Shown here one piece after another: positions 1 through 40,865 of a stretch of 40,865 nucleotides of DNA; positions within the stretch are counted from its first letter, which is position 1; every line of letters starts with the position of its first letter. The position numbers were made by a program, and so were the translations under genes. Under the pieces are notes generated by a model that was not told the DNA's origin, ran no database searches, and saw only the letters and a list, made by a program, of their open reading frames with translations. Source of the DNA: Methanotrichaceae archaeon (lineage in GTDB: Archaea; Halobacteriota; Methanosarcinia; Methanotrichales; Methanotrichaceae). Where the stretch lies: positions 1-40,865 of the forward strand of contig JAFGMR010000034.1 of the NCBI GenBank assembly GCA_016927425.1, written 5' to 3'.

Positions 1-206
1 GGGAGGGAATAGTGACCCCCACCCATCTCCTACAAACCATGATGGGGCCAGAGGTCTTGCTAGACCTCTCGATAGAGGGAGGGGATACTGATCCCCGTCT
101 CCTCGATAAGGCCGCCAAAAGGCCTGGGAGTATAAGCGGCAACAGATCGTCTATATGAGAGATACCGAGGTCTCTGCACAATCGCCCGCTCGCAGGCGGC
201 GATGGA
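1..206. other. Non-coding segment with three inverted repeats
   Basis: No convincing gene is seen here. Three short perfect inverted repeats follow one another: AGAGGTC/GACCTCT at 50-69 (6-nt loop), GGGGAT/ATCCCC at 81-96 (4-nt loop) and AGGCC/GGCCT at 109-125 (7-nt loop). They lie just past the stop of the minus-strand importer operon, so they could end or stabilise its transcript. No poly-T run typical of an archaeal terminator follows any of them. Confidence 0.4.
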
Positions 207-1070
207 TCACCTGGATGAGTGGGCAAACCTCGCCAGGATCCCGTGAGATTGCACTCGTCGCCTGGAGGCAGGAGGCGCTCTCTTCGATCCTCCATCCCTG
301 ATCTGGCATAAGGGCATTATGTAAGGCGTATCGCAGTTGTTTCTAACCTCCGCCTCCACATTGTAGACCTGGGCGATGTTCTCAGGCGTGAGAACGACGG
401 AGGGCGGCCCTGCCGAGACGATCTTTCCTCGCTTCATCATGATTATCCGGTCCGAGAACCGAGAGGCCAGGTTGAGGTCATGTACTGCGAGCATTGCCGT
501 GATGCCCCTTGATTGGACGAGGTTCCTCACTATGCCCATCACATCGAGCTGATGCCATATGTCCAGATTGCTCGTTGGCTCATCGAGCAACATGACCTTC
601 GACTCCTGGACAAGCGCCCTTGCTATCAATACCTTCTGCTGCTGCCCTCCGGAAAGCTCGGTGAATGCTTCCATTGCCAGATGCTCGATTCCCAGGAGTT
701 GAAGCACGTTCCAGACCTTCTCGTCATCATCGGTGCTCGCCAGCCAACCGATATGAGGCCTTCTGCCCATTAGAACTGTGTCATAGACGGTTGTGGGAAA
801 TACGCGCAGGCTGCTCTGGGGGACGTATGCGAGGTTCTTTGCCACCTCCTTTCTGGTCATCTTTGAGATGTCCTGCCTATCGATCAGGACCTTGCCACCT
901 TGGGGAGATAGCACCCGATCGAGGCATTTGATGAGCGTGGACTTGCCCGACCCGTTTGGCCCAACCACGCTCACAAGCTTTCCCGGGGGAATCTCAAGGC
1001 TTACATCGTCCAATATCCGAGAGCTGTTGTATCCAAAGACTACCCCCATTGCCTGAAGCTGAATCATCAT
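207..1070 (-). CDS. Iron/cobalamin-type ABC importer, ATPase subunit (FecE/BtuD-like)
   Basis: This is the cytoplasmic ATPase that drives a class II (FecBCDE/BtuCDF-type) importer for an iron chelate, corrinoid or other metal complex. Walker A GPNGSGKST is at residues 37-45, an LSGGQQQ signature lies near residue 140, followed by Walker B (VMLLDEP), a D-loop and the H-loop (AVHD). The start chosen is the ATG at 1068-1070, which overlaps the permease stop in the classic ATGA arrangement; a longer in-frame extension inside the permease gene is a shadow. At 287 aa the length is normal, but the last 35 or so residues are Arg/Ser-rich and look like an unconserved tail. It is the last gene of a five-gene minus-strand operon. 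The substrate cannot be read from sequence. Confidence 0.9.
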   Translation of the reverse strand: MMIQLQAMGVVFGYNSSRILDDVSLEIPPGKLVSVVGPNGSGKSTLIKCLDRVLSPQGGKVLIDRQDISKMTRKEVAKNLAYVPQSSLRVFPTTVYDTVLMGRRPHIGWLASTDDDEKVWNVLQLLGIEHLAMEAFTELSGGQQQKVLIARALVQESKVMLLDEPTSNLDIWHQLDVMGIVRNLVQSRGITAMLAVHDLNLASRFSDRIIMMKRGKIVSAGPPSVVLTPENIAQVYNVEAEVRNNCDTPYIMPLCQIRDGGSKRAPPASRRRVQSHGILARFAHSSR

Positions 1071-2164
1071 GTCCAAAACTCCTTCTTTTTCCCCTTCAGC
1101 ATGAGATACATGAAGAAAGGAACGCCAATGATCGACGTCATCACGCCGGTTGGGATGACCGTCGGTGCGATCACGTTCATGGCAACTCCGTCTGCAGTGA
1201 TCAGCACCAAGGCCCCCAGTATGCCTGAGGCAGGTATCAGGAAGCGATGATCCACACCGATGATCAGGCGGGCCATATGGGGTGCCACAAGCCCGATGAA
1301 TGAGATGACTCCAGTGAAGCAGACGATTGTTGCAACTATTAGGCTTGTAATGATCATGGAATAGGTTCTTACGCCCTCGGCCTCCACCCCCATGCTCTTC
1401 GCCGTATCGTCTCCCGAGGTCATTATATTGAGGTCCCATGACTTGAGCATGAGAAGCGGGATTCCGACGACCATGATTCCCACGAGCAGATAGATCTTGG
1501 ACCATGAGAAGGCCGCCAGGTCCCCCATGCCCCAGGAGGTCATGAGGCGGAGCTGATCGTCGTTTGCAAAGTACTTGAAGAGCTGGCTCATGGCGCTGAA
1601 GAAATAGTTCACAGCGATTCCGGCCAGGATCAATGTCTCAGAGGTGCTTCCCTTTATGGCAGCAAGGCCGATGATGAATCCTGCGCAGAGGAGGGAGAAG
1701 AGGAAGGCGTTTCCAACCAGCAGATAGGGACCCCCAGCCACTGCCACCCCAAGAACGGCCGCAAGCGAGACCCCGAACTGAGCACCGGATGTGATTCCCA
1801 GTGTGAAGGGACTTGCAAGGGGATTTTTCAGGACTGCCTGCATCACGCATCCGCAGACCCCAAGGCCGAATCCTGCTATGAGGCCGCCCATGATGCGTGG
1901 AAACCGGATGTTCCAGACGACCCTGCTCGTTAGCTCGTCAACATCGAATTGAGTGGGATAAAAGCGGTCCAATAGGGCCGAGTAGGCCTGCATTACAGTT
2001 ATGTTGAGGGGGCCTAACGTTATCAGAACCCCGATGATTACCACGGTCAAGGCCACGATAAATGCCATGAAGAGGTACCTGCCCACGACGAACTGGTCGT
2101 GGGCCTCCTGCATTCGGCTCCTCTTGCCGGAACGGCTGCTCATGCGGCGGACGAACTTCACCAT
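1067..2164 (-). CDS. Iron/cobalamin-type ABC importer, permease subunit (FecCD/BtuC family)
   Basis: A polytopic membrane protein of about 365 aa with the roughly ten hydrophobic segments expected of the FecCD/BtuC family. Family landmarks are visible: the NPLASPFTLGITSGAQ stretch after the first helices, the GxxxGxxG-rich segments, and VGLVAPHMARLIIG, which is the coupling-helix region that contacts the ATPase. The ATG at 2162-2164 is chosen because it lies 2 nt after the stop of the SPFH gene and has GAGGT just upstream. An earlier in-frame start would run deep into that gene. The basic, Arg-rich N-terminus before the first helix fits a cytoplasmic tail. It overlaps the ATPase gene by 4 nt, so the two are almost certainly coupled in translation. 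Confidence 0.92.
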   Translation of the reverse strand: MVKFVRRMSSRSGKRSRMQEAHDQFVVGRYLFMAFIVALTVVIIGVLITLGPLNITVMQAYSALLDRFYPTQFDVDELTSRVVWNIRFPRIMGGLIAGFGLGVCGCVMQAVLKNPLASPFTLGITSGAQFGVSLAAVLGVAVAGGPYLLVGNAFLFSLLCAGFIIGLAAIKGSTSETLILAGIAVNYFFSAMSQLFKYFANDDQLRLMTSWGMGDLAAFSWSKIYLLVGIMVVGIPLLMLKSWDLNIMTSGDDTAKSMGVEAEGVRTYSMIITSLIVATIVCFTGVISFIGLVAPHMARLIIGVDHRFLIPASGILGALVLITADGVAMNVIAPTVIPTGVMTSIIGVPFFMYLMLKGKKKEFWT

Positions 2165-2166
2165 GG

Positions 2167-2949
2167 CTACCTCGATGTCACCGCCTTGGCAAGGCCGGTC
2201 GTAGCGCATATGTCGCTCGCGCTGGAACACGAGTTGGAGCCGGTTGAGACGACTATCAGGTTCTTCTCCTTGGCGATCTCCGTGAGCGTCTGAAACTCCC
2301 TGAGCTTCATTGCGCTCGGCTTATCCTCGTAGAGGGTGGCCGCATCATTCATCCTCTGGGATGCCTGATACTCGCCTTCCGCAAGGATGATCCTCGCCCT
2401 CTTCTCACGTTCCGCCTCCGCCTGCCTGGCAATGGCGCGGAGCATGTTCTCAGGCAACGCAACGTCCCTCATGGTCACAGTGACGACCCTGATCCCCCAA
2501 GGATCTGTTATCGCGTCCAGGATCTGCTTAACCTCCAGGTTTAGCTCATCCCTCCTAGATAGGATGGTATCGAGCTCGTTTTGGCCAAGGACATCCCTTA
2601 AAGTGGTCTGGGCCAAGAGCGCCGTTGCCGCCTCATAATCCTCCACCTCCACTATGGCCTTGCAGGAGTCGGTAACCCTGTAGTATATGACAGCGTCAAC
2701 ATCTAAGCTCACGTTATCGCTGCTGATGACCGTCTGCCTGGGAACGTCCAGCTCCTTTATCCTCAGATCCACCCTAACGATCCTGTCCACAAGTGGTATG
2801 ATGAAGAAGAGGCCAGGGCCCTTGGCCTCAAGGAGCTTTCCGAGCCTGAATACCACAGCCCTCTCATACTGCCTCGTTATCTTCATTGATGAGGCAATTA
2901 ATATGAAGACGAGCACCCCACCGGCCAGTGAAAAGAGGTCAAGCTCCAA
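2167..2949 (-). CDS. SPFH/stomatin-like (slipin) membrane scaffold protein
   Basis: A 260-aa protein with one N-terminal membrane segment (about residues 6-22), then the SPFH/band-7 domain. It has the typical slipin run ERAVVFRLGKLLEAKGPG and then IIPLVDRIVRVDLR, and later DVPRQTVISSDNVSLDVDAV, all hallmark stomatin motifs. An alanine- and glutamate-rich coiled coil (RAIARQAEAEREKRARIILA) follows and would drive oligomerisation on the membrane. Slipins organise membrane microdomains and often pair with an NfeD-type protease; none is present here. Instead the gene sits 3 nt after the methyltransferase and 2 nt before the importer permease, so it is translated as part of an ABC importer operon. 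Family assignment is firm; the link to transport is inferred. Confidence 0.9.
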   Translation of the reverse strand: MELDLFSLAGGVLVFILIASSMKITRQYERAVVFRLGKLLEAKGPGLFFIIPLVDRIVRVDLRIKELDVPRQTVISSDNVSLDVDAVIYYRVTDSCKAIVEVEDYEAATALLAQTTLRDVLGQNELDTILSRRDELNLEVKQILDAITDPWGIRVVTVTMRDVALPENMLRAIARQAEAEREKRARIILAEGEYQASQRMNDAATLYEDKPSAMKLREFQTLTEIAKEKNLIVVSTGSNSCSSASDICATTGLAKAVTSR

Positions 2950-2952
2950 TGT

Positions 2953-3849
2953 TCAATCCTCCAGCTTGCCGAAAGGGGAACCGGAAACAGCTGCAACGCC
3001 GCCATTGGTCCCCTTGGACCAGGAGATCATGGCCTCCTTGGAGAGGCGACTGTATGTCAGCCTTCCCTGCTGATCCGGCCGGAGGACCTTTTCGAGATGT
3101 TCCCTTAAGATCTCCTCCTTATCGGGGGAGAGGTCGTGCATCTCCTTCCATTTGAGCACGGCCTCATCGAGATCGGCGTAGCTCTGATGCCATTTCCTCT
3201 TCGTTATGCTTACGTCCGCATAGATCTCAAGGTTGTCGTGGAGGATATTGTAGAGAAGCATATAATCGGAGTGGCGGTGGCCTCTCTTACCTCTCCCCCT
3301 GATCCTGTGCCAGAGCTCCTCCTCACCATCCTGCATCCATCCGCCTGCGAATGTGAGTATATAGACCTGCCTCTTGGCCGCCTGGTCCATCTTGGATACA
3401 GCCCCTCCTATATCGTACATTCCCAGGGAATGGGATGCTATCACGACATCATGGGGCTCTATGTCGACGCCGATCTCGACATCCTCCCAGGGCTTCTGGA
3501 TGCACTCTATATTGTCTATCCCCTCCCTTGCCATGTTATCCTTAAGACAGCCAAGCATGCCGCCGGACTGATCGATGGCAGTCACCTTACTCACCCTCCT
3601 CGCTATGGGAAGGGCGAGCCTTCCGGTACCTGCCCCTATGTCCAGTACGGAATCCGTAGGCAAAAGGCCCATCCTCTCAATCTGCTCTTCTGTCCTCCCT
3701 CGATGCTCCAGCGTATGGCGATTGAACTCCTGGGCCCGCTGGTCCCAGAACTTGGCCTTATCCACATCGCCATCGTGGTGATCCCTTCTGCGCATCATCT
3801 TCCATAGCTCTAACCAGTTAATGAATCCCTGAATCGTTAACACCCCCAT
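2953..3849 (-). CDS. Class I SAM-dependent methyltransferase
   Basis: A 298-aa Rossmann-fold methyltransferase. Motif I reads VLDIGAGTGRLALPIA, followed by the acidic end of strand 2 (VTAIDQSGGML) and a motif IV-like VIASHSLGMYDIG, the usual SAM-binding order. The N-terminal part (KAFWDQRA-like KAKFWDQRAQEFNRHT) resembles methyltransferases found beside metal or corrinoid transporters in methanogens. The substrate is unknown; a small-molecule metallophore, corrinoid or peptide is possible. The start is uncertain: the ATG at 3849 has no good ribosome binding site, and internal ATGs about 17 codons later are alternatives. The gene lies 43 nt after the binding-protein gene and 3 nt before the SPFH gene. 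Confidence 0.85.
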   Translation of the reverse strand: MGVLTIQGFINWLELWKMMRRRDHHDGDVDKAKFWDQRAQEFNRHTLEHRGRTEEQIERMGLLPTDSVLDIGAGTGRLALPIARRVSKVTAIDQSGGMLGCLKDNMAREGIDNIECIQKPWEDVEIGVDIEPHDVVIASHSLGMYDIGGAVSKMDQAAKRQVYILTFAGGWMQDGEEELWHRIRGRGKRGHRHSDYMLLYNILHDNLEIYADVSITKRKWHQSYADLDEAVLKWKEMHDLSPDKEEILREHLEKVLRPDQQGRLTYSRLSKEAMISWSKGTNGGVAAVSGSPFGKLED

Positions 3850-3892
3850 TTAGAGGGATAGGGGGGAGTCCTTTTTCCCCCTCGCAGATACC

Positions 3893-5152
3893 TCACAGGC
3901 TGTTCAGATACTCCCTTGGCCAGACCAGATAATCGGCGTACTCGGAAAAGACCCCGTCCACCCCTAGGAATGCCTCGAAGATCTCGTTTCCTTCCTTTTC
4001 CAGGTCCAGATCCTCGAAAAGATCGGGATGCAGGACCTTTGCCATGTACAACATGTTGAAGAGGCTTCTGTCGGGCGGAGATCCCCTGCAGTATGGATAG
4101 AAGAAGTTGTAGACGTGGTTCTCGCGAACGGCGGTTACCGACTCGAGGTCAGGAGACGTTAAAACGAAGTCGATTGCCCCCCGGTTTGCCGGATCGCTGC
4201 AGCCAACGAAGATGTAGTCCGGGCTCCAGGCGATGATCTGTTCCACGCCAACGTTGATCGAGCTTCCGGTCTCTTCACGAGCCACGTTCAGGCCGCCAGC
4301 GATCTCCAGTGGCTCGTAGGCAGGCTCGGTGCGCGTGAAGTCACGTCCCTCCTTGGGATCGTAGAATCCCTGGACGGCACCGCGGGGGGCCAGGTAGACT
4401 GTGGGCTTCTGGCCATCGTCCAGGCCTTCCGTCACCGACCTTACGCGATCGACCTTCGACTCGAGGAAGTCGATGAGGTTCTCTGCCTCCTCCTCTTGAT
4501 CCAGAGTCAGACCCATGACCTGAATCATCCCATAGAGGCCATTATCGTAGGTATATCTGCTCCCAGTGCCGCTTGCAACAACACATGTACAGCCGACCTT
4601 GGTCTCGAAGTCCTCCCATGCGGTCGAGCTCGACGTGATGATCAGGTCTGGCTGCAAGGCTGCCATCTGCTCGTAATAGATATCGTATCGAGTGCTGGTC
4701 TCTGGAAGGTCTGCCATCTTGCCTCCGAGGATGTTCTCAAAGCAGCTAAGGCACCCTTCCTGGAAGGTCTCGAATGTGGTGGGGCATAGACATGACTTCG
4801 CCGCCTGCTCGGATGCTATCAGCTTATCCCCCATTCCCAGAGCGACGACGATCCTTGCCGTATCCGGCTCCCGTGTGATTATCCTCTCTGGGGGCTTGTA
4901 CAGCGTGATCTCCCTATCCGCGCTGTCGGTGAAGGTTCGAGGATATCGATCATGTATCTCCCTGATGGTCTCAAGCTCAGAGGAGGTGATCGATCCATCA
5001 CTATAGCTGCTCTCCGCCTGGCTGAGCTCATCATCGGAGACGATATCGTCACCGTTGAGATCTCCAGGCACATCCACCCCGAAGGCTGATGCAGGCAAAA
5101 GGAGGCAGATCAGGAGAGCTGCAATCCAGCCCATCTTCTCTAATGTCATCAT
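3893..5152 (-). CDS. Importer substrate-binding protein with EF-hand/dockerin-like insert
   Basis: The extracellular solute-binding protein of the importer, about 419 aa. It has a signal peptide ending around residue 23 (PASA then FG), a 12-residue EF-hand loop at residues 31-42 with Asp31, Asn33, Asp35 and Glu42 in calcium-binding positions and a second partial loop (SDGSITSSE), then a FepB/BtuF-type periplasmic-binding fold (ERIITREPDTARIVVALGMG; AALQPDLIIT; PDYIFVGCSD). Four cysteines, C121, C123, C134 and C137, form a CxC-x10-CxxC cluster unusual for the family. The ATG at 5150-5152 follows an AGGT and is preferred over a longer ORF that lacks a signal peptide. It heads the five-gene operon. 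The ligand (iron, nickel, corrinoid) is not decidable. Confidence 0.88.
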   Translation of the reverse strand: MMTLEKMGWIAALLICLLLPASAFGVDVPGDLNGDDIVSDDELSQAESSYSDGSITSSELETIREIHDRYPRTFTDSADREITLYKPPERIITREPDTARIVVALGMGDKLIASEQAAKSCLCPTTFETFQEGCLSCFENILGGKMADLPETSTRYDIYYEQMAALQPDLIITSSSTAWEDFETKVGCTCVVASGTGSRYTYDNGLYGMIQVMGLTLDQEEEAENLIDFLESKVDRVRSVTEGLDDGQKPTVYLAPRGAVQGFYDPKEGRDFTRTEPAYEPLEIAGGLNVAREETGSSINVGVEQIIAWSPDYIFVGCSDPANRGAIDFVLTSPDLESVTAVRENHVYNFFYPYCRGSPPDRSLFNMLYMAKVLHPDLFEDLDLEKEGNEIFEAFLGVDGVFSEYADYLVWPREYLNSL

Positions 5153-5392
5153 ACGACCTACCGATATTAGTTTTAACAATTTTGATAATTTCAACTGCGA
5201 TTCCCGGACGTCTCCGTTTATGATAAATATAATTTTCATATCAATTTATACTATTTTCAATCATCTCCATAATACTTTAGCCATATGAGTTGCTATAAAC
5301 TTATGATATATAGACCTTTCGACCAACGATAGGTCATAAAAATATAGGATTCAACTAAAATTTAGTAGCATTCTGGTAGGAGTGGCCACGTT
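5153..5392. promoter_or_regulatory. AT-rich intergenic region with inverted repeat, between importer operon and plus-strand genes
   Basis: An AT-rich divergent region. An imperfect inverted repeat, GACCT at 5313-5317 and AGGTC at 5331-5335, encloses the octamer AACGATAG (5325-5332), whose reverse complement CTATCGTT also occurs upstream of mtr and cooC in the same orientation relative to the gene. Several TATA-like stretches are present on both strands (for example 5306-5312), so the exact promoters cannot be fixed. A regulator of the importer could bind here. Confidence 0.4.
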
Positions 5393-5509
5393 ATGATAAT
5401 GGATAGAAGCGATCCAGTGAAAGGCAGAAGTTATAGAGAAAACAAAAAGGCCTTATTAATGGAGCCCTATAGCTGCACAATCTGCCCAGGAGAGACCCCC
5501 TCGAGATAG
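5393..5509 (+). CDS. Possible 38-aa small protein with a CxxC motif
   Basis: A short ORF starting with ATG at 5393 and ending at TAG 5507-5509. A TAGGAG Shine-Dalgarno-like sequence lies about 10 nt upstream and a TATA-like ATATAGG element is near 5341. The product is basic and ends with a CTIC (CxxC) motif, as in tiny zinc-binding proteins. It would be the first gene before the metallo-beta-lactamase-fold gene, with a 73-nt gap. There is no homology evidence, and an ORF of this size can occur by chance. Confidence 0.3.
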   Translation: MIMDRSDPVKGRSYRENKKALLMEPYSCTICPGETPSR

Positions 5510-5582
5510 GATCCTATGCGAATAGGGGGGATCAGGAGTTCGTCCATCGACCTCACCCGGACCAGAAGCGACGAGGCTTGAC

Positions 5583-6482
5583 ATGAAGATCACAGATCGC
5601 ATTCACGCATTGAAGATCCCCTTTCAGGTATCAGAGCCATCAGGCCGCAAAGTTTCGCGTTTCGTATACATATACCTCATCTACGACGAGGAGATATGTT
5701 TGATCGATAGCGGTGTGGCTTTCTCTGAAGGCCTTATCCGGGATTATCTGAAAGATACCGGCCGAAGGCCAGGGGAGATATCGCTTCTGATCTTAACGCA
5801 TGCTCATCCAGACCATATCGGAGCCGCAGCGGCCATAAAAGAGATGTCTGACTGCTCTGTGGCTGCTCATTCTGCCGATCAGAGATGGATAGAGAACACC
5901 GATCAACAGCTGATGGATCGTCCTGTCCCTGGCTTCGAAGACCTGGTAAGCGGCAAGGTCAGGGTCGATAGAATCCTCAAGGATGGCGATGTAATCGACC
6001 TTGGCGATGATTCGAGGCTTTGCGTCCTTCACACACCAGGCCATTCGCCAGGATCGATCTCGCTATGGATGCCTTCCGAGAAGGTCCTATTCCCTGCAGA
6101 TGCAATTCCCGTCGCAGGAGAGATGCCCATCTACGATGATATCCGCTCCTCCGCCAAATCCATCCAGCGGTTGAGATCCATTGGGGATATCAAGATGCTT
6201 CTCTCAGCCTGGGATGATCCGCGATTTGGAGAGGATGCATATCGAGCCATGGACGAGGGGCTCAATTATCTTCAGAAAATTCATTGTGCAGTCATTAAAT
6301 CAGCGGGTCCTGATGCCTATAAAGATCCTATTGAGACTGATGTCCCTAAAGATCCCATGGAAATCTGCAGGCGGACCATTGGCGAGCTCGGCTTGCCCGG
6401 GATGATGGCAAATCCCCTTACCGCCAGGTCTTTTCAGTCCAGCCTGAACTTGCTTGACAGAAGAGATCTCCTGGTCATATGA
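5583..6482 (+). CDS. Metallo-beta-lactamase-fold hydrolase
   Basis: A 299-aa protein of the MBL (glyoxalase II-like) superfamily. The metal-binding motif HxHxDH is at residues 73-78 (HAHPDH), a further histidine ligand is H154 in the TPGHSPGS loop, and the bridging aspartate is D173 (PADAIP). These are enough for a two-metal active site. The C-terminal 90 residues are family-specific and do not match the ribonuclease Z or beta-CASP additions, so a small-molecule thioester or lactone hydrolase is more likely. The ATG at 5583 has GAGG 7 nt upstream. The gene stands alone on the plus strand apart from the small ORF before it. Confidence 0.87.
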   Translation: MKITDRIHALKIPFQVSEPSGRKVSRFVYIYLIYDEEICLIDSGVAFSEGLIRDYLKDTGRRPGEISLLILTHAHPDHIGAAAAIKEMSDCSVAAHSADQRWIENTDQQLMDRPVPGFEDLVSGKVRVDRILKDGDVIDLGDDSRLCVLHTPGHSPGSISLWMPSEKVLFPADAIPVAGEMPIYDDIRSSAKSIQRLRSIGDIKMLLSAWDDPRFGEDAYRAMDEGLNYLQKIHCAVIKSAGPDAYKDPIETDVPKDPMEICRRTIGELGLPGMMANPLTARSFQSSLNLLDRRDLLVI

Positions 6483-6771
6483 GGCAATCCAAGAGCTGGC
6501 TCGTCGCAAAAAGGCCAATCTGAGGGCGGCCTCGCGGCCCCCCCTCCGGCCAAAGTGCTGAGCCTCCAATTCCACCCAGGCCCGAGGTCAGCGGCTGGCA
6601 AAGGCAGACTGGAGCGATTCCCCCGCCCGACCTCCTGCCCACTTAAGGCAAGTAGACCCTGAGCATAGCGATCTGTTACGTCTCATTGGGCATATAGGCT
6701 ATTGGCGAAAACCAGCACAATTCGCCACATTTGTCTCCACCTGAACCCAATCAATGGGGAAAAGAGGATCC
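6483..6771. other. Intergenic region with a stem-loop downstream of cooC
   Basis: A GC-rich stretch with no credible ORF. A perfect 7-bp inverted repeat (TGGCGAA at 6703-6709, TTCGCCA at 6721-6727, 11-nt loop) lies about 45 nt past the cooC stop. It could mark the end of that transcript. Nothing else was recognised. Confidence 0.35.
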
Positions 6772-7509
6772 TCATTTACCCCCCAGTATGCCTGCCAGCC
6801 TCTCGAGCCCTTCCGGCACCTCTTTGATCTCCTCACCCTTAAGGCCCGCCTGGAACAGCCCTGAATCCATCGGCAATGTGCCGACGAGCCTTGCGCTATC
6901 CAGCTCCTTTCGCATGGCCTCCTCGACCTCCCTGTCCGCCTTGTTGAGGAAGAGGTAGACGGGCTTTCCAAGGCCCTCGCCCATCTCCACAATCTTCTTG
7001 GAGAGCGCGATCGATTCATAGGAGGGGTCCAGAACAACGAGGATGATATCGCTTCCCTTCTCCACGCCCCTTCCAAGGTGCTCGATTCCCGCCTCGGTGT
7101 CGACTATGACTATCTCGCCTGGCCCTAGCGTCAAGCTCTCAAGGAGCTGGCGGGCTAGCGATCCCATGGGGCAGGCGCAGCCCTCGCCAAACTCATGGAT
7201 CTTGCCTACGGCAAGGAGGCTGATGCCATCCTTCTGGCTAAGGTAATCCACAGGGATCTCGTCGATCGACCAGCCGGACGGAAACAGGGTCTTATCATCC
7301 CTCATCCTCTGGAATAGGCCCTTCTTTCCATCGAAGAACTTGAGGAGATCAGGAGGAAGCTCCAGGCCAAGATGACGGTGAAGCCCGTAGTTGGACTCAT
7401 CGGTATCGACAACGAGGACCTTATGTCCTCTTTCGGCCATCATCTTTGCCATGAGGGCTGCAACAGTGCTCTTTCCAGAGCCGCCCTTGCCGCATACAAT
7501 TATCTTCAT
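6772..7509 (-). CDS. cooC: CooC-like nickel-insertion ATPase for carbon monoxide dehydrogenase
   Basis: A 245-aa MinD/ParA-class P-loop ATPase. The deviant Walker A (GKGGSGKST, residues 7-15) is at the N-terminus, and C111 and C113 form the CxC motif (GCACPMG) that binds nickel in CooC dimers. This combination separates CooC from MinD and Mrp proteins. In aceticlastic methanogens such proteins are thought to load nickel into the CODH/acetyl-CoA synthase C- or A-cluster. The ATG at 7507-7509 is chosen because the conserved MKIIVCGKGG begins there. No CODH gene lies in the window, so the protein acts in trans. The 215-nt AT-rich upstream region contains a CTATCGTTTAT motif also found before the mtr operon. 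Confidence 0.85.
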   Translation of the reverse strand: MKIIVCGKGGSGKSTVAALMAKMMAERGHKVLVVDTDESNYGLHRHLGLELPPDLLKFFDGKKGLFQRMRDDKTLFPSGWSIDEIPVDYLSQKDGISLLAVGKIHEFGEGCACPMGSLARQLLESLTLGPGEIVIVDTEAGIEHLGRGVEKGSDIILVVLDPSYESIALSKKIVEMGEGLGKPVYLFLNKADREVEEAMRKELDSARLVGTLPMDSGLFQAGLKGEEIKEVPEGLERLAGILGGK

Positions 7510-7725
7510 GGATCTCAATAACATCAATTGATACAAAAAGCTTTCCTTGTAAGTAGATATCATAAACGATAGGATATAGCTGCAAAATAGCAGCATTATC
7601 CAAGGAGATATACGTTGTTGCAATATAATAATAAATATTTATAGTAAAACTATTTTAGGAATTTCAAGCGAGTGCAAATCCCAAAGCAAGCTGGATGATC
7701 GCATTTACAATATAAAAACATATAT
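7510..7725 (-). promoter_or_regulatory. AT-rich cooC upstream region with shared 11-mer
   Basis: On the minus strand this region carries CTATCGTTTAT (plus-strand 7562-7572), about 53 nt before the cooC ATG. The same 11-mer occurs twice before mtrE in the same orientation relative to the gene. A small hairpin (GCTGC/GCAGC, 7579-7594) lies next to it. Several TATA-like stretches are present and the true one cannot be chosen from sequence alone. Confidence 0.35.
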
Positions 7726-8529
7726 TCAATATTGTATCAACGTTCCATCCGCTTTCACCTTTTTGACAGCATAGTTGAAGGCTAGAAGGCTCATCGGGAG
7801 CAGAACGAATGAGAAGACAACTAAAGCTCCGAGATCGGGCGCCAGATCCGATAAGGAGTACCCCTGCAGCAGCGCATGCCTCATCCCATTCAGGGAGTAT
7901 GTTATCGGGAGCAGGTGGGATACGTTCTGCATCCAAGGAGGAAAGAGCTCGATTGGAAACATCACTCCTCCAAAGAGCTCCGAAGTGCTCATGAAGAGCA
8001 TGTTTATCGGGTCACCCCTCTTGAAGATCATGATGAAGCTTGCCGACATGATCCCGATGCTGCTAAAACATATTATCGTCAATATTAAGATGACCAGGGC
8101 TCCGATGATATTCGCATCGGTCATGTTCACGCCGAGCAGGATCCCCACGACCAGGTACATAAATACTCGAAACGAGGCGAAGATGAAGCTCCATATCGAT
8201 GAGAGCGTGATTATCGTAGTTGTTGCCGTAGGCGTTACAAGCATCGCTTCAAGAGTTCCCATCATCTGCTCATCCCGAATGGTTTCTGAGAATCCCCTAA
8301 GGGAGACCATGAGGTATGTCGAGAATGCTATGCCTATCAGGACGAAGGAGAAATAGTCCCCGCCATAGGGCTTGAGGTAGATCATCCCCGCCGATCCTAT
8401 GAGCTTGGCGATGAAGTAATACGTCAGGATGTTGAACAGCATGAAGAATAGTCTCAGGAAAAACTCGAACTTGTAGCTCATCTGGAGCGTGTAGCTCCTT
8501 TTTATGAAAGAATATGCCTTCCTGAGCAT
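7726..8529 (-). CDS. ABC-2 type exporter, permease subunit
   Basis: A 267-aa membrane protein with six hydrophobic segments in the ABC-2 (DrrB/NodJ/CcmB-like) pattern. The conserved stretch in the middle (RGFSETIRDEQMMGTLEAML) is typical of the connector between helices 2 and 3, and the ELFPPWMQNVSHLLPITY motif before the last helices is the classic ABC-2 signature. The ATG at 8527-8529 overlaps the ATPase stop as ATGA, so the pair is coupled in translation. Such pairs export lipids, polysaccharides or drugs, or serve in resistance; the cargo here is unknown. Confidence 0.9.
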   Translation of the reverse strand: MLRKAYSFIKRSYTLQMSYKFEFFLRLFFMLFNILTYYFIAKLIGSAGMIYLKPYGGDYFSFVLIGIAFSTYLMVSLRGFSETIRDEQMMGTLEAMLVTPTATTTIITLSSIWSFIFASFRVFMYLVVGILLGVNMTDANIIGALVILILTIICFSSIGIMSASFIMIFKRGDPINMLFMSTSELFGGVMFPIELFPPWMQNVSHLLPITYSLNGMRHALLQGYSLSDLAPDLGALVVFSFVLLPMSLLAFNYAVKKVKADGTLIQY

Positions 8530-9338
8530 CAGAATCCCCTCCTTCTCATGCCGAAGCCCGTCTTTGGCCTGAATCCATGACGTCCATAGTAAGCGCTCTT
8601 AGGCCCCCGATCTTCCTCGAAGCGTTTTCCCGTATGGAATAGAAAGACATCATGCAATGTAGAGCCCTCATCAAGGCCGCTTTTCAGCTCTTCGGGGCTT
8701 CCCAGGGCCTTGATCTTGCCCTCATCACAGATGGCGATGCTATTGCAAAGCTGCCCTGCTTCCTCAAGGTTATGGGTGGAGATGAAGACCGTCTTTCCCT
8801 GCTCGCGCACTATGTATTTCTTTATGAAGTCCCTTATGTTCTGGGCGGCACCAGGATCCAAGCTCCTCGTGGGCTCATCCATGAAGAGGACCTGAGGATC
8901 GTTCAGCAATCCCCTTGCGATGGCCAGCCTCTGTTTCATCCCTGCTGAGTAGCTCAAGAATAGGTCGTCTGCCCTATCGCTCAAATGGACGATATCTAAA
9001 AGCTCATTCACCCTCCGATCCGCCTCCTCCGAGTAAATATCGTGTAGAGCGGCGAAGAACTCGAGGTTCTGCCGGCCGGTAAGCCTCCAGTAGAAGCTCC
9101 TCTCGTCGGTGGTTATGAAGCCGAGCGATTTTCGAACCAATTCGCTCTCCCTCACCACATCATGACCATTTACGTAGGCTTCCCCCTCCGTAGGCGATAT
9201 TAATGTGCATAGTATCTTAATCAAAGTGGTCTTTCCCGCCCCATTCGGCCCAAGAATTCCAAATATCTCCCCCGCCCTGACCTTGATGTTAACATGGTCG
9301 AGGGGAATGATCTCCACTCCTCGAAGGGGATGCATCAA
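8529..9338 (-). CDS. ABC-2 type exporter, ATPase subunit (DrrA/NatA-like), 5' end disrupted
   Basis: The ATPase partner of the following permease. It has Walker A (GPNGAGKTT), a signature region (LSYSAGMKQRLAIARG), Walker B (VLFMDEPTRSLDP) and the H-loop (FISTHN). The only in-frame starts (TTG 9338, ATG 9335) lie too far in: the open frame continues upstream, encoding IETYDLTKKFVLHRG, the usual first strand of the ABC fold, before hitting TGA without an ATG, GTG or TTG. A TATA box at 9456-9463 places transcription near an ATG at 9432 in another frame. Removing one base from the GGG run near 9405 would join this ATG to the ABC frame. A real frameshift or a sequencing error is likely, and the intact gene would be 8529-9432. 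Confidence 0.85.
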   Translation of the reverse strand: MMHPLRGVEIIPLDHVNIKVRAGEIFGILGPNGAGKTTLIKILCTLISPTEGEAYVNGHDVVRESELVRKSLGFITTDERSFYWRLTGRQNLEFFAALHDIYSEEADRRVNELLDIVHLSDRADDLFLSYSAGMKQRLAIARGLLNDPQVLFMDEPTRSLDPGAAQNIRDFIKKYIVREQGKTVFISTHNLEEAGQLCNSIAICDEGKIKALGSPEELKSGLDEGSTLHDVFLFHTGKRFEEDRGPKSAYYGRHGFRPKTGFGMRRRGF

Positions 9339-9455
9339 TGAGGATATCAGTCCCCTATGAAGAACAAACTTCTTAGTGAGATCGTAGGTCTCTATAGAAT
9401 ACTTCCCGATGGTTCCACATCCAGTCCTTCATAATTATCGTAAATTTTCTCTGAA

Positions 9456-9463
9456 TACTTAAA
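9456..9463 (-). promoter_or_regulatory. TATA box of the ABC-2 exporter pair
   Basis: On the minus strand the sequence AAAGGTTTAAGTATT has a purine-rich BRE followed by TTTAAGTA. Its centre is about 28 nt before the ATG at 9430-9432, the spacing expected for an archaeal leaderless transcript. This supports 9432 as the real start of the disrupted ATPase gene. Confidence 0.5.
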
Positions 9464-9655
9464 CCTTTTTACGTACCATTTACTAAGAAATCATTAAAAT
9501 TGAGGGGAAGAATAGAATAAACCAAAAGGCCTAGCCCTCTGCAGAGCTTTTGGAGAAGGGATTCCTACCGGCGCTGCTGCCCTGGCGGCCGGGCGCAATC
9601 GCCCATCCCGCTTATAAGATCGGGATACGTTAGACGGATCCTCGGCTCAGATCTC

Positions 9656-9726
9656 GCACGAAAAAACGTCGCAAGATATCGTATTTCATCCTTTGTGCAT
9701 GAGCCCGCCGAGATCATGAACGTGTC
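9656..9726 (+). repeat. Dispersed intergenic repeat, copy A
   Basis: This 71-bp stretch aligns without gaps to copy B at 10096-10166 at roughly three quarters identity, and its core (AAGATATCGTATTTCATCC and the GATCATGAACGTG end) also matches copy C near 39641-39697. It lies upstream of the amphi-Trp gene; copy B lies downstream in the same orientation. The rest of 9433-9655 shows no gene. Confidence 0.7.
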
Positions 9727-9798
9727 GCATAAAGAGATGCCATCCAATGGGAAAGGGCTTTATCTCCCAAAGAACACGATCGATTGAGGTGATGATCG

Positions 9799-10074
9799 TT
9801 GGTAACGATTCCTGGAACCACGGGCAAAGTGAAAGGCACTCCAGGCGCGGAGGGAAAGTTCGAGTGCGAGGTCCTTATGAAGAGCAATGAGCTTGCCCTC
9901 TTCCTGATAGAGCTTGCGGCCGAGGTCGATTCCCGCGGGATGGTGGAGCTCTCCCGGGAGGGATGGACGCTTGGCACAACCCCAAGCGAGCCCCTGAAGA
10001 TAGAGGTCCAGCAGAAGAACATCCCCGGCAAGATGGAGCTGCAGGTCCAGATCAAGCTGAAGGAGAGCCCCTGA
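9799..10074 (+). CDS. Small amphi-Trp-domain-like protein
   Basis: A 91-aa protein resembling the short amphi-Trp domain: an N-terminal beta strand (GKFECEVLMKS), an amphipathic helix (NELALFLIELAAEVDSRG), then strands with a lone Trp (REGWTLGTTPSEPLKIEVQQ) and a final K/E-alternating strand. Function in the family is unknown. The TTG start at 9799 is chosen because GAGGTGA sits 7 nt upstream and an in-frame TGA at 9793 rules out a longer form. The gene stands alone, facing the end of gyrA, and is flanked by two direct copies of a dispersed repeat about 440 bp apart. The domain call rests on pattern and length only. Confidence 0.7.
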   Translation: MVTIPGTTGKVKGTPGAEGKFECEVLMKSNELALFLIELAAEVDSRGMVELSREGWTLGTTPSEPLKIEVQQKNIPGKMELQVQIKLKESP

Positions 10075-10095
10075 GGGGGATTCTCCAATATATTT

Positions 10096-10166
10096 GCAGG
10101 AAAAAGCATCGTAAGATATCGTTTTTCATCCCCTGTGCCCGAGGACGACGGGATCACGAACGTCTT
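10096..10166 (+). repeat. Dispersed intergenic repeat, copy B
   Basis: Second copy, beginning 22 bp after the amphi-Trp stop. The core GTAAGATATCGTTTTTCATC is followed by CTGTGC and GGATCACGAACGTC, all matching copy A in register. Both copies lie in the same orientation, so the pair brackets the amphi-Trp gene. The remaining bases to the gyrA stop at 10313 show nothing clear. Confidence 0.7.
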
Positions 10167-10312
10167 CCGTCTGAATGATCGCAAAGAGAGCAGGTTGCCG
10201 GAATGCGCAGGCAACAACTGCCAATCCAGCAAGAGGAGGTTACCTGTGCGAATCGGACAAGCGCTCAATCATCCCAGCATACCAAAAAGCGATGAGGCCG
10301 AGGGGAGCCACT

Positions 10313-12721
<2,409 letters not shown>

Positions 12722-12725
12722 TTGA

Positions 12726-14627
<1,902 letters not shown>

Positions 14628-14670
14628 TTAATCCCCCTAAATAAATATGAATTTAATCATAGGACTCTGC

Positions 14671-14680
14671 GATATATAAA
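14671..14680 (-). promoter_or_regulatory. TATA box for gyrBA
   Basis: The minus strand reads AAAAAGTTTATATATCGC about 50-60 nt before the gyrB TTG, a strong BRE/TATA pair. Transcription would begin near 14648 and leave a leader of about 27 nt carrying the GGGGGAT ribosome-binding site. Confidence 0.6.
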
Positions 14681-14733
14681 CTTTTTCCCCGTTGGGAGTC
14701 TATGGACTTGCCAGCTGGCCTATCGCTCGAAGA

Positions 14734-15144
14734 TCATCCCTCGACAGGGATGAACTTGGTCCCGTAGTAGATTATGCCCCTTTCCCCCTCCTTTCCCAAT
14801 ATGCGGAATACCGGCCTTACATGCATCCCGATCTTGACCTCTCCAGGAGGGGCAACCACCTGTCCCGTCAATCTGGGCCCCTCATCGAGCTCGATTATGG
14901 CTAGGTTGTAAGGGGTCTGTCTCTCGAAGTCCTCGGTTGCGCTGTAAATGGTGGTATGGGTTATGACTGTTCCAGTACCCTTGAACTTGTACTCCTCTAT
15001 CCGGGCATCGCGTCTGCAGTTTGGGCAGATGTTACGGGGAGGGAAGTAGTACTCGTCGCAAGCGGCGCAATGGGTGCCAATGAGGTTATACCGCTGGGGA
15101 ATGCACCTCCAAAACCTCGGCGCTCTGGTCTTCATCGTCATCAT
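14734..15144 (-). CDS. DUF35 zinc-ribbon/OB-fold protein of the thiolase-HMG-CoA synthase complex
   Basis: A 136-aa protein with an N-terminal rubredoxin-like zinc ribbon ([18 protein letters not shown], two CxxC pairs) and a C-terminal OB-fold. In methanogens this DUF35 protein bridges acetoacetyl-CoA thiolase and HMG-CoA synthase so that the unfavourable thiolase product is channelled onward; the OB-fold supplies part of a shared CoA site. The start overlaps the thiolase stop by 4 nt (ATGA). It is the last gene of a regulator / HMG-CoA synthase / thiolase / DUF35 operon whose order matches that complex. Confidence 0.92.
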
Positions 15145-16304
15145 CTCGATAGAATGTGTACTATGGCGGTCCCGCCAGACCCCCCGACGTTATGGGCAAG
15201 GCCGATCTCGGCATCGTCCACCTGTCGCGACCCTGCCTCGCCGCGAAGCTGAAGGACGATCTCATAGGCTTGCTTGATGCCCGTTGCCCCCACGGGATGG
15301 CCGCAGGCCTTGAGGCCACCCGAGGTATTGATGGGAAGCGGTCCATCCAAGGAGGTCAACCCATCCTCGATCGCGCTGCCGCCCGCCCCCTTCTCGAAGA
15401 ATCCCAGGTCCTCGATGGCCAGAATCTCGGCTATTGTGAAGCAGTCGTGGACCTCGGCTAGGTCTATCTCCGATGGTGCAATACCTGCCTGATCATATGC
15501 CTTCCTCGCGGCGTGGACTGTGGCGTCGAGGGTGGTCAGATCGCGCCGATCGTGAAGGGCAAGGGTATCGCTTGCCTGCGCGCTCCCTATGATCCTGATT
15601 GGGACCTCGGCATATCTGCGTGCCCTCTCCGCGGGGGCAAGGACTACGGCTGCTGCGCCATCGGTTATGGGGGAGCAGTCGAGGATGTGCAGTGGATCAG
15701 CAACCATTGGCGAGGAGAGGACGTCATCCACTGTGACCTCCATCCTATACTGGGCGAGGGGATTCATGCTTCCGTGGCGATGGTTCTTCACGGCGACCTC
15801 TGCTAGCTCTTCCTGAGTGGTTCCATAGCGCCGCATATGGAGCCTTGCCATCATTGCATAGAGGGCGGGAAACGTTGCGCCGAGGAAGCACTCCCACTCC
15901 CGGTCCGCTGCTGCAGCGAGGGCATCTGCAGCAGCGCCACTCGATACATCGGTCATCTTCTCAACGCCCGCGGCAATCACTATATCCTGGTATCCGCTTG
16001 CAACCGAAAGCATTGCCTGTCGCAAGGCGAGGCCGCCGGAGGCGCAGGCAGCCTCTACCCTCGTTGAAGGTATGTGCAGCCTGGATAGGCCTGCGCAGTC
16101 TGCTATTAGGGCCCCTATATGCTCCTGCTCGACGAAGCGACCTGCGCTCATATTTCCAACGTAGAGCGCGTCGATCTCCTCTCCGGAGACGCCTGCATCC
16201 TCGATCGCCATGATGCCGGTCTCTGCTATGAGATCCCTAAGAGAGCTATCCCAGCGTTCACCGAACTTGGTGCATCCTATCCCTATGATGGAGACCGGTC
16301 TCAT
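15141..16304 (-). CDS. Archaeal acetoacetyl-CoA thiolase (acetyl-CoA C-acetyltransferase)
   Basis: A 387-aa thiolase that condenses two acetyl-CoA as the first step of the archaeal mevalonate pathway. The nucleophilic cysteine lies in [13 protein letters not shown], a conserved histidine in [10 protein letters not shown], and the second catalytic region in [15 protein letters not shown]; the C-terminal GGSGGT loop is intact. The sequence is of the archaeal SCP-x-like type rather than the bacterial AtoB type. ATG at 16304 overlaps the HMG-CoA synthase stop as ATGA, and the DUF35 gene overlaps its end, so the three proteins are made together, as expected for a stable complex. Confidence 0.94.
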
Positions 16305-17338
16305 AGTCTGAGCTTCCCCTTGTGTTTCGCGTACATGGCGTAGTCCAGATACTTCGCCCCCGCGATGAAGTCCCTGACGAGGGGGGCATTCTGCCTGATC
16401 TCGTCGATCCTATCAGTTACCTCGATGCTGAACGCATCGGATCCGGCGCCTGAACCAAAGCTCGTCACAAAGATCCTCTGCCCTGGCAGGGCTTGGTCCA
16501 AGGTCGCAGCAAGCCCTATCAACGTGGCACCCGAATAAGTGTTCCCGATCCATGGGACGACGAGCCCAGGGGCGATCTGCTCGGCCGTGAAGCCCAGCTT
16601 TCGAGCAACCCTCGGTGGAAACTTGCCGTTTGGCTGGTGAAAGACCGCGAAGTCGTAATCCTCCGGGGAGGATCCCATCTTCTCCATCAGTCCCAAAGCG
16701 GCGCTTGCCACATGTTTGTAATAGGCAGGCTCGCCTGTGAACCTCCCACCATGCTCGGGATAGGGCATGCCCTCGCGCCTCCAGAAGTCGGGAGTATCTG
16801 TGGTGAAGGAGAAGATGGCCTCGATCTCCGCGATCAGGTCCTTGCTGCCTATGATGTAGGCCGCCCCACCTGCCGCTGCCGTGTACTCGAGGGCATCTCC
16901 TGGAGCGCCCTGACTCACATCAGTGCCGATTGCAAGGCCAAGATCGATCAGGTTGGATGCGACGAGTCCGAGGCAGGCCTGAACGGCTGCCGTCCCAGCT
17001 TTGCAGGCGAACTCGAAGTCGGCTGCCGTGAATTTTGAGGATGTGCCAATGGCCTCGCCCACTATCGTCCCCGTGGGCTTGACTGCGTAGGGGTGGCTCT
17101 CGGAGCCGACATAGATTGCCCCTATGCGACGGGGATCGAGGTTGGATCGAAGGACGGCAGCTCTCGCAGCCTCGACCGCAATCGTTGCCGAGTCCTCATC
17201 CACATCCGGAACGGCCTTCTCGAAGACCTTGAGGCCCTCGGAGACGTCCTCCCCATGGGCCCAAACCCGGGCAATCTCGTCAACGCGTATTCGATACTTG
17301 GGAATATAGACACCATAACTCACTATACCGGAGGGCAG
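16301..17338 (-). CDS. HMGCS: Hydroxymethylglutaryl-CoA synthase
   Basis: The enzyme joins acetoacetyl-CoA and acetyl-CoA to HMG-CoA, feeding isoprenoid lipid synthesis. The catalytic cysteine is in [13 protein letters not shown], the active-site histidine in [10 protein letters not shown], and the [11 protein letters not shown] and [11 protein letters not shown] loops are typical of archaeal HMG-CoA synthases. The conserved N-terminus in relatives reads GIVSYGxYIPxYRI. The usual annotated start would be GTG 17323, which cuts off GIV. I chose CTG at 17336-17338 instead: it has GGTGATC 4 nt upstream and lies 6 nt after the regulator stop; an in-frame TGA bars anything longer. The start codon is an inference; the product is firm. 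Confidence 0.93.
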
Positions 17339-17344
17339 AAAAGA

Positions 17345-18064
17345 TCACCTTCTATTCAACGTGCTGGAGAGCTCCTCATAGGATATCGTGGTGGCCAGGA
17401 GGGGGATGTTCTCAACCTCGGCGATCTTGATCGCAACATGGTCTACCTCCTCGGCCTCAAGGCCCTGAAGTATGACCGCGCCGGGCTTGAGGTTTGTCAC
17501 CCGCACCGCGACCATTGGCGACCTTCCAGACCTTACTCCCGTGAATATAAGGGCTCTTGCGGTGCTGCGCCCGTATATCTTATGAAATTGGTCGGGAAGG
17601 AGCTCAAGAATTGCCCGCATGCTGTCTATGATCGTGTAGCCGTTTATCAGAACATCGGTTCGCCCGCATATCACGGTTGCATTGATCCGTGAGACGAACT
17701 CGGATAACAATAAGGGCTCCGAGTACTCGTATATGGAGCAGATGGCGCCCATGCTGAAGATGTCCCCGAACATGTTCTCATAAGCCCGCAGAACGTTGCA
17801 CCCTCGCATCTCATCTATCTTCAGCAGGGCATCTATGATCTTGCTCACGATGAGGATTCCAGGCGATCGCCTTCTTCCGCTCTCATAATCGCTGATCACG
17901 CTGGGAGAGATGCCTAGGTAAGAGGATAGATCCGTCTGAGTTATAGTAAAGTTCCTCCGCCACTTCCTCAAGGTCTCGCCGGGATTTTGCGAGAGGGTTA
18001 TCTCGCCTGCGATCTTCTCTGCCAGCAAGCCCCGGATATTGGAGGCCTCCCCCCCAGTATTCAT
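17345..18064 (-). CDS. XRE-type HTH transcriptional regulator of the mevalonate operon
   Basis: A 239-aa protein with an N-terminal helix-turn-helix of the Cro/CI type (about residues 30-75: LRKWRRNFTITQTDLSSYLG, then SPSVISDYESGRRRSPG), followed by a larger alpha/beta domain with no motif I can name, possibly a ligand sensor. It resembles archaeal regulators found directly before HMG-CoA synthase. The ATG at 18062-18064 is chosen because a TATA box at 18089-18096 sits about 25-30 nt upstream, which makes the transcript leaderless; a TTG at 18082 is the alternative. As first gene of the operon it probably controls isoprenoid-precursor synthesis, perhaps its own promoter too. Confidence 0.85.
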   Translation of the reverse strand: MNTGGEASNIRGLLAEKIAGEITLSQNPGETLRKWRRNFTITQTDLSSYLGISPSVISDYESGRRRSPGILIVSKIIDALLKIDEMRGCNVLRAYENMFGDIFSMGAICSIYEYSEPLLLSEFVSRINATVICGRTDVLINGYTIIDSMRAILELLPDQFHKIYGRSTARALIFTGVRSGRSPMVAVRVTNLKPGAVILQGLEAEEVDHVAIKIAEVENIPLLATTISYEELSSTLNRR

Positions 18065-18088
18065 GAATTTCAGACAGGCCAAACTAGG

Positions 18089-18096
18089 ATATAAAG
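18089..18096 (-). promoter_or_regulatory. TATA box of the regulator / HMG-CoA synthase operon
   Basis: The minus strand reads TTACCTTTATATCC; the TTTATATC element lies 24 nt before the ATG at 18064. That distance fits a leaderless mRNA beginning at the regulator start codon. Confidence 0.6.
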
Positions 18097-18148
18097 GTAA
18101 CGAAAAGCGCTTCGGCGTTCAACGTAAATAAATACATGAGACAGAATA

Positions 18149-18242
18149 TGGTGCGCCGACCGGGAATCGAACCCGGGTTGTAGGCTCTCTTCGCATCTCC
18201 AAGCTTGGAAGGCCCAAGTCATAGCCGCTAGACCATCGGCGC
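18149..18242 (-). tRNA. tRNA-Gly (anticodon UCC) with a 19-nt intron
   Basis: On the minus strand the acceptor stem GCGCCGA pairs with TCGGCGC, the D arm is GTC...GAC, and the T arm is CCGGG-TTCGATT-CCCGG. The anticodon stem TGGGC pairs with GCCTA only after removing 19 nt (plus-strand 18187-18205), the usual archaeal intron position one base 3' of the anticodon (37/38). The mature loop is CTTCCAA, anticodon TCC, which reads GGA and other Gly codons. The mature tRNA is 72 nt plus an encoded CCA (18149-18151). A palindrome CCAAGCTTGG spans the 5' splice site. Splicing by the bulge-helix-bulge endonuclease is expected. Confidence 0.93.
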
Positions 18243-18369
18243 CCGCCGCCAAGATGATGGAACTTGAACTTAACTGTTTCGATCGGGATGGACGGCGATG
18301 GGCGCGGCGATGGTAGATAGTTTGATATAAGCGGATTTCCGGAGATCCCAGAAGACTCCGGAGTGCAAC

Positions 18370-18906
18370 ATGAACGTCCTCATCACTGCGATCTGGCTGA
18401 TGCTGCCCGCCTACCTTCCAAACAACTTCGCAGCGCTTCTTGGGGGAGGGGCGCCCGTCGACCTCGGGAAGAACTTCCTCGACGGTCGGCGCATCTTCGG
18501 AAATGGCAAGACAATGAGAGGGATGGTCTTTGGCACCTCCTGCGGCCTCATTGCAGGGCTTGTCCAGAACTACATGGCGCCCGCCCTTGGCCTTCCGGGC
18601 TTTGGGGATGGATGGTCCGCGCTGCCCGTCTTGCTCGGCCTATCATTAGGATCGATGCTCGGCGATCTGACCGCAAGCTTTCTCAAGCGCCGTCTCGGGA
18701 TGAAGCGAGGGGATTCTCTCTTCATGGTGGACCAGCTAGACTTCGTTCTCGGATCCTGGGCATTGACCCTCCTATTTTCGCCCACTTGGTATCTGCAGCA
18801 TTTCACTTCTCCTATCATACTGATCGTCCTCCTGGTAACCCCGGTCCTCCATAGACTTACGAACATCATAGGATACAAGATGGGCGCCAAGAAGGAGCCC
18901 TGGTAG
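18370..18906 (+). CDS. carS: CDP-archaeol synthase
   Basis: A 178-aa integral membrane enzyme that activates unsaturated archaeol phosphate with CTP, forming CDP-archaeol for polar head-group attachment. It shows the CarS (formerly DUF46) hallmarks: a first helix ending in [15 protein letters not shown], the cytosolic loop with [15 protein letters not shown], and the [20 protein letters not shown] and DQLDFVLGS motifs. Five hydrophobic segments are visible. GGAGTG 7 nt before ATG 18370 acts as ribosome-binding site, with a TATA-like TTGATATAA near 18322. Together with egsA and the mevalonate cluster, the window carries several archaeal lipid steps. Confidence 0.94.
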
Positions 18907-18928
18907 AAGGCCGAGAGACGATGGGGTA

Positions 18929-19037
18929 GCAATCCCGGGCACATGGAAAGCTATCGTTTATCGACCTCCTCGGTCGGACGAGAGCCTCTCCCGGCGGCAA
19001 TGCTGCAATCCCGGCCCGTGGAAAGCTATCGTTTATC
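18929..19037 (+). repeat. Pair of 34-bp direct repeats upstream of the mtr operon
   Basis: Two near-identical copies, 18929-18962 and 19005-19037, start GCAATCCCGG and end TGGAAAGCTATCGTTTATC; they differ only by a few bases in the middle. They are about 76 bp apart. A short hairpin (CGACC/GGTCG) follows the first copy. The second copy ends only 13 bp before the mtr BRE/TATA box. This placement suggests a regulator site or a structural element acting on mtr, but a mobile or degenerate repeat is also possible. Confidence 0.75.
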
Positions 19038-19049
19038 CGAGGCCGATCG

Positions 19050-19064
19050 CGAAAGGTTTATAAG
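19050..19064 (+). promoter_or_regulatory. Promoter (BRE/TATA) of the mtr operon
   Basis: CGAAAGG (BRE-like) is followed by TTTATAAG at 19057-19064, the strongest archaeal promoter match in the window. Transcription would begin near 19085, leaving a leader of about 64 nt that ends in a long AAAAGGAGGAGG ribosome-binding site just before mtrE. Confidence 0.75.
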
Positions 19065-19148
19065 TTTAGCTAAGTGATAACAAGAGCGTTATTAGCCAAA
19101 TTTTCACGGTTCACGATGATTTGGCGAAGATGAAAAGGAGGAGGACAA

Positions 19149-20054
19149 ATGGACGCATTTAGCATGGGGCTCCTGGCCGCTATGGGTGCCCTTGCGACCG
19201 TTGCGGGTGCTAGTGAGGATATTGAGTCCGATGTAGGATCTCAGAGCAACCCCAACTCGCAAGTGCAACTGGCAGCTCAGGTCGGCTTCCCTCACAGGAT
19301 CTACAATAAGGCGATCTCAGGGGAGCCACCATCGAACGCCCTCTGGTGTGCTGTTGCTGCCGGGACGGCCATGGTGCTAATAGAGAAGTTCGCAATGCCC
19401 GCGCTGCTCTCTATAGCTCTAGGCGCCGCAGTAGCCGCCCTGTTCAACGGGGTCTTCTCGACCACGGCTTATATGGGCAGGAACGCCAGCCAGGCCAGGT
19501 TCAACCAATATGTATTCTTAGACGTTCTTCGTACGCATACGACAACTATAATGGCACATGCATGGATAACGGCATTTTGTATAACATGTATTTCATATAT
19601 AATGGCCTATGTTTTACCCATGACACATCCCTTCCCCATGCCCCTCATCGCCATGATATGGGGTCTGGCCGTGGGGGCCATCGGATCGTCCACTGGTGAC
19701 GTTCACTACGGTGCAGAGCGGGAGTTCCAGAACACCCCCTTCGGAGCCGGCCTGAACACCATGGACTCGGGGCATATCGTCAGAGAGGCTGAGGCAGGGG
19801 TTCGAAGCTCCATCGACAACGCCTGGTTCTGCGCCAAGTTCGGTGGTCCAGCCACCGGGATGGCCTTCGGGCTTACGGTCTTCCTGGACAACTGGAGGGC
19901 GACGATATTCGACCCAGCAACCCAGGGAGTGCTGGTCGTAGCAACAGGGGTTGTGATAGTGATTATTCTCAACATCTACAACAAGATGCTGGAGAACTAC
20001 GCCCGGAAGAAGTACGGACCCTACCCAGAGTACAAGGGGGATATTGAGGCATGA
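19149..20054 (+). CDS. mtrE: Methyl-H4MPT:coenzyme M methyltransferase subunit E
   Basis: The 301-aa large membrane subunit of the Mtr complex, which transfers the methyl group from tetrahydrosarcinapterin to coenzyme M while pumping sodium ions. It has about six hydrophobic segments and the MtrE-specific N-terminus (GALATVAGASEDIESDVGSQ) and middle (VGAIGSSTGDVHYGAEREFQ). MtrE, D and C form the membrane core. The ATG at 19149 has an excellent GGAGGAGG site. It is first in the operon and overlaps mtrD by 4 nt (ATGA). In an aceticlastic methanogen Mtr runs in the physiological forward direction, charging coenzyme M from methyl groups derived from acetate. Confidence 0.97.
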   Translation: MDAFSMGLLAAMGALATVAGASEDIESDVGSQSNPNSQVQLAAQVGFPHRIYNKAISGEPPSNALWCAVAAGTAMVLIEKFAMPALLSIALGAAVAALFNGVFSTTAYMGRNASQARFNQYVFLDVLRTHTTTIMAHAWITAFCITCISYIMAYVLPMTHPFPMPLIAMIWGLAVGAIGSSTGDVHYGAEREFQNTPFGAGLNTMDSGHIVREAEAGVRSSIDNAWFCAKFGGPATGMAFGLTVFLDNWRATIFDPATQGVLVVATGVVIVIILNIYNKMLENYARKKYGPYPEYKGDIEA

Positions 20055-20743
20055 CCGGAATCGACGCAACCTCTGTGATGTATATAATTGAGATCATCAT
20101 TGGCGGCCTCCTGGTAGCTATAGGCGTTCACTTCGTGCCTGTGGGCGGAGCCCCGGCTGCGATGGCCCAGGCGACAGGAGTCGGGACAGGCACTGTCCAG
20201 CTCGCCGCAGGCTCGGGCCTGACCGGCCTGCTTGCCGCAGGTCTGATGATGAAGATGACGGACGATCTCTTGTTGATCGTCGCAAGCGGCGCAGTCGGTG
20301 CCATGATAATGATCGATGCGACGATGGTCGTCGGCAACTGGGTATACATATATGGTGTAGGCGCGCCACCGGCCTCGGCCAAGGTGAACTACGATCCCAT
20401 AACGAAGCTTCCCCAGCCGCCCTACATGGCTCCTGGAACCGTCGGCCAGGGAATCCCGACCGTCTGCTATGTGAGCGGGACGATCGGCGGCCTTCTCGGA
20501 GGCGCTGGCGGATCCCTGATCTACTTCGCGCTTCTAAGCATCAACGGAAACCCAGGCCTCTCTGGGATATTTGCCATAGGGATCTTCCTCGTCAACGCCG
20601 TCTTGGCATCCTGGAACATCCAGGGGACGATCGAGGGATTCCATGACACCAAGTTCAAGAGGTGGCCCAGGGTGCTGCAAGCAGCCCTTTTGGCTTCCGC
20701 GATCATTGGAGTAATGGCTGTAATGATTACTGGAGGTGCCTGA
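20051..20743 (+). CDS. mtrD: Methyl-H4MPT:coenzyme M methyltransferase subunit D
   Basis: A 230-aa membrane subunit with six hydrophobic stretches. The GGLLVAIGVHFVPVGGAPAA motif near the N-terminus and GVGAPPASAKVNYDPITKLP in the central loop identify MtrD. It is a core part of the sodium-translocating membrane module with MtrC and MtrE. Its start codon overlaps the mtrE stop, and it ends 1 nt before the mtrC ATG, so stoichiometric translation is likely. Confidence 0.97.
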   Translation: MTGIDATSVMYIIEIIIGGLLVAIGVHFVPVGGAPAAMAQATGVGTGTVQLAAGSGLTGLLAAGLMMKMTDDLLLIVASGAVGAMIMIDATMVVGNWVYIYGVGAPPASAKVNYDPITKLPQPPYMAPGTVGQGIPTVCYVSGTIGGLLGGAGGSLIYFALLSINGNPGLSGIFAIGIFLVNAVLASWNIQGTIEGFHDTKFKRWPRVLQAALLASAIIGVMAVMITGGA

Positions 20744-20744
20744 G

Positions 20745-21548
20745 ATGAGCGTAGCAGCTGGCGGCGGAGCGCCGTCCAAGGTAGAACCCATGAAGCTCCG
20801 GATATACGGAGTAGTGGGAGGATTGGTGGGAATTTATCTGGCCAGCCTCCTCGGACCCATGACCGGCAATTGGGCCTCCTTTATCGCAGCATTAGGAGTG
20901 ATCCCGGCAGTGGTGCTCGGAGCCAACTCCGTTAGAAGGGTCTGCAGCTACGGTATAGGAACAGGCGTGCCCTCCATCGGAATGCTCGCCCTGGGAATGG
21001 GAATCGTTGCGGCCATGTTCGGCCTTGCAATCGGCGGTGTTATAGGTCCGATCCTTGGAACTGCCATAGCCATGGGATTCGGGTACCTGATCGGCCTTAT
21101 CACTAACAAGGCAATCAAGTTCAACATCCCGGTTATGGAGGAGGGGACCATGGACCTCGGCGGTGCTGGAGCCATCACATTACTCGGCCTCAGCGTGGCA
21201 GTTTCCGGAAGCGCTGATTATGCTGCAATACAGATGAGCGTTATTGCCACCGGCTACATAGCGGTTGTATTCATCGCCGGATCGCTGGCTATACTGCATC
21301 CCTTCAACGCCAATCTGGGACCGGACGAGACGCAGGACAGGACCCTGACACATGCCATATCTACTGCAGCGCTTGCCATAGTCGCTGCTGGCATCTGTGG
21401 AATCGGCACTATTGGCCTTCCCTCCGTCTTGACGGTCATAGTCGGCTTCTTGGTCTGGATTGTCTACTTCAAGAAGTTCTTCCAGCTTGTCAAGAGAGAT
21501 GCGGCCGGAGTGGTTGGAACAGGACTTCTGCCACCGAGCGCACAGTAA
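20745..21548 (+). CDS. mtrC: Methyl-H4MPT:coenzyme M methyltransferase subunit C
   Basis: A 267-aa membrane subunit with seven or eight hydrophobic stretches; GANSVRRVCSYGIGTGVPSI and YAAIQMSVIATGYIAVVFIAG are MtrC features. It belongs to the sodium-channel core. The ATG at 20745 follows GGAGGT by 7 nt; an in-frame upstream start inside mtrD is ignored. The gene ends 15 nt before mtrB. Confidence 0.97.
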   Translation: MSVAAGGGAPSKVEPMKLRIYGVVGGLVGIYLASLLGPMTGNWASFIAALGVIPAVVLGANSVRRVCSYGIGTGVPSIGMLALGMGIVAAMFGLAIGGVIGPILGTAIAMGFGYLIGLITNKAIKFNIPVMEEGTMDLGGAGAITLLGLSVAVSGSADYAAIQMSVIATGYIAVVFIAGSLAILHPFNANLGPDETQDRTLTHAISTAALAIVAAGICGIGTIGLPSVLTVIVGFLVWIVYFKKFFQLVKRDAAGVVGTGLLPPSAQ

Positions 21549-21563
21549 AGAGAGGTGGAAAAT

Positions 21564-21869
21564 ATGGGAATCGTAAGAGTTTCACCCGAACTGCATCTGA
21601 TCTTCGACCCCATCGGCGGAACCATCTCCGAGGAGAGAGAGGATGTCATCCAGTATACGCTGGATCCGGTGATTTCGAAGCTACAAGACCTGGATAAGGT
21701 CGCCAACGATCTTATGGGATCCCTTGCGCCGGATACTCAGCTTATGACGTCCTACGCCGGAAGGGAGAAGACGTCTTACATAGCCGGCATTTATACCAAC
21801 ATCTGGTATGGATTCATAATCGGTCTGGTCGTGGCCTTTTTGGCATTGCTAGGAATGGGAGGAGTCTGA
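21564..21869 (+). CDS. mtrB: Methyl-H4MPT:coenzyme M methyltransferase subunit B
   Basis: A 101-aa subunit made of a soluble domain (VRVSPELHLIFDPIGGTISE) and one C-terminal membrane helix (residues about 78-98). MtrB anchors to the stalk of the complex. The ATG at 21564 is chosen over an in-frame GTG at 21555, because AGAGGTG then lies 6 nt upstream. One nucleotide separates it from mtrA. Confidence 0.95.
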   Translation: MGIVRVSPELHLIFDPIGGTISEEREDVIQYTLDPVISKLQDLDKVANDLMGSLAPDTQLMTSYAGREKTSYIAGIYTNIWYGFIIGLVVAFLALLGMGGV

Positions 21870-21870
21870 A

Positions 21871-22599
21871 ATGGCTGCAAAGAGAGAGACCTCCGATCCT
21901 TGGCCTGTAATAACAGGCGAGTATGAGGTAGGAAATCCGGAGAACCCCGTAGCCGTAATCACCTGCGGGTCTCACATTTCAGGAAAGCCCTTCCTGGATG
22001 CCGGGGCATCGATAGCGGGCCCCTGCAAGACCGAGAACATTGGAATAGAAAAGATGGTGGCAAACGTCATCTCCAACCCCAATATCAGATATATCATCGT
22101 CACGGGAATGGAGGTCAAGGGCCACATCACAGGACAGGCAATCGTTTCCTTCGCAAAGGGAGGCATAGACAAAGAAGGGCGCATCGTGGGTGCAATTGGT
22201 GCTATCCCCTTCATTCAGAACCTTAATCAGGAGACCATCGAGCGCTTCCAGCAGCAGGTCGAGATCATCGAGATGATCGATACCGAGGATGCTGGAACGA
22301 TCTCTGGCAAGGTTAGGGAGCTCGTCTCCAAGGACCCGGGCGCCTTTGACGGCGATCCCATGATCGTAGAGATCAAGGAAGGGGCAGCGGAGGAGGAGGC
22401 CCACGGCTTAAGACCGATGGCAGCGGAGATCGCAAACATCAGGGCTCGCATGCGCGCCATCGACGCTGCGGTCACTGCGATTGGCTTGCAGAACAAGCAC
22501 AACGCTGGCATCTACGCAGGCAAGATCGAGGGATTCGCAATTGGCATGACCCTGGTCCTGGTGCTCTTCGGGCTGATCATGAGGATAGGAGGGATGTAG
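21871..22599 (+). CDS. mtrA: Methyl-H4MPT:coenzyme M methyltransferase corrinoid subunit A
   Basis: A 242-aa protein with a soluble corrinoid-binding domain and one C-terminal membrane helix. The histidine that coordinates the cobalt of the corrinoid is H85 in VKGHITGQA, matching His84 of the characterised protein. MtrA accepts the methyl group from MtrH and passes it to coenzyme M; the conformational change linked to demethylation is thought to drive sodium transport. The start follows GGGAGGAG in the end of mtrB. It requires a corrinoid, which makes the window's importer operon an interesting neighbour if its ligand is a corrinoid. Confidence 0.97.
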   Translation: MAAKRETSDPWPVITGEYEVGNPENPVAVITCGSHISGKPFLDAGASIAGPCKTENIGIEKMVANVISNPNIRYIIVTGMEVKGHITGQAIVSFAKGGIDKEGRIVGAIGAIPFIQNLNQETIERFQQQVEIIEMIDTEDAGTISGKVRELVSKDPGAFDGDPMIVEIKEGAAEEEAHGLRPMAAEIANIRARMRAIDAAVTAIGLQNKHNAGIYAGKIEGFAIGMTLVLVLFGLIMRIGGM

Positions 22600-22600
22600 G

Positions 22601-22822
22601 ATGGCTGATGAGGTAGTCTTTGGAAAGGGCATGCCCACTGCATTAGAGCCCTTCATGGCGCCCATTGAACAGATAGTGGAGAAGACCAAGTACAGAGCAC
22701 AGCTGATCGCCAGGGATCAGAAGCTGGGCTCGGGCGTGAGCGCAGCATTTCCCACGGGCTTTACCATCGGCTTTCTGGTTGCCCTGGCGATGATGCTAGT
22801 GCCCTTTGCGCTATTGATGTGA
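22601..22822 (+). CDS. mtrF: Methyl-H4MPT:coenzyme M methyltransferase subunit F
   Basis: A 73-aa subunit with one C-terminal membrane helix (about residues 50-72) and a short soluble part homologous to the end of MtrA. It begins 1 nt after the mtrA stop, preceded by GGAGGAT. Its position between mtrA and mtrG is the standard operon order. Confidence 0.94.
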   Translation: MADEVVFGKGMPTALEPFMAPIEQIVEKTKYRAQLIARDQKLGSGVSAAFPTGFTIGFLVALAMMLVPFALLM

Positions 22823-22833
22823 GGTGAGAAGGC

Positions 22834-23082
22834 ATGACCCAAGACAATCGAGAGGTAGTGCCCTCAGTTGTAGTGGACCCTGATCAATACAGGGAAGTTC
22901 TGGCCCGGATGGACCAGATCGATGAGAAGATCGAGTTCGTCAGCGCAGAGATTGCCCAGAGGTATGGAAAGAAGATCGGCAGGGATATCGGCATCCTTTA
23001 CGGAGCTTGCGCTGCGTTGATAATAGTACTGGGATATGTGATGCTTAGGATGCCAGATCTAGTCGTGATATGGACGCAGTGA
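22834..23082 (+). CDS. mtrG: Methyl-H4MPT:coenzyme M methyltransferase subunit G
   Basis: An 82-aa protein with a helical soluble region (DQYREVLARMDQIDEKIEFV) predicted to form the stalk coiled coil with MtrA, B and F, and one membrane helix near the C-terminus. The GAGGTGAG before ATG 22834 is a good ribosome-binding site. It lies directly before mtrH. Confidence 0.94.
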   Translation: MTQDNREVVPSVVVDPDQYREVLARMDQIDEKIEFVSAEIAQRYGKKIGRDIGILYGACAALIIVLGYVMLRMPDLVVIWTQ

Positions 23083-23092
23083 GGGGATTAAC

Positions 23093-24028
23093 ATGTTCAA
23101 ATTCGATAAGAAGCAAGAGGTCTTCGAGTTCGGAAAGTTCAAGGTGGGCGGCCAGCCTGGGGAGTACGCCACCGTGTGCATCGGCACCATGTTCTATGCC
23201 AGGCATAAGATCGTTTCCGATCCGGACAAGGGCGTATTCGACAAGGACGCCGCTGAGAGGCTGTGGAACACGCAGGTGGAGATGAGCGATGTCACCGGCA
23301 ATCCCTGCTTCAACCAGATAGTGGCCGAGACCAACGAGGCCATGGCCAAGGAGATAGACTGGTTCGTGGGCATATCCGACTACCCATTCCTGGTCGACTC
23401 GTCCGCCCAGGACGTGAGGGCTTTTGGAGTCAAGTACGCAACCGAGATCGGCGTGGCCGACCGCGCGATACACAACTCCATAAACGCATCCATCACTCCA
23501 GAGGAGCTGGAGGCGCTCAAGGAGAGCGATCTCGACTCGGCAATAGTGCTTGCCTTCAACGCCATGGAGACTGGAACCAAGGGCAAGATGGATGTACTGA
23601 CCAAGGCTGCAGGAGGAGCGGCCAAGGGGATGCTCGAGTATGCCGCAGAATGTGGCATAACAAGGCCTCTCATCGACACCGCTGCAATGCCTCTAGGAAG
23701 CGGCTCCGGTGCCACAGTGAGGGCCTGCATCGCAGTAAAGGCCATGCTCGGCCTGCCTGTTGGCGGCGGCTTCCATAACGGTGCATCTGCCTGGGATTGG
23801 ATGAAGAAGTGGAAGAAGACCCACAAGGAGGCCTTCGCACCTGTGGATATCGGATCCAACCTCGTTGCAGGGATCGTTGGCGCAGACTACTACCTATACG
23901 GCCCAATAGAGAACGCCCCCATGATCTTCCCCGCGGCTGCCATGGTCGACATCATGAAGGCCGAGTCGGCAAAGGAGCTCGGGCTCGAGGTGTTGGGCGA
24001 GAACCATCCGATAAATAGGACGATGTAA
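23093..24028 (+). CDS. mtrH: Methyl-H4MPT:coenzyme M methyltransferase subunit H
   Basis: The 311-aa soluble methyltransferase subunit, a TIM barrel related to methyltetrahydrofolate-dependent corrinoid methyltransferases. It moves the methyl group from the pterin to the Co(I) of MtrA. Recognisable features are EFGKFKVGGQPGEYATVCIG at the N-terminus and the DTAAMPLGSGSGATVRAC loop. It ends the operon; a T8 run 18 nt after the stop probably terminates transcription. Confidence 0.97.
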   Translation: MFKFDKKQEVFEFGKFKVGGQPGEYATVCIGTMFYARHKIVSDPDKGVFDKDAAERLWNTQVEMSDVTGNPCFNQIVAETNEAMAKEIDWFVGISDYPFLVDSSAQDVRAFGVKYATEIGVADRAIHNSINASITPEELEALKESDLDSAIVLAFNAMETGTKGKMDVLTKAAGGAAKGMLEYAAECGITRPLIDTAAMPLGSGSGATVRACIAVKAMLGLPVGGGFHNGASAWDWMKKWKKTHKEAFAPVDIGSNLVAGIVGADYYLYGPIENAPMIFPAAAMVDIMKAESAKELGLEVLGENHPINRTM

Positions 24029-24046
24029 TCGTCCTCCTCCATTCTC

Positions 24047-24054
24047 TTTTTTTT
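24047..24054 (+). terminator. Oligo-T terminator after the mtr operon
   Basis: A run of eight T residues, 18 nt past the mtrH stop, is the usual form of an archaeal intrinsic terminator. No hairpin precedes it. Readthrough could still reach the cysteine-cluster gene that follows at once. Confidence 0.6.
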
Positions 24055-24065
24055 GAGGCGATCCT

Positions 24066-24695
24066 TTGCCCAAGGTCCTCATAGAGACCGCATTTGAGGA
24101 GATCCGTTTCTCCTGTCAGAGATGCGGGTCCTGCTGCCACCACCGCCGCCCCCTCGACGAGTTCGACGATCTGATTCCGATGGAGCGATTGAGCGAGTTC
24201 GTGGCAAGGTCGAACCTGATCTACCTGACGAAGAGCGATATCTCGAATATCGGGAAGCGCGCGCGCAAGAGACCCGAGGAGTTCGCAGAGACGCTCCGGC
24301 CTTACGACGGCCAGGTAGTGAAGCTGGAGGACTCCGGAAGGATCGTCCTTTTAGACATTCCTGTCCTCAAGAGCAAGAAGGATACGACATGCGTATTCTA
24401 TGATGTTGGCAACTGCCGCATCCACGCGGTCCGGCCTGTCGCATGCAGGCTCTTTCCATTCAGGGTCGACGAAACGGAGACACCGGAAGGCGATATCCTC
24501 CTGAGGATAGGATTCAATCCAAACTGTCCGGGAATCGGAAAGGGGCCCGTTGTGGACAAAGGGCGTCTGGAGGAGCTCGTCTCAAAGCAGTTTTTGGAGA
24601 GATCCTCTGCAATAGCGGGCGAGATTGAGAGCCTCAGGGGAAAGATTGCGCCTGGAGCGAAGGTCTACAGGAGCTTTCCCGGAAGAAGGCCGTAG
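24066..24695 (+). CDS. YkgJ-family cysteine-cluster protein
   Basis: A 209-aa soluble protein of the YkgJ/Fli(B)-type family, thought to bind zinc or an iron-sulfur cluster. Cysteines occur as CQRCGSCCHHRR near the N-terminus and later as CVFYDVGNCRIHAVRPVACR, the classic CxxC-GxCC...C...C-x7-RPxxCR pattern, with a last CPGIGKG. Function is unsettled. The start is TTG at 24066 with GAGGCGAT upstream. It follows mtrH by 37 nt on the same strand, across the T-run terminator. Confidence 0.88.
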   Translation: MPKVLIETAFEEIRFSCQRCGSCCHHRRPLDEFDDLIPMERLSEFVARSNLIYLTKSDISNIGKRARKRPEEFAETLRPYDGQVVKLEDSGRIVLLDIPVLKSKKDTTCVFYDVGNCRIHAVRPVACRLFPFRVDETETPEGDILLRIGFNPNCPGIGKGPVVDKGRLEELVSKQFLERSSAIAGEIESLRGKIAPGAKVYRSFPGRRP

Positions 24696-24697
24696 GG

Positions 24698-24955
24698 TCA
24701 TCTCATCTTGCATCTCCTATAGTAATGCGGGCATCTCGTGTTGGTGCAGACGTTCTCCCTGGAGAGCTCGGAGAGAAGCATCAACAGGAGATCGAGACGT
24801 TCGGCGATGTTTGTGGGACAACCGCCATCATTGGCATCGGAGAGGGCAAGCTCAACCCTCGCCTTGAGGGCCTTTGCCCTCTCGCGCCTTCCCTCAAGGC
24901 CCTCTGCCTCCGCCTCCAGGTCCGAGAGCCGCGACTGCCATTCTCGAGAGTCCAT
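24698..24955 (-). CDS. Small coiled-coil protein with a cysteine-rich tail
   Basis: An 85-aa protein I do not recognise. Residues 1-37 form a strongly charged helix (heptad-like EAEAEGLEGRRERAKALKAR), and the C-terminus holds CTNTRCPHYYRRC, with another Cys at GGCPTN; four Cys and a His could bind zinc. ATG 24955 is supported by a TATA box (24978-24985) about 25 nt upstream, which makes a leaderless transcript. The gene converges on the YkgJ gene, with stops 2 nt apart. The promoter and the ordered composition argue for a real gene. Confidence 0.65.
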   Translation of the reverse strand: MDSREWQSRLSDLEAEAEGLEGRRERAKALKARVELALSDANDGGCPTNIAERLDLLLMLLSELSRENVCTNTRCPHYYRRCKMR

Positions 24956-24977
24956 GTCATGATATAAAGAGCCGATG

Positions 24978-24985
24978 ATATAAAA
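24978..24985 (-). promoter_or_regulatory. TATA box of the small cysteine-tailed protein gene
   Basis: The minus strand reads AATCCTTTTATATCATC; the TTTTATAT core is centred about 27 nt before the ATG at 24955, giving a leaderless start. Confidence 0.55.
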
Positions 24986-25198
24986 GGATTCTATAACGGC
25001 AGGGAACTTCGCTTATGGATCGCTTGTGCATGCTCAGATTTCTCCGCCGCTTTGGCCTGGTTTGCCTGCCCGTTCATATTTTCAATGAAACGACAGTCAA
25101 CCGTGATGGAGACAATAGACGATGGGCATCCCGCTTGCCTCGCTATAAGGCGGCGTTCGCCTGCCGACGCCTTACGACCCTTGTCTGCAGCCCCCCAC

Positions 25199-25320
25199 AG
25201 CCAACCGTTGCCACGAACCCAGTATCCGGGCGCACCATAGCCACCGCCTATCCGCCCCCGGCCAGCCGTTGCCACGAACCCAGTATCCAGGCGCACTATA
25301 GCCACCGCCTATCCGCCCCC
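25199..25320. repeat. 61-bp tandem duplication
   Basis: Two adjacent copies of a 61-bp unit (25199-25259 and 25260-25320) differ at only a few positions. The second copy overlaps the last codons of the marker-12-like gene. On the minus strand one frame of each unit encodes GGGY(S/G)APGYWVRGNGW, but because 61 is not a multiple of three the frame shifts between copies. The rest of 24991-25198 holds no credible gene. Confidence 0.85.
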
Positions 25321-26265
25321 GTTGGCGCCCCGCACCCTCGAATCGACCTCGATTCCCAGGATCTCATCCGCTCCTTCGTATACGGCAGAGGCGATCTCCG
25401 CGCATCCCCGGGCTGCGGCGAAGTTATCGAGCGCCTTGACCTCGCGGCCGAGAAGCTCGGAGACACGAGAAGAGATCTCTGCTGCAGGGCTTCCCGCGAG
25501 GAATAGAGGCGGGCAGGATTCATTGAGGTCTCTTAGAAGCACCATGAGGGCTGCAATCTCCATCGATGCGAAGAGCGCCAAGGCCTCCAAGGCCTCCCCC
25601 CGCCGATCCGCCCCGTCGAGAGACTCGATTCCCATCTTCCTCAGAATGCCTCCGAATGTGAAGGCCCTGTTCGCCGTCATCTTTCCGGAATCAACTTCCC
25701 TTATCGCCTCGACGTCGAGGGGGCCGTGCAGCAGGCCTGGGGCAAATATGGGAGCATCGATCGCCCCTACGATCCTTCCATCGATCACCCCTAGCGTCAC
25801 GGTGTTGGAGCTCGCATCCGATATGATGAAGCTCGGGTTTCCGCGGCGGTATACCGAGTAGGCAAGGCCGACCTTCTCAGGGCTCATCCCATGGGAGAAT
25901 ACCTTCATTCTGGGATCGATATCGCTTCCGCGATGGATGCCGGGAAGAAGGAGCACAGGCCAGGAGGATGATGCAAGCGCCTCGTAGACGCGGGTTCCGC
26001 CTCCAATCGAGATCCCGGCCCCGTCCAGCTGTTTGAGCCCCCGATTTGGCGCGTCCTCGATCCTCACAATCTTGGTCAGGCCATCGCCCATGGAGTATGT
26101 GAGGACGGCAAGGTCCACGCGGGTTACATCGATCTCCTGTTTCACAAGCTCCAGGATGCGGTCGGATGATAGGCTTCCCGCCTCCTCGCGGGGAAGCTGG
26201 AAGGACCGGCCGCCAAGGGCCGAGAACCTAATGGCCCTCGTTCCATGATCCACGCCTATGAAGAT
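25309..26265 (-). CDS. Methanogenesis marker 12-like ASKHA-fold protein (DUF1464-related)
   Basis: A protein of about 318 aa with actin/sugar-kinase-like features: phosphate-loop-like FIGVDHGTRAIRF at the N-terminus, IISDASSNTVTLGVIDGRIV in the middle and FLAGSPAAEISSRVSELLG near the end. It resembles the methanogen-restricted marker 12 family, whose role is unknown. No ATG/GTG/TTG lies where the family begins. I place the start at ATC 26263-26265, with GGAG 8 nt upstream and a 10-nt overlap with cofD; GTG 26253 or the distant TTG 26343 are alternatives. The C-terminus runs into a 61-bp tandem repeat. It is last in the sepF / ZPR1-like / cofD operon. Confidence 0.75.
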   Translation of the reverse strand: MFIGVDHGTRAIRFSALGGRSFQLPREEAGSLSSDRILELVKQEIDVTRVDLAVLTYSMGDGLTKIVRIEDAPNRGLKQLDGAGISIGGGTRVYEALASSSWPVLLLPGIHRGSDIDPRMKVFSHGMSPEKVGLAYSVYRRGNPSFIISDASSNTVTLGVIDGRIVGAIDAPIFAPGLLHGPLDVEAIREVDSGKMTANRAFTFGGILRKMGIESLDGADRRGEALEALALFASMEIAALMVLLRDLNESCPPLFLAGSPAAEISSRVSELLGREVKALDNFAAARGCAEIASAVYEGADEILGIEVDSRVRGANGGG

Positions 26266-27149
26266 GGTATCAACTCCATCAAATCTCTTGCAAGGTTCAG
26301 GCTGTCCTCGGCCGTCTTCATGGCAGTCCTCAACCTGACGCAAGGGCCGTTGTATTCGCTCTCGGGAGAGACCAGGAAGAGGTCGATCGATCCAAGGAGC
26401 AATGCTACGCCCGCGTCGCTCACCTCGGCTCCGACTGCGTCCATGAACTTGGCTGCAGGGCCGCTGAAAGGCCTATTCCCCTGCAAGGGACTGATGGCGA
26501 TAACGGTCTTCTCGAAAAGCGCCTCCCTGACTCCAGGAAGGCCGAGGATGGGGCCGGTGCTCGTTACAGGATTGCTCGGTCCGATCAATACCACATCCTC
26601 GCGGGCGAGCGCTTGAACGAAAGCGGGAGACGGAAGGGCAACGTCTAAGCCCTCAATTCGCACGCCATCGACATTTGGCCGCCCTCCTTGGCCTACCCAG
26701 AACTCCTGGAAAGGCATATCGCCATTTGGGGTCTCAATGATTGTTGAAATCTCGTCGTCGCTCATGGGGATGACCCTCTGCTTTACGCCAAGCGCTTTTG
26801 CCAATGCCGCCGTTGCCTCGCTCTTGCTCCTTCCCGCTCGAATGAGGCTGGATCGGTATATCTGCACCGCACGGTCCTTGTCTCCAATTGCGAGGAGCTC
26901 TTGCTCTCCGAGGACGGTTAAAAGATCGTGCGTGACGAATGAGTCGCCCTCGATTCCCCACCATCGGCTCTCGTCGACCATATGGGCGAGGGTGTAGAGG
27001 ACGGTGTCGATGTCAGGCGTAACAAGGTTCCCGGAGATCCATCCATCCTCCGCGGTATTGACAACGACCGTTAGATCCGCGGGCGCGACCAGCTGCTCAA
27101 GCCCTCGAAGAAGCTTTGGGGTGCCAGTCCCGCCGCTTAGGACCAACAA
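26256..27149 (-). CDS. cofD: 2-phospho-L-lactate transferase (coenzyme F420 synthesis)
   Basis: A 297-aa enzyme that joins the activated lactyl phospho group to FO, forming F420-0. The N-terminus LVLSGGTGTPKLLRGLEQL and VVVNTAEDGWISGNLVTPDIDTV are CofD signatures; IGPSNPVTSTGPIL and GNRPFSGPAAKFMDAVG form the rest of the active site. The start is TTG 27149 or the TTG just after it, with GAGGTG directly upstream. Six nt separate it from the ZPR1-like gene. Together with cofG at 28.4 kb, two non-adjacent F420 genes occur within 3 kb. Confidence 0.95.
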   Translation of the reverse strand: MLVLSGGTGTPKLLRGLEQLVAPADLTVVVNTAEDGWISGNLVTPDIDTVLYTLAHMVDESRWWGIEGDSFVTHDLLTVLGEQELLAIGDKDRAVQIYRSSLIRAGRSKSEATAALAKALGVKQRVIPMSDDEISTIIETPNGDMPFQEFWVGQGGRPNVDGVRIEGLDVALPSPAFVQALAREDVVLIGPSNPVTSTGPILGLPGVREALFEKTVIAISPLQGNRPFSGPAAKFMDAVGAEVSDAGVALLLGSIDLFLVSPESEYNGPCVRLRTAMKTAEDSLNLARDLMELIPSS

Positions 27150-27155
27150 GACACC

Positions 27156-27737
27156 TCACCCCTCTGAACCCTCGTCCAGGAGGATCATTCCAGTCTGGAG
27201 GGATGCTGCCTCCTCATCGGTCAATGCCGATACCTCCACATCATCGGAGAGGATGGCGCTGTTTCCCAGGGGATCCTCCAACAAGATCGTAAGACCGCCC
27301 CGGCCCTCGATGGCCTCTTCGAGCTCGCGGATGATCTCGTCACCCCTCTCTGCCTTGGAGATTTCGCCTTCGCGAAGGGCGGACTTGCTCGCGAAGGACA
27401 CTATATCCTTAATCCTGCGAAGAACGCCCTCCACATTCGATATATAGCAATCCGAGGCAAAGCCAGGCTCCACATCAATCCCCAATTGGGGAATCCTGAT
27501 CGTGCCGCTCGACGACCTTATCACCCTTGCGTTGAGGTCGTCCTCATCATCGACCTGTAGCCGATGACGAAGAGGCTCTTTCTGCGAAAGAAGCATCGTA
27601 TCGCAATGCCTGAACCCGCAGCTGCAAACCCCGGATATCAGCAACGCCTCGCCGAAGTGGGGTATATCCTGGGTCTCCCAATCGAACTCCATTGTCCGGT
27701 GGCACACGGGGCAGTCTGTCTGCGTCTTAAGTTTCAA
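27156..27737 (-). CDS. ZPR1-type zinc-finger protein
   Basis: A 193-aa archaeal ZPR1-related protein: one zinc finger (CPVCHRTMEF ... CSCGFRHCD, CxxC and CxC) followed by a beta-strand domain (GTIRIPQLGIDVEPG, NVEGVLRRIKDIV). In eukaryotes ZPR1 has two such modules and assists translation factor folding; the archaeal single-module form has an unknown role. Its ATG overlaps the sepF stop by 4 nt. The acidic C-terminus (SDDVEVSALTDEEA) looks flexible. Confidence 0.88.
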   Translation of the reverse strand: MKLKTQTDCPVCHRTMEFDWETQDIPHFGEALLISGVCSCGFRHCDTMLLSQKEPLRHRLQVDDEDDLNARVIRSSSGTIRIPQLGIDVEPGFASDCYISNVEGVLRRIKDIVSFASKSALREGEISKAERGDEIIRELEEAIEGRGGLTILLEDPLGNSAILSDDVEVSALTDEEAASLQTGMILLDEGSEG

Positions 27738-28096
27738 TCCGCCCCTCCCACAACGCGATCCCGATCAATTTTGATGCCGCCAGGAACCACTACCACAAGG
27801 TCATCTCCAATTCCCGCGATATCTCCGGATACGTCCTCTACCGCCCTCCTCAGCTCACCTACAGCCCTGTCGAGAGCGTTCTTGTCCCGCTTTAGAGGGG
27901 ATATATCGACCATCAATATGTTGCCGGCGTAGATCTCCTGCTTTATCTCGGGCAGGACATCCATGCTGTTCAGCTCCGCCAGTCGAAGGTACATCTCAGG
28001 GCGGCCTGCATTAACCTCTTCGAACTGCCCAAGATCGACCTCGACGTACTCCTCCCCCCCGGACTTGCCCATGAGCTTATCCAAGAACTTGACCAT
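27734..28096 (-). CDS. sepF: Archaeal cell-division protein SepF
   Basis: A 120-aa protein that anchors FtsZ to the membrane in archaea. The N-terminal MVKFLDKLMGK is the amphipathic membrane-binding helix, a variable acidic linker follows, and the core domain carries EIYAGNILMVDISPLKRDK and the final DDLVVVVPGGIKIDRDRV, matching archaeal SepF. The ATG at 28096 has GAGGCGGGAAG just before it, and a TATA box lies near 28121-28130. It is first in an operon with the ZPR1-like gene, cofD and the marker-12-like gene. Confidence 0.9.
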   Translation of the reverse strand: MVKFLDKLMGKSGGEEYVEVDLGQFEEVNAGRPEMYLRLAELNSMDVLPEIKQEIYAGNILMVDISPLKRDKNALDRAVGELRRAVEDVSGDIAGIGDDLVVVVPGGIKIDRDRVVGGAD

Positions 28097-28120
28097 CTTC
28101 CCGCCTCAGGAATGAAATCG

Positions 28121-28130
28121 ATGATATAAT
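28121..28130 (-). promoter_or_regulatory. TATA box of the sepF operon
   Basis: The minus strand reads GCGGAAATTATATCATCG; the ATTATATC core with a preceding GGAAA BRE lies about 28 nt before the sepF ATG. Transcription would start close to that ATG, leaving a leader only a few bases long or none. Confidence 0.5.
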
Positions 28131-28147
28131 TTCCGCCATCCCGTCCC

Positions 28148-28342
28148 CTATGCCCTCTCCTGGAGCTTGAACCCTGCAAGTCCCATGAGGATCATGAAGA
28201 TGAGAACAACAAGGGCGAACCCCTCGGACCGGATCCCCTCCGGCAGAGCTAGCCGGACGACCAGCATCATTAGGGCCATCAGGAGGACCAGCCCAGTGCT
28301 GAGCCCGATCTCCATCAGCTTCTTCTCCATGAACAGCGCCAT
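28148..28342 (-). CDS. Small two-helix membrane protein
   Basis: A 64-aa hydrophobic protein with two membrane segments (about residues 14-30 and 41-56) separated by a short loop (LALPEGIRSEG). I do not recognise it. The ATG at 28342 is 22 nt after the cofG stop and has GGAG directly before it; the downstream ATG at 28330 is an alternative with better GGAG spacing. It seems to be the last gene of the ATPase / egsA / UPF0179 / cofG run. Confidence 0.6.
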   Translation of the reverse strand: MALFMEKKLMEIGLSTGLVLLMALMMLVVRLALPEGIRSEGFALVVLIFMILMGLAGFKLQERA

Positions 28343-28364
28343 CTCCGCTAATGGCAGATAATTC

Positions 28365-29324
28365 TTACGATATGGCTCGGAGTCCGTCGGGACCCGCAAG
28401 CCTCTTCACAAGGCCTTCGGTCCTTGATCCATACCAGCCTGCCCGCACATAGCGCGGATGGATGGCCAAGCGCTCGCGCAGATGATAACCCGGAAGCTTG
28501 ATTCGCAGCTCCTCCATGGTTGGCCAGGGGCGCCCTGGATTGATCCAGTCAGGGGTAACCTGGCTGATCCCACCCAAATCGGTTGCCCCCGCCTCTACCA
28601 AGGGTAAGGGATCGAAGAGGTTCGGCGGAACCTGGATTGTAATCGACTCCGGTAGAATGCTTCTCGCAAGCCTCACAACCGCTGAAAGCTCCAAGATCGA
28701 TGGGGGGTCCCATCCTGCCATCATGGTCCCGGGCTTTGGGTCAAGCCCTTGTACGATCACCTCTTGGATGTGTCCATAAGCCCTATGGAGCGATGCAATC
28801 GCCTGCAAAGAGCACACCCGATCCTCGAAGCCCTCCCCTATGCCAACCAAGAGGCCCGTTGTGATGGGTATCTTGAGCCGTCCAGCCCTCTCCATATGAT
28901 CGATGCGAGTTTGTGGATCCTTTCCCGGGCAGTCCCTATGGGCATCCACGCAGGCGGTGGTCTCGAGCATCAGCCCCATGCTGGCATTATAGGGGGAGAG
29001 CGTGCGCATCTCATCCTCTTCGAGGATCCCTGCGTTCGTATGGGGAAGGAGGCCGAGTTCGAGCGCGTGCTCGGAGATCTCGACCATATGGGAGAGGACG
29101 TCCTCCTTCGATCCTTTGGGGGAGGCGGGATGATCCCATGGGCGGTCTCCGGTGACGAGCAGGGCCTCCGTGCATCCTGCATCCGCCCCCTCTTGAAGGA
29201 GGGAGAACGCATCCCTCCAATCGATCATCCTCGGACGATCGCCTCGAAAGGAGCAGTATCTGCACCTGTTGCGGCAAAGATCGATCACAGGGATGAAGAC
29301 GTTCCTCGAGTAGGTGAGGATCAG
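28365..29324 (-). CDS. cofG: FO synthase subunit 1 (7,8-didemethyl-8-hydroxy-5-deazariboflavin synthase CofG)
   Basis: A radical SAM enzyme that, with CofH, builds the deazaflavin FO of coenzyme F420. The cluster motif CRNRCRYC (Cx3Cx2C) follows the family N-terminus [14 protein letters not shown], and [13 protein letters not shown] plus the [18 protein letters not shown] region match CofG. The nearest ATG (29438) would overlap the UPF0179 gene by 118 bp and add 38 unlike residues. I chose CTG 29322-29324, which overlaps the UPF0179 stop as CTGA, gives 319 aa (usual for CofG) and has GGTGGA upstream; the cluster cysteines are then C17, C21 and C24. The start codon is inferred. Confidence 0.94.
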
Positions 29325-29770
29325 CGTTTCAGTTCCACCAGCTTCAACGACCAGCCCTTCAGGCAGTCCTCGGGCGATTCGCCCATGACATCCGCTATCG
29401 TGCAACGATCGCCCTCCTTCAGCCCGATCGGATGGCATACCTCGTACATGGGGCAGTCAGTCTTGTCGCAGTTCATCGGCTCGAAGACGATCCGGGATCC
29501 AGCAAATGCCTTCCTGGAATCCATGGCAGCGATGATCGGGCTCTCGGTTATCTCAACTGCCCTTACGCCATCCTCATGTATTGGACAGTCGTGGACAAGC
29601 TCCCCCCTCACCCCCAAGATCCTGTACCTTCGGTCTGGCTCCAGATTCATGCATGTGTTCCTGAGTTTGCACGTATCGCACTCCGGGGTGGGGCCTTTGA
29701 AGATAAACTCCATACCGATATTTGCCAATTTGGTCCCTATCAGAGTGATCTGGGTCGTAGCTTCTGACAT
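29321..29770 (-). CDS. UPF0179 family cysteine-rich protein
   Basis: A 149-aa archaeal protein of unknown function. It has a first cysteine group, [10 protein letters not shown], another Cys in HDCPIHE, and a second group [13 protein letters not shown], suggesting a zinc or iron-sulfur site. The [20 protein letters not shown] start is typical of the family. ATG 29770 is chosen because GGAGGAT lies 6 nt upstream; a longer TTG form is less likely. It lies 32 nt after egsA and its stop overlaps the proposed cofG start. Confidence 0.9.
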
Positions 29771-29802
29771 GTTATTATCCTCCAATTTTCATAGATAATC
29801 GT

Positions 29803-30852
29803 TTAGATGACCTCGGTCGTCTCCGCCGCCTTTATCGCAGCCTCCTTCGTGAGACCGGTCCCGAGGATCGTATACCTCTCCGGCCTGATCTTATGGGCCA
29901 TGGTCAGCGCCTCGATCAGCAGCTCCTCATCAATTCCCACTTGGGAGGCTGTTGTCGGCGCTTTTAGCTGGTGGAGGGCTTCTCGTATCATCTCCCAGTC
30001 CCCCCCATGAATATACATCATTATTATGGTTCCGATGCCGCACAGCTCCCCGTGCAAGGCATTAGACGAGGAGAGCCTGTTTATCGAATGGGCGAACATA
30101 TGTTCCGAGCCGCTGGCAGGTCGTGAGGATCCCGCTATGCTCATGGCAACGCCGCTAGATATTAAAGCCTGGATGACGACTTTGGCAGACTCCTCAAGGC
30201 CTGGGCGAATGGTTGGAGCAAGCTCAACGATCATCCTCGCAGTCATGCTCGATAGGGCGGCTGCGTATTCGCTATATTCCTCGTTTCGGAGCCTGTGGGC
30301 TAGCCTCCAGTCCATGATCGCGGTATGGTTGGAGATTATATCCCCGCAGCCGGCTGAGAGCATGCGGGCAGGAGCGGAGGCAATGACCGATGTATCGGCG
30401 ATAACGGCCAAGGGGGCTCTCGCAGGTATCGATCTCGCCTCGCCGTCCACCGTCAATGAGGCCATCGATGAACATATTCCATCATGAGAGGCAGCTGTTG
30501 GAACGCTGATGAAGGGAATATCGAGGTGCAGGGATGCGAGCTTCGCCAGATCGATCGACCTGCCCCCACCAGCCCCGATGATGAAGTCCGCAGCGATCTC
30601 TTTTGCATGCTCCTCGACTTGCTTGACCTCGTCTATCCTTGATCGCTGCATAATGATCATGTGGGGGTCGAACCCGCTTTCAGAGAGCTGATCGAAGATG
30701 CCTTCCCCAACGATCCCTCGAGTCCTGGTCCCGCTTATGATAAGAGCCCTTCGCCTAAGCTTGAGATGACTGCATATCTCCGCGATCTGTTCGACAGCTC
30801 CGCTATGGGCAACAACGATCCTCGGAAGCTCCATCCGCCTCTCTCTATCCAT
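29803..30852 (-). CDS. egsA: sn-glycerol-1-phosphate dehydrogenase
   Basis: A 349-aa NAD(P)-dependent enzyme that reduces dihydroxyacetone phosphate to sn-glycerol-1-phosphate, fixing the stereochemistry of archaeal lipids. It has the nucleotide-binding GAGGGRSIDLAKLAS, the SVPTAASHDGICSSMA motif and metal ligands in AGCGDIISNHTAIMDW, GSEHMFAHSIN and ALHGELCGIGT. ATG 30852 has GGGAGAGG before it. It lies 48 nt after the ATPase gene on the same strand. Confidence 0.96.
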   Translation of the reverse strand: MDRERRMELPRIVVAHSGAVEQIAEICSHLKLRRRALIISGTRTRGIVGEGIFDQLSESGFDPHMIIMQRSRIDEVKQVEEHAKEIAADFIIGAGGGRSIDLAKLASLHLDIPFISVPTAASHDGICSSMASLTVDGEARSIPARAPLAVIADTSVIASAPARMLSAGCGDIISNHTAIMDWRLAHRLRNEEYSEYAAALSSMTARMIVELAPTIRPGLEESAKVVIQALISSGVAMSIAGSSRPASGSEHMFAHSINRLSSSNALHGELCGIGTIIMMYIHGGDWEMIREALHQLKAPTTASQVGIDEELLIEALTMAHKIRPERYTILGTGLTKEAAIKAAETTEVI

Positions 30853-30900
30853 TCGCCTCTCCCTTTGCAGTCGGATCCATCCCTAATACGTCAAACGAGA

Positions 30901-31656
30901 TCAATCTTCCATTTCTGATCGAAGGTCCTGGAGTATGCGATCTCGTATGCCGTTGACCTCCGGGCTAGTGCGAACCCTGGGACGAGGGATGTTGATCTCG
31001 ATTCGGTCCTTGATCCTTCCAGGCCTTGCCGACATGATGATGATAGTATCAGCTAGATATATTGCTTCGTCGACGCTATGAGTCACGAAGAGCACGGTCT
31101 TTCTCTTATCACTCCATATGCGCAGAAGCTCGGTCTGCATGGTGTTCCTGGTCTGAGCGTCCAAGGCTCCGAAGGGCTCGTCCATGAGTATGGCCCGGGG
31201 CTCATTTACGAGCGCTCGGGCTATGGCCACCCGCTGCTTCATGCCGCCGGAGAGCTCGTGAGGGAATCTCTGCTCGAATCGCTCCAACCCCACCATCTCG
31301 ATATACTGGCGAGAGAGGGCCTCTCGCGACGGCCTGTCCATTCCCTTCAGCTCAAGGCCGAAGCCCACGTTCTCCAGGACGTTCCTCCAGGGGAAGAGGG
31401 AGTACTCCTGAAAGACCATCCCCCTCTCAGGTCCCGGCCCTGTAATCGGCTGCCCGTCGAGGCTGACCCATCCGCTCGAAGGTTCAACGAGACCCGCCAC
31501 GATTCGAAGAAGCGTCGTCTTTCCGCAACCCGATGGCCCTATGAAGCAGACGAACTCCCTCTCATCGATCGAGAGGCTCACCTCCTTGAGCGCCTCCATC
31601 TGCTTCCCCTCGGCGATGAACCTCTTGGACACGCCCACGATCTCCAGAAGAGCCAT
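30901..31656 (-). CDS. ABC importer ATPase of the nitrate/sulfonate/taurine class (SsuB/TauB-like)
   Basis: A 251-aa ATPase with Walker A GPSGCGKTT, the class-typical QEYSLFPWRNVLENV, signature LSGGMKQRVAIARAL, Walker B ILMDEPFGALD and the FVTHSVDEAIYLAD H-loop region. This group normally pairs with a TauC-type permease and a TauA-type binding protein; neither is next to it. ATG 31656 follows GGAG by 7 nt; an upstream start 14 codons earlier is rejected. It is the first gene of the run leading to egsA and cofG. Confidence 0.9.
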   Translation of the reverse strand: MALLEIVGVSKRFIAEGKQMEALKEVSLSIDEREFVCFIGPSGCGKTTLLRIVAGLVEPSSGWVSLDGQPITGPGPERGMVFQEYSLFPWRNVLENVGFGLELKGMDRPSREALSRQYIEMVGLERFEQRFPHELSGGMKQRVAIARALVNEPRAILMDEPFGALDAQTRNTMQTELLRIWSDKRKTVLFVTHSVDEAIYLADTIIIMSARPGRIKDRIEINIPRPRVRTSPEVNGIRDRILQDLRSEMED

Positions 31657-31787
31657 ATTGCGCTCCAAGGCGCAACGATACGCTATAGCTCTTTCCATCG
31701 AATGCCGGCGACCGGCGGCTTGGGCATATGCCGTGACCGAAGGCTATATGATGGGCTAAATCTCTTTTTGATGTGGAGGCTCAAGGG

Positions 31788-32618
31788 TTGCGGTCTATCA
31801 GGTGGGGGGCAGTGTTGCTCCTGCTATTGCTTATCATTCCTCAAGTCACCTCTGGCAGGTATTATCTCATGGACGAAGGCGATACCCACTGGACCACGGG
31901 AAGGCGGGATATAGTCAACACCTCGCTGACCATAGAGGGATTGTCATATGGCGACGGGAACTTCTCGAGGTATACCGAGATGGGATTTGCCGAGGTAGGG
32001 CTCAAGGAGAGGATCTCCGCGGTTAGAGGCACTCTTGATACTAGGGAGAGCGTCTCCATCAAGGCGGTCGACGATGCCGATCCCGTTGCCATTATCCAAA
32101 AGAGGTCCGGAAACCAGGATTACTATGTCGCAGTGAACGAGACCTGGCCCGTATCCATTAGCGCCGAGAGGGTGATCGACTACACCGGCCCTGGCATCAA
32201 CGAGAGAGAGGTCCTCTTCAACAACTACGACTGGGTGAGTTCCTCCTATCTGTATAATACCGACCTGAGGATGGACCGCTCCTGCAATATGAGGCTGAAC
32301 GACACATGGTTCCTCTTCGCCATGAATAATACGACCAAGACAATCCTCAGGGATTGGTTCTGGCCAAACAAGACCATGGAATATCGCCTTGAATCCCAAT
32401 CAGAGGGCCTCGCAACGCTCGCCCTTAGCATCTCAAAGGATAGGAGAAGGATATTCGAGAGGACCGACGACTACGCCGGCAATTACCAGCTCAGCCGCCG
32501 GCTCAACGTGGAAGGAAAGGGTAACGACACCACCGAGGAGGAACCCTGGCTCGAGTGTTGCCCGGGAGCCTTGACCCCGATCAAGGGCAGCCTTTGGACA
32601 TGCATATTCGAGGTGTGA
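31788..32618 (+). CDS. Exported protein rich in N-glycosylation sites
   Basis: A 276-aa protein with a signal peptide (WGAVLLLLLLIIPQVTSG, cleavage near residue 20) and no other membrane segment. At least seven N-x-S/T sequons are present (for example NTSL, NFSR, NETW, NDTW, NNTT, NKTM, NDTT), typical of archaeal surface glycoproteins. No known domain was recognised; beta-rich sequence dominates. TTG 31788 is chosen because GGAGG lies 8 nt upstream; GTG 31773 is possible as a leaderless start after the CTATATG element at 31744-31750. It heads a three-gene set, 4 nt before the next exported gene. Confidence 0.72.
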   Translation: MRSIRWGAVLLLLLLIIPQVTSGRYYLMDEGDTHWTTGRRDIVNTSLTIEGLSYGDGNFSRYTEMGFAEVGLKERISAVRGTLDTRESVSIKAVDDADPVAIIQKRSGNQDYYVAVNETWPVSISAERVIDYTGPGINEREVLFNNYDWVSSSYLYNTDLRMDRSCNMRLNDTWFLFAMNNTTKTILRDWFWPNKTMEYRLESQSEGLATLALSISKDRRRIFERTDDYAGNYQLSRRLNVEGKGNDTTEEEPWLECCPGALTPIKGSLWTCIFEV

Positions 32619-32622
32619 GAAG

Positions 32623-33843
32623 ATGAAGATGATCTCATTCTTGTTATTGTTCGTGCTCTGGACCAGCTGCTCATCCGGGATCTTGGTCCAGCAGATGCAG
32701 TACGACGACGGCCAGGCCGAGGACGGAATCATGCTGCCCTGGAACCTAGGCCATGCGGTGGTATTCACGCCGCCTGCAAAGAACTGGACACTGGAGAAGG
32801 TGGCAATCGTGGGCCTTATCGGCCAGAACGACGGTCCATTTGTCCTGGAGGTATGGGACCATAATCTCAATCTCCTCTGCCGCGAGACCGACATTGCGAG
32901 CGCCTACTTCAGCTCCAAGGCTGATTGGAAGACCGATTGGGCGGAGATCGATATCCCTGATACATCCATAGACGGCGATTTCATCGTCTGCCTCTTTGGC
33001 TCCTCCAGCTTTTTCCTTGGAGTCGACCTCACGGATCCAGCCTATAACCGCTCCTTCGTAGTCTCCAGGAGTCCAAATCGGTTCTCGACATGGAACCTTG
33101 GGATACCACAGAACGGCAGCGACTGGTCGATCAGAGTGCAGGGATATATCAGATCGACCGCCCCAAGCGTCGATCGGATCGAGAGGATTCCCGAGGGGAA
33201 GGGGGTCGCAGTAGATGCCAGGATCTCGGATATAGATGGAGATCTCACCAAGGCTTACCTTACAGTGATAGATAACGAGACCAAAGATATAGTCTGGATG
33301 GAGCAGGTGAGAGCAGAGGGGGCAGCGGACGTTGTCAGCTTCAAGTGGCCCGGCAAGACCTTTGGGATATCCAACAACACCGGGACGCTTCGTCCCATCT
33401 ATGCGACAAAGGCCCCCCTGGCTACCAACTACAGCCAGTTCATGGCCTTCCGCGCAAACTGCATGCTGATGTACTCGCCAACGGGGCCCAACCTGACCGC
33501 AATCGCCCACTTCAGCGATGATGGGACCTTCCACGCCATGACGAACTCTGCCGGAAATTTCTACTACATCTCCCAGGAGCTCTTCAAGGTCATCTCGCCG
33601 GAGGGATCCTACTCTGATTACATGAAGGAGAACCTAAGCATCAAGGAGAGGGAGAGCTCGCTTATATTCTATAGGCAGCTTGCCGATGGGAGGGTTGTCG
33701 CTCATCCGCCGATGAGGCTCGACAGATCACCCATCAATCATTACATGGTCCGGCTTGATATGGCCGATGCCAAGCCTGGCGATTATGTCGTGATCGTGAT
33801 GGCCGAGGATATCGCCGGTAATCAAGCTGCGGCATTGGGATGA
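32623..33843 (+). CDS. Exported beta-sandwich protein
   Basis: A 406-aa protein with a signal peptide ending near CSSG (residues 16-19), then a region (VQQMQYDDGQAEDGIMLPW ... VRVQGYI-like end) resembling a galactose-binding-like or jelly-roll beta sandwich, followed by a second beta-rich half (DIDGDLTKAYLTVIDNETKD) like a polysaccharide-associated domain. Several N-x-S/T sequons occur. The lone Cys near the signal peptide end could suggest a lipid anchor. Function is unknown. It lies 4 nt after one exported gene and 12 nt before the protease gene. Confidence 0.75.
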   Translation: MKMISFLLLFVLWTSCSSGILVQQMQYDDGQAEDGIMLPWNLGHAVVFTPPAKNWTLEKVAIVGLIGQNDGPFVLEVWDHNLNLLCRETDIASAYFSSKADWKTDWAEIDIPDTSIDGDFIVCLFGSSSFFLGVDLTDPAYNRSFVVSRSPNRFSTWNLGIPQNGSDWSIRVQGYIRSTAPSVDRIERIPEGKGVAVDARISDIDGDLTKAYLTVIDNETKDIVWMEQVRAEGAADVVSFKWPGKTFGISNNTGTLRPIYATKAPLATNYSQFMAFRANCMLMYSPTGPNLTAIAHFSDDGTFHAMTNSAGNFYYISQELFKVISPEGSYSDYMKENLSIKERESSLIFYRQLADGRVVAHPPMRLDRSPINHYMVRLDMADAKPGDYVVIVMAEDIAGNQAAALG

Positions 33844-33855
33844 AGGTGGATTAGG

Positions 33856-36261
33856 ATGAGTTGCGATTATCTTCGCGGATGGTTGCGAATCGCAATAGCC
33901 GTCTCATTGATGGGGGCGCTCGCCTGCCAGGCTGGGGCCTTCTCCCTTGGGTGTCAGTCAGGGGACGGAGAAGGATCGGTCTCGACTAGCGCGACGTTCG
34001 CCCTCGACAGCTCGACATCGGTGGTTCAAGAGACGGCGCTTGCGAGGGGAGGCATTGTACAAGAGCGCCTGCTCCATGGGCAGGCATTCAACTCCATCGT
34101 CGAGGTTGTGTCGGGAGAGGAGTACAGCCTGGAAAACGAGATCAGATCAATTGGAGCGCTCAGCGCCTATACATCTATGCAGGCGAGTGAGAACGAGGCC
34201 ACTCTCGGTCAGATGGTGGCAGGTTCCGGCGCGCTTGACCTGAGCATCGCTGCCACAAAGGACTCTGCCAAGGCAAGCCAGAGCGCCTGCGTAATCGATG
34301 GCGCCATCCTCTCCAGCCAGAGCCTGTTGGCCAGCGATTACATCGATCTTCGCCAGAGGACCTCGCTTGCAGGATCTGCCGGAGATATTGCCGCCACTGC
34401 CTCGTCCGCATCCAACGAGATGAGCGCGCGGGGAAGCTTCATCGGCCAATCGGTGATGAGCGCCGAGCTCTCCAGCATCGGAGGTGACAGGGCCATCCTT
34501 GGAGGCGAGGTATCGGTGGACGGCGCTCCCTGGCTCGATCAGTCCACGTTCGACCAGATCTACGATCAGGACATGGGCATCCTATTGCAGGGATTGACGG
34601 GGGACGATGGAGAGACCCAGTTCTCGATGGACGCCTCGAACTCCGAGATATCCTCAACCCTGCTTGCCCAAGGCGGATTGGCATCATCCTACGTGCTTAC
34701 AGGCTGGAGATGGAACACGGAAAATCCCCAGCTGAAGATGTATCTCCGAAACGACGAACTCTTAGCAAGCGAAGGGCTCACTGCTGAGGAGGCGGCGATG
34801 GCGATCTATCTCGCAGCGAACAGCTGGGATAACGTTATAAGCCAGGATATGTTCGACGACGAGGAGACCGTCACAATCGATCCCACGAAGGAGGCGGACG
34901 AGTACGACGGATTCAATGTGCACTCATGGATCTCGTTCTCCTATCCGTACAGCAGTGCGCTCGGCTACTGTCGCACATATTACAGCACATCGCTCATAGT
35001 TAACGGCTACAAGACAGCGCTCGAGAGCGATATCTGCTACAACACCAGGAAGGATTGGTCCACAAGCTGGCCTACGCCATCCGGGAAGTACGATATACAG
35101 AGCATCGCACTTCATGAGCTTGGGCATACTTTGGGCCTTGCGGACCTCTACCTCCTCCCGGACGACGATCCGGCGAAGAACGACTTCGAACAGATCATGA
35201 ACTCCTACGACGGGCCACAAAGGTATCTAGGAAACGGCGACATCGCTGGAGTACAGCTGCTCTACGGGGCTGTCGCCCTTCAGGAGGATCCTGTCTGGAC
35301 ATGCCTTGGAGGCTCGATAACCTCCGATCCGCATATGATCAGGGATGGGGACGGCACGATCCATATCTTCGCTCGAGGAAGCGATATGGCCCTCTACGAT
35401 AACGCAAACGGCGTCTGGTATTACATGGGCGGGTATCTCACATCCGATCCCTGGCCGGTGCTGGACGACGAAGGGCGTATACATGTCTTCGTGCGGGGAT
35501 TGGATGGCCCTCTCTGCGATAAAGTCGTCCTTGCCGATGGATCGCAGGAGGAATGGGCTATCCTCGGCGGATATCTGACGGAGGAGCCTAGCCCTGCATT
35601 CGATCCTATGGAGGGCGTGATGAGGATTGCCGTCCGGGGCACCGGGGATTCGCTCTGGCTTGGAGATCTCGATCCGATCGATATGGCGCTCCAGTGGAGC
35701 TATGCAGGGGGAGTCTTCGCATCGGCACCTCATCTGTTGATCGGCCAGACTGGCCAGGCGCACACGTTCGTCAGGGGATATGATATGGCTATGTATGAGA
35801 ACGTTGCAACCTGGGAAGATGGCGAGATCTCCTCCGAGTGGAGAAGCCTGGGCGGCCAGCTGACGGGAGAACCCGCTCCACTCCTCTCACAGGATGGTTA
35901 CATCCATGTCTACTCGCGAAGCATCGATGGAAGCCTGCAGGTGAGCACTATAGATCCAGATACCGGAGCTGCCAGCTGGCAGGATCTGGGCGGCCAGATC
36001 CCGCTTCCAGATGGCATCGCAAAAGGGGTCCCAGCCCCGATCGAGGACGAGGAGGGAGTGCTTCATGCCTTTGTCCTCGGCCTGAACTGGGCCCTATTCG
36101 ATAACCAGGGGGTTTGGGACCCGTCCTCGTCCAGTTACGAGGGCCAATGGGAGGGGATCGGCGGATACATCACCTCTGACATCGGCACGTTGATGGATGA
36201 AGGCGACCTGATCGTGGCGGTGAGGGGATCGACGGGCGCCCTTCATACGATCACCCTGTAG
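33856..36261 (+). CDS. Secreted HExxHxxGxxD metalloprotease fused to a seven-repeat beta-propeller
   Basis: An 801-aa exported protein. A signal peptide (to about residue 28) is followed by a Ser/Ala-rich region of about 260 residues, then a metzincin-like protease domain with zinc motif HELGHTLGLAD at residues 420-430 (H420, E421, H424, D430) and a Met-turn (IMNS, M448). From about residue 475, seven repeats of about 45 residues each begin W-x-x-(L/M/I/A)GG and contain (F/V)xRGxDxxL, the pattern of PLL-type seven-bladed lectin propellers. The protease probably acts at the cell surface on glycosylated targets bound by the propeller. AAGGTGGA precedes ATG 33856. It is last of three exported genes; a strong hairpin follows. 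Confidence 0.85.
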   Translation: MSCDYLRGWLRIAIAVSLMGALACQAGAFSLGCQSGDGEGSVSTSATFALDSSTSVVQETALARGGIVQERLLHGQAFNSIVEVVSGEEYSLENEIRSIGALSAYTSMQASENEATLGQMVAGSGALDLSIAATKDSAKASQSACVIDGAILSSQSLLASDYIDLRQRTSLAGSAGDIAATASSASNEMSARGSFIGQSVMSAELSSIGGDRAILGGEVSVDGAPWLDQSTFDQIYDQDMGILLQGLTGDDGETQFSMDASNSEISSTLLAQGGLASSYVLTGWRWNTENPQLKMYLRNDELLASEGLTAEEAAMAIYLAANSWDNVISQDMFDDEETVTIDPTKEADEYDGFNVHSWISFSYPYSSALGYCRTYYSTSLIVNGYKTALESDICYNTRKDWSTSWPTPSGKYDIQSIALHELGHTLGLADLYLLPDDDPAKNDFEQIMNSYDGPQRYLGNGDIAGVQLLYGAVALQEDPVWTCLGGSITSDPHMIRDGDGTIHIFARGSDMALYDNANGVWYYMGGYLTSDPWPVLDDEGRIHVFVRGLDGPLCDKVVLADGSQEEWAILGGYLTEEPSPAFDPMEGVMRIAVRGTGDSLWLGDLDPIDMALQWSYAGGVFASAPHLLIGQTGQAHTFVRGYDMAMYENVATWEDGEISSEWRSLGGQLTGEPAPLLSQDGYIHVYSRSIDGSLQVSTIDPDTGAASWQDLGGQIPLPDGIAKGVPAPIEDEEGVLHAFVLGLNWALFDNQGVWDPSSSSYEGQWEGIGGYITSDIGTLMDEGDLIVAVRGSTGALHTITL

Positions 36262-36292
36262 TGAACCGGCCCTTGCGTTGCGTCCCAGAGAT

Positions 36293-36332
36293 GGTGAAAG
36301 ATAGGCCCCTCAAGCGGGGCCCTTTCGCCACC
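36293..36332 (+). terminator. Strong stem-loop after the protease gene
   Basis: GGCCCC and GGGGCC pair across a 6-nt loop, and flanking GAAAG/CTTTC extend the stem across a small bulge. It lies about 30 nt past the protease stop. No T-run follows, so it may protect the transcript end rather than terminate it. Confidence 0.5.
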
Positions 36333-36400
36333 GGGCATTTCATTGTGATTCTGTCGCGAGGCTGTCTGCCTGCATTGAGTTGTTGAACATAGAACCATAA

Positions 36401-36565
36401 CATCTGCCTTTTTCACCCAGAAATAGCGCGCTGATAGCAGAGCATGCGGAAAAGAAAAACCGTGAGTTCAGAGCGTTCTGGGACAGCCTTCAAGTGAAAA
36501 AGCCGTATCAACTCATTCGTGATAGACAGTCCATGAGAGGGCTTGCACAATTATTACCCTGGTAG
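36401..36565 (+). pseudogene. Possible coding remnant
   Basis: An open frame of about 53 codons without a normal start, ending at TAG 36563-36565. The composition is protein-like (EHAEKKNREFRAFWDSLQVK) and unlike the surrounding non-coding DNA. It might be the decayed end of a lost gene or mobile element. I could not assign a family. No other gene is seen between 36262 and 36672. Confidence 0.25.
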
Positions 36566-36620
36566 TTCGGCCGAAGGCCTATCCCCATCCGAATGTAAGG
36601 TGGATCAAAGAGGTCGCTAA

Positions 36621-36632
36621 TTTTAAATATAA
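36621..36632 (+). promoter_or_regulatory. TATA box of the cysteine-protease gene
   Basis: TTTTAAATATAA is a strong TATA match. Transcription would start near 36652, just before the GGAGGT ribosome-binding site at 36661 and the TTG start at 36673. Confidence 0.5.
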
Positions 36633-36672
36633 CAAGATAATGTTATTATTACAGATTTCTGGAGGTTGGCCA

Positions 36673-37353
36673 TTGGCATCGAAATACAACTGGGCCGGGG
36701 ATTCCATACTCCGGGATACCATCATGTGGAACAAGAGGGGGGTCTTGGGCTACTCCAACGTATACATCCCCACCGATATCAGAGAATGGATCTCCCCCCT
36801 TGAAAGCGAGGTCATCAAGAGGGCTCTCCAGGAGATCGACCTCCCCACCGCCCGAGAGGTGGGGACGTTCGACGCCCGGGCCTGGAAGATATGGAAGTTC
36901 GTTGCCGAATCGGTCCAGTACATCACGGACGACGATGCCATCGGCTGGCCTGACTTCTGGTTCTTCCCGCCGGAGACGCTCACCCTCAGGAAGGGGGATT
37001 GCGAGGACTCGTCCTTCCTCCTTGGAACGATGCTACTTGCAAGCGGCATAAGCGAGCATTGCGTCAGGGTAGTACTAGGAAAGGTTAGCACGGATGGCGG
37101 ATCTTTCGGCCATGCCTGGGTAGTCTACCAGAACGAGGAGGGAACATGGTGCCTCCTCGAGAGCACGCTCGACGAGGTTCCCGAGAGGCTAGCCAATGCC
37201 GATCCTTTTGTTGTGGAGGGCACAAGGAACCAGTACGAGCCGTTATTCTGCTTGAACCGGTCCCATCTCTGGGCGATCTCTCCCACCCAGATGCAGCTCT
37301 CTGAGTATGTGAGCATGCGGGAGGCCCGGGGCAGCTGGCGCCCTCCTGTCTAG
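36673..37353 (+). CDS. Transglutaminase-like cysteine protease-fold protein
   Basis: A 226-aa cytoplasmic protein with a papain/transglutaminase-like triad: Cys in RKGDCEDSSFLLGTML, His in GGSFGHAWVVYQNEEG and an acidic residue in LLESTLDEVP. No signal peptide is seen. The family includes bacterial transglutaminase-like cysteine proteases, but the substrate is unknown. TTG 36673 is chosen because GGAGGT ends 6 nt upstream; an ATG at 36640 is too near the TATA box and would add 11 unlike residues. The gene stands alone between the exported cassette and the NFACT gene. Confidence 0.75.
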   Translation: MASKYNWAGDSILRDTIMWNKRGVLGYSNVYIPTDIREWISPLESEVIKRALQEIDLPTAREVGTFDARAWKIWKFVAESVQYITDDDAIGWPDFWFFPPETLTLRKGDCEDSSFLLGTMLLASGISEHCVRVVLGKVSTDGGSFGHAWVVYQNEEGTWCLLESTLDEVPERLANADPFVVEGTRNQYEPLFCLNRSHLWAISPTQMQLSEYVSMREARGSWRPPV

Positions 37354-37515
37354 CCAATGTGATGAATCCGCATCAAAGGCATGAAGGATGCGAAGATATG
37401 CTCATTGCCCCAATCCCGCTTCAGTCTATGCCTAAACCAGAAAGAGAATAGCAGGATTGCGAATAGCCAGAGGCAATATAGCAGCTATCAGAGAGCCTGT
37501 TTCCTATTGAAGGAT

Positions 37516-37557
37516 CTGCCTTTGCGATCCAATCGAAGCGCAAAGGCAGGTATTTAT
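37516..37557 (+). promoter_or_regulatory. Perfect 11-bp inverted repeat abutting a TATA box, upstream of NFACT
   Basis: CTGCCTTTGCG (37516-37526) and CGCAAAGGCAG (37539-37549) are exact inverted copies 12 nt apart. GTATTTATCC follows at once and is the likely TATA box of the gene starting at 37582. The dyad sits where an operator would affect TBP/TFB binding. A terminator of the previous gene is the alternative; the rest of 37354-37515 shows nothing. Confidence 0.5.
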
Positions 37558-37581
37558 CCGTTGAGATTTTGAGGTGTGTGC

Positions 37582-39501
37582 ATGAAGCGGGCGATGAGCA
37601 ACGTGGATGTGGCAGCTGTGACGGAGGAGCTGCAGGCGCTTGTTGGGGCCTTTGTGGGGAAGGCCTATCAGATCTCCTCCGACATGATCCGGCTGACCCT
37701 CCAGGCTCCAGGCATTGGAAAGGCGGAGCTGCTCATGGAGGCTGGCCGAAGGGTGCATCTGACGGAGAGGGGACGAGAGGCATCACGCACGCCGCCCCAG
37801 TTCCCTGTCGTCCTCAGGAGTCACCTCTCCGGCGGGAGGATCGCCTCGATTCAACAGCATGAGCTCGACCGGGTGATGGAGATCGCAGTCGAGCGGGCAG
37901 GAGAGCGCCGAGTGCTCATCGTTGAGCTATTTCCAAAGGGGGATATCGCCCTCCTCGACGGGGACGGGAGGATAATCCTGCCCTTGCGGCCGATGGTAGG
38001 CGGCGGAAGGAGGATGCTCTCAGGCGAGCCTTACGTCTACCATGAAGGGCAAATCGACCCGCGCTACGTCTCGCACGATGAGCTTTCCAAGATCCTCGAA
38101 TCGACCGATGCCGAGCTCGTAAGGGCGCTTGCCCGAAACCTGAACATGGGCGGTGTCTATGGCGAGGAGGTCTGCCTGAGAGCCGAGGTCGAGAAGACGA
38201 GGCCTGCTTCCGGGCTCGACGATGAGGAGGTCGGACGCGTCCATGCCGCCCTCGGGGAGGTATTTCAACCCAAGGAGATCAAGCCCGAGATCGTCTACGA
38301 GGGAGAAGCTCCTCTGGACGTTGTCCCATCCCCCCTAATGATCTATAAGGGCCAAAGGAGACAGCAGTTCGAGAGCCTCAGCCAGGCGCTCGACCAGTTC
38401 TTCGTCGAGAAGGTTGAGAAGCCCAAAGCCTCCCCGATCGACCGGAGGCTCGAGATCCAGAAAAGGGCGATCGAAGAGTTTGAGGTGTTGGAGAAAGAGA
38501 GCGTCCGGGCCGGGGAGTTCATCTACGAGCACTACCCTGAGATCGAGGCGCTCCTCGCCACATTGAAAGCGGCCAGGGATAAGGGGCTCAGCTACACAGA
38601 GATATGGGAGAGGATCAGGGAATCGAACCTCCCCCAGGCAAAGGCGATAAGCTCCATGGACTACAAAGGCGAGGTCCACCTAGTGCTCGATTCGCAGGAG
38701 CTCGATATCTCTGCAGAGCTGAGCGTTCCCCAGAACGCCCAGCGTTACTACGACAAGGCAAAGGAGATGCTCCGAAAGAGGGAAGGGGCAAAGGCCGCCC
38801 TCGAGACCACCCTCAAGCTGAAGGAGGGAGGGGCTACCCCCGCTAGGCGCAGGTCTGATCCACAGAGGAGGAGGAAGAGGAAGGCCAGGTGGTACGAGCG
38901 GTTCCGCTGGTTCAACTCATCGGACGGCTTCCTCGTCATCGGCGGGAGGGATTCCGACGGAAACGAGGAGATCTTTGCGAAGTACCTCGAAAAGAGGGAT
39001 CTTGCGCTTCACACAGACGCTCCCGGAGCGCCGCTGACAGTGATCAAGGCCGGGGGAGAGGAGGTTCCCGAGTCCACCATCTTGGAAGCTGCCCAGTTCG
39101 CTGTTAGCTACAGCACCCTATGGAAGGGGGGGCTTGCTGCCGGCGACTGCTACTTAGTAGGCGGTGACCAGGTGACGAAGACCCCTGAATCCGGCGAGTT
39201 CCTGAGGAAGGGCGCTTTCGTCATAAGGGGCGAGCGGCGATACCTTCGAGACGTGCCCCTGGGAATTGCCGTCGGAATTGCAGACGATATGCTGATAGGA
39301 GGGCCGACGTCTGCCATCAGGGGGCGGGCTGACCCCGTCGTCGAGGTCGAGCCTGGCGAGTACAACGCAGACGACCTCGCAAAGAGGATATATCGAGCCT
39401 GGGGGGAGAAGTTCAAGGACCGCCGCGAGCTTAAAGCCCTCGCCCCCGTGGATGGAATCGTCTCCTTCCTTCCGCCCGGGGGGTCGAGGGAGAAAGGGTG
39501 A
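37582..39501 (+). CDS. rqcH: NFACT-family ribosome rescue protein (RqcH/Rqc2 homologue)
   Basis: A 639-aa protein that binds the large ribosomal subunit with a stalled peptidyl-tRNA and, in characterised homologues, recruits tRNA-Ala to add C-terminal alanine tails. The order is as expected: NFACT-N (MSNVDVAAVTEELQALVGAF ... PPQFPVVLRSHLSGGRI), helix-hairpin-helix, coiled coils (RRLEIQKRAIEEFEVLEKES; YYDKAKEMLRKREGAKAALE), a basic linker and NFACT-R (WYERFRWFNSSDGFLVIGGRD). ATG 37582 is chosen with GAGGTG 5 nt upstream. The C-terminus ends in a Pro/Gly tail without the NFACT-C domain of eukaryotes. Confidence 0.93.
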   Translation: MKRAMSNVDVAAVTEELQALVGAFVGKAYQISSDMIRLTLQAPGIGKAELLMEAGRRVHLTERGREASRTPPQFPVVLRSHLSGGRIASIQQHELDRVMEIAVERAGERRVLIVELFPKGDIALLDGDGRIILPLRPMVGGGRRMLSGEPYVYHEGQIDPRYVSHDELSKILESTDAELVRALARNLNMGGVYGEEVCLRAEVEKTRPASGLDDEEVGRVHAALGEVFQPKEIKPEIVYEGEAPLDVVPSPLMIYKGQRRQQFESLSQALDQFFVEKVEKPKASPIDRRLEIQKRAIEEFEVLEKESVRAGEFIYEHYPEIEALLATLKAARDKGLSYTEIWERIRESNLPQAKAISSMDYKGEVHLVLDSQELDISAELSVPQNAQRYYDKAKEMLRKREGAKAALETTLKLKEGGATPARRRSDPQRRRKRKARWYERFRWFNSSDGFLVIGGRDSDGNEEIFAKYLEKRDLALHTDAPGAPLTVIKAGGEEVPESTILEAAQFAVSYSTLWKGGLAAGDCYLVGGDQVTKTPESGEFLRKGAFVIRGERRYLRDVPLGIAVGIADDMLIGGPTSAIRGRADPVVEVEPGEYNADDLAKRIYRAWGEKFKDRRELKALAPVDGIVSFLPPGGSREKG

Positions 39502-39634
39502 AGGGGACGGGGCGCCGGGGGGCTGCGGCGCAGACGGCGGGCTGCATAGAAGGGAGAAGACCAACATTGCTGAATATATCTCATGTATCCTCACGAGATT
39601 GAACAAGTACTACCTCCCCCCTAATTCGAAGGAA

Positions 39635-39697
39635 TATCCTCTTCAGATATCGTTTTTTCATCCGTTGTGCATATGTCCGCCTGGATCATGAAGTGTC
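39635..39697 (+). repeat. Dispersed intergenic repeat, copy C
   Basis: CAGATATCGTTTTTTCATCC, TTGTGCATATGTCCGCC and GGATCATGAAGTGTC match copies A and B at 9.7 and 10.1 kb in the same order, with one extra T. It lies 135 bp downstream of the NFACT stop. The region 39502-39862 holds no other clear gene. Confidence 0.65.
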
Positions 39698-39700
39698 AAC

Positions 39701-39730
39701 CGCGAATGAACACGAATGAACGCGAATATT
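39701..39730 (+). repeat. Short 10-bp tandem repeat
   Basis: Three consecutive 10-bp units, CGCGAATGAA, CACGAATGAA and CGCGAATATT, follow copy C directly. Similar CGAAT-based short repeats are often seen between prokaryotic genes. Their role is unknown. Confidence 0.6.
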
Positions 39731-39862
39731 ATTCTTCAATCTACATCCATTGGGGGTTCCTTTGGGGCTTATATGGTGATTCCCGAGGAATTTGCGATTT
39801 TGAAGTTGACAATGCGTCCAAGAAGAAGAATAGCGGCCAGCAAGTAATTGACCGATTACACC

Positions 39863-40084
39863 TTAAGCCGAAAGCCACTCATCACGAGAGATCCTTGCCG
39901 CTTTCAAGATCGCCTTGGTGAGCTTCACATCCACATCTTCGCCTTGATGAGGATTTGGAAGAATTATTACGATCTCTCCCCTTGTCATATATGGATGCTT
40001 CCGGCCCTGATACGGTTCGCCAAGACCCAGGTTCTTAAGCTTATTCAGTAGAACCCGATAAGGTACAGGGATAATACTGGACAA
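39863..40084 (-). CDS. hicA: HicA-like toxin (mRNA interferase)
   Basis: A 73-aa double-stranded-RNA-binding-like protein of the HicA family. The core GRKHPYMTRGEIVIILPNPH holds the catalytic histidine region (KH instead of the usual SHH), and the helix ILKAARISRDEWL is typical. HicA cleaves mRNA until bound by HicB. The TTG start at 40084 overlaps the hicB end by 44 nt in another frame; a shorter form would lose the first strand. The pair lies beside a broken nucleotidyltransferase gene, a usual setting for accessory DNA. Confidence 0.75.
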   Translation of the reverse strand: MSSIIPVPYRVLLNKLKNLGLGEPYQGRKHPYMTRGEIVIILPNPHQGEDVDVKLTKAILKAARISRDEWLSA

Positions 40085-40328
40085 TAGCCATTGGCTCCAG
40101 AGATACGTGTATCATACAACCGTCCAAGGCGGGTATATCCAAGCCCCTATGTAGCCGGATTGTGATCCACTCCTCGATTACCTCAATTAGATCCCATCTA
40201 CATGCCTCAACGGTCTGGCCAGTCGCTATTACGCCTTGAAGATCGTCGACTGTAGCCATATAAGTGCCATTCACCAGGATCTCATAATTCGCTCGTCTAA
40301 GGGCCGCCTCGACGTACTCAGAGAACAT
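40041..40328 (-). CDS. hicB: HicB-like antitoxin
   Basis: A 95-aa protein with the HicB partial RNase H-like fold: YEILVNGTYMATVDDLQGVIATGQTVEACRWDL is the canonical antitoxin core (split here by naming residues 15-50), followed by VIEEWITIRLHRG. There is no DNA-binding tail, so it may only bind the toxin. ATG 40328 is used; TTG 40340 is an alternative. It is first in the hicB-hicA order, with antitoxin before toxin. Confidence 0.78.
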   Translation of the reverse strand: MFSEYVEAALRRANYEILVNGTYMATVDDLQGVIATGQTVEACRWDLIEVIEEWITIRLHRGLDIPALDGCMIHVSLEPMAIVQYYPCTLSGSTE

Positions 40329-40437
40329 ATCAATATCCAACGACTATTTGATTGAATTTAATGTTTTCCAGTGATTCGGCTTCATGTATCCGCCGATCCA
40401 TTCTTGGCCCTCAGGGCCGCCGTCTGGCCCCCCCCCC

Positions 40438-40865
40438 TCAGCGAAGGAGGGCCCGGGGCCGGTTGGCAATCAGCTTGAGGATGAAGATGTCCTCGACGGC
40501 TGCATACCTCATCTCCGCTTTCCCGAGGGTCCGGGTCTTTCACCCCCTCTGCCACATAGACTCGGAGAGCCTGAAGTCATAGGAGATCCGGCCGGCAAAG
40601 ATGTCCAGGGTATGCCCTCCTTTGACCGCCACCCTGTCCAGTCCCAGGCGAGCGTGCCTCTTCTCCGGCCTTAAACATCTCGAAGCCAAGGCTCTTCGCG
40701 GCTTCAAGGAGCCTCGCCTTGCCTGCCGCACCTCTGCAGACCAGGTCGATATCCTTTGTTGCATCCTTCAGTTCGTACTCCAGCATGGCAGCTCCGCCTA
40801 TGATCAGGAACTCCACCGGCTCAGCCAGGTGCTCGCCGAGATCCCATAAAATCTTCTCTACCTCA
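40438..40865 (-). pseudogene. Broken DUF6036-like nucleotidyltransferase, 5' end beyond the window
   Basis: From the window edge an open frame encodes VEFLIIGGAAMLEYELKDATKDIDLVCRG-type sequence (residue stretch FLIIGGAAM and the DxD motif KDIDLV), the nucleotidyltransferase core. Near 40660 the frame shifts: GLDRVAVKGGHTLDIFAG and FRLSESMWQR follow in another frame, then a TGA near 40544 interrupts, and the same frame resumes with YAAVEDIFILKLIANRPR before ending at 40438. Two lesions argue for a dead gene. Errors in the assembly, which also has a C9 run at 40429-40437, are an alternative. Such proteins are often antitoxin or abortive-infection partners. Confidence 0.7.

Follow-up and report, generated by a model that had tools for sequence, protein, structure and literature searches.

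Background

The sheath of Methanothrix is the site at which partner cells attach. The genus has been described as a major source of methane emissions worldwide (PMC10470525). Such sheaths, in Methanothrix and Methanospirillum, contain the SH proteins (PMC11576556, PMC10593813), whose core consists of six beta-arches (PMC10593813) and forms an extremely resistant amyloid-like structure (PMC11576556). In Methanothrix thermoacetophila Mthe_0668 and Mthe_0667 are the two most transcribed SH proteins, Mthe_0668 being the highest (PMC11576556). The route by which new hoops enter an archaeal sheath and the other participating proteins are described as unknown, and genomic context gave no candidates for sheath assembly (PMC11576556). 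Proteases appear in that 2024 survey only as hypothetical means of viral egress (PMC11576556), and our search of the open-access literature found none that describes a sheath protease in Methanothrix. Archaeal matrix metalloproteinases (MMPs) have been treated mainly for Methanosarcinaceae (PMC12587646).

The window analysed here is a stretch of 40,865 nucleotides from a filament-forming methanogen of the Methanotrichaceae (GenBank assembly GCA_016927425.1, contig JAFGMR010000034.1). An earlier note, made from the sequence alone, drew attention to three adjacent genes in it, the last of which encodes a predicted protease with a lectin-type tail. Our analysis goes beyond that note in two respects: the protease belongs to a family-wide scaffold of N-terminal domain (NTD) and peptidase with changing tails, and gene 1 groups by sequence with the SH proteins.

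The three-gene locus

All three genes lie on the + strand, between 31788 and 36261. Gene 1 (P0001, 31788-32618, 276 aa) begins with a TTG codon, 8 nt downstream of a GGAGG (31775-31779, + strand) that is its likely ribosome-binding site. Gene 2 (P0002, 32623-33843, 406 aa) follows after 4 nt, and gene 3 (P0003, 33856-36261, 801 aa) after a further 12 nt. Each of the products starts with a hydrophobic, signal-like segment (in gene 3 aa 1-28, 33856-33939), from which export of all three is predicted. The earlier note had described three exported open reading frames with these gaps, the first two rich in N-glycosylation sites, and we agree on both points. Gene 1 and gene 2 each encode 8 NxS/T sequons against a shuffled mean of 2.4 each; as many as 8 were reached in 0 of 500 shuffles for gene 1 and 1 of 500 for gene 2. 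The protease has 0 sequons, against a shuffled mean of 3.3. This contrast of 8, 8 and 0 would be compatible with a lectin-bearing enzyme among glycosylated partners, but it is no proof of one.

The upstream neighbour is an ABC-transporter ATPase gene in divergent orientation. Downstream, the gene for a transglutaminase-like protein (36640-37353), in which no signal peptide is obvious, begins 378 nt past gene 3. A stem-loop 3' of gene 3 was considered as a terminator and is unconvincing.

The catalytic domain and the propeller of gene 3

The catalytic domain occupies aa 276-473 (34681-35274). It contains the zinc-binding motif HELGHTLGLAD (aa 420-430, 35113-35145) with the catalytic Glu421, and the H, E, H, G and D of this motif are invariant in 30 of 30 aligned family sequences. 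The methionine of the Met-turn, Met448 (35197-35199), lies inside IMNSY and is kept in at least 90% of the same sequences. The third zinc ligand is Asp, where His is usual in matrixins. Against Pfam M10 (PF00413) the protein scores 22.3 bits, just below the cut-off of 24, and its relatives 22.9-38.4 bits, some of them above it. Positions 294-487 of the family profile match the whole catalytic domain of karilysin (2xs4, E 1.4e-7), and MMP-14 is matched as well (E 4.8e-6).

An AF2 model of aa 29-474, built from the 30-sequence alignment, reached a pLDDT of 91.8 and a pTM of 0.88; a single-sequence model of the whole protease, with a pLDDT of only 31.6, is unusable. In Foldseek the former matches viral MMPs (probability 1.00, E from 1.9e-5) and the venom metalloproteinase 4j4m (probability 0.99, E 0.009), the weak E-values against PDB entries being perhaps caused by the NTD, which is half of the model. 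The tree places the domain in a cluster of 26 sequences from Methanotrichaceae (support 97/75), and the bacterial ones fall outside it. Profile, alignment and model together identify a matrixin-like metzincin, for which zinc-dependent activity is predicted. The 801-aa protease with HExxHxxGxxD and a Met-turn proposed in the earlier note is hence well founded, being conserved across the family and matching metzincins in the predicted structure.

The rest of the protein, aa 475-801 (35278-36258), is predicted to form a seven-bladed PLL-type lectin propeller with sugar-binding ability. There are, as previously counted, exactly seven W-x-x-x-GG motifs (aa 481, 521, 567, 614, 662, 708 and 765), and 20,000 shuffles of the region never gave more than 3. 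A phmmer search with aa 475-801 finds the solved Photorhabdus lectin PLL2 (6rfz) with E 2.1e-46, and PLL, PLL3 and PHL with E 1e-23 to 1e-31. The assignment is based on homology to these solved lectins, since the mixed alignment A2 put propellers onto the peptidase and was therefore discarded; the AF2 model spans aa 29-474 only.

PLL modules are rare in the phylum (5 of 394 genomes sampled, a sample that missed some PLL-bearing relatives, e.g. G036), although the window genome has about a dozen further PLL loci. These (L049-L059) lie on contigs C7, C9, C16, C18, C28, C33, C42, C48, C59, C60 and C90, and PLL is combined there with NTD, beta-helix/NosD, a papain-type peptidase (the C1 protease of L053) and exported domains without assignment. 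Another Methanothrix genome, G071, encodes a gingipain-like peptidase C25 with a propeptide, fused to a PLL propeller (L270:38-3235).

A scaffold with changing tails

The combination of NTD and M10 peptidase is found across Methanotrichaceae at 27-47% identity to the window protein. What varies is the C-terminal module: PLL, a ricin-type lectin (G012, 2e-53), DUF5648 (G024, 3e-36; G007, 6e-33; similar repeats in G016), FG-GAP (G035), or none. Among the family genomes searched, NTD, M10 and PLL occur in one chain only in the window. Two genomes, G036 and G071, have a protease gene that shares 52 nt with an overlapping NTD+PLL gene (L077:6891-10498 and L270:3669-7228), and such a pair is the split, two-gene counterpart of the window fusion. 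The earlier note knew of no description of such a fusion of a protease with a PLL-like propeller in a methanogen. The one-chain PLL version is indeed confined to the window among the family genomes searched, but its design is not unique to this locus: the lectin is one of several tails carried by an NTD-matrixin scaffold that is found across Methanotrichaceae.

A scan of named genomes with the protein alone gave zero matches. In the alignment-based scan the full-length relatives, among the matches listed, all belong to Methanothrix or Methanotrichaceae. No match to the NTD-protease profile was found in 15 of 50 family genomes, several of them incomplete, and others have the NTD only; the possession of a sheath thus does not require the protease. 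A virus-borne version was also considered and rejected, as the peptidase matches in 4 viral contigs were weak and none spanned the NTD.

The NTD itself (aa 29-264, 33940-34647) is predicted with confidence in the above model as a domain of long antiparallel beta strands: some short strands come first, and five that are each 21-23 residues long follow. Glycines conserved at model positions 47, 72, 97, 121, 145 and 169 mark a period of about 24. In the autocorrelation of the NTD, lag 37 gives 0.26 and lag 24 gives 0.25, with the permutation 99% level at about 0.25. Our hypothesis is that these six units, each about 24 residues long and marked by a glycine, may resemble, in kind, the six beta-arches of the SH core. 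Homology of the NTD to SH proteins is unsupported, the profile-profile comparison giving 0.1-0.4% and no detectable sequence similarity, and a Foldseek search with the model of aa 29-474 returned no credible structural match for the NTD. Relationship to MspA or Mthe_1070 was rejected as well, scores being equal to those of shuffled controls. Nor is the NTD a cysteine-switch propeptide: its cysteine is not conserved, and it also occurs without a peptidase.

Genes 1 and 2

Profile-profile comparison makes gene 1 a divergent SH-superfamily protein, homologous to the Mthe_0668 branch. The gene-1 family matches a wider SH set at 98.2% (E 5.9e-14, over 218 columns), which is not a fully independent test because the set, although full-length gene-1 members were excluded, was partly gathered with the gene-1 profile; the proteins first found in that way are near-full-length matches to the Mthe_0668 profile. 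The same set compared with the NTD, gene-2, PLL and M10 families gives 0.1-0.8%. The independent test is the comparison with the Mthe_0668 family alone, which gives 92.7% (E 4.4e-7), at the C terminus. Sequence divergence is too great for the Mthe_0667 branch to be linked with either the gene-1 or the Mthe_0668 family. Mthe_0668 was placed in genome G016 by inference, exactly eight genes lying between the ORF taken as Mthe_0668 and an S-layer-type ORF taken as Mthe_0677. We infer that G016 is M. thermoacetophila PT; an ORF in it has a predicted mass of 60.95 kDa, agreeing with the 60.9 kDa of MspA, Mthe_1069 (PMC6242892, PMC10470525). SH proteins were found in all 37 Methanotrichaceae genomes searched (window genome included) and in 0 of 24 genomes from the rest of the class.

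Gene 2 is present in 36 of 61 genomes, all of them Methanotrichaceae, with some matches spanning the N-terminal domain only, and it often stands immediately 3' of gene 1 across the family. No known domain was recognised in it by the domain search. On this distribution it is, as far as sequence tells, a conserved partner of gene 1 confined to Methanotrichaceae. The gene 1-2 pair occurs in many genomes without the protease. The suggestion that the first two genes are partners of the protease can accordingly be kept in part. They are adjacent to it, and genes 1-2-3 stand in identical order in G006. They are not, however, ad hoc companions, gene 1 being of SH type and gene 2 its own conserved partner.

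Neighbourhood in other genomes

Throughout the family, SH-like, gene-2 and NTD genes are found close to one another. Six genomes have an SH-like gene at most 5 kb away from an NTD-protease gene, namely that of the window, G006, G034, G024, G018 (where the two are divergent) and G010. With the window excluded, 5 genomes were observed against 0.37 expected (Poisson P 4e-5, to be taken as a guide only, given that the hit counts were read by hand, the 5-kb radius was chosen post hoc and related genomes are not independent). In G026, G012, G009, G014, G007, G010, G028 and G021, SH-like genes directly adjoin genes for long exported proteins that lack a peptidase; most of these proteins bear NTD-type sequence according to the search (G021 by sequence reading only). 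Many NTD-protease genes, that of M. thermoacetophila included, are not beside an SH-like gene.

Several individual loci may be mentioned. In G026, NTD-repeat proteins alternate with SH-like gene-1 homologues for three rounds (L260:6613-17077). In G007, a gene-1 homologue is preceded, at a distance of 9 nt, by the gene for an exported protein of 3028 aa with no Pfam domain (L265:3739-12825). M. thermoacetophila PT (G016) has an NTD-protease with YRMY...DHFYTT (DUF5648-like) repeats at L067:8189-10186 and the gene 1-2 pair elsewhere, at L152:7991-10155. An NFACT (RqcH-like) gene is found near the NTD-protease gene both in the window (37576-39501) and in G010 (L278:4233-6176), possibly as shared synteny.

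Proposed role and alternatives

We tentatively propose, giving it somewhat less than an even chance, that gene 3 encodes a matrixin held at the surface and acting on the glycoproteins there, its most likely target being proteins of the sheath or associated with it. Gene 3 would be secreted and retained at the outer cell surface, where the beta-arch-like NTD and the lectin propeller would anchor it on the sheath or on surface glycoproteins, so that it could cut surface proteins locally. Occasions for cutting might be, for example, the addition of sheath hoops, the splitting of filaments or the maturation of sheath-associated proteins. The products of genes 1 and 2, predicted to be N-glycosylated, could serve as glycan ligands of the propeller, as co-assembly partners or as substrates. 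Because an SH relative is encoded next to a predicted secreted, lectin-bearing zinc protease, we regard the NTD-protease family as a good candidate for an enzyme that remodels the sheath, its activity being putative. The earlier note considered remodelling of sheath or S-layer plausible, and the sheath part of that idea is now backed by the SH homology of gene 1. Cleavage of the sheath by gene 3 would more easily concern caps, plugs or S-layer than the SH core, given the resistance of the latter.

Alternatively, the protein could be a secreted scavenging or aggregate-matrix protease, whose lectin binds granule polysaccharide or partner bacteria and which breaks down foreign or matrix protein; the SH neighbour would then be relevant only as a surface anchor. 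The carbohydrate-binding or adhesion tails are indeed interchangeable, PLL is attached to other exported proteases (C1 in the same genome, C25-type in a relative), and the abundance of PLL loci in the window genome against their rarity in the phylum fits such a use. Yet lectin-less NTD-proteases are common in the family, and the gene that recurs beside them is of SH type, not one for transport or catabolism. We consider this explanation somewhat unlikely.

A stronger version of our proposal makes the NTD-matrixin family the dedicated sheath protease of Methanotrichaceae: the NTD would insert into or cap SH rings via an SH-like beta-arch core, the lectins would read sheath glycans, and the enzyme would open the amyloid-like sheath so that hoops can be inserted or filaments can split. 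This is unlikely to be right in full; if true, it would link a protease to an archaeal sheath for the first time.

The chances are lower still that the enzyme merely processes the products of its own operon or the NTD family, trimming gene 1, gene 2 or NTD proteins for assembly. The three genes do look like a single operon, with the order kept in G006, and the NTD is common to large non-peptidase proteins adjoining SH-like genes, but in many genomes the gene 1-2 pair and NTD proteins have no peptidase next to them. Finally, that gene 3 is mainly a structural or adhesive surface protein with a peptidase of minor importance is very improbable, since neither the zinc ligands nor the catalytic Glu vary, and the Met-turn hardly does, at such low overall identity, even though peptidase-less NTD+PLL proteins exist in the same genome (L049, L050, L058).

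The sheath-remodelling proposal thus offers what has been missing, a concrete and testable candidate: a protease family specific to the sheathed Methanotrichaceae and repeatedly found beside an SH-type gene. It can be tested in a cultured species, because M. thermoacetophila PT carries both an NTD-protease and the gene 1-2 pair.

Comparison with known systems

Among the SH sheath proteins of Methanothrix and Methanospirillum, gene 1 is homologous to the Mthe_0668 branch, though diverged; the studies of these sheaths reported no host protease as a component (PMC11576556, PMC10593813). MspA (Mthe_1069, earlier given the name of major sheath protein) resembles the NTD in general style, both being exported beta proteins rich in Ser, Ala and Gly, but there is no sequence relation between them and MspA is rare in Methanotrichaceae.

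With the matrixins (MEROPS M10A; karilysin, MMPs) gene 3 shares HExxHxxGxx(H/D), the Met-turn and a C-terminal D-x-x-G-x-x-x-L-Y-G segment. It differs from them in its Asp as third ligand and in the absence of a cysteine-switch propeptide, in whose place it has the NTD, and from MMPs in carrying a PLL propeller where these carry hemopexin. The MMP genes of Methanosarcinaceae (PMC12587646) are likewise M10 genes in methanogens; that sister family gave just weak matches here, the NTD scaffold being found only in Methanotrichaceae. The propeller, finally, has the seven W-motif blades of the PLL / PHL 'bangle' lectins of Photorhabdus (DUF346-type repeats), but here it is the tail of a protease, and in an archaeon.
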